Source: Candidatus Scalindua sp. SCAELEC01
GTDB lineage: Bacteria; Planctomycetota; Brocadiia; Brocadiales; Scalinduaceae
Direction of reading: 5' to 3'
Assembly (NCBI GenBank): GCA_004282745.1
Contig: SHMT01000001.1
Location: 1 to 64,000, forward strand
DNA length: 64,000 nt
The notes below the pieces were generated by a model. That model saw nothing but the letters and a program-made list of their open reading frames with translations, was not told the origin of the DNA and made no database searches. Below, piece by piece: positions 1 through 64,000 of the stretch. Made by a program: the position numbers and the translations under genes. Every line of letters starts with the position of its first letter. Position 1 is the stretch's first letter.

Positions 1-93
1 AGCTTAAAGCACTATATCAGAACCGGAAAGCCTTTGTTATTAAAAGAATTTGTAGAGGTAGAAACGCTGAAGAAGGCAGCCAAACTACTGTAA
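1..93 (+). CDS. C-terminal end of an unidentified protein (partial)
   Basis: Frame 1 is open from the first base to a TAA at 91-93, giving a 30-residue tail rich in Leu, Lys and Glu that ends KKAAKLL. The gene enters from outside the window, so its function cannot be judged. It converges on the broken minus-strand fragment that ends at 127. The frame is short enough to be open by chance. Confidence 0.35.
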   Translation, partial: SLKHYIRTGKPLLLKEFVEVETLKKAAKLL

Positions 94-126
94 TGATTAG
101 TTCAATCTGAAGACAGTTTAAACTTA

Positions 127-531
127 CTATTGATCTAAATGCTGAGGGAGAAAGAGACGGTGAGGAATCTCCTCGTCCTTTATCGCCTGGCAGGCTTTGA
201 CAAACAACATGTCTGAACCAATCGCAATTTGAGAAATTCCACAAAAAAAATGCTGTTCTCCCAACTTAAGTGTTTTGATGAGCTTTTTCAACTGTAAGAC
301 CAGCTGTTCCAACAAGGATTTAGATGATAGGAAATTGCTTTTCTGAGATTGTGTGATATTAGATAAAATGGTAACAAAATTCAAGTAGTTTTTGGAAATT
401 ACGCCTTGCATCGACCTGCTTTGGTACAAAAGTGGATGAGAAAGAGAAGCTTTGGGGATTTGAATATAAGCAACGGTGTTTTTGTGATGATTTGTCAAAA
501 AGTATACATATCTCTCCTGGTATCCCTGCAT
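127..531 (-). pseudogene. Gene fragment beside the IS91-type element, weak SLOG/TIR-associated-like tail
   Basis: This is an open frame of 134 residues. Its last third (GEQHFFCGISQIAIGSDMLF, then ACQAIKDEEIPHRLFLP) resembles the G-x(n)-AD-x-LFAEA-x(n)-LP pattern of SLOG-like nucleotide-sensing domains found in TPR and TIR-type signalling proteins. That resemblance is recalled, not computed. The ATG lies inside the left arm of the hairpin that ends the transposase, so the true 5' end appears to have been replaced by the mobile element. The frame also stops soon after the LP motif, where such domains normally continue. It is most likely a remnant and should not be given a function. Confidence 0.3.
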
Positions 532-575
532 TATGGCAAATTTTCATATTGTTCAATTTGCCATAATGCAGGGAT
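522..575. repeat. Perfect 21-bp hairpin at the transposase 3' end, candidate IS end
   Basis: Bases 522-542 and 555-575 are perfect inverted repeats around a 12-base loop. The right arm encodes the last codons of the transposase, whose TGA is at 555-553. On the minus strand the stop codon runs directly into GAAC at 554-551. IS91-family elements end in a small hairpin and insert next to GAAC or CAAG tetranucleotides at their ori end. The hairpin could therefore be the replication end of the element, or simply a transcription terminator. The choice is inference. Confidence 0.5.
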
Positions 576-1938
576 CTTCATAACCATTGCAATCATCATA
601 AAATGGTTCATAGGTTAGCTCGTTATTTTCAGGAGAGAAATACCGGTCTGGTGGGTCTCTGGAAGGTTTTTGCACCCATAGGCCAAGATGCTCAAGGATT
701 TGTTTAACTATCAAAAATTCATTAATGAAGCTGATGATTTTCATCTCTCCACCGCATTTAGGGCAACATAGCGGGTCAACTTCATATATCTTCTTGATAC
801 ACTCTCGCCATTTCTTAGATGGAATACGTGGTGGTTTATAGTCAGACACGTCTATTATTTCTATATTAACAGGTCCTTGTTCTGGTGACTCTCCTGGTTT
901 AAGAATCCCCTGTTTCTTTCGTACTCCGCGTGACTTGTTTGAATACCAGCCGTAGTAGCGGACCATTTGAAACGATTTTTCAGGTATATGCTGTGTAATG
1001 GCCGCTATAAATTCTTCAGGTGTGTAAATTTGAAAATTCCTTTTGTTTTTACCGGGTGTCATTTTCGATTGATAAATGACGGTATTGGTCTTCTCATTAT
1101 ATGTCAACTTTTCAAGAGAGAAGGTATTGCGGATAATATATTGTGAGATGGCTTCCTTTCCCTCTTCATCGTCTCTGGCGATTCTTGAACCATTGTGCAC
1201 ACTGAAGCCAGAATGCCTCCAACTCATGAGTTTGTTGATTATGTCGTCATCTATTTTGCCTTCATCCCTAAGCATCTTAAATACACTTGCACGGAAGATA
1301 TCTTCAAGAGGTTTTAAATCAACATCAGGCATGACGTAGAATGTCCCCGTTTCTCGAAAAAGTCCGTCAGAAACAATAGCGTGAATGTGTGGATGAAATT
1401 TCTCCGCGTAGTTGCCAAAGGTATGTATGGTCATAATTGCACCAGGTCTTCCATTCTCAAGGCCTACTGCATTTCGAAAGAATACCAGCAGGCTATCATA
1501 CGCACACCAGCATAACTTTGACAGGAGTTTTCTGTCGTACTTGAAGAAGAGGCGAAGCATAATCGGAATAGTGAAGACATATTGGCGATGGGGTATTGGG
1601 TAGAGTATGTTATCTCTCAGTGATTCTCCAAACTGGATAACCTTTTTTGCGTGGCAAGAAGGGCAAAACCAGCGGCTTTTGCAACTAAAGGCGAGCAGGT
1701 ATTCCTCACTACAATCATTGCATCTTATCCTGGCAAAACCATTCTTCAGATCACCACATGATAAATAGTCATGAACGACTTCACTGATAATGGAACGAAA
1801 GAAGCCGAACGGTTTCTCAAATCTTTCATCGTAGCCTTGCTCAAAGCTATCGTAATGGTCGTCCAGCATCTTCCATAGTGGAGAATCCTGTGGGTTTCTG
1901 GGATGATATATTTTATTAACGTTTGATATATCTTCCAT
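553..1938 (-). CDS. IS91-family transposase (HUH, Y2-type)
   Basis: This is a rolling-circle transposase of about 461 residues. Counting from the ATG at 1938, it has an N-terminal Cys/His zinc-binding segment (CNDC near 73-76, CPSCH near 92-96). A HUH metal-binding motif HPHIHA follows near 182-187, then a tyrosine cluster (RYYGWYSN, near 327-334) that would hold the nicking tyrosines. A C-terminal CPKCGG knuckle precedes the end. The longest frame begins at a TTG (1947), but the ATG three codons on is the simpler start. Length and motif order match intact IS91-type enzymes, and no frameshift is seen. The downstream end is the hairpin at 522-575. The other end of the element was not located. 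Confidence 0.88.
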   Translation of the reverse strand: MEDISNVNKIYHPRNPQDSPLWKMLDDHYDSFEQGYDERFEKPFGFFRSIISEVVHDYLSCGDLKNGFARIRCNDCSEEYLLAFSCKSRWFCPSCHAKKVIQFGESLRDNILYPIPHRQYVFTIPIMLRLFFKYDRKLLSKLCWCAYDSLLVFFRNAVGLENGRPGAIMTIHTFGNYAEKFHPHIHAIVSDGLFRETGTFYVMPDVDLKPLEDIFRASVFKMLRDEGKIDDDIINKLMSWRHSGFSVHNGSRIARDDEEGKEAISQYIIRNTFSLEKLTYNEKTNTVIYQSKMTPGKNKRNFQIYTPEEFIAAITQHIPEKSFQMVRYYGWYSNKSRGVRKKQGILKPGESPEQGPVNIEIIDVSDYKPPRIPSKKWRECIKKIYEVDPLCCPKCGGEMKIISFINEFLIVKQILEHLGLWVQKPSRDPPDRYFSPENNELTYEPFYDDCNGYEDPCIMAN

Positions 1939-2118
1939 AGTTAGCAAAAAAATATTTCTCTAAACTTAAATTACTACCAAACTTAATTTTCGTAGTGTTA
2001 TCTGGAACATAACGAGAGTAACTTACATATTTATCTATTTGGCTTCTCTATTTTGTGGAAACCAAACCTATTAGTGGTAACATTAGAAGTGTTTGATATA
2101 TCTGACAGTGAAATTGTG

Positions 2119-2147
2119 TTGATGTCAAGCAGAAAGTAAGATATAAT
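2119..2147 (+). promoter_or_regulatory. Sigma-70-like promoter of the S24 repressor, predicting a leaderless mRNA
   Basis: TTGATG at 2119-2124 and TATAAT at 2142-2147 are separated by 17 bp. Transcription would start at about 2154, next to the ATG at 2155, leaving no room for a ribosome binding site. Leaderless repressor mRNA is known from lambda cI transcribed from pRM. The call rests on the sequence match only. Confidence 0.5.
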
Positions 2148-2154
2148 TTACAAC

Positions 2155-2778
2155 ATGGAAAAAATTGGCAGGTTCATGAAAGAGAAGAGAGGGTCGAGAG
2201 GTTTATCCTTAAGAGAAGCGTCCAGGCTCTCAGGTGTTTCGCATACACATATAAGGGATATAGAAGACGGCAGGAGTATCCCCTCTTTCGCCATGGTCAT
2301 GAGGTTTCTCAAGGCATATACGGTTGATATGCAAGATTTCCTGAGAGAGACTGGATATTTGCCAGCTAGTATTGAACCGGCACATATGGACGAGGTAAAA
2401 AGTGTACCTGTAATTTCATGGACACAGGCCGGTAATTGGCAGGAGATATGTGATACTTCTCAGGAAGATGACTATGAAGAATACGTTAAAACTGATACAA
2501 AGGGGACATTTGCACTCAGGGTAAGGGGAGATAGCATGGAACCAGAATTCCACGATGGAGATATCATAGTTATTAATCCTTTCTTGAAACAAGAACATAA
2601 TGATTACATAGTTGTTTGTAATGAGGAGGGTGAAGCGACTTTCAAACAACTCAAGAAGTATGGAAAAACACGAGTCTTACATCCACTCAACCCTAAATAT
2701 GATGATATTGAGCTCAGCAAAGACATTGAGTATCTAATAGTGGGGGTAGTATCTGAGAAAAAGAAGAGGTACAGATAA
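2155..2778 (+). CDS. LexA/CI-like self-cleaving transcriptional repressor (XRE HTH + peptidase S24)
   Basis: This 207-residue two-domain repressor has a helix-turn-helix of the XRE/HTH_3 type at about residues 5-62 (LSLREASRLSGVSHTHIRDI). A LexA-like S24 domain spans about 85-203. The catalytic serine is Ser127 in GDSMEP and the general-base lysine is Lys164 in ATFKQLKK. A candidate cleavage bond is Ala92-Gly93 (TQAGNW), at the usual place between the domains. The family is cleaved when RecA is activated by DNA damage, or is regulated as a prophage repressor. A strong promoter predicts a leaderless transcript. No phage genes are nearby. The neighbours are an IS91-type transposase and an orphan zinc-finger antitoxin-like gene, so its target operon is unknown. 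Confidence 0.88.
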   Translation: MEKIGRFMKEKRGSRGLSLREASRLSGVSHTHIRDIEDGRSIPSFAMVMRFLKAYTVDMQDFLRETGYLPASIEPAHMDEVKSVPVISWTQAGNWQEICDTSQEDDYEEYVKTDTKGTFALRVRGDSMEPEFHDGDIIVINPFLKQEHNDYIVVCNEEGEATFKQLKKYGKTRVLHPLNPKYDDIELSKDIEYLIVGVVSEKKKRYR

Positions 2779-2921
2779 GATAGTATTTCCTTGTCAAAAG
2801 AGTATTCTTAGAACAACATAACACTTCTACAACTGTATCTATTCAGCGTAATCTAGTAACACACCCCTAAATCCCCTCTTATTAGAGGGGACTAAAGACT
2901 CACTTTTGGCGTTCGGCTGGG

Positions 2922-3185
2922 TTAATTGTTAGATGATTGGATTTCACTGTATTGCTCTACAGGGATAATTAATTCTTTTTTTACTTTTTTCCCATGGGAG
3001 TGAATAGAAATAAATTCATTTTCAATTTGTTTTAATACACTTCCTTTAAAATACTGTTCTCCACAATATTCACATTGTTCACATGGAACATCATTAACTA
3101 CAAGGAAATTATCATAATGTTTATAAGTATATTGAACTTGAGTATTTTTGAGATTTTTATTTCCACAAAAATGACAAACTTTCAT
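2922..3185 (-). CDS. YgiT-type zinc-finger protein, MqsA antitoxin N-domain-like
   Basis: This 87-residue protein has CHFC at residues 4-7 and a second cluster CEQCEYC at 35-41. That is the four-cysteine zinc site of the YgiT/MqsA N-terminal domain, followed by a charged tail. It lacks the HTH domain of full-length MqsA. Such single-domain proteins usually pair with a DUF4258 or MqsR-type toxin. No toxin gene is visible upstream, where the family A repeat and recN follow, so this looks like an orphan or the survivor of a broken pair. On the minus strand AGGAG lies about 12 bases before the ATG. Confidence 0.65.
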   Translation of the reverse strand: MKVCHFCGNKNLKNTQVQYTYKHYDNFLVVNDVPCEQCEYCGEQYFKGSVLKQIENEFISIHSHGKKVKKELIIPVEQYSEIQSSNN

Positions 3186-3286
3186 GCTACATTAACTCCT
3201 TTCATAAGGATTTTTAAATTTCGGAGGAGTTGGAATATACACAGTTATAATTGATAAGCATTCTTCTTCTGGTTAAATTCTAACTG

Positions 3287-3414
3287 TCTGGTTGAACGAA
3301 AACTACTCAGATACAAGGCGCGTAATAATTTCTGAACCGGAGCGTACTCAAGTACGTGAGGATTGAGAAATTATTACAGCAACGCCGTAGATGGGTAGTT
3401 TTCGTTCAACCAGA
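3287..3414. repeat. Family A palindromic repeat, copy A1 (at recN 3' end)
   Basis: The terminal 20 bp (3287-3306 and 3395-3414) are perfect inverted repeats reading TCTGGTTGAACGAAAACTAC. The interior is also self-complementary (GGCGCGTAATAATTTCT against AGAAATTATTACAGCAACGCC) around a GTACTCAAGTAC centre. On the minus strand the outer arm supplies the last two sense codons and the TGA of recN. Confidence 0.85.
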
Positions 3415-5109
3415 TTGGAACTTTTTGGCGTCGGCCATCATCTCCCTCGCCTGCTTCCTCGTCACATCACTCTTCTCATCACCCCTGATCATCTCCGCAA
3501 TCTCCTCAATGCGTGATTTTGGAGAGAGCGCTTCGATTTTTATCTTTGTACTGTTTTTCCCTGTCGATTTGTTTACCATCATATGCTGGTCCGCATAGCT
3601 TGCGATCTGGGGGAGGTGGGTAATGCAGATGACCTGGTGGGTCTGTGAAACGAGTTTTAATTTTTCTCCGATGGTTTTCCCCATTCTGCCTCCAATATTT
3701 GCATCGATCTCATCAAATACCAGTACGGGAGTTCTGTCTGCCATGGCTAGATGCCTCTTCAGGGCCAGCATAATCCGGGAGGTTTCTCCGCCCGAGGCAA
3801 TTTTCCTGAGAGGCTTCACCTCCTCGCCAGGTCCGGAAGAGAACATGAATTCAACTCGATCAAATCCGGAACTACTCGCCTCTTCCAGCTTGAGTTGGTT
3901 GTGATCTGTTGCCTCAATGGTCGTGATGGCAATTTCAAACTTTCCATTCCGGATGCCGAGGTCGGACAGCTCTTTTTTGATCAGTGAAGAGAGCCGTGTG
4001 CCCGCCTTTTTCCTCAGTTGGCTCAATTCCTTGCCGCAAACGGTGACCGATTCTCTTAACTTCACTAGCTCCTTTTCACTGCTACTGAGGTTTTCGTTTT
4101 CCTCTAAAAGCTGTTCAAGCTTTTTTTCTGATTGCTGACTGTATAAGAGTATCTCCTCAATGGTTGCCCCATATTTATTTGTAAGGTGCCGGATGGTCTC
4201 GATACGCTCCTCTATCTCTCGTAACCGTTCGGGGTTGTATTCATATTTTTCGCTGTCAGCCCGTAATATATTTGCAGCATCTTCCAGTTGATAGATGGTC
4301 TGGTTACACGCTTCCAGGGGTTTTTCAAATCCCTTGTCAATCTCCCTGGCTTTAGCCAATTCGTCCGTAACTTCCCTTAATCTTTCGACTATTGAATCAT
4401 CAGACTCGTACAGACTGCTGAGGCAGTGTGCTAGTGTGCTCTGTATCTTCTCAGTGTTAACGAGAATGGTGCGCTCGTCTGAAAGGCTGCTGAGTTCATC
4501 TGGTTTGAGATCGGCATTCTCTATCTCTTCAATCTCAAACTGGTAGAGGTTGATCTGTCTCTTTCTCTCCTCTTGATGCTCTTTCAGGGAAGAGAGGTGT
4601 CTCTCCTTCTCTCTTGCCTGGGAGTAAAGTTCGGCAAATTTTGTACGGTGAGCGGATGATTTTCCAAAGGTGTCGAGAATGGCGAGTTGATTGTGTGGGT
4701 TTGTGAGTGTCTCGTGCTCCTGTTGCCCATGGATATTTACCAGGAGTTCGCCGATTTCCCGTAAGAGGGATACCGTAATGGGTTGGTTGTTAAGCGTGCA
4801 CCTGTTACGTCCCTTCTGATCCAGACGTCGCTGCATGATGATCTCATCATCCATAATATCGACATGTTTCTGAATCTCTTCCCGGATATGTCCGTTTTCA
4901 ATGAGAAATACACCACTCACGGTAGCCTCCTTCTTATCCGTCTTGACCACATCATTTGAAGTCCTGCTTCCCAGAAGGAAATTGAGCGCCCCGATGATCA
5001 ATGATTTCCCCACACCCGTTGTTCCGGTTACGATATTGAGGCCTTTGTCAAATTGGACCGTAATGGAGTCGATGAGGGCAAAGTTGGATATGTATAGTTC
5101 GCTTAGCAT
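3406..5109 (-). CDS. recN: DNA repair protein RecN (SMC-like ATPase)
   Basis: RecN is a cytosolic SMC-like ATPase that helps RecA-dependent double-strand break repair. The N-terminal head holds FALID and a Walker A GTTGVGKS at about residues 29-36. The usual GETGAGKS is changed at two positions. A long coiled-coil region follows, then the ABC signature ASGGETSR and Walker B VLVFDEID. I chose the ATG at 5109, which gives 567 residues, the normal family length; the open frame begins 24 codons earlier at a TTG. The last residues and the stop come from the inserted family A repeat, so the native C-terminus may have been slightly altered. Confidence 0.95.
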   Translation of the reverse strand: MLSELYISNFALIDSITVQFDKGLNIVTGTTGVGKSLIIGALNFLLGSRTSNDVVKTDKKEATVSGVFLIENGHIREEIQKHVDIMDDEIIMQRRLDQKGRNRCTLNNQPITVSLLREIGELLVNIHGQQEHETLTNPHNQLAILDTFGKSSAHRTKFAELYSQAREKERHLSSLKEHQEERKRQINLYQFEIEEIENADLKPDELSSLSDERTILVNTEKIQSTLAHCLSSLYESDDSIVERLREVTDELAKAREIDKGFEKPLEACNQTIYQLEDAANILRADSEKYEYNPERLREIEERIETIRHLTNKYGATIEEILLYSQQSEKKLEQLLEENENLSSSEKELVKLRESVTVCGKELSQLRKKAGTRLSSLIKKELSDLGIRNGKFEIAITTIEATDHNQLKLEEASSSGFDRVEFMFSSGPGEEVKPLRKIASGGETSRIMLALKRHLAMADRTPVLVFDEIDANIGGRMGKTIGEKLKLVSQTHQVICITHLPQIASYADQHMMVNKSTGKNSTKIKIEALSPKSRIEEIAEMIRGDEKSDVTRKQAREMMADAKKFQSG

Positions 5110-5454
5110 ATAGTTCGTCCAACCACTATGGAATAGATTGGAAGCCAGAATAAACCGCAAATGTCTTCCCGTTTGCGTCAATCGAGAGGGGGCTTTGTGA
5201 TTCGTGTAAGTTGTATTAATAAATTAAATGTATAGGAAATTCAATGTGACCTAAAATTGACGGTGGGTAAACCTCCCCCAAATAATCTTGAAAAGTTAAA
5301 AGTGCCTAAAGTTTAAAGTGAGCTAGAGTTGTGGAAAATTTCTTCAACTTTAGGCACTTTAGCTCACTTAAGGCACTTCAAACTTGTTTATTTAAACTTC
5401 ATTTCTTATCAGATATTGTAAAGTAAAAAGATTTTGTCAAAGGTATACCTTTTA
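5110..5454. other. Intergenic region with a 15-bp hairpin between the HAO-like gene and recN
   Basis: Bases 5299-5313 and 5346-5360 are perfect inverted repeats (AAAGTGCCTAAAGTT). A second overlapping pair is built from GTGAGCTA and TAGCTCAC. The region is downstream of the minus-strand cytochrome gene and upstream of recN, so the hairpins may end cytochrome transcription. There is no long T-run on the minus strand, so an intrinsic terminator is not proven. No gene is seen. Confidence 0.5.
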
Positions 5455-7023
5455 TTACTCATTGTCGTTCTTTCTCTTCCATCCTAACAGTAGATCTGTG
5501 TATTCTCCCTGCTTCCAGAATTCGTATGCATGGTGCGTTATGCCCAGTTTCTTTTCAATCTCTGCAAAACGCCTGAGTTTGCTCGCTTCGTCCTTTATCT
5601 GGACGAGCCATCGGTCCTGCGCCCATTCCCAGTAACCATAGACAGGACTGTAATAGGCATTGTGTGATTTGGCCTTAAAGATACCGTCAACGATATCAAC
5701 CAGCATCTCGTAAGTCAATCTCTCGACATTGGAGACATTATATTTTCTCATCTCCCCCTTTCCCGGTAACAGACTGAAGATGTTGTGGCCGGTAGAATCG
5801 GGGGCAAGGTCGATGGGCATGGGGTCTATCAGCTTTTCACTGTAGAGGTCCATGACAATGGCCATTGCCTCTCGGTATTTGGCAAAGCTCAGCTTAATGC
5901 CTTCGTCCATTGCCTCTAGCTGGTCCTGTGCAAATCGGGGTGAATGGCACCCCTTGCAGACCGTAATCCAGGCATTCCTTTTTTCCTTGTATTGCTTGGC
6001 CCCTCTATCTACGAGAGAGGTACCCATGTAGGTGTAAACGGTTGAAGTGTTGATAACATTATGATCTCCTTCAGGCATATGGCAGTACGCGCACGTTGGG
6101 ACGGGGTAGTTTTTTGCATTGAGCGGCCTTGTCCAATCCCATGTTTGGCCCTCTCCCTGATAGATCATACCGTGATACGATTGCAGGTACATCTCATATT
6201 CGTACTGCTCGGGGCCTGAATGGCATACGGCACAACTTGTTGGTTTCCGGGCCTCAGCGGTGGAGAATCTATGTCGCGTATGGCAGCCATCACATCTGTT
6301 CTCAACCGCGTGACAACCGAGACAGGCAACCGTCTCTTCCGCAGGTTTTTCTATCTGACATCCCAGCTCTATCAATTCATAATGGTAAGCGTGTGCGTGA
6401 GATCCTTGACCTCCCTCTCTGTGTCCCTTTAGCTGCTTTTCATGACATTCACCACAAAGATTGTATGACGGCATCGTGAGCTTTTTGTGGTTCTTTCCAT
6501 GGCATCTGTCACATCCGACAACCTCGCTTCCACTGGACGGTGTTCCGTGTTTACTCTCTCTCCATTGCGTAACAATTCCGGGGCTCTCTACCATATGGCA
6601 GTTTAGACACTGCTTATTGGTGAACTCTCCCTCAACCGTACTGCCCGGATGGAAGGCTTCGTTGTTGTAATAATAGGTGGGGTCGTACCATCGTATTACT
6701 GGCAAGAAATTGTAGAGGTGTCCAAATTTTCCTTTGCCGGGAAAGAGGTTTTTCGGGCCGGTGTAGTAGCTTGAAAGTCCACCTGCGTGATATACGTCGC
6801 CTGAATCATCAGGGCCTACCCTTTCTCCCAATAGGGTTGCCATGTTCTGACGGAATTTCGAATTTTCCACTATGCTTATTTGTGTGGAGGTCTTCTTGAC
6901 CGCAGGCTTTTCCAGTGGCTGGAGATACCCGATCTCTTCTCCAAAAGAGTGTGTTGAAAATGAAAAGAATATGCACAGGAGAAGAGCGGTAAACAAGAAA
7001 TGTTTTCTTCGACGCTGTTTCAT
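5455..7023 (-). CDS. Octahaem c-type cytochrome, hydroxylamine oxidoreductase (HAO)-like
   Basis: This is a secreted multihaem protein with eight CxxCH sites: CLNCH, CDRCH, CGECH, CLGCH, CDGCH, CAVCH, CAYCH and CKGCH, from about residue 139 to 360. A Sec signal peptide (MKQRRRKHFLFTALLLCIFF) precedes a mature part of about 490 residues. Number, spacing and length fit the HAO family, which oxidises hydroxylamine or hydrazine, or in some anammox paralogs reduces nitrite, in the periplasm-like or anammoxosome space. The C-terminal third is rich in Tyr, but whether the cross-linking catalytic tyrosine of oxidative HAOs is present cannot be decided without alignment. I chose the ATG at 7023 because GGAG lies 6 bases upstream; an in-frame ATG at 7035 has no such site. 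The next upstream gene is the NnrS-like fusion. Confidence 0.88.
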   Translation of the reverse strand: MKQRRRKHFLFTALLLCIFFSFSTHSFGEEIGYLQPLEKPAVKKTSTQISIVENSKFRQNMATLLGERVGPDDSGDVYHAGGLSSYYTGPKNLFPGKGKFGHLYNFLPVIRWYDPTYYYNNEAFHPGSTVEGEFTNKQCLNCHMVESPGIVTQWRESKHGTPSSGSEVVGCDRCHGKNHKKLTMPSYNLCGECHEKQLKGHREGGQGSHAHAYHYELIELGCQIEKPAEETVACLGCHAVENRCDGCHTRHRFSTAEARKPTSCAVCHSGPEQYEYEMYLQSYHGMIYQGEGQTWDWTRPLNAKNYPVPTCAYCHMPEGDHNVINTSTVYTYMGTSLVDRGAKQYKEKRNAWITVCKGCHSPRFAQDQLEAMDEGIKLSFAKYREAMAIVMDLYSEKLIDPMPIDLAPDSTGHNIFSLLPGKGEMRKYNVSNVERLTYEMLVDIVDGIFKAKSHNAYYSPVYGYWEWAQDRWLVQIKDEASKLRRFAEIEKKLGITHHAYEFWKQGEYTDLLLGWKRKNDNE

Positions 7024-7087
7024 AGAAATCTCCATTTTACCGTTCGACTATGATATTCGTTACCTTCCGTTTATCATTTCATAAATT

Positions 7088-7122
7088 GGAATTTGTAATT
7101 TGTTTGTAGTTTGTGATTTGTA
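7088..7122. repeat. AT-rich dispersed repeat (family D)
   Basis: The motif GGAATTTGTAATTTGTTTGT followed by AGTTTGTGATTTGTAT recurs in similar form near 18206-18252, beside cbiB. It abuts copy B1 of family B. Confidence 0.45.
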
Positions 7123-7302
7123 TACCCATCACAAATTGGTTTTAGGTTTTCAGAACCCGATTTCATATGAAATTTAGACTTTTCTCAATCACAAAATCCT
7201 CGACTTAGCATTACTAAGCCTCCGGTTTTGTTCAATCGAAAAATCAAAATTTCAAGTAAACTCCGGCCCAGAAATTCCTAAAACCATTTTGCAATAGGTA
7301 TA
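7121..7302. repeat. Family B inverted repeat, copy B1
   Basis: The left end TATACCCATCACAAATTGGT and the right end ACCATTTTGCAATAGGTATA are imperfect inverted repeats. The interior includes a segment absent from short copies such as B2, making this a long form of about 180 bp. It lies between the HAO-like gene and the NnrS fusion, within the 384-base gap that separates them. Confidence 0.75.
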
Positions 7303-7419
7303 ATTTAACGCACAGAGTTTTCAATATTTGATATACCTCGATTCCCAGTCCTAATATGCGGCACTGGCGGGCGCTCAATGGGACAATCATTCCGAGCAGA
7401 GTCGAGAAATCTCAATAGT

Positions 7420-9768
7420 TTACTTTACTTTGACCTGTATCGCCTCGTTTAACTCTTTGAGTAATTGGTCGATATCTGTCGGCTTGATCTTAACTGCCTG
7501 AGTAATGTTTACGGCCCGTGCAAGTGTCCTTCTGAGGACGGGGTTCTTAAGTTGGGTAAACCCCTTACTTACGAAAATAGCTATTGTTTGCGGGTATTGT
7601 GTGATTATTTGGTGTACGTTCGTTGATGCGGTAATGGTAGTGATCTTCTCTTGTGTTTCATCTTCTTTCAAGCCTCTTTTTCCCGCATTCATGGTCTTCC
7701 AAATATTAATGCCGAATAACAGGATAGCCAGACTTTCGATAACGCCGCTTACGCCCATAATCCAATAAAAATGGGTTGAGCCGGTATGGACGGCCAGGGG
7801 TTGAAAGACCACCCTCAATATACTACCGAGGTTAATGAGTACGAATGTTATGATAAGAGAGGTGTTACTGTACAGTTTAAGGCCTTTGCTAATGGGGATT
7901 ATCCTTGATGCATAACCAAAGATCAACATGGTAATGAAGCCTACCGTAACCGCATGCCGGTACGAACCCATTATTGCATGTGAAACAGCGGAACCGGTAG
8001 CCGTCTCATAGAAAGTGAAGATCAGCATAGCTATCTCGGCGAACACTAGCCATATAATCCCCGCCAAAACAAATTTTTCGTACCCCTTCTCAATCTCCAT
8101 TCCACTGTAATCAACTTCCGGCTTTGTGAGGAGGTTCAGATTATAGAAGAAGAGCATAATGGAGAGAAATTGAAGACAGCCAGAGGTGAAATAAACGGTG
8201 TTTAAGGTGTAGTATGCTGGCATATTTATATCTAAAAAGTATGCCTTTAAGGGCTCTGAAAAGGCCCTGAGCAGTACAGAAAAATTTAAGGCCAACATGA
8301 TCAGGACATGGAGTTTGGGATCTGGTGCTCGTAAACCGAGAAATACCGGTAGTGTTCTTGTGAGGACACCAAAGATCACAAACGTTATGAAGCCCATTAT
8401 CTGTATATGGCGAAGGGGGTACACGAGGGCTTGCGGCATGACTGTCAAGTCGGCCTTTACCATGTAAACGGTTATGCCCGATAGCAGCAATGCCTGTACA
8501 AGAAACCATAGGTAGCCCGACACGATAAAGCCTTCATAGGGTTCAATATCCTGTTTCTCTGCCGACAGGATCGTCTTAAACGCCACTATCAGAAACAGGA
8601 CAACGGCCAATACCTCGAGTAAGCATCCGACTAAGATCAAGATTTTGAAGAAAAATGGATCTGAAATCGGCAAAATTGTCCGGAATACAAATATGAGAAG
8701 CATACCAACAATCATGAACACGAATGAGAGATTTGCCATCATTCCGCTATAGAGGCGTGTGGCATAAAATCTGGGGAGCACAAAATAGGATACACCCATG
8801 ATGAAGAGACCACACCAACCGAAGATCTGGGTGTGACCATGGGTCTCTATCAAGACCCTTGATACGGCATAAAGAGAGTGCTGCAGTCCCATCTTCAAGA
8901 GCAGCAGTGCACCGTAGACACATCCGGTTGTGAGTGCGATGACGATGGCAGCCTTAATGAATTTTTCATGGATATTTTCAAAAGCGGTAACGGCGTCCTC
9001 TTCCGGTACCTCAGGGGCTTCTGCCTTTCCCTGGGCAACATCATTAAGCTCCTTTATTAAATTATCACTGTCAACGTTATGGACCTTGGCAAAGAAGTAT
9101 ACGGGTTCATCCGGTCCGTATTCACCTCCACACTCAAGTAATCCATATTTAGAAAAGACCCCTTTCGTTTCCGGGTAGCACTTAATAATCTCTTTTACCG
9201 TTGTGTTCTCCGTTATCTCTTGTGTGCCTCCAGAATCAGCAGCGGGAGCACTCTTTGCCTCTTCAACAGTTTTGTTCTGCGTGCCACTCTCTTCTGAACT
9301 GGTTTCTTCAGGAAGAGAGGTATTTAATTCCTTGATAAGGTTGTCTACGTCGACGTTACAGGCAATAGCAGTTTTTTCAATACTTTGAACGCCCCCACAG
9401 CAAGTATCCACACCGTACCTATTAAATATTTCCGTAGTTTGTGGATATTTTTCCGTAACGTCATTAACGACCATATCCTTGGTAATCGTGTCTTTTCGTG
9501 TCGCAGATGGCACCGATTTTTTTGTAGCGCCGCTCACTTGTGGAGCGGGCGTTTTCTGACTGGTATCTTGCGTAAGGGACTCGTTCAGAACTTTAATAAG
9601 ATTATCAACGTCGACGTTACAGGCAATGGCGGTCTTTTCTATACTTTGCACCCCGCCACAGCAGGTATCCACACCATATCTATTAAATATTTCTGTGGTT
9701 TGCGGATATTCTGCCGTTACGTCATTAACAATCATATCCTTGGTAATCTTGTTTTGCCCCATACTCAT
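7420..9768 (-). CDS. NnrS-like 12-TM haem-copper-type membrane protein fused to DUF542/DUF1858 domains
   Basis: This is a 782-residue mosaic. Two near-identical ScdA_N/DUF542 modules (about 8-63 and 95-150) each carry RYGVDTCCGG. A third, diverged module (about 188-245) has KYGLLECGG. About 12 membrane helices (270-700) follow, with ETHGHTQIFGW, PLRHIQIMGF and SYRHAVTVGF supplying histidines as in NnrS and haem-copper oxidase subunit I relatives. A final DUF1858-type module covers about the last 70 residues. DUF542 is the N-terminal part of ScdA/YtfE/RIC iron-sulfur repair proteins, and NnrS is linked to NO tolerance. A role in NO sensing, binding or repair is therefore inferred. It lies upstream of the HAO-like gene on the same strand, 384 bases away. 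AAAGGGG precedes the ATG. Confidence 0.85.
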   Translation of the reverse strand: MSMGQNKITKDMIVNDVTAEYPQTTEIFNRYGVDTCCGGVQSIEKTAIACNVDVDNLIKVLNESLTQDTSQKTPAPQVSGATKKSVPSATRKDTITKDMVVNDVTEKYPQTTEIFNRYGVDTCCGGVQSIEKTAIACNVDVDNLIKELNTSLPEETSSEESGTQNKTVEEAKSAPAADSGGTQEITENTTVKEIIKCYPETKGVFSKYGLLECGGEYGPDEPVYFFAKVHNVDSDNLIKELNDVAQGKAEAPEVPEEDAVTAFENIHEKFIKAAIVIALTTGCVYGALLLLKMGLQHSLYAVSRVLIETHGHTQIFGWCGLFIMGVSYFVLPRFYATRLYSGMMANLSFVFMIVGMLLIFVFRTILPISDPFFFKILILVGCLLEVLAVVLFLIVAFKTILSAEKQDIEPYEGFIVSGYLWFLVQALLLSGITVYMVKADLTVMPQALVYPLRHIQIMGFITFVIFGVLTRTLPVFLGLRAPDPKLHVLIMLALNFSVLLRAFSEPLKAYFLDINMPAYYTLNTVYFTSGCLQFLSIMLFFYNLNLLTKPEVDYSGMEIEKGYEKFVLAGIIWLVFAEIAMLIFTFYETATGSAVSHAIMGSYRHAVTVGFITMLIFGYASRIIPISKGLKLYSNTSLIITFVLINLGSILRVVFQPLAVHTGSTHFYWIMGVSGVIESLAILLFGINIWKTMNAGKRGLKEDETQEKITTITASTNVHQIITQYPQTIAIFVSKGFTQLKNPVLRRTLARAVNITQAVKIKPTDIDQLLKELNEAIQVKVK

Positions 9769-10023
9769 AAAGCCCCTTTCACTTCCCCTATTATTATGAT
9801 GGTAAAGAGAGTCATCTCTCCTGTATGTTTTTACGTGCTACCGGTTCTTAGAATATGGTCCCTAATTCCGGGTTAAAACACATCTCTTCTGAGAAGTTTC
9901 GATCTTTATTAAAAAAATATTTAATCACACATAAGAGTAAATGTCGCAGTATTTATTTTTTACATCATGCGTATCGCATAAAAAATAGTCAACTTCTTAA
10001 CTAAATCTATATCATATTAAAAA

Positions 10024-10635
10024 ATGCATGTCAATTCCATTCTGAAATGCTATTTTAATAAAAAAGACTTGCAAAATAATCGTCTATGTGATTTTATTGG
10101 CGATACTTTGGACAAGGGATTACTTATCATATATACCGGTAACGGAAAAGGAAAAACAACAGCCGCAATCGGTTCTGCAATAAGGGCCGTTGGTCAGGGG
10201 CTCAAGGTAATAATGCTTCAATTCATAAAGGGGTCATGGAAGTATGGTGAATTGGAGTCACTGAAAAGGCTGAAACCCGATTTTGAAATCCAGCCTCTCG
10301 GGAAGGGATTTGTCGGTGCGAATTCGAAACTGGGTGAAGAAGAGGTACAGGGAAATATCTCCAAATCTTGGGAGAGGGCGAAAGAAGCAATCGCTTCGGA
10401 TCGTTACGATATGGTTATCCTTGATGAGGTCAATTATGTAATAGACTATGGATTGCTTCCGGTTGAAGAGGTAGTCACCGTGCTAGAGAAAAGGCCGAAG
10501 AGATTGCATGTTATTATGACAGGTAGGAATGTGCATGAAAGGGTAGTCGAAAAAGCAGATTTAGTCACCGAAATGAGAGAGATCAAACACCCCTATTCTC
10601 AAGGTATTAAGGCTCAAAAAGGGATAGAATTCTAA
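10024..10635 (+). CDS. cobO: Cob(I)yrinic acid a,c-diamide adenosyltransferase (CobO/BtuR)
   Basis: This enzyme transfers the adenosyl group of ATP to the cobalt of corrinoids, in de novo synthesis and salvage of vitamin B12. The P-loop GNGKGKTT sits at residues 39-46, with QFIKGSW and VILDEVNYVIDYGLL as the other family blocks. The C-terminus holds TGRNVHERVVEKADLVTEM. The frame starts at an ATG at 10024 with no obvious ribosome binding site. A TTG at 10108, just before DKGLLIIYTG, would give the usual compact N-terminus, so the first 28 residues are uncertain. It heads the cobalamin locus; thyX follows after 11 bases. Confidence 0.93.
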   Translation: MHVNSILKCYFNKKDLQNNRLCDFIGDTLDKGLLIIYTGNGKGKTTAAIGSAIRAVGQGLKVIMLQFIKGSWKYGELESLKRLKPDFEIQPLGKGFVGANSKLGEEEVQGNISKSWERAKEAIASDRYDMVILDEVNYVIDYGLLPVEEVVTVLEKRPKRLHVIMTGRNVHERVVEKADLVTEMREIKHPYSQGIKAQKGIEF

Positions 10636-10646
10636 TTGATTTTACC

Positions 10647-11378
10647 ATGGCACAAGCTACCCTCAAAGTAATCTTGTTGAATCACACAAAGAGTCCGGAA
10701 GAGACGATAGCCCATGCTGCGAAGTTGTGTTATAGTCCAGCTTCGATAGAGCAACTCAAGGGTACGGTAGAAAAATCCGATAATGAAAAATTTGTTGCAA
10801 GGCTCCTTCAATTAGGCCATCTTTCCCCTCTGGAACATGCTATATTTACGTTTGGTATTGAGGGTGTATCCCGGGCATGCTCCCATCAACTTGTCAGACA
10901 CAGGATTGCCTCGTATTCGCAACAGAGTCAACGATATGTTGGTGAACGCCGTAAAAAAGAGCATGAGACCTTCGATTTCGTCGTACCTCCGAGCATTGAG
11001 GCGTCGGGCAAGAGGGAGTGGTTTGTTGACAAGATGCGGGAGATCCAGGACTGGTATGATGAACTTGTTGAAGTCCTGGGTGATTCCGGAGAAAAATCGA
11101 ATGAAGATGCCCGGTTCATACTGCCCAATGCCGCAGAAACCAAGATAATTGTCACGATGAATGTGAGAGAACTTATCCATTTCTTCAGTGTGCGATGCTG
11201 TGAACGTGCCCAATGGGAAATTAGAGCTCTCGCAACGGAAATGTTGAGATTAACCAGGGCGGTTTTGCCAAGTGTCTTTTTCAAGTCAGGCCCGAATTGT
11301 GTAAAAGGGGCGTGTACGGAGGGTAAGATGACGTGTGGACACATCGAAGAAGTGAGAGAGAGATTTCGTAATCTGTAA
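10647..11378 (+). CDS. thyX: Flavin-dependent thymidylate synthase ThyX
   Basis: ThyX makes dTMP from dUMP using methylene-tetrahydrofolate and FAD. The ThyX signature RHRxxSx4SQR is present as RHRIASYSQQSQR at residues 84-96. SPLEHAIFTF (FAD binding) precedes it, and the C-terminal block RELIHFFSVRCCERAQWEIR follows. At 243 residues it has normal length. It lies 11 bases after cobO, probably in one transcript. Copy A2 of the family A repeat begins three bases after the stop. Confidence 0.96.
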   Translation: MAQATLKVILLNHTKSPEETIAHAAKLCYSPASIEQLKGTVEKSDNEKFVARLLQLGHLSPLEHAIFTFGIEGVSRACSHQLVRHRIASYSQQSQRYVGERRKKEHETFDFVVPPSIEASGKREWFVDKMREIQDWYDELVEVLGDSGEKSNEDARFILPNAAETKIIVTMNVRELIHFFSVRCCERAQWEIRALATEMLRLTRAVLPSVFFKSGPNCVKGACTEGKMTCGHIEEVRERFRNL

Positions 11379-11381
11379 CGA

Positions 11382-11503
11382 GTGATAGAACCAACTACCC
11401 ATCTACGACGTTGCGGTAATAATTCCGTAATCCTCACGTACTTAAGTACGTTCCGGTTACGTAATTATTGCGCGGCTTGTACCTAGGCGGTTGGTTCAAC
11501 CAC
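11382..11503. repeat. Family A palindromic repeat, copy A2
   Basis: The element starts three bases after the thyX TAA and ends in GGTTCAACCAC. The centre ACGTACTTAAGTACGT is a 16-bp perfect palindrome flanked by CCGTAATCCTC and its imperfect complement. It ends 28 bases before the next gene. Confidence 0.82.
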
Positions 11504-11530
11504 TAACTTTATATTTATGGAGGAAACAGT

Positions 11531-12580
11531 TTGTTTAAAGGGAATTTTTCAGCGACGGCAATTGGTAGTTTTCCCCACAAAGATGTTGGCGATGCCTGCG
11601 ACCTCGTCTTAAAGACGTTAACGGAGGTGCCGTGCTGGCCACAGCTGCCTGAACGGGATATGAGGGAGGAGATGTGTGTTCAATACACGGAAGGGTTGCC
11701 ATTTCTAAAACTCATTCCTGAAAAGAACAAAATTTTTATCGATATGACAGATGATAATACCGGCGAACTGGAAGAATTTTATACGAAATATCTCTCTGAA
11801 GATGCAAGTCAGTTTCCCATTAGTGAGGAGTGCTCCGTTGGATTTCCGAATCTCGTTGCTCGACTTCAGAAAAAGTGGCCAGACACCATTCGGGCAATCA
11901 AAGGGCAAATAGTAGGCCCCATAACGCTGGCAGGAACCCTAAAAGGGAGTGATGAGATCCCCATTCTCCACGATTCGGTGCTCTACGATACCGTAGTTAA
12001 ACTCCTTGCAATGAAGGCGTGTTGGCAGATTGAGCAGTATTCAGCTTTTGATGTCCCGAAGATAATATTTCTGGATGAGCCCTATCTCTCAAGTGTTGGA
12101 TCTGCATTTGCCAGTTTAAAGAAGGAACAGATTGTCGATTCGCTAAACGAGATATTTGAGGCCATTCACCAGCGTGGCGCATTGGCAGGCATACACTGTT
12201 GTGGTAATACCGACTGGCCAATGATTATGGATACCCAAGTGGATATCCTCAACTTTGATGCATTTGGGTACATGGACTCGATCCTTATCTATAAACAAGA
12301 GATAGACGCTTTTCTTAAAAGAGGCGGTTACCTGGCCTGGGGCATTGTACCCACTACTGACAGCATAAACGAAGTTACCGTAGAGGGGCTATTGGATACA
12401 CTAGAATCTGCTGTTGACCAACTGGTAAATAAAGGGATAGAGAAAAAGTTGATCATTGACAACTCTTTGATAACGCCAAGTTGTGGAACAGGGTCGCTAT
12501 CGATCGACGAGGCCGATAAGGCCATGAATATGACTCATGATTTGTCAATGATCATTAAAGAGAGATTTGAAATTTCATGA
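11531..12580 (+). CDS. Compact MetE-like methionine synthase / UROD-superfamily methyltransferase
   Basis: This 349-residue single-domain protein resembles the C-terminal catalytic barrel of cobalamin-independent methionine synthase (core-MetE group) and the related uroporphyrinogen decarboxylase superfamily. Evidence includes the N-terminal TAIGSFPH, the zinc-ligand-like GIHCCGNTDW, and SLITPSCGTGSL near the C-terminus, which would give the last Cys ligand. It lacks the N-terminal folate-binding half of MetE. Core-MetE enzymes are known or proposed to take methyl groups from corrinoid proteins, which fits its place inside a B12 locus; that link is inference. The start is a TTG at 11531 supported by GGAGGA 7 bases upstream. 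Confidence 0.75.
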   Translation: MFKGNFSATAIGSFPHKDVGDACDLVLKTLTEVPCWPQLPERDMREEMCVQYTEGLPFLKLIPEKNKIFIDMTDDNTGELEEFYTKYLSEDASQFPISEECSVGFPNLVARLQKKWPDTIRAIKGQIVGPITLAGTLKGSDEIPILHDSVLYDTVVKLLAMKACWQIEQYSAFDVPKIIFLDEPYLSSVGSAFASLKKEQIVDSLNEIFEAIHQRGALAGIHCCGNTDWPMIMDTQVDILNFDAFGYMDSILIYKQEIDAFLKRGGYLAWGIVPTTDSINEVTVEGLLDTLESAVDQLVNKGIEKKLIIDNSLITPSCGTGSLSIDEADKAMNMTHDLSMIIKERFEIS

Positions 12581-12632
12581 GTGCTTTGACCTGGAAAGTA
12601 TATAAGGGGAGTTGTTTTATGATCCCCCAATT

Positions 12633-12725
12633 TATACCCGTCACAAATTGATTTTCGGTTTTCAGAACCAGATTTCAAGCAAGCTCTGGCCCAGAAATTC
12701 CGAAAATCATTTTGCAATGGGTATA
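12633..12725. repeat. Family B inverted repeat, copy B2 (short form)
   Basis: TATACCCGTCACAAATTGAT at the left matches the complement of ATCATTTTGCAATGGGTATA at the right. Inner segments GGTTTTCAGAACC and GGCCCAGAAATTCC recur in B1. The copy occupies the middle of the 321-base gap after the MetE-like gene. The rest of that gap shows nothing recognisable. Confidence 0.75.
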
Positions 12726-12901
12726 GTATTACCCTTTGATTGACCAATTCCTTTTTAAGCGGAGGTCACAGTTCTCAATTTACCTCCAGTTCAAGGCAGC
12801 TCTGCCTGAAGTCATCATCCATTTGAGGTTGAAAATGTAATGCATATTTTTTGTAATAGGCTAACCCACTTTATAAAAATTTTACAGAAAGCTGAGTTGT
12901 C

Positions 12902-13390
12902 ATGAACCCTATATCGGTAGATATTGTAGAGACGACATGGAATTCAATTGCAGAAACGTCTGAAGATACGGCATCAGAGATGGTTACACGAATGGGCGAA
13001 CAACAACCGCTTATTTTGGCGTATCTTATGGAAGCAGGAGAAGATGAATTAAACCAAGAAGAGCGTGAACACTTACTCTATTTAGGTATTGTTGTATGGC
13101 AGATAATGTTACAGGGGTCGACAACTCCTCCTATGATAAATGAAGAGATCCTGGAGGGTGTTGAGGAGCTTAACATCAAGATGTTAGAGTATGTCGAGGG
13201 AGAGCCTGATTCAGACTTTGTCGATACCATACAAAAGATCATAAACAGTTACAATCAGCCGGAGGTCTTAAGATATATCGTTGAAGCCTTGATGGAAGAT
13301 CCGGAGGAAGAGGAGAGTATTATAAGAGAAGAGAATATCGGATTACTGTTTATTTATCTTAAGACAGTTATTGACTGTTTTGATAAGTGA
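12902..13390 (+). CDS. Acidic hypothetical protein
   Basis: This 162-residue, strongly acidic, apparently all-helical soluble protein has no signal peptide or membrane segment. It carries clusters such as EALMEDPEEEESIIREEN and no motif I recognise. It lies between the MetE-like gene and cobD in the same direction, but is separated from both by repeats. The acidic composition and codon pattern look like a real gene. Function unknown. Confidence 0.65.
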   Translation: MNPISVDIVETTWNSIAETSEDTASEMVTRMGEQQPLILAYLMEAGEDELNQEEREHLLYLGIVVWQIMLQGSTTPPMINEEILEGVEELNIKMLEYVEGEPDSDFVDTIQKIINSYNQPEVLRYIVEALMEDPEEEESIIREENIGLLFIYLKTVIDCFDK

Positions 13391-13538
13391 TGCTTCGGGA
13401 CCTTCAGGTTTCAAGATAGGTAGTGTATAATCCCCACCATAAAGAGGTGTGGCTGCGTCAGAGGGCGGGGTGTACCACAAACTCAATAAATACGAGAATT
13501 TTATATAACTTTTATTACCAGTGCTTGAAAGGAAAGTG

Positions 13539-13709
13539 TTGGTTGTTCGAAAAACTCCCAGATACGAGGCGCGCTGGTTCCGTAACCTGAACGTCCGTGT
13601 GCTTACATATTTCAGCACCTAAGAACGTGAGAGTTACGGAATTATTACGGCAACGCAGTAGAGGGCTGTATCCCAAGTGTATTCAAGCTTGGTGGCTTCC
13701 GTACAACCA
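13539..13709. repeat. Family A repeat, long variant, copy A3
   Basis: The left end GGTTGTTCGAAAAACTCCCA and the right end CTTCCGTACAACC are degenerate family A ends. The interior has CCAAGTGTATTCAAGCTTGG, an extra palindrome shared with copy A6 only. The gap 13391-13719 holds nothing else clear. The open frame through this repeat adds 41 spurious codons to cobD. Confidence 0.7.
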
Positions 13710-13719
13710 AAAAAATATT

Positions 13720-14817
13720 ATGCTTAACGGACATGGTGGAAATATGAAAGAAATGGGTAGCCTTTATGGTCTTGATCCAGGAGAGATCCTCGATTTCAGT
13801 GCAAACATAAACCCTCTTGGCTATCCTGATTGTGTACGTACGGCTGTTTTAGAGAGATTTGATGATATCGTGAACTATCCGGATAGTAAATGCTCTGACC
13901 TGAGAAACGCTATCTCAGCGAAGTATTCTTGTCATGAGGCAAACGTAATGGTGGGGAACGGTTCAAACGAACTCTTTTACCTGATCCCCCGTGCTCTCAA
14001 ACCAGAAAGTGCCATTATTCTACAACCGACCTTTAGTGAATTTCAAGATGCATTGAGGAGCGCAGATGTCAAAGTTACCGATGTGATGAATGAAGATGAC
14101 GATTTTCCCCTCTTCAACTTACAGGACCCGCAATTAAAAGAGTGCAAAGAGGAGTTCATTATCTTCTGTAATCCTAACAATCCTACGGGTCAGATTATTC
14201 CAAGAGAAGAGATAGTGAGGTTTGTAGAGGAGAATGCGGAGAGAGTTGTGGTTATCGACGAGGCCTTTATGGATTTTGTTGAGGAAGAGGAGCGGTTTAG
14301 TGTATTACAAGAGGCGCAGACATTAAAAAACCTCATTGTGGTTAGATCCTTAACAAAATTTTACGGCTTTCCCGGACTCAGATTGGGGTTTCTTGTTACG
14401 GGTACTCCCCTAATGGATAAATTATGGGAGTATAAGGAGCCATGGTCCGTTAACTCATTGGCTCAGGCGGCAGGCACTGTTGCACTCAAAGATGAAGCCT
14501 TTGCCTTGAAGACCAAGGAGTTTATGTCGAGTGAAAAGAAATTTTTGTATGAGGGGCTTTCTCAGATTGAGGGATTAAGTCCATTTTGTCCGTCCGTCAA
14601 TTTTATATTAATAAGGATCGACAGTGAAAACATCATCTCTTCAATACTCCAAAATTTTTTAATCAAAGAAAAAATTATTATACGAGATTGTTTAAATTTT
14701 GTAGGCCTGACAGAAAAATATATACGTGTTGCCGTTCGGACACGGAAGGAAAATCAGCGATTACTCGAAGCGATGAAAGAGGCGGTGAGTGAGGCTGATA
14801 GAGCAGAGTTTTTCTAA
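13720..14817 (+). CDS. cobD: L-threonine-O-3-phosphate decarboxylase CobD-like (PLP aminotransferase fold I)
   Basis: CobD makes (R)-1-amino-2-propanol phosphate, the linker of the cobalamin nucleotide loop. It is homologous to histidinol-phosphate aminotransferase. Visible blocks are HGGN at the N-terminus, FSANINPLGYP, YPDSKCSDLR, GNGSNELFYLI, FCNPNNPTGQ, VIDEAFMDF and the PLP-lysine region RSLTKFYGFPGLRLGF. The N-terminal HGGN and FSANINPLG are typical of CobD (CobC) rather than HisC, and the locus agrees. I set the start at 13720; the open frame extends upstream through a repeat with no support. It encodes 365 residues. Confidence 0.88.
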   Translation: MLNGHGGNMKEMGSLYGLDPGEILDFSANINPLGYPDCVRTAVLERFDDIVNYPDSKCSDLRNAISAKYSCHEANVMVGNGSNELFYLIPRALKPESAIILQPTFSEFQDALRSADVKVTDVMNEDDDFPLFNLQDPQLKECKEEFIIFCNPNNPTGQIIPREEIVRFVEENAERVVVIDEAFMDFVEEEERFSVLQEAQTLKNLIVVRSLTKFYGFPGLRLGFLVTGTPLMDKLWEYKEPWSVNSLAQAAGTVALKDEAFALKTKEFMSSEKKFLYEGLSQIEGLSPFCPSVNFILIRIDSENIISSILQNFLIKEKIIIRDCLNFVGLTEKYIRVAVRTRKENQRLLEAMKEAVSEADRAEFF

Positions 14818-14864
14818 TATACTCATCGCGAATTGATTTTTGGAATATAGCAAGCTTTGCTGTA
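14818..14864. repeat. Family B partial copy B6
   Basis: TATACTCATCGCGAATTGAT just after the cobD stop matches the left end of family B. No matching right end was found within 200 bases, so this is a half copy. Confidence 0.45.
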
Positions 14865-14998
14865 GGCTTCCTCAAATCCTCAAGTAGAGAGGAAGCAAGG
14901 TTTTTAAGCCCTCGTACGTTCTGGTTGAGAAATCTGTGAGTCTTGTATCTGATCAGTTTTGGTTTAACCGTTCGCAGCAGAAACAAGAGAAAGGATTT

Positions 14999-15511
14999 TC
15001 AATTCTCGCTTTCGGAAAGGGACTCTTCAGCATGTCCCCTGAGTTGAGAGTGTTGAGAAGAGGAGTCTCTCCCCTTGTGGATATCGGGAGATTCCCACCA
15101 GACAGTAAAACTTCCCGAATAGGTGACCTCCTGGATATGGTCTTCAGGTTCATCGGCAAATTCGCCATCGAACGTTACACGAATGTTTAGTAAATTGGGT
15201 GCCTCAACTCTTGCATGGAGCTCCTTGATAATCTCCTGCCTTCCATGTATCTCCTGATATATCGAATTTCCAACGTTTTGGCGCTCCTTAAGTATGCGTA
15301 TTGAATCATCAAGAGAGGGAGAGATGTTGAGGCCGAAGAGCTTTCCAATTTTCTGTATTGCATCGTGTGGGATTACAAATGATGAGCCATCAATACCACT
15401 AAACTGTTTCCAACTTGCGTGAGTAGAATCGTAATATTTTTTTTGAAAAATAGTAACCCCTGCATCATGGAGTTCAATTCTCTTTACCTCTTTGAATGTT
15501 TCTGTATTCAT
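14999..15511 (-). CDS. Hypothetical protein
   Basis: This protein of 170 residues starts at the ATG at 15511. On the minus strand AGGAGG lies about 9 bases upstream of that ATG, much better than the ATG twelve codons earlier. No signal peptide or membrane helix is seen. The middle is mixed helix/strand, and the C-terminus is a Ser/Glu-rich low-complexity tail. I do not recognise the family. It is the only minus-strand gene within the cobalamin locus and is flanked by repeat-rich DNA. Confidence 0.55.
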   Translation of the reverse strand: MNTETFKEVKRIELHDAGVTIFQKKYYDSTHASWKQFSGIDGSSFVIPHDAIQKIGKLFGLNISPSLDDSIRILKERQNVGNSIYQEIHGRQEIIKELHARVEAPNLLNIRVTFDGEFADEPEDHIQEVTYSGSFTVWWESPDIHKGRDSSSQHSQLRGHAEESLSESEN

Positions 15512-16391
15512 AAAGAAGGCCTCCTGTGGAAACAAGTTAATGTGCACTATTAAAATTACCTATCGTGGAAGATTCCCCAAAATGGGTAACGGTCTGATTT
15601 TTCAATCTGCGAGAAATTCACAGCTTGATACGGGTTCCAAGTGCATCAGAGCATGGTTGAATTCTAGCCATTCCCTTCCCATATGTCAACCACTGGGTTT
15701 CCGTTCATTCGATAGTTTGGAGAGTTGCGGTTTACCTTGTTTGCAGAGGAGTTTTTCATGGCAGAGAGAATTCCCCCTTTGAAGGGGGATTAAGGGGGAT
15801 GTTTGATCAACTCCACAAAAGTTTTCCGCTTGCCATTTTCTATTAATTGTCCATACTAATGTGTTAATCTGAAGAGGTATAAATGTATAGTAATCGTGGA
15901 ATAGCCTGTTGTGTTTCTCATTGGGTTAAAGCTATTAAATTAAATGTGGATCTGCTAACGCTGGAACCACACTGATCTGCTTGTCGATGTATTGGGCAAA
16001 CCAGGTTCGCAAAAATGAGATTGAAGATTGAGTAGTAGTAAAAGTATGAAGACACCTGCCCGATTTCTTCATTCAGGCTGGGAAGTCAGAATTCAGGAGT
16101 CTGGATGAAAAGAGAGCAGGATAGAGGATTTCAGGAGTTGGTTGTTTGGCAAAAAAATAAGTAACTATTCACCGCAAAGCCGCAAAGAATGCAAAGTTTT
16201 AAAGATTCATGACTGTTCACTTGATACTTTCTTTTAAGAGAGTGAACCAAAGTGATTATTTGTTGGAGGTAGGAGGAGCGTTTCGTTTTAGATCAGAGGT
16301 CATCTGATGTAAAGCATCTCTTTGTACCTCATTCTTCTCATTTCTTTGCGGCTTTGCGGTGAACTATTTCTTTCCCGAAAGGAAACAATAC
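15512..16391. other. 880-base gap of repeat debris upstream of cobQ
   Basis: No intact gene is seen. The stretch holds a CCCCCTTTGAAGGGGGATTA hairpin motif near 15775-15800, common as dispersed debris in many genomes. At 16118-16163 there is a frameshifted remnant whose corrected reading, DFRELVVWQKNK, resembles the N-terminus of four-helix-bundle (S23/avd-like) proteins. A 22-bp inverted repeat pair (16168-16189 and 16342-16363) is listed separately. Confidence 0.5.
16168..16363. repeat. 22-bp inverted repeats flanking a 152-base spacer
   Basis: TTCACCGCAAAGCCGCAAAG plus AA at 16168-16189 is perfectly complementary to 16342-16363. The arrangement resembles a small non-autonomous mobile element. 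Its right end creates the GTG at 16359 that opens the longest cobQ frame. Confidence 0.6.
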
Positions 16392-18080
16392 GTGTCAGCT
16401 AAAGCAATAATGGTTCAGGGTACCGGGTCAAATGTAGGAAAAAGTGTTATTGTCTGCGCCCTCTGCCGTATTTTCCATGAAGACGGTATCCGCGTCGCCC
16501 CATTTAAGTCTCAAAATATGTCGCTCAATTCGTATGTAACCTTAGACGGGAAGGAGATGGGGAGGGCACAGGTCGCACAGGCGTATGCATCAGGCTTGCC
16601 TCCTGCGGTAGAGATGAATCCCATTCTTCTGAAACCTACCGGAGAAAATGGGGCACAGGTGATTGCAATGGGTATACCGGTTAGGCATATGAAGGCGAGT
16701 GAATATTATGAGAATAAGGGGAGCATGTTAGACGTTGCGGTGAAGGCGTATGCAGCGTTGGAAAAGCGGTTTGACGTAATCGTTATTGAGGGGGCTGGCA
16801 GTCCGGCAGAGATTAATCTAAAGGAGAACGATATCGTAAATATGAAGATGGCGGAGGTTGCCAACGCGCCCGTTATTCTTGTGGTTGATATTGAACGGGG
16901 AGGGGCTTTTGCGTGGATTGTCGGTACACTCGAACTCTTGGATAGCGCAGAGAGGGAGCGGGTGTGTGGGGTTATTATTAATAAATTTCGAGGAGATTTT
17001 GAGATACTGAAGCCTGGGATAGAGATGCTTGAGGAGAGGATAAAGAAACCGGTCTTGGGTGTTATTCCCTATTTTAATGATATAGAGATTGAGGATGAGG
17101 ATTCTGTCTGCCTGGAAAGTAAGGGAAACAAAACAGAGGATTATTGTGAAATGCCGGAGAGTGAGTGCATAACGATTGCCGTTGTAAGATTACCCCGTAT
17201 TTCCAATTTTACCGATTTTGATATACTCAGACGAGAAACGGGAGTTCGGGTCTGTTTTGTAGATACGGTACACTCTTTCGGTACACCGGATTTAATTATT
17301 ATACCGGGTACAAAAAACACGATTGGAGATTTAGCGTTTATTAAAGAGAGTGGAATTGCTGATAGGATTCTTGACCTTGCAGAAAAGGGGTCTCTGATCA
17401 TGGGGATTTGTGGTGGGTATCAGATGCTGGGAAAGGAGATTCTGGACCCTCAAAAGAGTGAATCATCTTCTTCACACATAAAGGGGCTTGGACTCCTGGA
17501 TGTGGTGACTACGTTTTTTCCCCAGAAAATTACCTATCAAGTGAAGGCGAGGCTCTATAATAATTCGATCGGGAACAGAGATAACGTTGACTGCGACCCT
17601 CCAGAAACGGTAAAGTCGGGGGCAGATCCACGAGATGGCACTCCCTATGAGGTTACGGGGTATGAGATCCATATGGGTAAAACACAGTTGTTAGAAGAGG
17701 CATTACCCTTTTCAAAAATTATTGAGAGATCGGGGAGGGTAGTGCAAACCGGAAACTCTGACAAAGGTGAGGATATGGGCTTAGAAGATGGGGCAGTCTC
17801 TCGTGATGGAAAGGTGGTGGGGACCTATCTCCATGGAATTTTTGATAACGATCTATTCAGGTTAGAGGTCATAAATAGTCTCAGACAAAAACGAGGCCTC
17901 TCTCTCCTGTCCCAGAATGAATTAACGGTCGCGGATAGAGAGAAAGAGAGACACTATAAGAGACTTGCAGATGTAACCCGAAGGCACTTAGACATGGACG
18001 TTATATATAGCTTAATCGGTACACACTCACCATCTGTCCGGATGAATCGAAAAGACGGACGGGCCCGTCCGAATGGTTGA
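16392..18080 (+). CDS. cobQ: Cobyric acid synthase CobQ (glutamine-hydrolysing)
   Basis: CobQ amidates four side chains of adenosylcobyrinic acid diamide using ATP and glutamine. The N-terminal dethiobiotin-synthetase-like domain has VQGTGSNVGKS, FKSQNMSLNSYVT, MNPILLKP and VIEGAGSPAEINL. The C-terminal type 1 glutaminase domain has the nucleophile Cys in MGICGGYQMLG and the His in GTYLHGIF. The GTG at 16392 has AAAGGA 8-13 bases upstream. The longer frame from a GTG at 16359 lies in a repeat. The last residues (RKDGRARPNG) are encoded by a GC-rich dispersed repeat, so the C-terminus has probably been extended by insertion. It encodes 562 residues. Confidence 0.95.
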   Translation: MSAKAIMVQGTGSNVGKSVIVCALCRIFHEDGIRVAPFKSQNMSLNSYVTLDGKEMGRAQVAQAYASGLPPAVEMNPILLKPTGENGAQVIAMGIPVRHMKASEYYENKGSMLDVAVKAYAALEKRFDVIVIEGAGSPAEINLKENDIVNMKMAEVANAPVILVVDIERGGAFAWIVGTLELLDSAERERVCGVIINKFRGDFEILKPGIEMLEERIKKPVLGVIPYFNDIEIEDEDSVCLESKGNKTEDYCEMPESECITIAVVRLPRISNFTDFDILRRETGVRVCFVDTVHSFGTPDLIIIPGTKNTIGDLAFIKESGIADRILDLAEKGSLIMGICGGYQMLGKEILDPQKSESSSSHIKGLGLLDVVTTFFPQKITYQVKARLYNNSIGNRDNVDCDPPETVKSGADPRDGTPYEVTGYEIHMGKTQLLEEALPFSKIIERSGRVVQTGNSDKGEDMGLEDGAVSRDGKVVGTYLHGIFDNDLFRLEVINSLRQKRGLSLLSQNELTVADREKERHYKRLADVTRRHLDMDVIYSLIGTHSPSVRMNRKDGRARPNG

Positions 18081-18095
18081 TAGGCCGGGCGGATA
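18054..18095. repeat. GC-rich repeat at the cobQ 3' end (related to 23978-24039)
   Basis: GACGGACGGGCCCGTCC, then GAATGG and GGCCGGGCGG, match the complement of the GC-rich hairpin near 24 kb over about 30 bases. It spans the cobQ stop codon. Confidence 0.6.
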
Positions 18096-18205
18096 AGCAC
18101 CAATGAATAAATTTCAAATAACAAATAAATCACAATAAACAAATACGAAATCCAAAATTGATCGGTTTTGATCTGTTTCTCACTGCCGACAGAGAGGCGA
18201 ACAGG

Positions 18206-18252
18206 GGAATTTGTAATTTATTTGTGGCTTGTAATTTGAGATTTGTATTTTT
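18206..18252. repeat. AT-rich dispersed repeat (family D), second copy
   Basis: GGGAATTTGTAATTTATTTG followed by TGGCTTGTAATTTGAGATTTG is related to the repeat at 7088-7122. A complementary CAAATAACAAATAAATCACA lies at 18116-18135, giving a loose inverted pair between cobQ and cbiB. Confidence 0.45.
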
Positions 18253-18269
18253 TAGCTCCTGTTACAACA

Positions 18270-19289
18270 ATGCATACAGATCTTGCCATCCAAATTGGTA
18301 TTGCCTTTTTTCTGGATCTTCTCATTGGAGATCCGAGGTGGTTTCCCCATCCGGTAAGGTTGATAGGAAAGGGAATTCAACTATTAGAAGTAGTATTGAG
18401 GAGAGTGTTTTCATTAGAGAGGGTTAATGGTTTCGTTCCGGTACGCCCCGTACGCCCGGGCAAAAAGAGAGAGCGCTTGGCAGGTATAGTTCTGACGGGA
18501 ATGATAGTATTCGGGACATACTTCTTTACCTGTGAAATGGTTAGCGTTGGAAAATTTTTGGGGAGGTTGTGGGGGATAGTTGTGGGAGCCATACTTATCT
18601 ACTTTACTCTCTCTACCCGGGATCTTTTGAAAGAGGCAAAGGGGGTCTTTCATGCGCTTAAATCCGGCAGGATCGGAGAGGCTCGCGAGAATCTCGCAAG
18701 GATTGTTGGGAGAGACACCCGTGAACTTGATGAGGAGCAGATTACACAGGCATGCGTCGAAACGATTGCCGAAAACAGTGTAGATGGGATAGTGGCGCCG
18801 ATTTTTTATGCCGTCATTGGAGGCCCTGCGCTTGTAATGGCCTATAAGGCCGTTAACACACTGGATTCAATGGTGGGGTACAAGAATGCCAAATACCTTC
18901 ATCTTGGATGGGCATCTGCCAGGCTTGACGATGCCGTAAACTATATTCCTGCCAGGCTTGCGGCAGTGCTACTGCCACTCTCTGCCTGGTTATGTGGTGC
19001 AAGCTTTTTTCGATCGATTCGAACCATCAAAAGAGACGGACAAAAACATCCAAGTCCCAATAGCGGAATTGCTGAGGCTGCAGTTGCTGGAGCTTTGGGT
19101 ATAAGGCTTGGGGGAACAAGTTCGTACCACGGAGTTGTTATCGAAAAACCCTTTATCGGCGATGCAGAGCAGAAGGTCGTGATTGACAATATAAGAGATG
19201 CTACACATATTGTGCTTGTCGCATCAGTATTATCTGCGGCTACTGGTATTATAGCACTGTTGGTGATATCAAAATTACGATTTTTATGA
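18270..19289 (+). CDS. cbiB: Adenosylcobinamide-phosphate synthase CbiB/CobD-type
   Basis: CbiB is an inner-membrane protein that joins the aminopropanol phosphate made by CobD to adenosylcobyric acid. It encodes about 339 residues with several hydrophobic segments. The family N-terminus FLDLLIGDPRWFPHPVRLIG is clear, with STRDLL, ETIAENSVDGIVAPIFYA, NTLDSMVGYKN and the C-terminal AVAGALGIRLGG. The ATG at 18270 places the signature about 15 residues from the start, as usual; the open frame begins at a TTG nine codons earlier. It follows cobQ in the same direction. Confidence 0.95.
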   Translation: MHTDLAIQIGIAFFLDLLIGDPRWFPHPVRLIGKGIQLLEVVLRRVFSLERVNGFVPVRPVRPGKKRERLAGIVLTGMIVFGTYFFTCEMVSVGKFLGRLWGIVVGAILIYFTLSTRDLLKEAKGVFHALKSGRIGEARENLARIVGRDTRELDEEQITQACVETIAENSVDGIVAPIFYAVIGGPALVMAYKAVNTLDSMVGYKNAKYLHLGWASARLDDAVNYIPARLAAVLLPLSAWLCGASFFRSIRTIKRDGQKHPSPNSGIAEAAVAGALGIRLGGTSSYHGVVIEKPFIGDAEQKVVIDNIRDATHIVLVASVLSAATGIIALLVISKLRFL

Positions 19290-19376
19290 ACGTAGAATAT
19301 GGATAGAGATTAATTAAAAAGTATGAAATCAGAAGCCAGAATTCTGAAGTTAGAATGAAAAGAAAGCTGGCTAAAA

Positions 19377-19598
19377 GTGTTTGAGAAGATTAAAAGGGTT
19401 ACAGGGGTCAAGGATTCAAGTGAAATCCTTTTTCTGTTTAGTGGTAACCACGTACTCAAGGATATTCCAAATGAGATACAGGAAGAAGGGACCAAGTATC
19501 CTGATGTCGAATTCTATTATTCAAAAAATATAGGTGTTGATTTTCGCATCGCCCAGATTGTGGCAGATAGGGTTGATACAGCGATAGACGCTCAATAG
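19377..19598 (+). pseudogene. C-terminal remnant of a CbiX-type sirohydrochlorin cobaltochelatase
   Basis: The 73-residue frame contains EILFLFSGNHVLKDIPNEI, KYPDVEFYYSKNIGVD and RIAQIVADRV. These resemble the second half of the CbiX/SirB chelatase domain (LFLFxGxHVxxDIP, YPDVxF, GxxxxLxxIVxDR). The first half, with the metal-binding GHG motif, is missing. Upstream is only repeat-like sequence (AGAATTCTGAAGTTAGAATG). The place between cbiB and cbiC fits. The TAG stop is the first three bases of family A copy A4. The frame opens at a GTG without a clear ribosome binding site, so translation is doubtful. The assignment is from memory of the family pattern. Confidence 0.5.
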
Positions 19599-19722
19599 TG
19601 GTTGAGCGAAAACTACCCACCAACTGCATTGCTGTAATAATTCCGTAATCCTGCAGTACTTTAATATTACAGGTTACGTAATTATTATTCGCCTTGTATC
19701 TAGGCAGTTTTAGTTCAACCAC
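19598..19722. repeat. Family A palindromic repeat, copy A4
   Basis: GTGGTTGAGCGAAAACTACC at the left and TTTTAGTTCAACCAC at the right frame an interior containing TAATAATTCCGTAATCC and its partial complement GGTTACGTAATTATTATTCG. The left end overlaps the TAG stop codon of the CbiX remnant. Confidence 0.82.
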
Positions 19723-19831
19723 AAGGTTTCTGTTCAAGCACTAAATAGTAAACAAATATTGAGAACTTAGCTCCCTTTGTTATAGTGAGCTGTTTATCTT
19801 AATGTGCAAAATTGAAAGTTAACCATTTATT

Positions 19832-21504
19832 ATGCCAGTTTACAAGGTCAAAGGGGGTTTTCGCGTACTTAAATTCTCTAAAGAAAACGAAGACAAATTT
19901 AGAACGGAACTATCATCTAAAATTATCAATCAATTTGGTCACCCTCCTTATACAGGAAAAGAGGTTATCAGAGAGATACTTTTATTCTGCTATGAATATT
20001 TTATTTCAAAATTTAGAGAGATAATACATAGTGAAGCATCAATAAGAACATAGCAGACAGTTTTTGAATTACATGAAGAAGCTATAGAAATACAAACAAA
20101 TTACCCAAATCAAGAGCTCTCCGAAAAGATTTCTCGTCCATAATTTTCTGTGTATAGACGAGTTTTAAAGTTGATTTTGGAAGAAGCTTGTACTATTCAG
20201 TTAGTTTCTGTTGGAAGTTATGGACACGAAATAAATCTTAGGATTGCCCAAATAATTGAGGAGTTTCTGTTTTTAGGGGATGGTATTTATAGGATTACAG
20301 AGCTTATAGCTGAACAAGCCATGGTTGAAGATTCTATTGAGATACTTTTTGATCAAGAAAGAAAATATGTATTCAAGAAAAAGGATTATTTTGACCAACT
20401 GTTTAGAATTTTTGCAAGTGAATTTCATGAGCATTTAAATCACGCTATTATTGACAACAAAGGATTTTGTGATTTCAAAGATGCATTAAAAAATTGTTTT
20501 AATATCGATTATAATGAAGCTAGTAACATATTGGCAAATATCCATAATGAATTGGTTTGTAAAAGAACTCTATTTCCTTGGAAAGAACTTCCACACTCAC
20601 TCAGCAAGAATTCTGGATGCGAGTTAAGTGTGTGTGAATAATTTTATAAAGGACTTACTCTCTCTAAAGACAATAAATTAGATTTAAAAAAAGTTCCTCA
20701 AAAACCGCATAGTCTAAAAAGATATTTATATCGACCTATATTAATATGGAATTTAGATGGTAAGGATTTAGCTATTTGGGGGAAAAATTCTTGGGAAGAA
20801 AGTATTACCGAATTATGGTTAAATACAATTCCTTGGGGAAAAACACCAGAAGAATGGAAGAACAATGAATGTTTCAAACAGTATGTTCATAGAAAAGAAG
20901 ATGAACACGAAAATTGCTGCTGGATGCAACTGAAGAAATTTTAAAGGAAAAACAGGTTTGTTTTTCAAGGAATCTAAAATCTCTCAAGCAGAGAGGAAGT
21001 AACAACGTAAGGATCGATATAGAAGGTTTGGGAGAGATTGATTTTCTGTACATTGTACCAAACGAGAAAAAGGTTTATCTCGTTGATTGCAAGTATCTGA
21101 AGGCGAGATATGATATGGTTAATTTTAGGGTTGATTATAGCAACTTTACAAAAAACGATGATAGTGGTTATGATAATAAAATGAAGAAAAAAGTTAAATG
21201 GTTTCAAGTCAATTTGGATAAAGTTGTAGAACATTTTAAGATTGAATCTGGTAGCGATTCCTTGAATTTAGATGGATTTAATGTAGAAGGGATTTTTGTA
21301 ATTAACTCGGCAACATTTTATATGTATAATTCAATTTATAGGATTTACACATTAAAAACATTTAAAGAACTGATCGATGGTACTTTTCATGATAAAGAAT
21401 TCATGATACATCTAAAAGAGGAAAATTGTGAAAGAATTTTTCGAGTAAAGTATCCATATTTTCAGAAACCTAAATTAATGAAACATGTTATTTTTACGGA
21501 TTAA
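19832..21504 (+). pseudogene. Decayed gene for a PD-(D/E)XK nuclease-like protein
   Basis: One protein of about 557 residues can be followed across 1.67 kb. The same frame runs from the ATG at 19832 through a TAG at 20051, a TAA at 20141 and a TAA at 20639, and reads on sensibly between them (for example KTPEEWKNNECFKQYVHRKE). Near 20905 a one-base frameshift moves to the frame open until 21504. The C-terminal part has GLGEIDFLYIVPNEKKVYLV followed by DCKYLKA, the spaced acid and D-x-K arrangement of PD-(D/E)XK nucleases. The rest is not recognised. Four separate lesions make recoding unlikely and decay likely. Low GC compared with the flanking genes suggests acquisition. Confidence 0.65.
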
Positions 21505-21572
21505 TTTTTCTTACCTGGATTTTTCTTAAAAAAATAATGAAGGCCTAAAATGGAAAGCGAGAGCAACAAAAA

Positions 21573-21803
21573 ATGGATACAAGAATTGAAATAAATCCGA
21601 AGGTTTGCCATGGTAAACCGGTAATAAAAGGTACTAGAGTACTTGTAAGTAATATCCTTGGAGCTTTAGGAGCTGGTGACTCGGTTGAGGAAATACTAGA
21701 AGATTATCCTAATATTAAACGTGAGGATATTAAAGCAGCTTTAACCTTTGGAAGTCAATTGGCGCAATTTGAAGAATTGCCATATGAGGCTACTGTTCTA
21801 TGA
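21573..21803 (+). CDS. DUF433 antitoxin of a VapBC45-like pair
   Basis: This 76-residue protein has the DUF433 signature: RIEINPKVCHGKPVIKGTRV, then ILEDYPNIKREDIKAAL, a winged-helix-like fold. DUF433 proteins are typically antitoxins for PIN-like DUF5615 toxins. Its stop overlaps the ATG of the next gene by four bases (ATGA at 21800-21803), the usual coupling in these pairs. It sits between a decayed nuclease-like gene and cbiC. Confidence 0.85.
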   Translation: MDTRIEINPKVCHGKPVIKGTRVLVSNILGALGAGDSVEEILEDYPNIKREDIKAALTFGSQLAQFEELPYEATVL

Positions 21804-22156
21804 GATTCTTTTTAGATGAGAATTTTCCTAAAACAGTTGCTAAGCTTTTGATTGAGAATGGTCATGATGTATTTGACATTAGAGGTACTTCAAATGAAGG
21901 TGCAGACGATGGAGATATTTTCCAAATAGCTCAAAAAGAAAAGGCAATTTTTTTGACGACAGATAAAGATTACTTTCACACAATTCCACATCTTTTTGAA
22001 AGTCATTGTGGGGTAATCGTTATAACACTTCGTAAACCGAACCGAAAAAACATTTCGGATAAGCTAATGTGGGCGTTGAACCATGTCGATCTACTAAATT
22101 TTACAGGTAAGATAATCTTGTTACGAGATAGTACTTATGTAACCTTTGAGAGGTAG
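21800..22156 (+). CDS. DUF5615 PIN-like toxin
   Basis: This 118-residue protein begins MRFFLDENFPKTVAKLL and continues with GHDVFDIRG, GADDGDIFQIAQKEKAIFLT and TDKDYF. The conserved acidic residues (DEN, GADD-x-D, TDKD) mark the PIN-like/Mut7-C ribonuclease fold of DUF5615. It is presumed to be an RNA-cutting toxin neutralised by the overlapping DUF433 protein. Both genes are intact, in contrast to the gene just upstream. Confidence 0.85.
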   Translation: MRFFLDENFPKTVAKLLIENGHDVFDIRGTSNEGADDGDIFQIAQKEKAIFLTTDKDYFHTIPHLFESHCGVIVITLRKPNRKNISDKLMWALNHVDLLNFTGKIILLRDSTYVTFER

Positions 22157-22188
22157 TTTTTGTTTTAGACTCATTTTTTTTAGTAACG

Positions 22189-22340
22189 TCCGGTTAGGTT
22201 TTTGCGTGTTTAATTAATTGCCCCAAAACTTGTCATTCCCGCATGTTTTTAGCAGGAATCTATGATGAAGCGAGTCCCTGGATACCCGATAAAGGCGTTC
22301 GGGTATGACGAAAACCGCCTAAGCAAAAACCTAACCGGAC
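22189..22340. repeat. Inverted-repeat element downstream of the toxin gene
   Basis: GTCCGGTTAGGTTTTTGC at 22189-22206 is the exact complement of 22323-22340. The interior contains GTCATTCCCGCATG and CCCGATAAAGGCGTTCGGGT, typical of dispersed repeats with internal hairpins. No coding capacity is seen in this 229-base gap. It may be a small non-autonomous mobile element. Confidence 0.65.
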
Positions 22341-22385
22341 AATGATGATTTTTTTTTAAATTCATGCAAGTTAATTCTTATTATT

Positions 22386-23060
22386 ATGAAAAACCACAAA
22401 CAGGCGAAAGATTATTTTGAGAGTCCACAAGATAGTATTGATGAAAGTTTTCTTATTATTGAAAACCTTGTAGACTTTGAGGAAATTCCGAAGATGTCCA
22501 GGCAGATAGTGAGGAGGGTAATCCACGCTACAGGAGACACCGATTATGCTCATAGTCTGGTAATTCACCCTAAGGCCGTAGAGAGTGGGATAGAGGCCAT
22601 TATGTCAGGTAAATCTGTGGTAACAGACGTTAACATGGTCAGGGCAGGTATTAATAAAAAGGGCATTTCACATTTTGGAGGTAAGATCATTTGCAAGATT
22701 GCAGATGGGGATGTTGCCCAAAAGGTAAACGAATCGAACAAGACACGCGCTGTCACTGCGATGCAGGAATCGTTGGATGAGATGTCGGGTGGGATTGTGG
22801 CTATTGGTAATGCTCCAACGGCGGTTTTTTCGCTCATAGACCTTATCAGAAGAGAGTCCCTTGTACCGGCATTGATCGTAGCAGTACCTGTTGGTTTTGT
22901 AAAGGCCTCTGAATCGAAGGAGGCCCTGATGGTCTATCTTGACAGCAAAAAAGATTACGAGATTCCTTACATAGTTAACATTGGAAGAAAAGGTGGGAGC
23001 GTGGTTGCCGTTTCAATTATTAATGCCTTGTTACAGATGGTAAAGAGTGGGGAAGTTTAG
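22386..23060 (+). CDS. cbiC: Precorrin-8X / cobalt-precorrin-8 methylmutase CbiC (CobH)
   Basis: This enzyme moves the C11 methyl group to C12 to form (hydrogeno)cobyrinic acid. Family blocks include RRVIHATGD, the putative catalytic His in LVIHPKAV, VVTDVNMVRAGI, AIGNAPTAVFSLIDLI and PVGFVKASESKEAL. The protein is 224 residues, normal in length with a short N-terminal extension before DFEEIPKMSRQIV. It is followed by cbiE after 170 bases. Confidence 0.95.
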   Translation: MKNHKQAKDYFESPQDSIDESFLIIENLVDFEEIPKMSRQIVRRVIHATGDTDYAHSLVIHPKAVESGIEAIMSGKSVVTDVNMVRAGINKKGISHFGGKIICKIADGDVAQKVNESNKTRAVTAMQESLDEMSGGIVAIGNAPTAVFSLIDLIRRESLVPALIVAVPVGFVKASESKEALMVYLDSKKDYEIPYIVNIGRKGGSVVAVSIINALLQMVKSGEV

Positions 23061-23230
23061 GCGCTTAGGACCCAGGAAAGAATAAGCAGATGATACAAAA
23101 AGAGATCGGTGAGATTCTGGGAGATGGCGACGTTTCAAGAGAATCATATTAGCGGGGTATCCAGGGGAATTGACGTAATTTTCTCTGGTATGAAGAAAAC
23201 GGTTATTGGTGTTTCAAAGGATTTTAGAGA

Positions 23231-23881
23231 GTGGAAAAAAAACTTGTGAACAAAATTACGATTGTCGGTTGTGGACCAGGCTCGAAAAAACATATTACCG
23301 GCTTGGCTATGCAACGGATTAAGAATGCAGATTCCTTGATAGGTAGCAGGAGGTTGCTGGAATTATTTGGAGATATAGAGGCTGACAAATATATGGTAAA
23401 CAGAAATTATAAATTGCTTATTATGCGTATTATTTCATTGAGCAAACGCAAAAAAGTTGTTGTTCTCGTAAGTGGTGATCCAGGTTTTTTCAGTTACTCG
23501 AAACTTATTATAGATAAAGTGGGTGTAGAAAATTGTGAAATCATTCCTGGCATTAGTTCGGTTCAACTCGCTTTTGCATCAATTGGAAAAACGTGGAGCG
23601 ACGCCTGTTTCGTGAGCTTGCATGGGAGAAAGAGTGAATTTCCTACGCTCATAAAAATGGTTAAAGAGCGGAAAAAAGTTGCAGTATTGACAGATAAAGC
23701 GACTAATCTGAAACTTGTTTATAAGGGATTGATGAGTGAAGGGATACGGGACAGGATGGTGTATGTTTGTGAAGATCTCTCTTTGAAAACAGAAAGAATA
23801 CGGTGCTTTAAACTCACTTCCATTCAGAGAGTACAGGTAAGGGGCCTGAATGTCATAATTATTTTGGATGAGGAATCGTGA
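23231..23881 (+). CDS. cbiE: Cobalt-precorrin-7 (C5)-methyltransferase CbiE
   Basis: CbiE is a SAM-dependent tetrapyrrole methylase of 216 residues. The nucleotide-binding start ITIVGCGPGSKKHIT is clear. LIGSRRLLELF, VVVLVSGDPGFFSY and EIIPGISSVQLAFASIG are family hallmarks. It is a stand-alone CbiE, not fused to the CbiT decarboxylase domain, and no cbiT follows in the window. The start is a GTG at 23231. The presence of CbiC and separate CbiE, with a CbiX remnant, points to the anaerobic (early cobalt) route; that is inference. Confidence 0.93.
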   Translation: MEKKLVNKITIVGCGPGSKKHITGLAMQRIKNADSLIGSRRLLELFGDIEADKYMVNRNYKLLIMRIISLSKRKKVVVLVSGDPGFFSYSKLIIDKVGVENCEIIPGISSVQLAFASIGKTWSDACFVSLHGRKSEFPTLIKMVKERKKVAVLTDKATNLKLVYKGLMSEGIRDRMVYVCEDLSLKTERIRCFKLTSIQRVQVRGLNVIIILDEES

Positions 23882-23926
23882 ACCAGGTTATTTTTATGGG
23901 ATTGAAGTGGGTCCGTTGCATATGAT

Positions 23927-24183
23927 CCAGGAAAGAATAACTTGTCGTTCTTGCCTGTCCCCGCCAGAAAGAGTGTCGCCCGCCCGGCCTGTCAGCCATT
24001 CGGACGGGGGCTGGCGAATGGCTGACAGGCCGGGCGGGCATCTCATTTTCAGGCCACCTTCGGCCGCTCTTCACTCGCAGTATCCTCGCGGTAGCTCAGG
24101 CTACGCCTGCGGTCCTGCTCGATCAGATCGACCAAATCTGATCTAAAACTGAGCGCTATAAAAAATAAGTTATTTTTTCCTGG
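23927..24183. repeat. GC-rich inverted-repeat element after cbiE
   Basis: CCAGGAAAGAATAACTT at 23927-23943 pairs with 24167-24183 with one mismatch. Inside are a perfect 25-bp GC-rich hairpin (23978-24002 with 24015-24039) and GTCCCCGCCAGAAAGAGTGT near 23957, which recurs inside family B copy B3. Composition differs strongly from the surroundings. No gene is seen. Confidence 0.65.
23978..24039. repeat. Perfect 25-bp GC-rich hairpin
   Basis: The arms 23978-24002 and 24015-24039 are exact complements built on GCCCGCCCGGCCTGTCAGCC. The 12-base loop is GACGGGGGCTGG. Related sequence is found over the cobQ stop (18054-18095). A short relative, GCCCGCC...GGCGGGC, lies at 43269-43296. It has no T-run on either side, so a simple terminator is unlikely. 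Confidence 0.75.
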
Positions 24184-24315
24184 ACCCATATCTGACAATA
24201 GGAGAGATCCTGGGCCTTTCGTACCTATTGCTATCTTCTAACGATTTAATTGTGCACTGCCTTAAGCAAGGTGTCTACCTTTATAAGTAGCTCTTATTTT
24301 TCCCCTTGACAGGAC

Positions 24316-24567
24316 CACTCAAAATGATACCATTACAGTCGGGCAAGTAATTGTATTTGTGATCGTTGCCATCAATTTTGATAAGGGCTAACCTTGAGTG
24401 ATCAGGGGGCGCAAAGTAAAGGGTCTTTTTGCGTACATGGATGTATGTGGAGATGCTCATGTGGTATCTCGGGCTTTTCAAGGAAGATTATTACCACCAT
24501 TAAAGACAGCCTTACTGCCAAAGATTTGATCTGTTATCACATCTTCAGTAGTAAGGCTTTTTTCGTT
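24316..24567 (+). promoter_or_regulatory. Hairpin-rich leader upstream of the secreted-protein genes (riboswitch/attenuator candidate)
   Basis: CACTCAA (24316-24322) pairs with TTGAGTG (24394-24400) and encloses two hairpins, GGCAA/TTGCC (24342-24346, 24366-24370) and ATCAA/TTGAT (24371-24375, 24378-24382). That would be a three-way junction. Further pairs follow: CGCAAA/TTTGCG (24410-24415, 24428-24433), TACAT/ATGTA (24434-24438, 24441-24445) and GAGAT/ATCTC (24450-24454, 24466-24470). An intrinsic terminator comes next, 100 bases before the next ATG. A TTGACA lies at 24306-24311 without a convincing -10. I cannot match it to a known riboswitch class from memory. The function is inferred from layout only. 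Confidence 0.45.
24508..24563 (+). terminator. Intrinsic terminator within the leader of the collagen-like gene
   Basis: AGCCTTACT at 24508-24516 pairs with AGTAAGGCT at 24550-24558. An inner AAGAT/ATCTT pair extends the stem, and a T-run (24558-24563, then CGTTTTT) follows. As it lies upstream of the gene at 24667 and downstream of structured sequence, it could act as a conditional attenuator. Confidence 0.7.
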
Positions 24568-24666
24568 TTTGGGAAGGAGGTGGTTACAATCGGACCAACT
24601 AGATGAACGGTGTTAAATTTTATAGTTTTTTACTAATCAAAGTCAGCCTAATTTTAGGGGGAAAAA

Positions 24667-26472
24667 ATGAACAGTAAACTAGTAAGGTTGTTTCTTGTTA
24701 CGGGCTTTATTTCTCTTGTTTTGGGTTTTTATTCCTTAACGAAGACAGGGGCCGAAGAAGAACTATCAAGTAGTGAAGAAGTGAACACAACATTAGTTTC
24801 TGGATACGAAGAGGAGTCGGTTTCAGAAAATCCTGATGAAGCGGAAGATGCACCTGAAACAACTCCCGGTACCGGGATCGGAACACTTACACCTGAAGTG
24901 GATCTCCATATTTATGATCAAGATGGAGCTGCAACTACACCACCTGCTGGGGGGTCAACTGCAATTCGACTTGAAGGGAACAGCACGATTGATGGTACCT
25001 ACAGAGAAAACACTACGATTTTGCGAGATCATAGAGCACTAAGATTTATTGATGATGATACCGGTGAAAGTGTTACGATTAAAGAGAATGGTAATGTCGG
25101 TATCGGTGCTTCAAACCCGAAGCAAAAACTTCACATCGGTGGTACCCCTGGAGTAGATGGAATCAGGTTTCCGGATGGTACGGTCCAGACAACTGCAGGT
25201 GCCGGTGGAGGAGTTGGTCCGGCAGGTCCGCAGGGTCCGATAGGTCCGCAGGGACCACAGGGTCCGGCAGGTTCAGATGGAGCAAATGGTGCAGTTGGTC
25301 CTCCGGGTCCGATAGGTCCGCAGGGACCGGTTGGTCCGATAGGTCAAAAGGGAGAACCGGGAGATTCGTCTTGGACACCAAGTGGAAACAATATTTTCAA
25401 CAATAATACCGGAAACGTAGGCATCGGTACGGATGCTACTTATACAAAGTTGACAGTAAACGGTCCAATTGGTTTCAAGAATGGTACAACGCCCATGATG
25501 TACATTCAACAGAGCGGAACATCAAATGCTGAAAGACCTATAATTGCCCACTCGCCAGGCTTCCCCGGTTGGGGGCTTTTCTATAGAGATGCTGGAGATA
25601 TAATGATTTTTAAGAGACCTGGACTCGCAAATATCATGGCAGTGAATCTAGCGACCGGTAGAGTCGGCATCAATACCGCGGCTCCTCTAACAAATTTACA
25701 CATAAACTCAACCGCAGACACTAGCTTAACTGGGCATGGTGCTCTGTTAATTGGTGCGACGAACTCTACCAATGTCTCGGTTGACAACAATGAGCTCCAG
25801 GCCCGTGTCAATGGTGCCGCAGCACAGATGCACATAAACTGGGAAGGGGGAAATGTTGCCATCGGTGCTCCTTTAAGGGGTAGAGGCACCAGTATAGCGG
25901 GGGACTCAAGTGATGCCGTACAAATCGGTACCGGTCTCGGTGGATGGGATGTTTTCCTGAACGATGACTTGTGGGTTGCAGATCAGACGAGTACGAAGAT
26001 ACTCCATATTCGGGGAGGTTCTGACCTCTCAGAAGAGTTCGATATCAGTAAACCGCACAACCTGAAAGAGTACATCAAAGAGGATGAAGAGTTTCAGATT
26101 GAGCCTGGAATGGTTGCGTGTATTGATACGAAGAACCCCGGTAAGCTCATGGTCAGCAGTAAGGGGTACGACCGAACGGTAGCGGGCATCATTAGCGGTG
26201 CAGGGGGCATTAACACCGGAATGCTGATGGGGCAGGAAGGTACGATTGCAGACGGTGAATATCCCGTAGCCTTGACCGGGCGCGTTTACTGTAAGGCCGA
26301 TGCTGCGTATGGTGCTATACAGCCTGGAGATCTTCTCACCACTTCTGATACTCCCGGATACGTGATGAAGGTAAGTGATTATGATAGGGCTCATGGTGCT
26401 ACTGTCGGTAAGGCGATGTCATCGCTCGATACGGGAACAGGCCTGGTCCTGGTTCTTGTCTCATTACAGTAA
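24667..26472 (+). CDS. Secreted collagen-like, tail-fibre-like protein
   Basis: This 601-residue protein has an N-terminal signal or anchor ([20 protein letters not shown]) and an acidic Ser/Glu/Thr-rich spacer to about residue 75. Repeats of the NVGIGxxxPxxKLHI type, common in phage-tail-fibre-like proteins, follow near 143-156, 250-262 and later. A collagen-like run of 17 G-x-y triplets spans residues 184-234. The C-terminal 130 residues ([17 protein letters not shown] onward) resemble domains placed at the end of such fibres. It is likely a trimeric extracellular or cell-surface fibre. GGGGGAAAAA precedes the ATG. It opens a run of three secreted-protein genes. Confidence 0.75.
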
Positions 26473-26507
26473 TTGCTTTTTATAAACCTTAATAAGGGAG
26501 TATGGAA

Positions 26508-27518
26508 ATGAAGAAATTAGACATACGTTACCTGATAGTGTGCAGCCTGTTTTTGCTGTTGACATTGCCTTTTAACGTCATGGCTCAGGATGGGGCAGGA
26601 GACGCGGAAGATCCGTATGCGCCTGTAACCGGTATCCCGGAGGGGTACAAACTGATCGAGGAAGATATCCTTGTGCGGATTAATGAACCGGAAGGTACGT
26701 TTGATAACAATCAGTGGTCAAACAAGAGAGTTCCCTATACGTTCCATTCCAATGTGAACCAAACGAACAGGAATAGAGCAATTGCCGCAATGAATGAAAT
26801 AGAGGCGATTTCAGATACCGCAGTGGATTTCAGACCGCGCAACGGGGAGAGTAATTATGTCCGTTTTGTGAGCCACGCCACTTCGAATAATTCCCAAGTG
26901 GGTATGAAAGGTGGCAGGCAGGACATCAATATCGTCAGTTGGTCCTCAAAGTTCATTATAGTGCATGAGTGTTTACACGCCTTGGGGTTCTGGCATGAGC
27001 AATCACGGCCGGACCGCGATAGCTTTGTGACGATTCATTTTAGTCGGGTTCAAGACGGAAAAAGTCACAATTTTGATAAAAAGTCCTCGGCTGACGTATA
27101 CGGGCAGTATGATTTTGATTCTGTAATGCATTACGGTCAGTGTGCATTCTCAAAAAATAGCCCTTGCTCATCAAGCACTCGGACGATAACGGTGAAGTCA
27201 CCTAATACTTCTAAGCAGAGTGCCATTGGGCAGAGAAGTAAGCTGAGCGATTTGGACAAGCTTACGGTGACGATGCTCTATCCACCGAGTAGCTGGAGAT
27301 TTGTCAATGGCTCTTACTCGAAGGCGCCACCAGCTTCAGGATTCAGTTTTTTTCAGTTAGGTACATTCTTCCTGCCTACGAAGACTATTAGTAAAGGAGT
27401 CAGTGTAGTTCCAACTGGAGGGACGTTGATTATACAACCTGGTACGTATAACGGTAATGGTACGTACAACAAGAAAATGACTTTTAAGGCCCCACTAGGG
27501 GGTGTCACTCTTAACTGA
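26508..27518 (+). CDS. Secreted astacin-like zinc metalloprotease (M12A)
   Basis: The zinc site is complete in HECLHALGFWHEQSRPDR (His155, Glu156, His159, His165 in numbering from the ATG at 26502), and the Met-turn SVMHYG is at 207-212. A signal peptide (residues 9-28, ending NVMAQD) and a short propeptide-like stretch precede it. The last 45 residues (VVPTGGTLIIQPGTYNGNGT, then MTFKAPLGG) match the tail of the next gene's product and look like one turn of a beta-helix or a sorting tail. The second ATG (26508) lies about 9 bases after AAGGGAG, whereas the first is too close. It is 29-35 bases after the collagen-like gene. Confidence 0.9.
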   Translation: MKKLDIRYLIVCSLFLLLTLPFNVMAQDGAGDAEDPYAPVTGIPEGYKLIEEDILVRINEPEGTFDNNQWSNKRVPYTFHSNVNQTNRNRAIAAMNEIEAISDTAVDFRPRNGESNYVRFVSHATSNNSQVGMKGGRQDINIVSWSSKFIIVHECLHALGFWHEQSRPDRDSFVTIHFSRVQDGKSHNFDKKSSADVYGQYDFDSVMHYGQCAFSKNSPCSSSTRTITVKSPNTSKQSAIGQRSKLSDLDKLTVTMLYPPSSWRFVNGSYSKAPPASGFSFFQLGTFFLPTKTISKGVSVVPTGGTLIIQPGTYNGNGTYNKKMTFKAPLGGVTLN

Positions 27519-27602
27519 TAACGATCAAGGGTTTGTCTGTTTCAGATAGTGTTTCCTGAATAAGGCAATCATGGTCGAGAAAGGATTACACTCTTTTGCT
27601 TC

Positions 27603-27633
27603 AGTTCGTGCCGCCAATACGTCGGCACGAACT
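27603..27633. repeat. 11-bp perfect hairpin between the two protease genes
   Basis: AGTTCGTGCCG at 27603-27613 pairs with 27623-27633 around CCAATACGT. No T-run follows, so it may be an mRNA-processing or stability hairpin and not an intrinsic terminator. Confidence 0.55.
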
Positions 27634-27708
27634 GTGAGTGTTGTATGAGTTCAGGGGTTAAGAGTTTACCGTTCAGGGTTTATTTCCGACTTTTGAAATA
27701 GGAGTACT

Positions 27709-29076
27709 GTGGTGAAAAAGGTGATACAGATGAACACCGTACGGGTTTTCATATCATTCCTGCTGATGTTGTTGACTTGTACACTTGTTTTGGCAGAAGG
27801 AGACACCTCCATTCGCTGTCACCAGGAGCCGTATATTTTGGATTCCGGTGTTCATGAGAATAGAGAAAAAGGAGAATCCCTTGTCTATCGGGACGCAATT
27901 ATCTTTTCTGGTGTACCTTGGATGCAGCTTCATTTTGTTGATACCAATCTGGGAGAGGAGAGCTATATTACGTTAACGTCTCTCCATGGTGGAGGGAGGC
28001 AACGTATCGACACTCACACGCTTTTGCAGTGGGAAAATGCAAGCGCCTATTTTAATGGCGAAGTAGTAGAAATAGAACTTGTTGTTGCCTCTGGTGAGTC
28101 TGGAATATTTTTTCGTATTGAGGAGATTACGGTTGGTGAGTGGATTGGGGACGATGGACTGGCAGAGGGCTCTTATTCTCTTCTGTTTCAAGAAAGTATT
28201 TGCGGGAGCTATGACAATCGAGTCTCGTCAAACGATCCAGCCGTTGGCCGTATTGTGCCTGCAGGCTGTACCGGTTGGATAATCTCAAATGGTGCATTCC
28301 TGACAGCCGGTCACTGTCGCGGAACCGGCCATGTGATACAATTTAACGTACCCGCATCACAGCCCAACGGAACAATACTTCATCCCCCGCCAGAAGATCA
28401 GTATCCGATAACGTATCTTGATTTTCAAAGTAACGGTGTAGGTGGTGACTGGGCAATATTTCAGACAGGGAGCAATAATAACGGTCAGTATGCCATTGAT
28501 AGGCAAGGAGCTTTTTATCGTGTAACAGACGACATATTCCCCGAGAGTGTGAGTGTTACCGGATACGGAATCGATTCTCTACCGCCAGGAACAGGGGGTC
28601 ATCGGAATTCTGATAACCAGACACAACAGACCGACAGTGGTCACTATATAGGAGAGGATATTGGGCTGGAAACGAAAGTCATCATTGAATATATAGTAGA
28701 TACTTTCGGTGGTAACTCCGGTGCCCCTGTTATTATTACGCAAGAGAGTCTGACACTTGGCATCCATACGCATTCGGGCTGCAATCCACCCTATTTTGGA
28801 AACCAGGGTACCGGTTTTCAAAATAGTGATCTAAAAAATGCAATCCAAACGTTTTCCGGGGTAAATGTGGAATATGTAGACAACGGTTACCCTGAACTGC
28901 CAACCCCAAAAGACGGTACTGTTTCAAGGCCCTATAATACGGTGCAGGAGGGTGCCAATGCTGCATCTGCCGGAGCAATCATCAGTGTGGTAAAAGGTTC
29001 TTATAATGAGCCCGTTATCATTGACAAGGATGTAACTATTAAAGCTCCTGTAGGCACGGTGATTATTGGTCAATAA
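27709..29076 (+). CDS. Secreted trypsin/V8-like serine protease with a C-terminal beta-helix-like tail
   Basis: This 455-residue protein has a signal peptide (VFISFLLMLLTCTLVLAEG) and an N-terminal beta-rich domain to about 165. A chymotrypsin-fold protease follows, with His202 in LTAGHC, Asp247 in GGDWAIF and Ser337 in GGNSGAPV. The C-terminal 60 residues (RPYNTVQEGANAASAGAIIS, then VTIKAPVG) match the tail of the astacin encoded just upstream. The start is GTG at 27709 or 27712, supported by AGGAG at 27700-27704. It is predicted to be exported by Sec and possibly released by the type II system encoded at 46-52 kb; the latter is inference. Confidence 0.85.
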   Translation: MVKKVIQMNTVRVFISFLLMLLTCTLVLAEGDTSIRCHQEPYILDSGVHENREKGESLVYRDAIIFSGVPWMQLHFVDTNLGEESYITLTSLHGGGRQRIDTHTLLQWENASAYFNGEVVEIELVVASGESGIFFRIEEITVGEWIGDDGLAEGSYSLLFQESICGSYDNRVSSNDPAVGRIVPAGCTGWIISNGAFLTAGHCRGTGHVIQFNVPASQPNGTILHPPPEDQYPITYLDFQSNGVGGDWAIFQTGSNNNGQYAIDRQGAFYRVTDDIFPESVSVTGYGIDSLPPGTGGHRNSDNQTQQTDSGHYIGEDIGLETKVIIEYIVDTFGGNSGAPVIITQESLTLGIHTHSGCNPPYFGNQGTGFQNSDLKNAIQTFSGVNVEYVDNGYPELPTPKDGTVSRPYNTVQEGANAASAGAIISVVKGSYNEPVIIDKDVTIKAPVGTVIIGQ

Positions 29077-29365
29077 CCGCTGAAACCGGTAAACAGAATA
29101 TAATTTTTATAGCTCTCTTTACGGAAGTAATACGTTATCTCAAATAAGATGGCTATTATACAAAATTTAAATAGTGTTGATATTTTACTGGCTTTTATAT
29201 AGAATCGAAGCTCGTATTTTAGTTACTGTTTTATCATTTTGCACGCTATTTTCTTTCCATGGAAATAAGAAAAAATACTCATAATGGATTTCGGGAAATG
29301 CGAGTACATCGTGCATTCTTTCCTCAACACATTTCGATCAACTTTTCTGATGGGGGCACACGATA
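29077..29365. other. Intergenic region upstream of sdhC, nothing specific seen
   Basis: AT-rich sequence without a gene, a clear repeat of the dispersed families, or a convincing promoter match. It separates the secreted-protein genes from the sdh operon. Confidence 0.4.
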
Positions 29366-30055
29366 ATGCTTCCCGTGTTTACAGCGGTTCGGTCTTCGGT
29401 AGGAAAAAAGGTCCTCATGGCAGTTACGGCACTGTCGTTAGTATTGTTTGTGATTGCGCATTTGTTGGGTAATCTAAAATTGCTGGGCAGAGAGTCGGAC
29501 TCTTTTAACCGGTATGCTCATAAGCTCGAAAGTCTTGGAGGGCTCCTCTACCTTGCTGAGATTGGACTGATCCTTCTTTTTCTTACCCACATTACTATCG
29601 CTATATCTGTTTTTCTCACTACGAGAAAGGCGAGGCCCGTAGGCTATTATATGCATAAGCATATAGGAAAGCCGAGTTACAATTTCTTTGGTTCAACAAC
29701 GATGATTTACACGGGAGTTGTGGTACTGGTTTTTCTGATTGTCCATCTTATCCATTTTAAATTTGGGCAGGGTGTTAAGGAGGGCTATATCAAAGAGGTT
29801 GATGGTGAATCGGTTCGAGATTTACATCGTCTGGTTATAGAGGGGTTCCAAAGTTTTTGGTATGTATTTTTTTATGTGGTATCAATCTCTTTGCTTGGAA
29901 TTCATTTGAGTCATGGTGTCTGGAGTGCCTTTCAGTCTCTGGGTGCAAGCCATCCCAGATATACCCCAGTAATTTTTGGAACAGGGATCCTCATAGCGGT
30001 AACTTTATCCTTAGGTTTCCTGTCGATGCCTATTTTGATATATTTTATTTGGTGA
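29366..30055 (+). CDS. sdhC: Succinate dehydrogenase / fumarate reductase cytochrome b subunit
   Basis: This is the membrane anchor of complex II: 229 residues with five hydrophobic segments (about 15-37, 58-84, 109-130, 160-187, 198-225), as in the di-haem b558 type. Candidate haem ligands are His in [27 protein letters not shown] and IHLSHGVW. It passes electrons between quinone and the iron-sulfur subunit. It is the first gene of sdhCAB, four bases before sdhA. Confidence 0.92.
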
Positions 30056-30059
30056 ATTC

Positions 30060-31973
30060 ATGATTCTTGACGCAAAAATTCCAGATGGTCCGATAAGTCA
30101 AAAGTGGGACAAGCACCGTTTTGATAGTAAACTTGTTAACCCTGCAAATAAGCGAAAACATACCGTCCTGGTTGTCGGAACCGGCCTGGCGGGTGCCTCA
30201 GCAGGAGCAAGTCTGGCTGAGTTGGGATATCATGTAAAAAGTTTTTGTATTCAGGATTCCGCAAGACGCGCCCATAGTATTTCTGCTCAGGGAGGCATAA
30301 ATGCCGCAAAAAACTATCCCAATGATGGAGACAGTATCTGGCGTCTTTTTTATGATACCGTTAAAGGGGGAGATTTTCGCTCTCGAGAGGCAAATGTGTA
30401 CCGTTTGGCACAGATAAGCTCGCATATTATTGATCAATGTGTTGCCCAGGGAGTGCCTTTTGCCAGAGAGTATGGAGGACTATTGGACAACCGTTCATTT
30501 GGTGGTGCCCAGGTTTCCCGAACGTTTTATGCTCGGGGACAAACCGGCCAGCAATTATTGCTTGGTGCATATGGAGCTTTTATGCGGCAAGTGAGCAAGG
30601 GCAACATTGAGATGTTTCCGCGTCGGGAAATGATGGAGCTTGTCTTGGTCGATGGCAAGGCTCGGGGTATCGTAGTGCGAAACCTGAAAAGTGGAAAGAT
30701 AGAGTCTTATGCCGGGGATGCAGTAGTTCTTGCTTCGGGGGGATATGGAAATGTCTATTTTCTTTCCACCAATGCGGTTAATTCAAATGCTTCGGCAGTG
30801 TGGCGTTGTTATAAAAAAGGTGCACTTTTTGCCAATCCCTGCTATACACAGATCCATCCAACCTGTATTCCTGTTTCTGGTGTACATCAATCCAAGCTGA
30901 CCTTGATGAGTGAGAGTTTACGAAATGATGGTCGTGTATGGGTCCCGAAGAAATCAGGTGATACACGCAGATCGTATGAAATTCCAGAGGGTGAGAGGGA
31001 TTATTATCTGGAAAAGAGGTATCCGAGCTTTGGGAATTTGGTACCGCGAGACATTGCCTCTCGTAATGCGAAACAGGTTTGTGACGAAGGATACGGGGTA
31101 GGATCCACTGGTTTAGCCGTCTATCTTGATTTTGCTGATTCAATTAAACGACTTGGGCAAAACACGATTAAAGAAAAATATGGTAATCTCTTTGAAATGT
31201 ATGAGCGTATTACCGGGGAGGATCCTTACCGGGTCTCGATGACAATTTTTCCCGCCGTACACTACACAATGGGAGGTCTATGGGTTGATTACAATTTAAT
31301 GAGTACGATACCAGGCCTACATGTATTGGGTGAGGCAAACTTTTCAGATCATGGTGCCAATCGTCTCGGTGCAAGTGCATTGATGCAAGGGTTGGCTGAT
31401 GGCTATTTTGTAATACCCTATACGATAGGCAATTATATCGCCTCAGCCGATCTCCCTTCAGTGAGTACCGAACAATCGGAGTTTATGGAAGCGGAAGAGG
31501 CGATTTCTCAACGCATTACGAAACTGCTCTCTATAAAGGGTAAAAAAACGGTACGTGAGATTCACCGTGAATTGGGTTGTATCATGTGGGATAATGTGGG
31601 AATGTCCCGTAACAAAAGTCGATTACAAAAAGCTTTGGACCAAATTAGCAAACTTCGTGATGAATTCTGGAAGAATGTTTGTGTTCCACAATCGGGCAAT
31701 AATTTAAATAAGAATTTGGAACAGGCGGGCAGGCTTGCAGATTTTCTTGAATTGGCAGAGTTAATAGCAGTGGATGCAATGGAGCGTGGCGAGTCGTGTG
31801 GCGGTCATTTTCGGGAAGAGCATCAGACAAGTGAGGGTGAGGCAAAACGCGATGATGATAATTTTAGTTATGCAGCTGCCTGGGAATACCAAGGAGAAGA
31901 TAAACCTGCGCGGCTACACAAGGAAGCGTTGGAATTTAAAGAGGTTAAACTGTCTCAGCGAAGCTATAAATAG
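30060..31973 (+). CDS. sdhA: Succinate dehydrogenase / fumarate reductase flavoprotein subunit
   Basis: SdhA carries covalent FAD and the dicarboxylate site. The Rossmann motif [19 protein letters not shown], the FAD-His segment [37 protein letters not shown] and the active-site block [19 protein letters not shown] are all present. At 637 residues it matches the Bacteroidetes/Wolinella-type enzyme. The TAG stop at 31971-31973 runs straight into a half copy of the family A repeat, and sdhB follows 61 bases on. Confidence 0.95.
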
Positions 31974-32010
31974 TGTTTGATCGAAAACTACCCATCTGCT
32001 GCTTTAGGGT
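31973..32010. repeat. Family A half copy A5, inside the sdh operon
   Basis: GTGTTTGATCGAAAACTACC plus CATCTGCTGC, immediately after the sdhA stop, matches the left end of family A. The right end is missing. Confidence 0.65.
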
Positions 32011-32034
32011 CCGGAGCATGAAACGGGAGAAAAA

Positions 32035-32796
32035 ATGAAAGATATAAATTTACATCTACTGGTTTGGCGGCAAAAGGATGCAAATTCCAAGGGGAAGATG
32101 GAGTCTTATCTTGCTGAGAGTATTTCTCCTAACATGTCATTTCTTGAGATGCTGGACGTGGTAAATGAGGGCCTTATCAAAAAGGGAATTGAACCGATTG
32201 AGTTTGATAGCGATTGCCGTGAAGGGATCTGTGGTGCCTGTGGTATGGTCGTCAACGGGCAGGTTCATGGGCCGCAAAGAGCAACAACAGTGTGTCAGCT
32301 GCACATGCGCAATTTTCAAGATCAGGATAAAATTGTGATAGAGCCGTTTCGGGCGCGTGCGTTTCCTATTGTGAGGGATTTGGTCGTAGACCGCAGCGCA
32401 TTTGACCGTATTATTATGGCAGGGGGGTATATTTCTGTAAATACCGGTGGTACCCCTGACGCCAATGCTATACCCGTCTCAAAGGAGAGCAGTGATAAGG
32501 CTATGGACGCAGCAGCTTGTATTGGTTGTGGTGCATGTGTCGCAGCATGTCCAAATGCATCGGCATCTCTCTTTACGTCTGCCAAGATATCACATCTTGC
32601 ATTGCTTCCGCAGGGGAAAGTAGAGCGAAAAAAGAGAGCGAAGAAAATGGTTAGCCAGATGGATAAGGAGGGGTTTGGTGATTGCTCTAATGTGGGAGAA
32701 TGCGAAGCCGCTTGCCCTAAGGAGATATCCATTTCTCATATTGCTAAAATGAAACGGGAATATCTGAGAGCGGTAATTGACGAAATAGAAAAGTAG
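32035..32796 (+). CDS. sdhB: Succinate dehydrogenase / fumarate reductase iron-sulfur subunit
   Basis: This 253-residue electron-transfer subunit has a plant-type [2Fe-2S] site in [15 protein letters not shown] and a further Cys in [20 protein letters not shown] provides the [4Fe-4S] ligands, and [16 protein letters not shown] the last cluster. It connects SdhA to the haem-containing SdhC. GGGAG lies 6-10 bases upstream of the ATG, just beyond the repeat that separates it from sdhA. Confidence 0.95.
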
Positions 32797-32865
32797 GTCC
32801 TACCGAAACAGAGCTTCCCACAATTAACAAGCGGTTGATTGAGAGAAGAGTCAATAGTGGTGCCG

Positions 32866-34092
32866 TTAGTAAAATGCCATACTGGCAAACGTCACGGTTG
32901 AATGGCTGTTTTGATCATTGTCTTGTGAATACTTCAAGAGCTTACCCTCTTTTGCTTTAATGACATTTAGCAGTGCATAAATTGCAGGGTATCCACATAT
33001 CCTTCTTTTGTCATTATTCTTTCTTATGTTTTCATAAAATGCTTCTGCATCCAAGTTCTCTGCCTGTTTTAGCAAGTCCAAGTCTTCATCCTCCAATTTT
33101 CTGAGAAATGTTTCGTCCGGAGCTTTTGTGTCACCAAATCTCAAACCAACATGTGCAAGGTCTACGCTTGCAATTAAACAGACTCTCTTTTTGCTTTTTT
33201 CGATAGTCTCTTTTAGGGATGAAATGAAATTTTCAAGTTGTGGGACCTTCATTGGACTGCCATTACCATCAACGGGAAATTCAAAAGAAGAACAGAGTAT
33301 TGGCAGTATCTTGAAATTTTTTCTCTTGTGATAAAGGTATTGGAGAAACATTAATTGGAATTCAATTGAGTGTTCGTTTTTGTGGACAAACTCGTCTTCA
33401 TGATAATTGAATTGAAGACGCTTCTGCAATGATTTCAGAAAGTCCTTGTCTGTTTGAACAGGACCGAATGGTGTTTCAAATGTTTTATTTGTCAGGGCAA
33501 AAAGATTATTTGTGCCGGAATGTGCAATACCGAATATGATGAAAAGTTCCGCATCTGATGATTCTGCGATCTCTTTATAGGCCCAGGCAAAACAGGGACC
33601 TCCATTTCTTAAATCAATGTGCGGAGCGATTACGCCTTTGAGTAGATCGGTGCTGTTTTGTGACGATGGTTTGCCGGGTCCATCTGGTGAGGTAAAGAAA
33701 TGATCCATCTGTTTCCTCAATCGCTGTTCATCATTTTCATAAGCAGTGCCAGCATGTATTGCTTTTCGTATGGTTGAGTTTTTAAAGTCATCAACCACTT
33801 TCTTTATAAAGCTTTTTGATCTATCATTGTCTAAGAACAGATTCTTGTCAAGCTCCTCAATTATCTTTGCTATATTGTCACTAAATAATAAATTGCCATA
33901 TTGTTGTGAATATTTGGCTTGAATATCCAATGCCGAGTGGGTGCCGTCAAAATGGCTGATAATATAAAAAACATGATGAGGGACGACAAGCGTATTCTCT
34001 GCATAATTGAGCGGGTCTCTCAGACATATTGCCTGCTCTCCCGCCTGCTCTATAGGAAACGCTTCTATTGGTCGAAGTTTAGGATATTCCAT
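32866..34092 (-). CDS. MEMO1-family protein (AmmeMemoRadiSam system protein B) with N-terminal extension
   Basis: The MEMO domain starts near residue 150 with KGVIAPHIDLRNGG. It continues with FIIFGIAHSG, NEHSIEFQLMFLQYLYH, VCLIASVDLAHVG and a C-terminal GYPAIYALL. Conserved His residues in APHID, IAHSG and DLAHVG form a putative metal site as in class III extradiol dioxygenase relatives. The first 100 residues (LRPIEAFPIEQAGEQAICLR onward) look like a separate winged-helix-like module. The biochemical role of bacterial MEMO is unsettled; it often occurs with AMMECR1 and a radical SAM protein, neither of which is in the window. The metallophosphoesterase gene lies upstream on the same strand. 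Confidence 0.85.
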   Translation of the reverse strand: MEYPKLRPIEAFPIEQAGEQAICLRDPLNYAENTLVVPHHVFYIISHFDGTHSALDIQAKYSQQYGNLLFSDNIAKIIEELDKNLFLDNDRSKSFIKKVVDDFKNSTIRKAIHAGTAYENDEQRLRKQMDHFFTSPDGPGKPSSQNSTDLLKGVIAPHIDLRNGGPCFAWAYKEIAESSDAELFIIFGIAHSGTNNLFALTNKTFETPFGPVQTDKDFLKSLQKRLQFNYHEDEFVHKNEHSIEFQLMFLQYLYHKRKNFKILPILCSSFEFPVDGNGSPMKVPQLENFISSLKETIEKSKKRVCLIASVDLAHVGLRFGDTKAPDETFLRKLEDEDLDLLKQAENLDAEAFYENIRKNNDKRRICGYPAIYALLNVIKAKEGKLLKYSQDNDQNSHSTVTFASMAFY

Positions 34093-34198
34093 AAAAGTAG
34101 TTATACTAAAACCGACTTCTTTTAGACAGAATTTACATGAAAAGCAGGATCAAAATTATGTCTATCATGTTATTCTGTGAAAATAGATGATTGATCGT

Positions 34199-34864
34199 TT
34201 AACTTGATGGTACTATCTTTAACTCTGCAACTAAATTGTCTGATAGTTTCTCGATTTGTACATATCCACCATCCCGATACATCCCTGCGTTAAAGAGTAG
34301 AGTACTCCCTAGTTCCTGAGTACCTCTTGCTTCATGAATGTGACCGCTTACCGCAATATCTGGTTTGTGTTTTAAGATGAAATCCCGAACACTTGTGCTT
34401 CCTACATGAGTACCGTTCTCGATTTTATCAATCTTGGTCCCAAATGGAGGAGCATGCGGAACCATAATCTTCCATTTAGCTTTTTTAATCTTCTCAAAGC
34501 CGCTATATAAAAACGTCTCTATTTCATTTTCGCTAAACTCAGTTGGTGTCTGAAAAGGTGTCAGATTTGAGCCACCAACACCAAAAATCCCTACTCCATC
34601 AATCATGTGTCCGTTTCCGTGTAAGTTTATGTCCTTTTCATTTAAATAGTCGTTTACCTCAGGTAGATCCATATTGCCAAATTGGGCCAAAACATTTTTG
34701 TTGAATTCTGTGAACCAGTCGATGACCTCTTGAGCCTCCTCTCTACCATGACAATTGGTTAAATCTCCCGTAATGATTATCAGATCGGCTGCTTCTAACT
34801 CATTTTTCATGGATTTTGCAATGGTAAAATCCTCATGGATGTCGCCAAAAGAGAGTATTTTCAT
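34199..34864 (-). CDS. Calcineurin-like metallophosphoesterase
   Basis: This 221-residue, single-domain protein has the metallophosphoesterase motifs in order: GDIHE (residues 7-11), GDLTNCHG, GNMD, MVPHAPPFG and GHIHEARG. These supply the Asp/His/Asn ligands of a di-metal centre. It is cytosolic, with no signal peptide. It is probably a phosphodiesterase or phosphatase of the YfcE/archaeal-type group, substrate unknown. It lies 106 bases upstream of the MEMO gene, perhaps co-transcribed. Confidence 0.88.
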   Translation of the reverse strand: MKILSFGDIHEDFTIAKSMKNELEAADLIIITGDLTNCHGREEAQEVIDWFTEFNKNVLAQFGNMDLPEVNDYLNEKDINLHGNGHMIDGVGIFGVGGSNLTPFQTPTEFSENEIETFLYSGFEKIKKAKWKIMVPHAPPFGTKIDKIENGTHVGSTSVRDFILKHKPDIAVSGHIHEARGTQELGSTLLFNAGMYRDGGYVQIEKLSDNLVAELKIVPSS

Positions 34865-35037
34865 TTTTTTCAGTAAGAGATAGAAAGTAAAGTGGTATCA
34901 TGAATCTATTTGCTAGAACAATACACTCAAGGACGAAAGCATTGCCGGTTTGCAAATAAGGTTTGCATAGGAAAAACAGTATAGATGCTAGCAATTTTTT
35001 GTAAATATTCAAGAGAATCTTTCTTAATTGTTTTATA

Positions 35038-35066
35038 TTGACGCTAAAAAAAAGTTTTGATAGTAT
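35038..35066 (+). promoter_or_regulatory. Sigma-70-like promoter for the HEAT-repeat protein
   Basis: TTGACG at 35038-35043 and TAGTAT at 35061-35066 are separated by 17 bp, about 110 bases before the ATG at 35177. The remaining 312-base gap (34865-35176) between divergent genes shows nothing else. Confidence 0.4.
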
Positions 35067-35176
35067 GAATTCTCTACAACCCTAATATCTCTGTACTATC
35101 TGTACTAATTGTGCTATATAAATTTTTTTCGTGAAGCCATTCTATTCTCGACCTCAGTATTCCTCAAATAGATGAG

Positions 35177-37273
35177 ATGAAAAAATATTCCACTTTTTTT
35201 CTTTGTATAACAATTATTTCTTGCTGCTCTTATGTAGCGGTGGAGATTAAGAGAGTCGCCGCCGAAGGCTTTGCAAAAATAGAGAACCGGCGTGTAGATA
35301 TATCTCCTGATCTGAGAGTAAAAATTGACGAGTGGATGAAATTACTCTATTCAAAGGATTCGGTAACTCGAAGTTCTGCTATCATTTCGTTGTTAGGTCT
35401 TAATATACCTTCTATTAGTGATTCTCTTATCGATATTCTCAGAAATTCAACCAACGATGATATCCGGATCTCATTGATAAAAGCGTTTGGTTTTTCAGGT
35501 GATGATAAAGCTTTGGATTGCATAACCGATATGCTTGCAAGTGAAAAAGAGATTATACGAAAAGCCTCTGCCGACGCGTTAGGAAAGATAAAGACAGCAC
35601 GAGCAATAGACAAGATGGCGTCGTTGCTGCTCAATCCGAAAACTCCCCTTAGTTCTCGTAAACTTATTGCGGACGCTCTCGCAAAGACCCGTTCTCGAAA
35701 TGCGGTAAAACCATTAATTAGCTTATTAGGTGCCAACGATGATGAATTAAGACTCGCAGCAAAGGAGGCTCTCGTAAAAATAACAAAACTATCTGATGAA
35801 AATACGACAAAACAGTGGCAAGCGTGGTGGGATAGGAACAAGGTAAAGACTCGGGAGCAATGGTTAGAAGATATTGTTGATAAGTTAGAAGAGAAAACTA
35901 AAACAATGAAGGTCCAAAATGACAAGTTGAGGGGTGAAGTTGTACAAAAGACAATTGAGATTTTAAAAACCAGAGAGGAGAAAGATGAAACCAGACAATT
36001 CCTTGATGCTATGAAAAGCGAATATCCCGAAGTGAGGATTTTTGCTGCAAATAAGCTGGTAGAGCACAAAGATAAAGAGACAATAACTGCATTTGTAAGC
36101 TTGATTTCCGACTCAAACCCGGAAATCCGCGTTCTTGCTGCAAAGACTCTCGGAGAATTTGGTGATGATTTAGGCTTGAAGCCTTTGACACTGGCGTTAA
36201 AGGATAAGAATGCCAAGGTTCGTAAGAGTGCGGCAAAGGCACTGAGTAAATTGGGCACCAAGGAAGCAGAGGTTGCCTTACTGGAGGCCTTAAGTGATTC
36301 GGAAAATAGTGTGAAATGTGCTGTTGCCGAAGCTCTCGGAGAAATTGGGGCACATGATGCAGTTGAGTCCTTAATACATTTTCTCTCAGACAAAGATCCA
36401 AAGGTCAAAGAGTCTGTGATCGTGGCTCTCGGAAAGATTCGTGATGGCAGATCCACAGATCCATTGATTTCTTCTTTGGAAGATAAAGAGGAGAGGGTAC
36501 GATGGTATGCTGCAGACAGTCTCGGGAAGGTCGGTGAAAAAAAGGCGGTGTTACCCCTTATTACGTTACTTTCTGATGAGAGTGCACGTGTTCGTGAATC
36601 TGCGGCTACGGCTTTAGGGCAGATTGGTGATGAAAGTGCTGTTGTACCTTTAATAAAATTGTTGAAAGACACAGATGACAGGGTTGTTGAGAAGGCCGCG
36701 AGTGCGTTATTGTCGAATGAATATAAAAAATTTGAGATGTATGATAAAATTGCCAACGTCATGTATGAAGAGAAGGATTATAAACGCGCAATAATTATTT
36801 TAGAAAGACAGATTGAAAACTTTAAGAATATGCCGGAATATAGCACTGCCGTATGGCAAAGTAGAGTGAAACTGGCAAAATCATATTTCTACCTTTCCAA
36901 TTTTCACAAGGCGATTCCCGTTTATGAAGAGCTTGTGCTGCGTTTTGAAGAAGATGCAGAAATTAAACATGAGCTTGTTCAATGTTTGCGGGAGACGAAA
37001 CAGAATGATAGATTATTAGAACTCTTTGCCTTGTGGATTACCATTGTGCAGGCAGATAATAGTCCTTGGTGGAATGGAGTGTTTGAGGTTGTTGAAAGTT
37101 ATTTTAAAGATGCAAATTATGAGAAAGTGAAAGAGATTGTCGATTCTTTTGAAAAAAAATATCAGTATTTGGGTGGTGTTGAGTTAAGAGATAAATTTTA
37201 TGATTTCCGGGAGAGAAGTGAAGAAAAGTTAATACTTCAAGAGGAGGAAATAACAGAAGTGTTAATTAAATAA
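35177..37273 (+). CDS. Exported HEAT-repeat protein with coiled coil and TPR-like C-terminus
   Basis: This 698-residue protein has an N-terminal export signal (STFFLCITIISCCSYVAVE). HEAT/PBS-lyase-type repeats follow at about 60-205, recognisable as units of the form DEELRLAAKEALVKI. A coiled coil of about 50 residues (EKTKTMKVQNDKLRGEVV) spans roughly 225-275. A longer HEAT array covers about 275-520 with repeating VRxxAAxALGxIGD motifs, and TPR-like helices reach the end. It is likely a periplasmic scaffold for protein-protein contacts. It precedes trkA by 77 bases, in the same direction. No enzymatic motif is visible. Confidence 0.8.
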   Translation: MKKYSTFFLCITIISCCSYVAVEIKRVAAEGFAKIENRRVDISPDLRVKIDEWMKLLYSKDSVTRSSAIISLLGLNIPSISDSLIDILRNSTNDDIRISLIKAFGFSGDDKALDCITDMLASEKEIIRKASADALGKIKTARAIDKMASLLLNPKTPLSSRKLIADALAKTRSRNAVKPLISLLGANDDELRLAAKEALVKITKLSDENTTKQWQAWWDRNKVKTREQWLEDIVDKLEEKTKTMKVQNDKLRGEVVQKTIEILKTREEKDETRQFLDAMKSEYPEVRIFAANKLVEHKDKETITAFVSLISDSNPEIRVLAAKTLGEFGDDLGLKPLTLALKDKNAKVRKSAAKALSKLGTKEAEVALLEALSDSENSVKCAVAEALGEIGAHDAVESLIHFLSDKDPKVKESVIVALGKIRDGRSTDPLISSLEDKEERVRWYAADSLGKVGEKKAVLPLITLLSDESARVRESAATALGQIGDESAVVPLIKLLKDTDDRVVEKAASALLSNEYKKFEMYDKIANVMYEEKDYKRAIIILERQIENFKNMPEYSTAVWQSRVKLAKSYFYLSNFHKAIPVYEELVLRFEEDAEIKHELVQCLRETKQNDRLLELFALWITIVQADNSPWWNGVFEVVESYFKDANYEKVKEIVDSFEKKYQYLGGVELRDKFYDFRERSEEKLILQEEEITEVLIK

Positions 37274-37350
37274 ATGGTTGTTATAGCGTTTCTTGTAACC
37301 TTAAAAATGATGAACCTTTTTCGTTTAACTTTAATAAAAGATAATGGTGT

Positions 37351-38715
37351 ATGAAAGTCCTTATAGTTGGAGCAGGCGCCGTCGGTTTTAATATAGCGAA
37401 GCAGCTATCAAAAGAGGGGCATGATATCTCCCTCGTTGACAAAAATCCTGAATTGGTTCAGAGAATTACCGAAAAATTGGATGTCTTTGTCCTCGCAGGA
37501 GATGCCAGTTTTCCAAGTGTGTTGGAAGCTGCAGGTATCATTGATGCACAAATGGTTTTAGCTGTAACCACGAGTGATGAAGTTAATATTGTCGTTTGTA
37601 TTCTTGCTAGCCAATATAATTGTAAAATGAAGATTGCAAGGATACGAAACAGCGAACTCACTTGTAAGGACGCGTTGTTGAGACAAAGTGGGTTTTGTAT
37701 TGACCACATGATCAATCCGGATAAGATCATTGTAGATTCGATTATTAAGATCCTTGAGACTCCTGGTGCGACATTTGCTGTTGATTTCCCTATGGGAGAT
37801 GTGCTTTTACGGGGGTTCCATGTACCCAGTGATGCTCCTATTGCGGGCAAAAGGTTCTCGGAGTTAGAGGGGATTGAATATACTGATTCGTTTTTAATCG
37901 TATGTATTCAACGTGAAGATGAGATGATAATACCCAATGTAGATACGGAAATATTGCCGGATGATGATATTTTCGTCCTTGTTTCAAGGATGGGGTTACC
38001 CTATTTTTTGCCGATGGTAAACAGGAGGGCGGGTGAGGTCAGGAAAGTAATTATTTATCGCACTAGTCGTACCGGTCTTCAACTTGCTAAAAGACTCGAA
38101 GGTAGTTCAATTGATGTTACATTAATCGAGCCAGAAAAGGATAAGGCAGAAATTGCTGCGGCCGAATTAGAGAATACGATAGTTCTCCACGGTGACGCTA
38201 CAGAGATAGACCTGCTGAAGGAGGCAGATATTGGGAATACAAATTTTTTTATCGCGCTTTCTGACGATGAGGAGACCAATTTGCTCACATCCTTGCTCGC
38301 GAAAAAGTATGGAGCAAAAAAGAGTATTGTGCTTACAAATGAACCGGGTCTTGTACCCATTATTAATCAGATCAATGTGGATGTTGTTGTGAACCCGAGG
38401 TTGGTTACTGCAAGCGCTATTCTTCAACATGTGAGAAGTGGCCAGATACTGTCTATTACTAAATTGGGTGATAGTGATGCAGAGGCAATAGAACTCATGG
38501 TGGAAGAGGGGTCGGAAGCCACAAAGAAAAAATTAACCAAGGTGCGATTTCCGAAAGGATCAATGCTTGGAGCGATTATTAGGGATGGTACCATGCTGCT
38601 ACCTAAAGGTATCCCTGCTATCAATCCTGGAGAAAGCGTTATTGTATTTACCTTACCAGATGCTATCGAAAAGGTACAGGCCCTTTTCAGCAGAAGAAGA
38701 AAAGGTTCCCAGTAA
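37351..38715 (+). CDS. trkA: Trk potassium uptake regulatory subunit TrkA
   Basis: This peripheral NAD-binding gate of the Trk K+ system has 454 residues with two tandem RCK units. The first N-domain has VGAGAVGFNIAKQLSKEGHD and the acidic LVDKNPE. The second (from about 230) reads VIIYRTSRTGLQLAKRLEGS, with less canonical glycines. Each is followed by a TrkA_C domain. It precedes trkH by 71 bases, and the two presumably form one operon and one complex at the cytoplasmic membrane. Confidence 0.95.
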   Translation: MKVLIVGAGAVGFNIAKQLSKEGHDISLVDKNPELVQRITEKLDVFVLAGDASFPSVLEAAGIIDAQMVLAVTTSDEVNIVVCILASQYNCKMKIARIRNSELTCKDALLRQSGFCIDHMINPDKIIVDSIIKILETPGATFAVDFPMGDVLLRGFHVPSDAPIAGKRFSELEGIEYTDSFLIVCIQREDEMIIPNVDTEILPDDDIFVLVSRMGLPYFLPMVNRRAGEVRKVIIYRTSRTGLQLAKRLEGSSIDVTLIEPEKDKAEIAAAELENTIVLHGDATEIDLLKEADIGNTNFFIALSDDEETNLLTSLLAKKYGAKKSIVLTNEPGLVPIINQINVDVVVNPRLVTASAILQHVRSGQILSITKLGDSDAEAIELMVEEGSEATKKKLTKVRFPKGSMLGAIIRDGTMLLPKGIPAINPGESVIVFTLPDAIEKVQALFSRRRKGSQ

Positions 38716-38786
38716 TATTTTTAAATACCTCAACCTCTTTGTTTGTGCGCACAAGAGTTATGAGGTGGAAGTTTTTTAACTAGAAC

Positions 38787-40271
38787 ATGAACATACCACT
38801 GGTTTTGCATACCTTAGGAAACCTGCTTATCTTTTTCTCTTGTATTCTGCTTGTACCACTTGGTGTCTCGCTTGTTTATGGTATGGAGGCAGAGATATGG
38901 GCTTTTATGTCTTCAATTCTCGCGTCAGCCATAATGGGTGTGTTGTTTAAGGGGCTATTTAAGTCTCAAAGTGAAGATATTACGATTCGTGAGAGTTTTG
39001 CGATCGTTGCCTTTTGGTGGATGTCATGTGCTTTTTTTGGCGCCCTGCCTTATTGGTTATCAGGTGAATGTACTACCTTTTGTGATGCCTATTTTGAATC
39101 GATGAGTGGTCTTACTACCACGGGAGCTACTATTTTTAGTGATGTTGAAATTCTTCCGCATGGAATTCTCTTCTGGAGGAGTATGTCACAGTGGCTTGGT
39201 GGTATGGGCATTGTTGTCTTTTTCGTTGCAGTTCTCCCGGCTATCGGTGTTGGTGGCCACAAACTCTTTAGCGTGGAGGCGCCAGGGCCGACAACCGATA
39301 AGATAAAGCCTCGAATAGCGCAAACTGCTAAGATACTATGGATGATATACTTATCTCTAACTGCCATAGTAATTTTGCTGTACTGGTTGGGAGGTATGGA
39401 GATCTTTGATTCTATTTGCCACGCCTTTGCAACCGTATCGACAGGTGGGTTTTCTACGAAGAACCAGAGTATTGAAGCCTTTAATAGCTTGTTCATTGAA
39501 TATGTGGCCATCGCCTTTGCCTTTATTGCAGCTTGTAATTTTATTCTTCATTATCAATGTGTTACCGGACAGTTCAAGAAGATTACGGGGAATGCAGAGT
39601 TCCGTCTTTTTGTCTCCATACTCTTGTTCGTAATATGTTGTATAACACTCGCCCTCTTCTTCTTTGATTCATCATCTTACAATGGGGGAGTGAAAGATGC
39701 GAAGTATGAAAGCCTGGGAGGCGCATTAAGATATGCCGCATTTCAAGTAGTTTCCATAACAACGAGCACTGGATTTTGTAATGCGGATTTTGATCAATGG
39801 CCAAATTGTTGCAGGTTCTTTCTTATCCTTGTGATGTTTATTGGAGGATGTGCGGGGTCGACAGCTGGAGGTATGAAGGTGGCAAGAATCATGCTTCTTT
39901 TTAAATCCAGTGCAAGGGAGTTGGTACACCTGCTCAGGCCAAGGGCCATAATGCATGTGAAACTAAGCGGTAAACCGGTTAGCGAAGAGATTCTTACCAA
40001 TACGTTGGGGTTTGTTGTCCTATACCTGGGGATATTTGGTGTATTTTCTATTATTTTGACTATCTTTGGAACTGAGCCCGTTACGGCATTTAGTGCAGTG
40101 GCATCAATGATGAACAATGTAGGCCCGGCTCTTGCGGATGCTGGTGCCTCGAAAACGTATGGTGATATCGCATACCCCTGCAAATGGATACTTATTTTTT
40201 CTATGTTGTTGGGGAGATTGGAAATCTACACCGTTGTCCTGATCTTCTTACCAATCACATGGAAGAAGTAG
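38787..40271 (+). CDS. trkH: Trk potassium transporter membrane subunit TrkH
   Basis: This 494-residue integral membrane protein has the four pore-loop repeats of the TrkH/KtrB family: SMSGLTTTGATIF, FATVSTGGFSTKN, SITTSTGFCNADF and VASMMNNVGPAL. The last is degenerate at its central glycine, as is common in the family. LGRLEIYTVVLIFLP forms the typical end. It takes up K+ together with TrkA encoded just upstream. Confidence 0.95.
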   Translation: MNIPLVLHTLGNLLIFFSCILLVPLGVSLVYGMEAEIWAFMSSILASAIMGVLFKGLFKSQSEDITIRESFAIVAFWWMSCAFFGALPYWLSGECTTFCDAYFESMSGLTTTGATIFSDVEILPHGILFWRSMSQWLGGMGIVVFFVAVLPAIGVGGHKLFSVEAPGPTTDKIKPRIAQTAKILWMIYLSLTAIVILLYWLGGMEIFDSICHAFATVSTGGFSTKNQSIEAFNSLFIEYVAIAFAFIAACNFILHYQCVTGQFKKITGNAEFRLFVSILLFVICCITLALFFFDSSSYNGGVKDAKYESLGGALRYAAFQVVSITTSTGFCNADFDQWPNCCRFFLILVMFIGGCAGSTAGGMKVARIMLLFKSSARELVHLLRPRAIMHVKLSGKPVSEEILTNTLGFVVLYLGIFGVFSIILTIFGTEPVTAFSAVASMMNNVGPALADAGASKTYGDIAYPCKWILIFSMLLGRLEIYTVVLIFLPITWKK

Positions 40272-40480
40272 AGTGGAGAATTTCTCTGTGTCAAACTCTT
40301 TTTCAAAGCGGCCCTTAAAGATACTGCTTACGAAGTAAAAAAATTGAACAAGTAGCCGCCTACGGAGTTAGAACACCTAACGGATAAAAGATCATTTCAA
40401 GCTAACGACGATATGTTGGTTGTTACGTTCTTGTCTACTCCTAAAACCTGCAGATAATATTTGTGGTATAGTAATCATCT

Positions 40481-42022
40481 ATGACTGGACTTGGAAAGGT
40501 TAAGAGTGTTGCTGTTTATGGGATAGAGGCTTATGTCCTTGAGATAGAGATCTATGTTACCGGTGGGCAATTACCTTCAACAGTTGTTATAGGGTTGCCT
40601 GATGCAGCTGTTAAGGAGTGTAGGGACAGGGTTAAGGCGGCACTTAAAAACAGTGATTACCGTTACCCGGTTAAGAATATCACCATTAACCTTGCTCCTG
40701 CCGATAGAAAGAAGGAGGGGCCCCTGTTTGAGTTGCCCATAGCGATAGGTTTGCTCGTAGCTTCGGACCAGATACAATCAAATATGATGCATGAGTATGG
40801 TATTATAGGAGAGCTTGCTTTGGATGGGAGAGTGCGAAGGGTCAAGGGTTGTTTGGCAATGGCACTTAAATGTAAGGAATCCGGATTGAGAGGCTTAATC
40901 CTTCCGGCCGAGAATGCACCTGAGGCTGCCATCGTTAAAGGTGTTGATATCATTCCCGTTGAGACACTTTCAGATGCTGTAGGCTTTATCACAAATACCC
41001 TTTCTCTCCCCCCCTATTCTGTAAACCTTGAGGAGGTTTTTAACCGATCGTCTCAATACGAGATAGATTACCGAGACGTAAAAGGTCAAGAACATGTGAA
41101 ACGTGCACTAACGGTTGCTGCGGCCGGGAACCATAATGTGATCATGATCGGTCCTCCGGGTTCTGGAAAAACCATGCTGGCGCAGAGACTTCCCACCATA
41201 ATACCTCAATTAACTCTCGATGAGGCCCTTGAAACGACTATGATTTATAGCACTATTGGGCTGCTGGATCCGTCGGAATCTCTCATAGCCATACGACCAT
41301 TTCGGAGTCCGCATCATACGATCAGTATTGCCGGATTGGTGGGGGGTGGGAGTGTTCCTAGGCCCGGAGAGGTAAGCCTTTCTCACCACGGGATACTCTT
41401 TCTTGATGAATTACCAGAATTTAATAGAAAGACATTAGAGGTATTACGTCAACCATTAGAGACGGGTAAGATAACAATATCGAGAGCGATGAGCTCTGTG
41501 ACATTTCCTGCGGAGATAATGTTGGTGTGTGCGATGAATCCCTGTCCGTGCGGGTTCTACGGTGATCCGAGAAAGGAGTGCCACTGTACACCCAGACAGG
41601 TGCAAAACTATATTTCCAAGATCTCAGGGCCGTTGCTTGACAGGATTGACATCCATGTAGAGGTCCCCAATGTTCAGTACTTGGACTTGACCTCACAGGT
41701 CCCTGGTGAATCTTCAGCTCAAATCAGAAATACAATAGATGAGGTGAGAAATGTACAACTGGCGCGATTCCGCAGTCTTAACTGCACAACTAACTCCCGA
41801 ATGTCAACACGGCAGACAAAAAAATATTGTGTTTTGGAGCAAAAGGCTGAAGGGCTGCTCCAACAGGCAATGGTAGAACTGGGCATTTCAGCAAGAGGGT
41901 ACAATAAGATACTAAAGATCGGCAGAACGATTGCGGACCTTGATGATAGCGGAGATATCCAAATAGAACATATCTCAGAGGCTATACAGTATCGCAGTCT
42001 TGACAGGTCGTTTTTTCGATAG
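40481..42022 (+). CDS. comM: YifB/ComM-family Mg-chelatase-like AAA+ ATPase
   Basis: This 513-residue ATPase has an N-terminal Lon-protease-like ChlI domain (IVGLPD-type block TVVIGLPDAAVKECRDRVKA). A Walker A GPPGSGKT follows near residue 223, then PFRSPHHTISIAGLVGGG, Walker B GILFLDELPEF and a Mg_chelatase C-terminal domain with ARGYNKILKIGRTIADL. ComM is a hexameric helicase promoting branch migration during natural transformation. Whether this organism is competent is unknown. No linked competence genes are visible. Confidence 0.92.
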   Translation: MTGLGKVKSVAVYGIEAYVLEIEIYVTGGQLPSTVVIGLPDAAVKECRDRVKAALKNSDYRYPVKNITINLAPADRKKEGPLFELPIAIGLLVASDQIQSNMMHEYGIIGELALDGRVRRVKGCLAMALKCKESGLRGLILPAENAPEAAIVKGVDIIPVETLSDAVGFITNTLSLPPYSVNLEEVFNRSSQYEIDYRDVKGQEHVKRALTVAAAGNHNVIMIGPPGSGKTMLAQRLPTIIPQLTLDEALETTMIYSTIGLLDPSESLIAIRPFRSPHHTISIAGLVGGGSVPRPGEVSLSHHGILFLDELPEFNRKTLEVLRQPLETGKITISRAMSSVTFPAEIMLVCAMNPCPCGFYGDPRKECHCTPRQVQNYISKISGPLLDRIDIHVEVPNVQYLDLTSQVPGESSAQIRNTIDEVRNVQLARFRSLNCTTNSRMSTRQTKKYCVLEQKAEGLLQQAMVELGISARGYNKILKIGRTIADLDDSGDIQIEHISEAIQYRSLDRSFFR

Positions 42023-42361
42023 AGATGTTTCTTCACGTTAAAAAACTCGTATGTGGAGTTGGATAAGATGGAAAGAAACCGGTATCTAAATCTTGTTAAT
42101 TTAGGTCTATTTAAGTTGGCGGAGTAGTACCGTTTAGAAAGTACAATAATTAGATAGATTTTGGAATCAGAAAAGATAGAATGAGGACAACACGTATTGA
42201 AGAGGTGCTTTAAAAAAGTGAGTAAAGAGATAAAGTTGATATGTAACAGTGCGTAGTTTTAATTTGATAATTGTAGACTTGTGACCCACCAGGCCTCAAG
42301 TTTTCTCTCCACATTTAAATTGTAGGCATCTTAACTATTGATACTTACGTATAAATAAATT
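42023..42361. other. Intergenic region, nothing specific seen
   Basis: This 339-base stretch between the comM-like gene and the methyltransferase has no gene and no copy of the dispersed repeats. A promoter was not convincing. Confidence 0.4.
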
Positions 42362-43111
42362 ATGAAAGAAAATGATATTGCCCTAAAAGAAGAGACTCAA
42401 GGTCTGATAGCCCTTGCAAGAATAGAAACGCATGAAAAGATAATCCGATTTTTACAAAAAGAGAAGAGAGGAAAACTACTGGACATCCCCGCAGGGACAG
42501 GCATATTGGCATCAAAACTGAAAGATTCAGGTTTTGAATGCTCTTGTTGTGATATAAATCCAGAGATGTTCAAGGCGCATAACATAGAGTTCAAAGTTGC
42601 TGATTTAAATAAAACCATACCCTTAGAGACAGAGTTTTATGATTATATCACATGCGTTGATGGCCTGGAACATCTTGAAAATTCTCACAACGCAATAAGG
42701 GAATTTAATAGAGTTTTAAAGAAGGGTGGAAAGCTGTTTATCTCCATACCAAACTATTTAACCATTGAAAGGAGAATGAAATTTCTCCTAACCGGTTCAT
42801 TCACAAAACCGGTTAACCAGAAAATGTTTAAGGAACGGTTTAACTCCAATACAGCCATGATGCATATTAACTTTATCAGCTATCCAATATTACGATTTAT
42901 GTTGGAGAGTAACGGTTTTCAAATAATAAGATTAGATATTGATAGGCCAAAACCGAAGATGATCTTTTTGTCTCCTATCACCGTATTAATAAAGTTGTAT
43001 TGCTCGTTTTGGCCGAAAAAAGCGAAGGAGAGATATTGGTTAAAAGAGACACTTTCTAAACAGGTATTTTCAGGTGGTAATACCTTGATTATTGTGGCCC
43101 AAAAGAGTTGA
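42362..43111 (+). CDS. Class I SAM-dependent methyltransferase
   Basis: This 249-residue soluble enzyme has SAM-binding motif I LLDIPAGTGILASKL (near residues 39-53), the acidic CDINPEM after strand 2, and FYDYITCVDGLEHLEN as motif II/III, of the UbiG/Methyltransf_11 type. The C-terminal part (RYWLKETLSKQVFSGGNTLI) may bind the substrate. The substrate is unknown, and the neighbours (comM-like and miaB) give no clue. Confidence 0.82.
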   Translation: MKENDIALKEETQGLIALARIETHEKIIRFLQKEKRGKLLDIPAGTGILASKLKDSGFECSCCDINPEMFKAHNIEFKVADLNKTIPLETEFYDYITCVDGLEHLENSHNAIREFNRVLKKGGKLFISIPNYLTIERRMKFLLTGSFTKPVNQKMFKERFNSNTAMMHINFISYPILRFMLESNGFQIIRLDIDRPKPKMIFLSPITVLIKLYCSFWPKKAKERYWLKETLSKQVFSGGNTLIIVAQKS

Positions 43112-43185
43112 TCCCTTCCCATTGCAAGTTGATTTGTGAAATCTTAGGCTTGAGGAGAGATTTGTTTTTACAATACCGAATCAAG

Positions 43186-43354
43186 TATACTCATCTCATA
43201 ATGGTTTTCGGATAAAATCCGAGATCAATTGAGCGAGCAAAGTCCTCGGCTTTTGTCCGGGGATAACTGCCCGCCTGAATGACATGTCGGGCGGGCGACG
43301 CTCTTTCTGGCGGGGACGGGTAAAGCCGAAAACCAAATCGGTTTTAGTATATAT
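43186..43354. repeat. Family B inverted repeat, copy B3 with GC-rich insert
   Basis: The left end is TATACTCATCTCATAATGGT. Toward the right end, the stretch GCCGAAAACCAAATCGGTTT is followed by TAGTATATA. The interior holds a GCCCGCC...GGCGGGC hairpin and a GC-rich block at 43288-43319 that is the complement of sequence near 23955-23985. Copy B4 lacks this block. Confidence 0.72.
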
Positions 43355-43503
43355 AAGAATTCAATGAGTCAATCGTATCTCTCATCTTTGATTACCTGAG
43401 CAAAATGGTTTGATCGGATGGAATTATTTGTGATCATTGATTCTGACTTTCTCGTTGTATTATCTCTCTTACGTTATATAATTACTGATCAAACGTAAAC
43501 CCT

Positions 43504-43688
43504 GTGGTCGAACCAGAATGGGCCAGATGCAAGGAGCGCTGATTTCATAACCGGGATGCACGAGAACTTGTACGCTTTTTAGGAGTTGTTGATTACGTCA
43601 TTATTACAGCGAGTGTTCTCTGATCCTTAAAGCAGTAGATGGCTTGTTTCCCAAGTGTATGCAAAGCTTGGTAGTTTTCGTCCACCAC
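43504..43688. repeat. Family A repeat, long variant, copy A6
   Basis: Ends GTGGTCGAACCAGAATGGGC and TAGTTTTCGTCCACCAC frame a 185-base element. The interior shares CCAAGTGTATGCAAAGCTTGG-type sequence with copy A3. Confidence 0.7.
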
Positions 43689-43772
43689 AAATTATAATGA
43701 ATCGGGTAACGCTGTACAGTGAAGGCCAATCATACATAAATGGTGTCTTTTCTAGTTCCCGGAGAGATATTG

Positions 43773-45173
43773 ATGATTCATAACCCAAATAGAGAAGAGC
43801 GAGATTCCCGGAATGTTTTGATTAAGACCTTTGGCTGCCAGATGAACAAGCTTGATTCAGAATTGGTTTTCGGTTCGCTTATCAAGGAGGGGTATACGCT
43901 CGTTACTGACGAGGAGAGCGCAGACATTATCCTTTTTAACACGTGCAGTGTACGTCAAAAAGCGGAAGATAAGGTGTATTCGCATCTTGGCAAATTAAGG
44001 AAGTATAAGGAAGAGAGGCCAGGTATGGTTATTGGCGTTATGGGCTGTATGGCACAGAATGAAGGGGAAAAGATCTTAAAGCGGATGCCACATGTAAATC
44101 TCATTTGCGGTACCAGGATGTTCTCACGGTTGCCGGAATTGCTCGACGAGGTTAATGGCAGCAAGAGGCATATCCTTGCCATTGATGATGATGCAACCGT
44201 AGACTTTGACAGGTCGGTTGCTCAAAGGCCAAATCGTTTCCACGCCTTTGTCTCTATCATGAGGGGGTGTGATAATTACTGCTCCTATTGTATTGTACCC
44301 TATGTAAGAGGGCGTGAATTCAGCAGGCCACGAGAGGATATTGTAAACGAGGTGAAGGGACTTGCTGATGACGGTTGTAAAGAGGTTACGTTGTTGGGGC
44401 AAAATGTAAACTCTTATGGAAAGGGATTAGGTGGCAATGGTCACTTCTCTAAACTGTTGAGACAACTGGATAGAATAGTGGGGATAGAGAGAATACGGTT
44501 TGTCACCTCACATCCAAAGGATATGTCCCAAGATATATTGGAAGCGGTAGGAGAGCTACCCACTGTTTGTGAAAACTTGCACATGCCTGCCCAGTCTGGT
44601 TCTGACAGAGTACTGGAAAGGATGAGGCGTCGGTATACCTCGACGCACTACAGAGGGCTCATTGAAATGGCCAAGACATTGGTTCCTGACATAACAATTG
44701 CCGGCGACTTTATTGTCGGTTTTTCCGGAGAAACTGACGAGGATTTTCTCGATACGGAAAATTTGATGAGAGACGTCCGTTATCAAAACTGCTTCATCTT
44801 TAAATACTCTCCACGGACAGGGACTGATGCCGAGAAATTTGTAGATGATGTAGAGGAAGAGACCAAAAAGAGAAGAAACCATCGGCTCTTAGAGTTACAG
44901 GAAGAGATCAGTACCGAAGAGAACAGTAAACGGATTGGAAAGAGTCTTGAAGTATTGGTGGAAGGCACCAGTAAGACCGATAATCAGAAGCTCACCGGGA
45001 GGACAAGACAAAACCATATTGTCGTTTTTGACTTTCCAGAAAGCGGTTATCCGGTTTTTCCTCGTACAAATGGACAGGCCGGAGATCCATCTCTGTATAT
45101 AGGGAAGCTTGTGAATGTAACCATTGAAGATGCTACTGATGTGACCCTGTATGGCAGTATGGATAGTGGTTGA
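43773..45173 (+). CDS. miaB: tRNA-2-methylthio-N6-dimethylallyladenosine synthase MiaB
   Basis: MiaB is a radical SAM methylthiotransferase acting on A37 of tRNAs. The UPF0004 domain has three Cys ligands (TFGCQMNKLDSE, NTCSVRQKAEDK, VMGCMAQNEGE). The radical SAM cluster motif is CDNYCSYC, preceded by FVSIMRGC. A C-terminal TRAM domain ends in TIEDATDVTLYG. I chose the ATG at 43773 because GGAGAG lies about 6-11 bases upstream. The frame opens at 43740. The last codons and the TGA (Ser-Gly-stop) are the first bases of a family A repeat fragment. Confidence 0.95.
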   Translation: MIHNPNREERDSRNVLIKTFGCQMNKLDSELVFGSLIKEGYTLVTDEESADIILFNTCSVRQKAEDKVYSHLGKLRKYKEERPGMVIGVMGCMAQNEGEKILKRMPHVNLICGTRMFSRLPELLDEVNGSKRHILAIDDDATVDFDRSVAQRPNRFHAFVSIMRGCDNYCSYCIVPYVRGREFSRPREDIVNEVKGLADDGCKEVTLLGQNVNSYGKGLGGNGHFSKLLRQLDRIVGIERIRFVTSHPKDMSQDILEAVGELPTVCENLHMPAQSGSDRVLERMRRRYTSTHYRGLIEMAKTLVPDITIAGDFIVGFSGETDEDFLDTENLMRDVRYQNCFIFKYSPRTGTDAEKFVDDVEEETKKRRNHRLLELQEEISTEENSKRIGKSLEVLVEGTSKTDNQKLTGRTRQNHIVVFDFPESGYPVFPRTNGQAGDPSLYIGKLVNVTIEDATDVTLYGSMDSG

Positions 45174-45199
45174 ACCAAAACTTTCAAGCTTGTATACAC
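45164..45199. repeat. Family A fragment A9, supplying the miaB stop
   Basis: TAGTGGTTGAACCAAAACTT followed by TCAAGCTTGTATAC matches the left end and part of the long-variant interior. The TGA of miaB is within it. Confidence 0.6.
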
Positions 45200-45328
45200 T
45201 ATATTAAGAGAGAAGATAACGATTCGTTTTAATTTTTTCCTGCTTTCCTGGGCACTAAACGGTAAAAGAGCGGGTAGCTAAGTGTACATGCTGCAGGTCG
45301 GGGTTGTAAACCGGTTTCCCCTTCTGTT

Positions 45329-45787
45329 TCAAATAGAATTTGGTGCGCATAGGGAGGTGCTTGCGGCTTCTTCTCTGTTTTGTGAAGCGAGTAGTACCGT
45401 CAATGGAGCATACTGCCACTCTACTTTGTTTCTGATAGCAATTTTCTTTATCATTTCATAGTATTTATTGTAGATTTCGTGAGAGCTGTTTTTATAATCC
45501 GGGTTACAGAAAAAGACACGGCATCCGAGAGTTCTATACTCTCTGATCGTGCATTGCTTGTTGACAAGGAAAGGGCAAAAACGCTGTTTTGGATCACAGG
45601 GTGGTATCTTCACGTTTTCTGAAATGAAATTTACCTCAATGGTAGAAGCATACAATTCGTGATCAAAGGTGTCGAAATTGCAACAGGTACCGCAATTATC
45701 ACAGCCTGGATTATATATTTGCAGCTCTTTTTCAAGCATATTGTATATTTTGACAATCTCTCTAGTATGATTGGCACCGTATTTCAT
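45329..45787 (-). CDS. YkgJ-family cysteine cluster protein
   Basis: This 152-residue protein has GCDNCGTCCNFDTF near residues 28-41, the CxxCxxCC signature of the YkgJ family (putative zinc/iron-chelating domain). More cysteines follow in RFCPFLVNKQCTIREYR and LGCRVFFCNPDYKN. The family is proposed to bind an iron-sulfur cluster or zinc; the reaction is unknown. It lies alone on the minus strand between miaB and the type II secretion genes. Confidence 0.85.
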   Translation of the reverse strand: MKYGANHTREIVKIYNMLEKELQIYNPGCDNCGTCCNFDTFDHELYASTIEVNFISENVKIPPCDPKQRFCPFLVNKQCTIREYRTLGCRVFFCNPDYKNSSHEIYNKYYEMIKKIAIRNKVEWQYAPLTVLLASQNREEAASTSLCAPNSI

Positions 45788-45876
45788 GATGACAATTATA
45801 CATACGGAAAGTGGTTTATGAAAGTTAAATAGTGAGTGTTTCTGTACAACAGGAAAATTGGTCTGATATTTATCTT

Positions 45877-45911
45877 AAATCCGAAAACCATTATGAGATG
45901 AGTCTATCCCA
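45877..45911. repeat. Family B partial copy B7 (right end only)
   Basis: AATCCGAAAACCATTATGAG followed by ATGAGTCTA is the complement of the left end of copies B3/B4. No partner end was found, so it is a half copy in the 5' region of gspD. Confidence 0.5.
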
Positions 45912-46028
45912 AAAGAGTGCAAATTCTCAACTTCCCCTGCCCTCCAGTACCTGTTTTTGGAGAGCACGACTATTAATAAACAGATAGTTTTGACTTTTTT
46001 CTGAAAAATAAGGAGATTAAAGAAAAAG

Positions 46029-48101
46029 ATGATTAAAAATATCTTAGTTATATTATCTATGTTCGTGCTTACGTTTGGGGCAGGTTGTGAGATTCTTAAC
46101 AAGGGGATAGATGCAGTGAAACCGGTTGAGATTGTAGCGGATGAGAAACCACGAAAGGGTAAGAGATCAAGGAAGTGGGAGTGGGAGATAGCGCCGCAAG
46201 AGAAACTGGTTGAAGTCAAAGAGGCGGAACCAGTGCAAAAAGAGTTTGTCTACCCTCTTGAGATGGCGGAAACAGAACCTTATGTGACAACCAAAGCTGA
46301 GGGGGAAAAGGTTGACATTACCTTTAATTTTCAAAACGCAGACATAAAAGAGGTCCTGAATGTTATTCTTGGAGAGATATTGGAGATGAATTATACCTTG
46401 GATAAGAGGGTTACGGGCCTGATTACCTTACGCACAACGGGGAAGTATTACCGAGGTGAACTCTTAAATGTTATCCAGGCGATGCTGAATATAAATGGTT
46501 TTGCACTGGTGAAAGATCGGAATCTTTTTCAGGTGTTACCGATACAGGAGGCCCGAAGTGAGGCGGGTATAATAGATCTGGGTGATGGTGTGAAAACGGA
46601 TGATAGAGAGGTGGTCACCCAGATTGTTCCGTGCAAACATGTCGCCCCACAGACGATAATACCAACTCTGAGAGGACTATTGACTAAGGCAGGTTTTGTC
46701 ATTGCACCAAACGATACCCATGCGATTATTATTTCTGAGAAGGCGACAAATATGGACCGATTGTTGAAGATAATCGATACGTTTGATGTCCCATTCTTTG
46801 CGGGCAAGGCACTGAAATTTTATGATGTACAATATGTGAGTACCGAGAGCCTCGCTAAGGACCTGGAAGCGGTGGTACAGTCACTCGGAGCAAAGACAAA
46901 GGGACCAAAGATGGACATATCCTTTATTTCATTTGAAGATACCAGCCGGATATTGGTGGTAACGAATCTTCCCGAACTCTTTTCATCGGTAGATTCGTGG
47001 ATATCAAATATTGACGTTCCCTCAAAAGAGAGAAGATTACGGCTCTATGTCTATAAGATGCAGCATGAGCAGGCGGAAACCACGGTACCTATCTTAATTG
47101 AGCTCTTTAAGGAGAAGATTACGCCCACAGTCAAGGCCGGAGAGACTGCTGGAGATACCATGAAGATCATTGCTGATCAGAACACAAACTCTATCATTGT
47201 AAAAGCCTTGCCTTCGGACTACTATGATATTAAGGCGATTATTGAGACCCTCGATGCTACGCCGCAACAGGTACTCATTGAGTCTGTTATTGCTGAGATA
47301 AAATTAACTGATGAACTGCAACGGGGTATTGAGTATTTCTTTCGGCATAAAGGGAGGGATAGCGAAGGTGGTAGCATCTCTCTTTTGCCAACAGGGATAA
47401 CTTCCGGAACAGACCCTCTCACAGGGTCGGGTACCAAGTTCTTTAGCATTAATAGGGATATTGATGTTATTTTCGGCATGATTAGCACTGAGACAGAGGT
47501 GAAAGTGCTTTCCACGCCGCACCTTATAGTCCGTGATGAGCAGACTGCGAGCATACAGGTAGGGCAATCTGAACCGATAAGTACCGGGAGCACTACGGGT
47601 GCCGGTGCGGTTACGACATCACAAATTCAGTATCGGGATACAGGCACGATCCTTACGATAACTCCCCGTCTTGGTGAGAATGACATGGTAACGCTGGATA
47701 TTACCCAGGAACAAAGTACCGCAGTACAAACAACCGCTTCAGGTATCGATTCTCCCGCTTTTCCCATCAGGAAAATAGAGACATCACTGGTTATCTTGAG
47801 CGGTCATACCATTTACCTCGGTGGTATTATTGATATCAATGAAACGGAAGCAATAAAAAAAGTTCCTCTCCTGGGTGATATCCCTTATCTTGGTTATCTC
47901 TTCTCGTCAAAGAGTAAAACAAAGGAAAAAGTCGAACTGATGGTCTTGATTACGCCTTACGTAATAAACACCCCCAGAGAGTCAGATGAGTTAACCAAAG
48001 AGTTCAAGGAGAAACTGAAGAGGATAGCAACGATGGAAAAAGGAGAAATAAAGAGTGTTATCAATAACTCTACGCATGAAGAGTATAAGGAGGTACAGTG
48101 A
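46029..48101 (+). CDS. gspD: Type II secretion system secretin GspD
   Basis: This outer-membrane channel protein has 690 residues. The signal ends in LTFGAGC, a lipobox-like site though with Gly at -3. A basic linker leads to the N0 domain (FNFQNADIKEVLNVILGEIL) and several N1-like modules of the form VPCKHVAPQTIIPTL and YDVQYVSTESLAKDL. The secretin domain runs from about 416 (VLIESVIAEIKLTDEL) to about 645, ending PLLGDIPYLGYLF and LMVLITPYVI. AGGAG precedes the ATG. Its stop overlaps the next gene's GTG. Confidence 0.93.
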   Translation: MIKNILVILSMFVLTFGAGCEILNKGIDAVKPVEIVADEKPRKGKRSRKWEWEIAPQEKLVEVKEAEPVQKEFVYPLEMAETEPYVTTKAEGEKVDITFNFQNADIKEVLNVILGEILEMNYTLDKRVTGLITLRTTGKYYRGELLNVIQAMLNINGFALVKDRNLFQVLPIQEARSEAGIIDLGDGVKTDDREVVTQIVPCKHVAPQTIIPTLRGLLTKAGFVIAPNDTHAIIISEKATNMDRLLKIIDTFDVPFFAGKALKFYDVQYVSTESLAKDLEAVVQSLGAKTKGPKMDISFISFEDTSRILVVTNLPELFSSVDSWISNIDVPSKERRLRLYVYKMQHEQAETTVPILIELFKEKITPTVKAGETAGDTMKIIADQNTNSIIVKALPSDYYDIKAIIETLDATPQQVLIESVIAEIKLTDELQRGIEYFFRHKGRDSEGGSISLLPTGITSGTDPLTGSGTKFFSINRDIDVIFGMISTETEVKVLSTPHLIVRDEQTASIQVGQSEPISTGSTTGAGAVTTSQIQYRDTGTILTITPRLGENDMVTLDITQEQSTAVQTTASGIDSPAFPIRKIETSLVILSGHTIYLGGIIDINETEAIKKVPLLGDIPYLGYLFSSKSKTKEKVELMVLITPYVINTPRESDELTKEFKEKLKRIATMEKGEIKSVINNSTHEEYKEVQ

Positions 48102-48520
48102 TTTGTTCTCCTGAAGTTAAACCAAATTCATTTCCTTTGAGGGATACCAACAAAGGGTTTACGATCCTTGAGGTTATTGTATCTCTTATGATCGTTGCGA
48201 TCTCATTAACGGCCTTCATGCAGTTGCTCGGAAATTCGACACACCTTAGGGTCAAGTTAAAGGACCATCATGAGCGTCTTAATGTTGCCGTAACTAAGGC
48301 GGAGGAGGCATTCCTTGGTTTGTTAGATGGCGACGGCATTAAGGGGGGAGATAAAAATTCGTGGCAGGGGACAATTCGGGATACAGGTATTACCTGGCGT
48401 GTCGAAGAGGAAAGGGAGGAAAAGGAAGATAGCGTTGAGGGGGGGGGAGGTGGCAAAGATGTCTTCTTTTATACCGTGCTGGTTGATGGGGTTGAATTGT
48501 CAAGCATACGGATAGAGTAG
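48098..48520 (+). CDS. gspI: Type II secretion pseudopilin, GspI-like
   Basis: This 140-residue prepilin has a leader ending in NKGFTILEVIVSLMIVAISL, giving the prepilin peptidase site G|FTILE and the hydrophobic pilin helix. The start is a GTG overlapping the gspD stop (GTGA), so translation is coupled, and AAGGAGG lies upstream. The assignment to GspI rests on size and gene order. The C-terminal half contains a run of nine G bases (48439-48447) encoding five glycines, a possible slippage site. The stop is directly followed by family A copy A7. Confidence 0.85.
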   Translation: MICSPEVKPNSFPLRDTNKGFTILEVIVSLMIVAISLTAFMQLLGNSTHLRVKLKDHHERLNVAVTKAEEAFLGLLDGDGIKGGDKNSWQGTIRDTGITWRVEEEREEKEDSVEGGGGGKDVFFYTVLVDGVELSSIRIE

Positions 48521-48523
48521 ATA

Positions 48524-48739
48524 GTGTTTGAACGAAAACCACCTATACTCATCGCATAATGGTTTTCGGATAAAATCCGAGATCAATTGAGCGAGTAAAG
48601 TCCTCGGAGTCCGGGGATACCTTCACCGAGATTTGGTTTCCTGTAAAACCGAAAACCAAATCGGTTTTAGTATATCTACGGCGTTGCCGTAAGAATTCCG
48701 TAATCCTCACGTACCGGGGGGGGGGTAAACTCCCAACAA
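48524..48739. repeat. Family A repeat A7, interrupted by family B copy B4
   Basis: GTGTTTGAACGAAAACCACC starts 4 bases after the gspI stop. The family A interior resumes at 48676 with TACGGCGTTGCCGTAAGAATT. Between them is a complete B4. The right end is degraded after a run of ten G bases (48716-48725). Confidence 0.7.
48544..48675. repeat. Family B inverted repeat, copy B4, nested in A7
   Basis: The left end TATACTCATCGCATAATGGT and the right end ACCAAATCGGTTTTAGTATA flank an interior that is nearly identical to B3 without its GC-rich block. Its place inside A7 shows that family B inserted after family A. Confidence 0.78.
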
Positions 48740-48740
48740 G

Positions 48741-48832
48741 TATACCTATCACAAATTAGTTTTCTCTATTCAGAACTCGATTTCATATGAATTCCGTCCT
48801 GAAAATTCCGAAAACTATTGTGTAATGGGTAT
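48741..48832. repeat. Family B inverted repeat, copy B5 (short form)
   Basis: TATACCTATCACAAATTAGT at the left and ACTATTGTGTAATGGGTAT at the right resemble copy B2 in size and interior. Together with A7 and B4 it fills the 380-base gap between gspI and gspJ. Confidence 0.72.
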
Positions 48833-48900
48833 GGTTAATAATATTGGAAACGTTGCGGTTTTGAGAGGTACTGTTACCGTTGAATAGTGAATTTTGAATA

Positions 48901-49557
48901 ATGAACTCAGCCTTCCGGATGGGGAAAAAAGAAGATGCATTTACCTTGTTAGAGCTTATCATTGCGCTAACCATTGGCGCGGCGTTAATTGTGCTTGTTT
49001 CCGTTTCTGTCAGGATGGGATTATTTCAAATGGGACGTGGGAGTAAAGTGCTTGAAGAGAGCTTGAGAGAGAAGAATGCGGTACATTTTTTTTGCCAGCA
49101 GGTATCGTCCATAAGGAGAGAGAGCCTTGGTGAAGAGATGATTTTTAATGGTAATTCGAAAAATATCCTCTTTGTTACCCCCATGTCTCTGGAGAAAAAC
49201 TACAGCATGGGGTTGATGACGGCAACATTTTTTTTGGAAAGCGGAGAGTCAGGGGTAAAGCTGAACTATAAGGAGAAGCGGCATATTCCTGTTGAAGACA
49301 TTGAAAAATTTAAAGGTGAAAATACTGCGATTTTTGATCAAAGCGAAAGCGTAACCATTTTTGAAGGTTTTGATGAAATTGTTTTCCAATTTCTCGGTAG
49401 CGAAGATAGTGAAGGTGAAGATGACGCATTAGGTCAAGCTAATTCCGATTGGAAAGATTCATGGTTAGAAAAGGACCTCCCAAAAGCCATAAGATTAATA
49501 CTGTCAAAAAATGGTACAGAGAGAGAAATTGTTGCTCCAATAATGGTTATGTACTGA
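48901..49557 (+). CDS. gspJ: Type II secretion pseudopilin, GspJ-like
   Basis: This 218-residue prepilin has the cleavage and helix region EDAFTLLELIIALTIGAALI near residues 11-30. The residue before Phe is Ala in place of the usual Gly, which would affect processing by GspO. The middle is beta-rich and ends with the IVAPIMVMY tail. Size, order and the double-Leu helix suggest GspJ. The gap from gspI is filled with repeats. Its 3' end overlaps gspK by about 97 bases. Confidence 0.82.
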   Translation: MNSAFRMGKKEDAFTLLELIIALTIGAALIVLVSVSVRMGLFQMGRGSKVLEESLREKNAVHFFCQQVSSIRRESLGEEMIFNGNSKNILFVTPMSLEKNYSMGLMTATFFLESGESGVKLNYKEKRHIPVEDIEKFKGENTAIFDQSESVTIFEGFDEIVFQFLGSEDSEGEDDALGQANSDWKDSWLEKDLPKAIRLILSKNGTEREIVAPIMVMY

Positions 49558-50633
49558 TATTTGTCTTATGGTCGTTAACCATCCTGAGTGCGGTAGCATT
49601 GAGTTTCTCTAAAGACACAAAGATTTCTATCCTCCTAAGTACGGTTCATGCCGAGAGAGTGGGAGATAGCTATGCAATGCGAGGCGCTGTACTTTACGCA
49701 CTGAATAGAATGTCAGGGGGAGGTGATACCTTGTCTGGTGCATTACCCCAGAATCAAATTGGTTCGAAAGTGGTAGGAGAGGGAGACGTGGTTACCGGAG
49801 CAGAACCACCGAAAGATGATGAAAAAAAACAGCCAGGGGTAACAGAGAGAACGGCTGGATATTCTGAGACTAAAGAGAGTGATGGAACCGAGGAAGTTGT
49901 TTTGTGGGTCCCGAATAGGGAGCCGTACTCAGTTAAAGTGGGTAATGTTGATTGTGATGTTTACCTCTATGATGAAAATGGAAAACTAAACCTCAATGGG
50001 GTAAATAGTGATAACAGAGAAGTTTTTGTTACATTTCTTGGTAAGAAAGGTATTGATGTTCTTGACGCTGATACGATTGTAGATTCTATGTTGGATTGGG
50101 TCGACCCCGATGACCTCACTCATATTAATGGGGCGGAAGACAAATATTATGAATCTTTACCGGAACCGTACAAAACCAAAGACGCCTCATTCTCTTCGAT
50201 TGAAGAGTTGATGTTAGTTCGTGATGTCACACCGGAAATTTTTGAGAGTATCAGAGATGAAATAACCGTATATGGCGATAATCAGATCGCCATCAACGTA
50301 AATTTTACATCAAAGGAGATAATCAGTTCCATACCGGGTCTCTCCGATGGTATTGCAGATGATTTGATCTCGTATATTGGGGAAAGCGGGCCCATCAAAG
50401 AAGTTGATGATCTAAGAGATCTGTTTTGGAGTCTTGGCATAATAGGGGACAGTTTTGAGAAAATAAGGCCATATTTAACGGTTGATCAGTCAAGTTTCGT
50501 TACCATCCGTGCGATAGCGACGAGTTCAAATCAGAGGACAAACAATCAAGGTAGTTCTAATGATTATGGATATAGGATCATAGCAGGAAAAAGAGATGTG
50601 GGGTTTGAGATTGTTGCAGTCTTTCCTGAATAA
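49461..50633 (+). CDS. gspK: Type II secretion minor pseudopilin GspK
   Basis: This is a large pseudopilin of about 390 residues. After a basic leader, NNGYVLIFVLWSLTILSAVA forms the pilin helix, with the prepilin-type cut before Tyr. The globular part holds VDCDVYLYDENGKLNLNGVN, the hallmark GspK DENGKxNLN block. Two helix-hairpin-helix-like segments (GLSDGIADDLISYI and the region near VDDLRDLFWSLGI) follow. GspK caps the pseudopilus tip with GspI and GspJ. The ATG at 49461 has GGAAAG about 8 bases upstream, within gspJ. The frame opens four codons earlier at a TTG. Confidence 0.88.
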   Translation: MVRKGPPKSHKINTVKKWYRERNCCSNNGYVLIFVLWSLTILSAVALSFSKDTKISILLSTVHAERVGDSYAMRGAVLYALNRMSGGGDTLSGALPQNQIGSKVVGEGDVVTGAEPPKDDEKKQPGVTERTAGYSETKESDGTEEVVLWVPNREPYSVKVGNVDCDVYLYDENGKLNLNGVNSDNREVFVTFLGKKGIDVLDADTIVDSMLDWVDPDDLTHINGAEDKYYESLPEPYKTKDASFSSIEELMLVRDVTPEIFESIRDEITVYGDNQIAINVNFTSKEIISSIPGLSDGIADDLISYIGESGPIKEVDDLRDLFWSLGIIGDSFEKIRPYLTVDQSSFVTIRAIATSSNQRTNNQGSSNDYGYRIIAGKRDVGFEIVAVFPE

Positions 50634-50758
50634 ATGTAGGGATATTTTAATGATATTGGAGAGGTAAGAGCAAAATTTTCATTTGATTTTGGGGCCTATT
50701 ATGATACCCTTAAGGTCGAATATTTCTTTTCATAATCGATTAACTTTGCAGGTGCCTT

Positions 50759-51463
50759 ATGGAAATAACCCGTAACACAAGCTATGTAGCTGTTTTTTTC
50801 TTTGTCTCTCTCTTGTTTGGTGTGGCGTATGCGGACGATCAGCAAATTGAGACCACGACAGCATCAGGTGGGAATCAGATTGTGGTATCTCCTGGGAATA
50901 TTTTAATGGATATCGCTGAATATGCTCCCGTTAATGCTTACGTGATTGATAGCGATGGAAATCCCATTGAAGGTATAACATTACAAGTTGCTCCGCAAGA
51001 CAGCACTGTTTCAATAAAGAGCGGTAGCTTTCTTACGAACGAATTTGGGCATATTAATTTTTTTATCTTTGGAAAACAGGAAGGTAACACTGTTGTCCTG
51101 GTGACTGACGGTACAGCCTCTTCCCAGGTAAATGTAACGACCAGAAATCTCATACACTACGTGCTTCCCTATTTTTACGGAAATATGCAGTTGAACATCA
51201 TCAATCCCTCTTCAGAAGAAAATTTTGCAAAGGTCCAGTTTTATGAAAACAGTAGTGATGAGAGTGGAAGTCGACAGATACTCCCTTTTACCGTGAGGCT
51301 CTCGGGTAAGGAGATGGTGAAAATTCCCCTTGCTAAGGAATTAGGAGTCGAACTGGGGGATGGTTGGGCCGAGATTCTTGCTACCGACGTTATCATCGGG
51401 GGTGTTTGGACGAAGAAAGGCTATCTACCCTTTCGGCCTGTTAACCAACAGGGTTTGCAATAG
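50759..51463 (+). CDS. Secreted Ig-like (Big_1-type) protein in the type II secretion locus
   Basis: This 234-residue protein has a signal peptide ending FGVAYADD. An invasin/Big_1-like Ig fold spans about 40-130 (VNAYVIDSDGNPIEGITLQV, then FLTNEFGHINFFIFG). A second beta-rich domain of about 100 residues then runs to GYLPFRPVNQQGLQ. It lies between gspK and gspH in the same direction. It may be a substrate of, or an accessory to, the secretion system; that is inference. No enzymatic motif is seen. Confidence 0.72.
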   Translation: MEITRNTSYVAVFFFVSLLFGVAYADDQQIETTTASGGNQIVVSPGNILMDIAEYAPVNAYVIDSDGNPIEGITLQVAPQDSTVSIKSGSFLTNEFGHINFFIFGKQEGNTVVLVTDGTASSQVNVTTRNLIHYVLPYFYGNMQLNIINPSSEENFAKVQFYENSSDESGSRQILPFTVRLSGKEMVKIPLAKELGVELGDGWAEILATDVIIGGVWTKKGYLPFRPVNQQGLQ

Positions 51464-51473
51464 CGTTGTTATC

Positions 51474-51920
51474 ATGATGAGAAGACGTGATGGTGCGGAC
51501 GCATTCACACTTGTCGAGGTTTTAGTTGTCTTGGCTATCGTTGCTGTAGTTGGAGTTGCGACAGTCCCCAGGATTACGACAGCGATTGATACGGTAAGGT
51601 TTCGAGGGACGGTATCTGAGCTGGTAACCTTCTTGAGAAATGCTCACCTTGAAGCGATATTACAAAGAAAAAATCTTGACATAGCTATCGACTTTAAAAA
51701 AAATTCCCTGACAATAGATGACGATAGGCACTTTGTTTTACCAGAGGAAATGGGGTTGGAGCCGGAAGAGCAAGGGAATTCTGAGGCTATGACGTATAGG
51801 TTTTTTTATAATGGAAGAGGTTCTGGCCCTCTCATAAATATACTGGGGAAAAATGAGAGAAAAGCCACCGTGTCTGTCGATTTGTTGTCTGGATTGGCAG
51901 GGTGTGATTTCAATGAATAG
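51474..51920 (+). CDS. gspH: Type II secretion pseudopilin, GspH-like
   Basis: This 148-residue prepilin starts MMRRRDGADAFTLVEVLVVL. The cleavage site lies before FTLVE with Ala at -1, as in the GspJ-like protein. The helix continues AIVAVVGVATV, then VSELVTFLRNAHLEAILQRK, which is typical of GspH. I set the start at the ATG at 51474, 11 bases after the upstream gene; the longer frame overlaps that gene. Its stop lies 3 bases before family A copy A8, which separates it from the convergent gcvT. Confidence 0.82.
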   Translation: MMRRRDGADAFTLVEVLVVLAIVAVVGVATVPRITTAIDTVRFRGTVSELVTFLRNAHLEAILQRKNLDIAIDFKKNSLTIDDDRHFVLPEEMGLEPEEQGNSEAMTYRFFYNGRGSGPLINILGKNERKATVSVDLLSGLAGCDFNE

Positions 51921-51923
51921 ATA

Positions 51924-52048
51924 GTGGTTGAACGAAAGCTACCTATCTATGGTGTTGCGGTAAAAATTCCGTAACCCTCACGTACTTGAGTACGCTCCGG
52001 TTCCTGAATTTTTACGCGTCTTGTACCTGGGCAGTTTTCGTTCAACCA
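51924..52048. repeat. Family A palindromic repeat, copy A8
   Basis: The element runs from GTGGTTGAACGAAAGCTACC to GCAGTTTTCGTTCAACCA, with the CCTCACGTACTTGAGTACGC centre. It lies between the convergent gspH and gcvT genes, where a palindrome could serve both as terminator. Confidence 0.83.
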
Positions 52049-52087
52049 TTGGATAGGGGCGATAGGTATAGAGTCAGAACTAACGAA

Positions 52088-53191
52088 TCAACCGTTCAGG
52101 TCACTTGTGACAAAGGGCGTATGCACAATCCTTGCGGCGTACTCTTTCCCTCTAATCTTTATGTTAACCTGACTTTTTGGTTGTGCAAAATCTTTGAGGA
52201 CATAACCAAGGCCAATACCGATATTCAAGGTGGGACTGAAGGTGCCGCTTGTAACTTTGCCGATAACATTGTGATGATGGATGATCTCATTATCTGTTCT
52301 TGGTATGCCTTTATCGTGCATCTTAAATGCTATAAGCTTTTTCTTTACACCACTTGTGCGTTGTCTTAACAGCGAATCTTTTCCGATGAAGTTTCCCTTG
52401 TAGAATTTGACAGTCCAGCCAATATTTGCTTCTAGTGGTGTGGTCGTGTCGTCAATTTCATTTCCATACAGAGGGAGGCCGGCTTCCAGTCGTAATGTGT
52501 CTCTTGCGCCGAGACCTGCAGGTTTCAACCCCATCGTAGAGCCTTTTTCAAGTAACCGATTCCATATCTGTTCGCTATGTTGATGATTAACGAAGATTTC
52601 AAAACCGTCCTCACCGGTGTAACCTGTTCTTGATATTGTCAGTTCTATCTCTTTGTCAGTTATTTCCGCAAATTGGAATCGTGAAATGGGTGTGTTCATT
52701 TCTTCAAATGTCTCACGAATAATTGACTCAGATTTTGGTCCTTGCACAGCGAGCAGCGCAACCTGGTCACTTACATCCTCAATAGTAGTGTCGTTCGTTT
52801 TCCACTTATGTATCCAATCATTGTCTTTTTTTGTGTTAACGCAGTTAGCGACAACCATATATTTTTCAGGATGAAATTTTAACACGATAACATCATCGAT
52901 AATGCCTCCACTCTTATTGCAAATAGGCGTGTATAAGGCTCGGTGGTCTTTTATGTTCCCTACATCATTGGTGATAATGTGTTGGATCAAGTCCGTTGCC
53001 CCTTTACCGGCGACCACTATTTCACCCATATGTGAAATATCAAAAAGTCCGGCACTGTTCCTTGTGCTTCGGTGTTCTCCGATAATGGTGTCATACTGAA
53101 CTGGCATAAGAAAATGAGAGAAGTCCGTAATGTGGGCGCCAAGTTCTACATGTATGCCATACAGAGGTGTTTTTTTTACCTTATTACTCAA
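52088..53191 (-). CDS. gcvT: Glycine cleavage system T protein (aminomethyltransferase)
   Basis: This 367-residue folate enzyme transfers the methylene group from the H-protein-bound aminomethyl moiety to tetrahydrofolate. Blocks include MPVQYDTIIGEHRSTRNSAG, LFDISHMGEI, GGIIDDVIVLKF, GYTGEDGFEIFV, LGARDTLRLEAGLPLYGNEI and NIGWTVKF. No gcvH or gcvP is in the window. It is downstream of kdsA and a small unknown gene on the same strand. Confidence 0.95.
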   Translation of the reverse strand: MSNKVKKTPLYGIHVELGAHITDFSHFLMPVQYDTIIGEHRSTRNSAGLFDISHMGEIVVAGKGATDLIQHIITNDVGNIKDHRALYTPICNKSGGIIDDVIVLKFHPEKYMVVANCVNTKKDNDWIHKWKTNDTTIEDVSDQVALLAVQGPKSESIIRETFEEMNTPISRFQFAEITDKEIELTISRTGYTGEDGFEIFVNHQHSEQIWNRLLEKGSTMGLKPAGLGARDTLRLEAGLPLYGNEIDDTTTPLEANIGWTVKFYKGNFIGKDSLLRQRTSGVKKKLIAFKMHDKGIPRTDNEIIHHHNVIGKVTSGTFSPTLNIGIGLGYVLKDFAQPKSQVNIKIRGKEYAARIVHTPFVTSDLNG

Positions 53192-53251
53192 GTGTGATCC
53201 TCATTCTACTGAATTGTATTTCCTATCTGATTGCGTTAGCTTTAATCATAT

Positions 53252-53545
53252 TTATAATCTGGTGTAGCCGCTCCTCTCAAGAAAATGGACGATCCTCTTG
53301 TTTGCCCTTTCTGCTTTCGAGTAGTCTGGAAGCCAAAATTTAGAGGTGTCTATTCCACTTACTGTTTTATTGTTTGTATTGATAATAAAGTTTACTTTTT
53401 CTGGTTTTTCGCCTAGACTTTTGACTATGATAACCCCGTCGTTTGGGTCAAAATCTATATTTACCCTTATGTTCTCTTCATTAAAAATCTTGCCCATGTT
53501 TTTTACCAGTTTGATTAAGTCTTCTAATGTATTATCTTTTTGCAT
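53252..53545 (-). CDS. Hypothetical small protein between kdsA and gcvT
   Basis: This 97-residue soluble protein has an N-terminal helix (NTLEDLIKLVKNMGKIFN), a beta-rich middle (DPNDGVIIVKSLGEKPEKVN) and a helical, basic C-terminus. It lies 60 bases upstream of gcvT and 100 bases downstream of kdsA in the same direction. I do not recognise the family. Confidence 0.6.
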   Translation of the reverse strand: MQKDNTLEDLIKLVKNMGKIFNEENIRVNIDFDPNDGVIIVKSLGEKPEKVNFIINTNNKTVSGIDTSKFWLPDYSKAERANKRIVHFLERSGYTRL

Positions 53546-53645
53546 TTGAAAAATGATAAGTTGTCTTTTGCTAAAAGCTTGTGAGACAGAGGATCAATGT
53601 TTAACGGATATTCAGAGCATTTGTCTAAAGAAGTTGTAATGGTAT

Positions 53646-54467
53646 CTAACCTGCTCGTAGTGCACCCCGAATTCTTTTTGCCTTTTTAATAAGAGGTAGT
53701 AACAAATCTAACGGTAATGTTGAAGCGGAATCTGAAAGGGCATTTTCTGGCTTTTCATGTGTTTCCAAGAATATACCGTCACAACCGGCAGCAACGGCGG
53801 CTAGCGTTAAGGGTAAAATCATCTCTGTTTGACCACCTGACCTTGAGCCTTCGCCTCCAGGTAACTGTATACTATGAGATGCGTCATAAAAAACCGGAAA
53901 TCCCATTTTGCTCATGATAACGATTGAACGCATATCAGTTACCAGATTATTATAGCCAAAAGTTGTTCCCCTTTCAGTAAATATTATTTTATCGTTACCG
54001 GTTGAAAGAATCTTTTCTGCAATATGTTTAATGTCCCATGGGGCCAAAAACTGGCCTTTCTTGATGTTGATGGGTTTTTCTGTCTCCGCAGCATAAATGA
54101 GTAGGTCGGTCTGGCGACAGAGAAGGGCGGGTATCTGGAGGATATCCAAGGTCTCTTTTGCAATATCAATATCATTGCAGCAATGGATGTCTGAGATTAA
54201 GGGTAAACCAAACTGTTTCTTAATCTTTGAAAGAATTTTTATCCCCTTTTCGATACCGGGACCTCTAAACGACTTGATAGATGTGCGGTTTGCCTTATCA
54301 AATGATGCCTTAAATACAAATGGAATGTTTATCTTGTCGGCTATTTTCATTATTTTTTCCGCTATTCTACAACAACTATCTTCTGTCTCGATGACACAAG
54401 GGCCAGCCATTAATACCAGAGGGTTTTGTTTTCCAACAATGAAATTGTTTATCGTAATTTCTTTCAT
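53646..54467 (-). CDS. kdsA: 3-deoxy-8-phosphooctulonate (Kdo-8-P) synthase KdsA
   Basis: KdsA condenses phosphoenolpyruvate with arabinose 5-phosphate for lipopolysaccharide core synthesis. The family sequence is clear: LMAGPCVIETED, FKASFDKANRTS, SFRGPGIEKGIKIL, LISDIHC, ALLCRQTDLL, GQFLAPWDIKH, FTERGTTFGYNNLV and FYDASHSIQLPGG. The Cys in MAGPCVIE and the metal-ligand His in SDIHC suggest possible metal dependence; this needs alignment. Its presence implies a Gram-negative outer membrane with Kdo. It encodes 273 residues. Confidence 0.95.
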   Translation of the reverse strand: MKEITINNFIVGKQNPLVLMAGPCVIETEDSCCRIAEKIMKIADKINIPFVFKASFDKANRTSIKSFRGPGIEKGIKILSKIKKQFGLPLISDIHCCNDIDIAKETLDILQIPALLCRQTDLLIYAAETEKPINIKKGQFLAPWDIKHIAEKILSTGNDKIIFTERGTTFGYNNLVTDMRSIVIMSKMGFPVFYDASHSIQLPGGEGSRSGGQTEMILPLTLAAVAAGCDGIFLETHEKPENALSDSASTLPLDLLLPLIKKAKRIRGALRAG

Positions 54468-54877
54468 GAGAGGATTCGGTCTCTCTTAAAACGAAAAGAC
54501 AGTACCTTTTGCAAAGTTTTTTCCGTCTAGTTCTGGACAAAAAGGTGATAAAAAGTTCTTTAGGAGTGAAGTATCTCTATATCATAGGCATAGATATAAG
54601 TCAATCCTTTAATTTCTGAACAAATTTTCATTTGCTTTTTTATGGTTATTTGATGTATAATCCCGACACTACATAGTTTACACCAGATGATAAAGTTTTT
54701 TAAAATTATTTTTGTATAAAACTTTATCCTTTTTCGATATGAATCAAATCAGCTTCCGATTTTATGAGTGTGATTTCTGTTTTATGAAAGTAGTTGGCCT
54801 TATGGGTGGGAGCGTTGTTTTCTTATAAAAAAGTATCTTTTTTATTGTAACGTGTTTATATTTAAGGGGTTAAGTGG
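54468..54877. other. Divergent intergenic region of 410 bases
   Basis: AT-rich region between the divergent kdsA and TPR/alpha-CTD genes. It holds a promoter candidate (54632-54661, listed separately) about 210 bases before the downstream gene. No repeat family or small gene is seen. Confidence 0.4.
54632..54661 (+). promoter_or_regulatory. Possible promoter for the TPR/alpha-CTD gene
   Basis: TTGCTT at 54632-54637 and TATAAT at 54656-54661 are separated by 18 bp. A transcript from here would have a 5' leader of about 210 bases. Confidence 0.35.
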
Positions 54878-56209
54878 ATGATGCAGAGTGAGATAAATTT
54901 TGATACAGTTTTATATGCGGAGACATTAAATAGGGAGAATATTGGTGGATTTAAGAAAAAAATTTACAGTTCTGTTGATGAATTCGTAGGGTTAGAAAAG
55001 CAAGTAAAAAAAATAGAAGAGAGCATAAGCAACGCTGCGGATCCTGTGGGTGTGAAAGATGAAATTTTGGTCCTGGGAATATCCTATTGGATATTGGGTA
55101 AACAGGATCAGGCCATTAAGTCTCTTTCCGACTTGAAATCGCGTAAAATTGCGTCCTATTACCTCGGGAAATGTCATCAAGAGCTTGGTAACTACGAAAA
55201 GGCGCTTGAGTTTTTTGAGCGTTCAAAACGGTCAGATGTTGAAGAGTTTGACATCCAGATCGATATAGCAGAGACAAAACGGATGTCGGGAGATCTGCAG
55301 AATGCATTAAAAATGATCCAAGCGTTATCTAAAAATCATGACAACGATGCAAACCTGCATTACCAGTGGGGGCACTGTCTTGACGATAAGGGTGAATATG
55401 AAGATGCTTTAGCTCACTACAATCGTGCCCTGGACATAGCGTCTGATCATCCGAATACCCTGTTTCGACTTGCTTATAATTTTGACCTTAATGGCGAGGA
55501 CGACAAAGCTATTGAGTATTATGAAAAATGTGTCGGCTTGGTTCCCACGTATGCAAATGCGATGATAAATCTTGGGGTTCTCTATGAAGATCGTGAGGAG
55601 TATGAAAAGGCAATTTTTTGTTTTGAAAAGGTTGTAAGGTTAAATCCTGTACATAAAAGAGCGAAGCTGTTTCTTAAAGATGCTAAATTCGGTTTGGATA
55701 TGTGTATAGATGAAGACAAGGCGAAAAAGGAAGACAAAGAGACAGAGGTTTTGAACATACCAATATCCGATTTTGAACTTTCTGTGAGGAGTAAGAATTG
55801 TTTGGAGAGGATGAATATTAACACGTTAGCAGATTTGACCCAGATAACCGAGGCAGACCTCCTATCGTATAAGAATTTTGGTGAAACTTCTCTGAATGAG
55901 ATTAAACATGTGCTTAACCAAAAAGGGTTGAGACTTGGGCAGACCCTTGAAGAGAGCAAATCAACGGAAGAGCTTGCAGGTATTGATGTTGGAGAAGTGA
56001 ATGGCGGTTTGTCAAAGCTTGTATCAGACCTGCCTCTTTCTACGCGTTGTAAAAGTGCCTTGAAGAAGATAAATATTGAGAGGGTAAGTGATGTTGTGGT
56101 GAAGGGGGAGCCTGAGCTGTTGGATGATGGGCTGAAGCAGGCCTATATTGATGAATTGAAGGCGAGTCTTAAGGAGGAAGGTTTTGAACTTCATAGCGAA
56201 GAGGAGTAA
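54878..56209 (+). CDS. TPR protein with RNA polymerase alpha-CTD-like domains
   Basis: This protein has 443 residues. TPR units from about residue 60 to 285 are clear, for example YYLGKCHQELGNYEKALEFF, HYQWGHCLDDKGEYEDALAH and AMINLGVLYEDREEYEKAIF. At about 293-350 ISDFELSVRSKNCLERMNIN and LLSYKNFGETSLNEI match the alpha C-terminal domain of RNA polymerase (L-S-x-R-x-x-NCL and the NFG-x-x-S-LxE-I block). At about 374-440 a second, degenerate copy reads DLPLSTRCKSALKKINIERV. The fusion suggests DNA or transcription-factor contact tethered to a protein-binding scaffold. It precedes ruvA by 220 bases. AAGGGG precedes the ATG. Confidence 0.82.
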   Translation: MMQSEINFDTVLYAETLNRENIGGFKKKIYSSVDEFVGLEKQVKKIEESISNAADPVGVKDEILVLGISYWILGKQDQAIKSLSDLKSRKIASYYLGKCHQELGNYEKALEFFERSKRSDVEEFDIQIDIAETKRMSGDLQNALKMIQALSKNHDNDANLHYQWGHCLDDKGEYEDALAHYNRALDIASDHPNTLFRLAYNFDLNGEDDKAIEYYEKCVGLVPTYANAMINLGVLYEDREEYEKAIFCFEKVVRLNPVHKRAKLFLKDAKFGLDMCIDEDKAKKEDKETEVLNIPISDFELSVRSKNCLERMNINTLADLTQITEADLLSYKNFGETSLNEIKHVLNQKGLRLGQTLEESKSTEELAGIDVGEVNGGLSKLVSDLPLSTRCKSALKKINIERVSDVVVKGEPELLDDGLKQAYIDELKASLKEEGFELHSEEE

Positions 56210-56429
56210 AGTGGAAAGGGTAAATGGCTATTTGTGTTTATGGTTGGGTTGCAGATTTGGTGGTTTTTGATGCACCGGTTTTTTATGTCCAATTGGATAA
56301 ACGTATTATCCCTGTTTGTTGAAATGTCAACTGCCGATCTTTTGGATGAATACTATGGTTTTGCAAGGTTGTAAAGTTTGAAAAATATGTTTTGCGCATT
56401 ATAAACACACAGTTTCTTGCAATAATTTA

Positions 56430-57017
56430 ATGTTTGATTATATCTTTGGTCTTGTTGTGGAAAAAAATCCATCTTCAGTAATAATAGAGACCAACGGTAT
56501 TGGATATAAAATCCATATTCCTTTATCAACCTATGAGAGGACTACGGAGAAGTTAGATGCAAAAATATTTACAAAGCTTTTTATTAAAGAAGATGAGATA
56601 AAGATTTATGGTTTTTCCTCTCGGGAAGAGAGGGCGCTATTTGATTTGTTGCTTTCGGTGAATAGTGTTGGCCCCAATATGGCGCTTACAATTTTGTCTG
56701 GTAGCTCTGTTCGGCAATTCAAGGATATGGTTCTTGGGAACGATTTGAGGACCTTACAAAAGATAAAGGGTATTGGTAAGAAAACAGCAGAAAGAATTAT
56801 TCTTGAGTTGAGAGAGACTATCCAGGTTGTGGTTCCTGGGGAAGTGTCTTCGGTTGAGATGGAGAAGAGGGGTGTTGTGTCAGATGCAATCATGGCCCTG
56901 ATTGCCCTTGGATATACAAGGGGTGTTGCTGAAAAGGCCGTAAAATCAGTTTCTGAGAATTTTGATGTTTCGGATGGGGTCGGACTGCTCATTAAGGAGT
57001 CATTAAAGAAGGTTTGA
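56430..57017 (+). CDS. ruvA: Holliday junction DNA helicase subunit RuvA
   Basis: RuvA binds four-way junctions and recruits the RuvB motor. The 195-residue protein shows the N-terminal OB fold (VEKNPSSVIIETNGIGYKIH), then LFDLLLSVNSVGPNMALTIL and the helix-hairpin-helix LQKIKGIGKKTAERIILEL, then the C-terminal domain with ALIALGYTRGVAEKAV. ruvB follows after 88 bases. No ruvC is in the window. Confidence 0.95.
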   Translation: MFDYIFGLVVEKNPSSVIIETNGIGYKIHIPLSTYERTTEKLDAKIFTKLFIKEDEIKIYGFSSREERALFDLLLSVNSVGPNMALTILSGSSVRQFKDMVLGNDLRTLQKIKGIGKKTAERIILELRETIQVVVPGEVSSVEMEKRGVVSDAIMALIALGYTRGVAEKAVKSVSENFDVSDGVGLLIKESLKKV

Positions 57018-57105
57018 ACCTTTTTTTATTTATGCAAATTTGATCTACAGCCGTTTGGAATGTTTGTAGATCTTTAAGTTGGTAAGTTGAAGGGGTGCTA
57101 AAGGT

Positions 57106-58125
57106 GTGACAGGTGAAAATGTTCTTTCTCATGGTATGATTCCTGAAGATAGCAGTTTTGATGTCGCTTTGCGTCCAAAGAGATTTTCTGACTTTATTGG
57201 TCAGGAGTTGGTCAAAAAAAACCTGCGCATATATCTTGAGGCGTCACAGAAGAGGGGAGATGTATTAGACCATATTTTGTTTTCCGGTCCTCAAGGGCTA
57301 GGGAAGACTACGCTTTCTCAGATCGTAGCTTACGAGGTTGGCGCAGAGATTCGGGCTACCTCTGGACCTGTTCTTTTTAAACCGGGTGACTTGGCTGGTA
57401 TTCTTACCAATTTAAAATTTGGTGATATGCTTTTTATTGACGAGATCCATCGATTGAATACCACAATTGAGGAGTATCTCTATTCGGCGATGGAGGACTT
57501 TTCTATTGATATCTTAATAGATCAGGGTCCGAATGCAAGGTCTGTGAAGATACAGCTTCCGCGTTTCACGCTTATTGGTTCAACGACACGTGAAGGATTG
57601 TTGACGCCGTCATTTCGGGCCAGGTTTGGTGTGTTGGAGAGACTGGAGTTTTATCCATGGGTTGAATTACAGGAAATTGCGGTAAAGTCGGCACTGAAAC
57701 TCGATATAGAGATAGATAAGAAAAGTGCGGAGTTGGTGGCGAAAAGTTCCCGAGGTACTCCTCGTATTGTAAATAGGTTTGTAAGGCGTATTCGGGATGT
57801 AGCTCAGGTTGAAGGCTACAATAAAATAACAGAAGATATTGCGTGGAAAGGATTGGCTATGCTGGGGGTGGATAAGAACGGTCTCTGTGAAATGGATAGG
57901 AAGATTTTGCGTACCGCAATACTCCATAATGGTGGCCCGATCGGTTTGAAGACTATAGCGGTTTCCGTTAACGAGCAAGAAGATACCATTGAAGAGGTGT
58001 ATGAGCCTTTTTTGATACAGAGGGGCTATCTGAGCAAAACGTCTCGGGGTAGGATTGCCACACAACTGGCTTATGACTATTTTGAGAAGAGCTGCCTATT
58101 GGAAAAGCAGGACTCGCTTTTATGA
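57106..58125 (+). CDS. ruvB: Holliday junction DNA helicase motor RuvB
   Basis: This AAA+ ATPase drives branch migration with RuvA. It has 339 residues. LRPKRFSDFIGQ, Walker A GPQGLGKTTL, Walker B LFIDEIHRLN, the signature region GSTTREGLLTPSFRARFG and the C-terminal winged helix (LIQRGYLSKTSRGRIATQ) are intact. The usual Pro-Gly-Leu of Walker A is Pro-Gln-Gly-Leu here (family form GPPGLGKT). The start is a GTG at 57106 preceded by AAAGGT. queH starts four bases after its stop. Confidence 0.95.
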   Translation: MTGENVLSHGMIPEDSSFDVALRPKRFSDFIGQELVKKNLRIYLEASQKRGDVLDHILFSGPQGLGKTTLSQIVAYEVGAEIRATSGPVLFKPGDLAGILTNLKFGDMLFIDEIHRLNTTIEEYLYSAMEDFSIDILIDQGPNARSVKIQLPRFTLIGSTTREGLLTPSFRARFGVLERLEFYPWVELQEIAVKSALKLDIEIDKKSAELVAKSSRGTPRIVNRFVRRIRDVAQVEGYNKITEDIAWKGLAMLGVDKNGLCEMDRKILRTAILHNGGPIGLKTIAVSVNEQEDTIEEVYEPFLIQRGYLSKTSRGRIATQLAYDYFEKSCLLEKQDSLL

Positions 58126-58129
58126 TCAC

Positions 58130-58702
58130 ATGAAAAAACTTTTACTGCACATTTGCTGTGCTGGTTGTTTGTGTGCACCCCTTGAAGAGTTGAGGCGGGA
58201 AAAACTGCACGTTCACGGCTATTTCTACAATCCTAATATTCACCCACTCTTAGAATTTAGGAGAAGGTTAAAGGCTGTTCACATTTTTCAGGAAAGTGAT
58301 CCGATAAAAATTGACTATTGTGAAGAGTATGGATTGCGAGAGTATCTGGATGAGGTAGATCATAAAGGGGATCACAGATGTGGGGATTGTTATACATTGA
58401 GGTTGAGGGCTACAGCAAACTATGCAAAAGCTAACGGTTTTGATGCATTCTGCTCAACTCTCCTTTTTAGTGAACATCAGGATCATGAAAATGTAAAAAA
58501 GTGTGGTTACACAGTCTCTGAACAGGTTGGAATACCATTTGAATATAGAGATTATCGATATTTATGTGAGTGTAGTCGCAAGATAGCAAGTAAAAAAATG
58601 CTCTATAAACAGTCTTATTGTGGATGTATATTTAGTGAATTTGAAAGATATGAGGATACAACACGATATGTGTATGAAGGTTGGAAAATAAAAAAGCCAT
58701 GA
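58130..58702 (+). CDS. queH: Epoxyqueuosine reductase QueH
   Basis: This cobalamin-independent enzyme of about 190 residues performs the last step of queuosine synthesis. Conserved cysteines appear in LLHICCAGCLC near the start, HRCGDCYTLRL, and QSYCGCIFSE. FYNPNIHPLLEFRRRL and CSTLLFSEHQDHENV are the other family blocks. The usual CCAPC motif is CCAGC here. I chose the ATG at 58130; the upstream frame overlaps ruvB. tgt, which inserts the queuosine precursor, lies two genes downstream. Confidence 0.9.
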   Translation: MKKLLLHICCAGCLCAPLEELRREKLHVHGYFYNPNIHPLLEFRRRLKAVHIFQESDPIKIDYCEEYGLREYLDEVDHKGDHRCGDCYTLRLRATANYAKANGFDAFCSTLLFSEHQDHENVKKCGYTVSEQVGIPFEYRDYRYLCECSRKIASKKMLYKQSYCGCIFSEFERYEDTTRYVYEGWKIKKP

Positions 58703-58729
58703 AGACAATTTATCTGTTTGGATAAAAAA

Positions 58730-61110
<2,381 letters not shown>

Positions 61111-61166
61111 AGCAACTTTTTATACAAATCTTTTTAATTGAACACAAACTTTAAGGGAGACTTTCT

Positions 61167-61502
61167 ATGAATTTCTTATTTCTCATGCAAGCAAAAGCTC
61201 CAGGGGGTGGTTTTATGACTCTTCTGGTTCCATTCGCACTCATGTTTGCTATTATGTATTTCTTAATTCTCAGGCCTCAAAGAAAAAAAGAGAAGGACAG
61301 GTTAGAGATGATAGCAAACATAAGGAAAAATGACCGTGTTGTCATCGGTGGTGGGATCTTTGGTGTTGTGGTGTCTGTGAAAGAAAAAGAACTTGTGGTA
61401 CGAGTGGACGATGCCAAGGATGTAAAGGTAAAGGTTGAGAAAAGTGCGGTAACTTCCGTAACTATACCGATGGGTAAACAAGAAGGAATAGAACAGAATT
61501 AG
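61167..61502 (+). CDS. yajC: Preprotein translocase subunit YajC
   Basis: This 111-residue protein has one membrane helix (LLVPFALMFAIMYFLILRPQ) followed by the RKKEKDRLEMI block and a small beta-domain (RVVIGGGIFGVVVSVKEKEL). YajC associates with SecDF at the Sec translocon. AAGGGAG lies 8 bases upstream of the ATG. secDF begins 29 bases after its stop, the common gene order tgt-yajC-secD-secF. Confidence 0.95.
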   Translation: MNFLFLMQAKAPGGGFMTLLVPFALMFAIMYFLILRPQRKKEKDRLEMIANIRKNDRVVIGGGIFGVVVSVKEKELVVRVDDAKDVKVKVEKSAVTSVTIPMGKQEGIEQN

Positions 61503-61531
61503 GAAATTTGAGATTTCAGGAGATATTTTAT

Positions 61532-64000
61532 ATGCCAAAGAATTTGAGATGGAAAATACCCGTAATAGTAGTACTAATTGCAATTACACTGCTGGCAATC
61601 TATCCACCCGGTAATAAGGTCATAAAGATAGAAGAGGTTAAAGAGGTAGATGGTACGATAACTGATCGTACCGTAATAAAGAGTTCCTTTTTTGGGTTTA
61701 TGTATAGAAACCCAATGATAAATGAGACGATTACAGAGAAAAGTGTTGATGAAAACGGTTCAACCGTTGTTCAGAAAAAAGTTGAGCATGTTGCTCGTGG
61801 GCAAATAAAATTGGGCCTCGATCTGTTAGGAGGGTCGGAACTTCTCTACAAAATAAATGTTGCTGAAGGTGATTCTCATCCAGGTTTGACCAATGAAATT
61901 ATTGCGATTTTGGAAAAGAGGATTGATCCCCAAGGCATCATGGAATACCGACTGCAACAACAGGGAATGCGAAGAATACTCATTCAGGTTCCCGGTGCAA
62001 CACAGAATGAAATTGAGAGCCTGAAGAGTCGGATTACACGACTAGGAAAGCTTGAATTCATGATTGCCGCGCCACCTGAAAGTGTGGAATATAAGGAGGC
62101 GCTTGCAGGTAAAACAGTCCCCGGATACTACAAACATTGGATAAAGATGAAGAAAGGTGAAGTGGGAGAAACTGAGGACTGGGTATTAGTTCGCAATAAG
62201 AGTGAAATAACGGGTGAGCATCTTGATAGGGTTTTTCCTGATCGAAAAGATATTAAACCGGTCGTTGGGTTTGAATTTGATCAAATTGGAAAGGCAAAAT
62301 TTGGACGGCTGACCGAACGGAACATTGGAAAACCTTTGGCAATAATATTAGACGGTGTCTTGTACTCAGCACCGGTAATACGTGATAGAATACCAGGTAA
62401 GGGTATTATTGAGGGTAATTTTACTCAAGATGAGATAAATGATTTGATTGCAGTGATGAGGGCGGGAAGCCTTCCTGCTGATTTAGAGCTGGAGATGGAA
62501 ACCACCGTTGGTCCAAGTTTAGGGGCAGATTCTATCAAAAAAGGCCTACTTGCCGGTTTAATAGGCGGTATTTTTGTTATCGTTTTCATGTGTATCTATT
62601 ATTTAGGTGCAGGTGGAGTTGCCAATTTCGCTTTCGTTCTCAACATTGTTATGGTTGTTGGGGCACTCTCAATTTTGGATGCCACCCTTACTTTGCCTGG
62701 TATCGCTGGCTTAGTGCTGATGATTGGTATGGCCGTAGACGCAAACGTATTGATATTTGAGAGGATACGGGAAGAAAAAAATAAGAATCGTGTGATAAAA
62801 CTCGCTGTTAAGAATGGTTACGAAAGGGCATTTACAACGATTGTTGATTCAAATGTTACCACCTTAATAACGGCGATTATTTTATATGCAGTTGGTACTG
62901 GTCCTGTAAAAGGATTTGCCGTTGTCTTGATTACCGGTCTGTTGATTAATATGTTTACGGCTGTGTTTGTTACTCGTGTAATTTTTGATATCTTTCTTGG
63001 TATAGGAGTAATGAAGGACTTTTCGATGTTACAATTTTTTAAGAAACCACAAACCTCTTTTGTTCGCTACCGTCGCATTACGATTATTACGTCGGTTGTC
63101 TTTATTGTTGTAGGTCTTTCAATATTTGGCGTAAGAGGTAAGAAAAATTATGATATAGACTTTACCGGTGGAACGTTAATTCATTTAAAATTGGATAAAC
63201 CGCTACCAGTAGGTACGGTAAGGGATAAATTGGCAGATTCTGGTTATGCGGATGCCGAGGTTCAGAGCATATGGGCTAGTGGAGATCTTAATAAATCATC
63301 AGATGAAACGACTGAATTTGGTATCAGAATAAAGAATTTGGGTAACGATAAAATAGTTCAGAAAATAACCAATGATTTGCAGCGTGTGATTGGCCCAAAG
63401 CTATTTTCCCGAGTTGATTTTGATACTACCTCAGGTTTTCGCTTAGTCTTCAATACTCCAGTGGACGAAACTTCGGTACAAAAGTATCTGTTAGATGCTG
63501 GGTATGGGCAGGATGATATTGCCTCTATTTATCCTTTGGGTGAGGGGAAAACTACGAAAAAATTTTCAATACATGTTTCCGGTTTAACCAATCAGAAATA
63601 CAGGATCGATAAAATAAAAAAGATTGCCTCTATACTTTCCGAAAACTTAAAGATAAAAGCAGAAAATCCGGTTTTTAGTGATATTAAAGAGGAACTCCCT
63701 GCTATATCTGATGGAACAAATGCTCCACAATTTGGAGTGGTGTTTTCAATGGATGTAGATCTGCGGAATCCTGTGGACCCCCTTGTCTTTCAAATAATGT
63801 TAAACAGGGAGGGATATGATACTATTGATGTCTCATCTAGGGAGACGGGCAGAAGGTCGTCGTTTCCAAAAAAGTTGCTCATTACAGGAGAACGGGATGT
63901 TCTCGAAACGATTAAGCAGATGGGGAAACCGATTAATGTACCTTCTCTATTGATTCTCGATAATTTGTCTGTACAGATTGAGTTAAAAGAAGATCTTGGA
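61532..64000 (+). CDS. secDF: Protein translocase SecD-SecF fusion (partial, runs off the window)
   Basis: The frame is open for 823 codons to the window end. The SecD part (about 1-500) has a first membrane helix, LGLDLLGGSELLYKI (the LGLDLxGG motif), EKRIDPQGIMEYRLQQQG, and five C-terminal helices with GLVLMIGMAVDANVLIFERI. Near residue 510, RYRRITIITSVVFIVVGLSI begins SecF TM1, followed by the SecF motif YDIDFTGGTLIHL. After this the sequence stays non-membrane for about 290 residues, longer than the usual SecF P1 region, and seems to repeat. AGGAGA precedes the ATG at 61532. SecDF uses the proton gradient to complete Sec export. Confidence 0.93.
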   Translation, partial: MPKNLRWKIPVIVVLIAITLLAIYPPGNKVIKIEEVKEVDGTITDRTVIKSSFFGFMYRNPMINETITEKSVDENGSTVVQKKVEHVARGQIKLGLDLLGGSELLYKINVAEGDSHPGLTNEIIAILEKRIDPQGIMEYRLQQQGMRRILIQVPGATQNEIESLKSRITRLGKLEFMIAAPPESVEYKEALAGKTVPGYYKHWIKMKKGEVGETEDWVLVRNKSEITGEHLDRVFPDRKDIKPVVGFEFDQIGKAKFGRLTERNIGKPLAIILDGVLYSAPVIRDRIPGKGIIEGNFTQDEINDLIAVMRAGSLPADLELEMETTVGPSLGADSIKKGLLAGLIGGIFVIVFMCIYYLGAGGVANFAFVLNIVMVVGALSILDATLTLPGIAGLVLMIGMAVDANVLIFERIREEKNKNRVIKLAVKNGYERAFTTIVDSNVTTLITAIILYAVGTGPVKGFAVVLITGLLINMFTAVFVTRVIFDIFLGIGVMKDFSMLQFFKKPQTSFVRYRRITIITSVVFIVVGLSIFGVRGKKNYDIDFTGGTLIHLKLDKPLPVGTVRDKLADSGYADAEVQSIWASGDLNKSSDETTEFGIRIKNLGNDKIVQKITNDLQRVIGPKLFSRVDFDTTSGFRLVFNTPVDETSVQKYLLDAGYGQDDIASIYPLGEGKTTKKFSIHVSGLTNQKYRIDKIKKIASILSENLKIKAENPVFSDIKEELPAISDGTNAPQFGVVFSMDVDLRNPVDPLVFQIMLNREGYDTIDVSSRETGRRSSFPKKLLITGERDVLETIKQMGKPINVPSLLILDNLSVQIELKEDLG

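Follow-up and report, generated by a model that had tools for sequence, protein, structure and literature searches.

An open reading frame (ORF) of Candidatus Scalindua sp. SCAELEC01 (contig SHMT01000001.1) was confirmed to encode a TPR protein bearing two RNA polymerase α C-terminal domains (αCTDs), and a protein with the same tandem αCTD module was found nearly throughout the phylum Planctomycetota. This TPR-αCTD protein, spread across the phylum and normally present in one copy, is proposed, with a probability of roughly 50%, to be a DNA-binding accessory factor of transcription that would make αCTD contacts at promoters. In bacteria, promoter UP DNA and activators dock mainly on the αCTD, which is normally viewed as part of RpoA; the cell biology of the Planctomycetota is unusual, and few of their transcription factors have been characterised.

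The gene lies in the window (the whole stretch of 64,000 nucleotides that was analysed), which comes from a genome of 4.6 Mb belonging to the anammox planctomycetes of the order Brocadiales. Its frame is open throughout and AAGGGG stands just 5' of the ATG. The parts of the protein and the neighbouring genes are collected in Table 1.

Table 1. Coordinates of the TPR-αCTD gene, its domains and the genes downstream of it.
Feature	Position	Strand	Basis or remark
TPR-αCTD protein, whole ORF	54878..56209	+	443 aa; ATG start, ortholog alignment, Pfam
TPR superhelix, residues ~60-270	55055..55687	+	Pfam TPR_1 103 bits, AlphaFold2 helix pairs, TPR consensus
αCTD domain 1, residues ~284-359	55727..55954	+	PF03118 85.6 bits
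Linker between αCTD domains 1 and 2	55955..56020	+	pLDDT <50 at residues 362-376
αCTD domain 2, residues ~382-437	56021..56188	+	PF03118 23.7/24.8 bits; predicted fold
ruvA	56430..57017	+	conserved downstream neighbour
ruvB	57106..58125	+	conserved neighbour
queH-like (epoxyqueuosine reductase)	58055..58702	+	conserved neighbour; presumably queH
spoIID-like	58718..59980	+	conserved neighbour; first neighbour where ruvAB is elsewhere
tgt (tRNA-guanine transglycosylase)	59977..61110	+	conserved neighbour
yajC	61167..61502	+	conserved neighbour

The TPR part was recognised by TPR_1 in four stretches and was predicted by AlphaFold2 as stacked helix pairs. The RNA_pol_A_CTD family of Pfam (PF03118, cut-off 23.8 bits) gave 99.1 bits for the whole protein, in two stretches. 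Domain 1 scored as RpoA itself does, with 85.6 bits against 85.1 bits for the αCTD of the RpoA from the same genome, and it carries the SVRSKNCL and NFGETSLNEI blocks that the first-pass annotation had read in it. Domain 2 is a weak match, counted as passing, with 23.7 bits alone and 24.8 bits in frame with its neighbour. In the genome search the αCTD match in this ORF had E = 8e-24, and since the same residues are also shared by 36 copies, drawn from 30 families, the αCTD identity is not a matter of chance. The top NCBIfam matches of the C-terminal region were rpoA models, but far under their full-length cut-offs (TIGR02027, 94.9 against 227.8 bits, with the CTD positions alone matched) because the protein lacks the α N-terminal domain. 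It is not an RpoA, and a normal RpoA is encoded on another contig.

The AlphaFold2 model (mean pLDDT 83.4, mostly 83-96 over residues 61-250) shows, in order, the TPR helix pairs, a long helix at residues 260-292 bearing a MYYDE-type motif, domain 1, a low-confidence linker at residues 362-376 and domain 2. PDB matches of the full-length model were mostly TPRs and thus say little on the αCTDs. Domain 1 aligns by sequence with RpoA αCTDs of known structure. When domain 2 was modelled alone (pLDDT 86), all 50 PDB matches listed were αCTDs of RNA polymerase or complexes of the enzyme, including αCTD-DNA and αCTD-sigma complexes, and this weak domain of Scalindua is predicted to adopt the αCTD fold. 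The αCTD-like identity claimed by the first-pass annotation was therefore upheld: the assignment to generic helix-hairpin-helix modules only, which it had named as the result that would speak against it, was not obtained in the profiles or the PDB matches. Profile scores and structural matches rule out a generic helix-hairpin-helix repair module.

The protein was compared with known systems. With RpoA it shares the PF03118 family by sequence and predicted fold and, in domain 1, the DNA contacts and the sigma-facing acids; unlike RpoA, it has no α N-terminal domain and so cannot assemble the polymerase core, carries tandem αCTDs on TPRs, forms two clades of its own and is encoded by a gene separate from the normal rpoA. 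Its repeats are canonical by profile and predicted structure, as in the TPR scaffold proteins (TPR_1/TPR_2; the nearest solved ones are consensus TPRs, the O-GlcNAc transferase TPRs and MamA), from which it differs by carrying αCTDs. An αCTD-like domain outside RpoA is also present in the BREX kinase PglW, a β' variant (PRK14906) and the short PRK07758 (NCBIfam), but the matches were far under the family cut-offs and the architecture is another one. The SARP/BTAD activators, e.g. AfsR, likewise have a TPR-like domain in a transcription protein, their BTAD, which lies next to RNA polymerase. The match to this family (PF03704) reached 20.5 bits, however, below the cut-off of 22.1, with no winged-helix domain among the 25 Pfam matches listed, and the protein does not belong to it. 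No description of the TPR-αCTD protein was found in the full text of the literature searched.

Conservation was analysed in 36 TPR-αCTD copies from the 30 families and in 31 RpoAs from this sample. The set of minor-groove DNA contacts of the E. coli αCTD (R265, N268, C269, N294, G296, S299 and E302, corresponding to R304, N307, C308, N333, G335, S338 and E341 of the Scalindua protein) was present in domain 1, each residue in 36/36 copies except N268 (34/36). The DNA-contacting arginine, whose conservation the first-pass annotation had proposed to check, was also kept in the 18/18 Brocadiales sequences, and position 298 (T337) was T in 36/36 domain-1 copies and in 29/31 RpoAs. Of the domain-1 copies, 34/36 had the full combination of R265, N268, G296, S299 and E302, as did 15/31 RpoAs and 1/34 domain-2 copies. 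The positions of the DNA set were more conserved than random columns, with p<1e-4 for domain 1 and p=0.009 for domain 2 (0.003 without Brocadiales). RNA polymerase αCTDs bind the A/T-rich minor groove at UP elements, and a DNA-contact face kept above the level of RpoA is best explained by such binding, although αCTDs also make protein-only contacts that the same residues could serve, which counts against the DNA-binding reading.

The acidic residues 259 and 261 of the E. coli αCTD face sigma. Both positions together were acidic in 34/36 domain-1 copies versus 17/31 RpoAs, and the sigma arginine that they would meet, R603 of E. coli σ70, had an equivalent in the 9/9 planctomycete sigma sequences aligned. 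This equivalent is compatible with an association with RNA polymerase and nothing beyond that, since RpoA and sigma should have the acids and R603 in any case, and these residues do not single out the TPR-αCTD protein. The acids bear on a second way to read the nearly invariant DNA contacts, as those of an architectural or nucleoid-type protein whose αCTD pair would sit on the A/T-rich minor groove genome-wide, the TPRs multimerising or tethering without any contact with RNA polymerase. In most of the phylum each chain of such a protein would bear two DNA-binding heads, and domains 1 and 2 are slightly more positive than the RpoA αCTD (net charge +1.3 vs +0.5). Nevertheless, it is an unlikely account: pure DNA binding would not need the sigma-facing acids, whose retention makes a promoter role likelier than a purely architectural one, and in Brocadiales only one intact head is left.

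Among the 28 genomes with all three domains, domain 1 had a mean pairwise identity of 0.69, the RpoA αCTD of 0.54 and domain 2 of 0.47; the N-terminal part of RpoA reached 0.52 and the TPRs 0.35. Domain 1 was more conserved than the RpoA αCTD in 93% of the 378 genome pairs, a figure that is descriptive only because genome pairs are not independent. Four near-invariant residues (F260, M273, K293 and E297) are specific to domain 1 and suggest that it has a particular partner or prefers particular DNA. A partner surface of this kind would suit a protein-protein adaptor acting in elongation or transcription-translation coupling, in which domain 1 would mimic the RpoA αCTD toward, for example, NusA and not toward DNA; the matches listed for domain 2 also included RNA polymerase bound to NusA or to the ribosome (e.g. 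6flq, 8y5l). The strictness of the minor-groove residues, N294, S299 and E302 included, exceeds the needs of a DNA-free role, however, and makes such an adaptor improbable.

The activator-contact face, the other surface that the first-pass annotation had marked for checking, was also kept in domain 1, with T/S285, E286, E/D288, L289 and G315 at high frequency. This agrees with a decoy or competitor, the second role suggested in the first-pass annotation, whose free αCTDs would titrate activators (or UP-element sites) from RNA polymerase under the control of a TPR ligand. However, most of these positions are conserved in RpoA too and are not diagnostic, a decoy has no need for a DNA-contact set better than that of RpoA, and near-universal retention in very different lineages favours a core function. 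The decoy thus appears a poor candidate, and the near-perfect DNA-contact set makes a DNA-binding role likelier.

Domain 2 had been described as degenerate in the first-pass annotation, which proved true of Brocadiales and not of the other lineages. Outside this order the domain retains R265, N294, G296, S299 and E302, with N268 replaced by K or R (28/34 domain-2 copies). In Brocadiales the set was mostly lost: the R265 position was still R in 9/18 sequences, the Scalindua domain keeps R390 (= R265) while its NFGxTS loop is gone, and no recognisable domain 2 was found in two of the sampled lineages (G066 and G203). Among the lineages sampled, the degeneration is limited to Brocadiales, and the domain is intact in most of the phylum. 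Since domain 2 has decayed or been lost there, the tandem αCTD pair is not required in that order.

The distribution of the protein was surveyed with a profile of the tandem αCTD module in 394 Planctomycetota genomes with a completeness of at least 90%. The module was detected in 391/394 genomes and 270/273 genera, which is much stronger than the earlier suggestion that similar proteins may exist in planctomycetes. One match per genome was usual, and several of the second matches were RpoA barely above the threshold. In the three genomes in which the module was not detected (G023, G149 and G360) RuvA was likewise absent, and SpoIID was also missing from G360. Relatives of G149 in the same family do have ruvA, which in G268 adjoins the TPR-αCTD gene. 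As all three negative genomes also lack RuvA, the usual neighbour, assembly gaps are likelier than true gene loss, which is unlikely. The decay of domain 2 in Brocadiales could also be taken as the mark of a degenerate, non-functional fusion kept by chance in one lineage, but the near-universal presence of the module and a domain 1 more conserved than both the RpoA αCTD and the RpoA N-terminal part contradict this, and it is hardly credible.

The origin of the module was examined in a tree of 102 αCTDs (68 columns), in which the three-way split was supported and the inner detail was not resolved. Domain 1 (support 100/95), domain 2 (97/82) and RpoA (96/94) each fell on one side of a branch, and domains 1 and 2 grouped together. 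These three separate clades indicate one αCTD capture and one duplication in the ancestor of the phylum, and the simplest history would be a single capture followed by duplication and vertical inheritance in Planctomycetota. Spread by plasmids or phages was rejected, since no match among those listed, from 72,556 plasmid and 50,697 phage records, joined TPRs with an αCTD. The viral scan yielded one lone αCTD only, in a 192-aa protein (VDFELSVRALNCL ... DFGRKSLREI) at L138:3881-4459 of the viral-classed contig IMGVR_UViG_3300031853_000079, which could be phage-borne or a cellular fragment wrongly classed as viral.

The position upstream of ruvAB on the same strand, given in the first-pass annotation, was borne out, and gene order was compared at 33 informative loci. 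The next recognised same-strand gene after the TPR-αCTD gene was ruvA at 20/33 loci, spoIID at 6/33 and tgt at 3/33; ruvC sits between the TPR-αCTD gene and ruvA in one genome (G130), and the longer loci continue as ruvA-ruvB-queH-spoIID-tgt-yajC-secD. No gene was widely common upstream in the loci compared across the phylum, so that the TPR-αCTD gene heads an old conserved cluster. The cluster joins unrelated housekeeping functions, and its members therefore give little hint of mechanism and do not indicate transcription. Promoter-like sites did not occur above chance. The frequent ruvA neighbour would suit an adaptor of DNA repair in the RuvAB pathway, in which helix-hairpin-helix domains would recruit the scaffold of TPRs to Holliday junctions. 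This is very unlikely, however: strict linkage to ruvA was rejected because loci from which ruvA is missing still have spoIID or tgt next to the gene, which ties it to the cluster; RuvC was present in 27/27 sampled genomes, so that the protein does not replace it; and the domains are specifically of RpoA type by sequence and fold. The change of neighbour once ruvAB moves, together with the constant RuvC, makes a direct role with RuvAB unlikely. As a separate observation, the RuvA_N profile had no match in several near-complete genomes and a weak one in others (G114, G266, G257 and G221), in which RuvA is either unusually divergent or lost.

The preferred reading is thus a transcription accessory factor whose αCTD 1, and outside Brocadiales also αCTD 2, would insert into the A/T-rich minor groove. 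With their flexible linker, the tandem αCTDs could be seated on DNA like the pair contributed by the two α subunits of one polymerase, while the TPR superhelix would hold a partner, for which the transcription machinery or its regulator is the most plausible candidate. The protein would thereby add αCTD contacts at promoters, or compete for them. A stronger version is put forward tentatively, as a doubtful extension: a general and probably essential trans-acting αCTD module, in which a stand-alone TPR protein would act as an accessory polymerase subunit, supplying promoters with a second αCTD pair, and would be under a constraint exceeding that on the polymerase's own αCTD. A whole phylum thus has an additional αCTD pair encoded apart from rpoA, with stricter conservation in one of the two domains than in the polymerase's copy, and Planctomycetota may rely on a transcription factor that has gone unrecognised. 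Should it act at promoters, planctomycete promoter models and expression work would need to include it. The hypothesis is directly testable in Planctopirus limnophila, which is genetically tractable and for which a saturating transposon data set has been published (PMC10632474). That essential-gene study counts 108 proteins of unknown function that are both essential and specific to the phylum; the TPR-αCTD protein is not named in the main-text passages found (PMC10632474).

Several other αCTD-bearing ORFs were also observed. In a few Planctomycetota, further long ORFs of 701-1487 aa (G266:C1:6011019-6011189, G015:C19:17212-17892, G026:C215:8340-8804 and G295:C855:1263-1616) had one to three weaker αCTD matches and apparently belong to other families sharing the domain. 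Two short ORFs with one good αCTD match each, G290:C1:2123364-2123555 (103 aa) and G114:C1:4088706-4088888 (155 aa), are possibly free-standing αCTD proteins. In G295, tandem-αCTD copies (L116:29-607 and L116:1231-2640) adjoin on one contig, one of them running off the contig end, which reflects either duplication at this locus or an assembly that is mixed. Finally, shortened versions of 329-341 aa, in which the αCTD pair is preceded by about three TPRs only, were found in G194, G057 and G257 (L102, L110 and L111). Their occurrence in some families indicates that the N-terminal TPRs are dispensable and defines a minimal conserved core; the whole phylum keeps the last TPRs together with the MYYDE-type motif.
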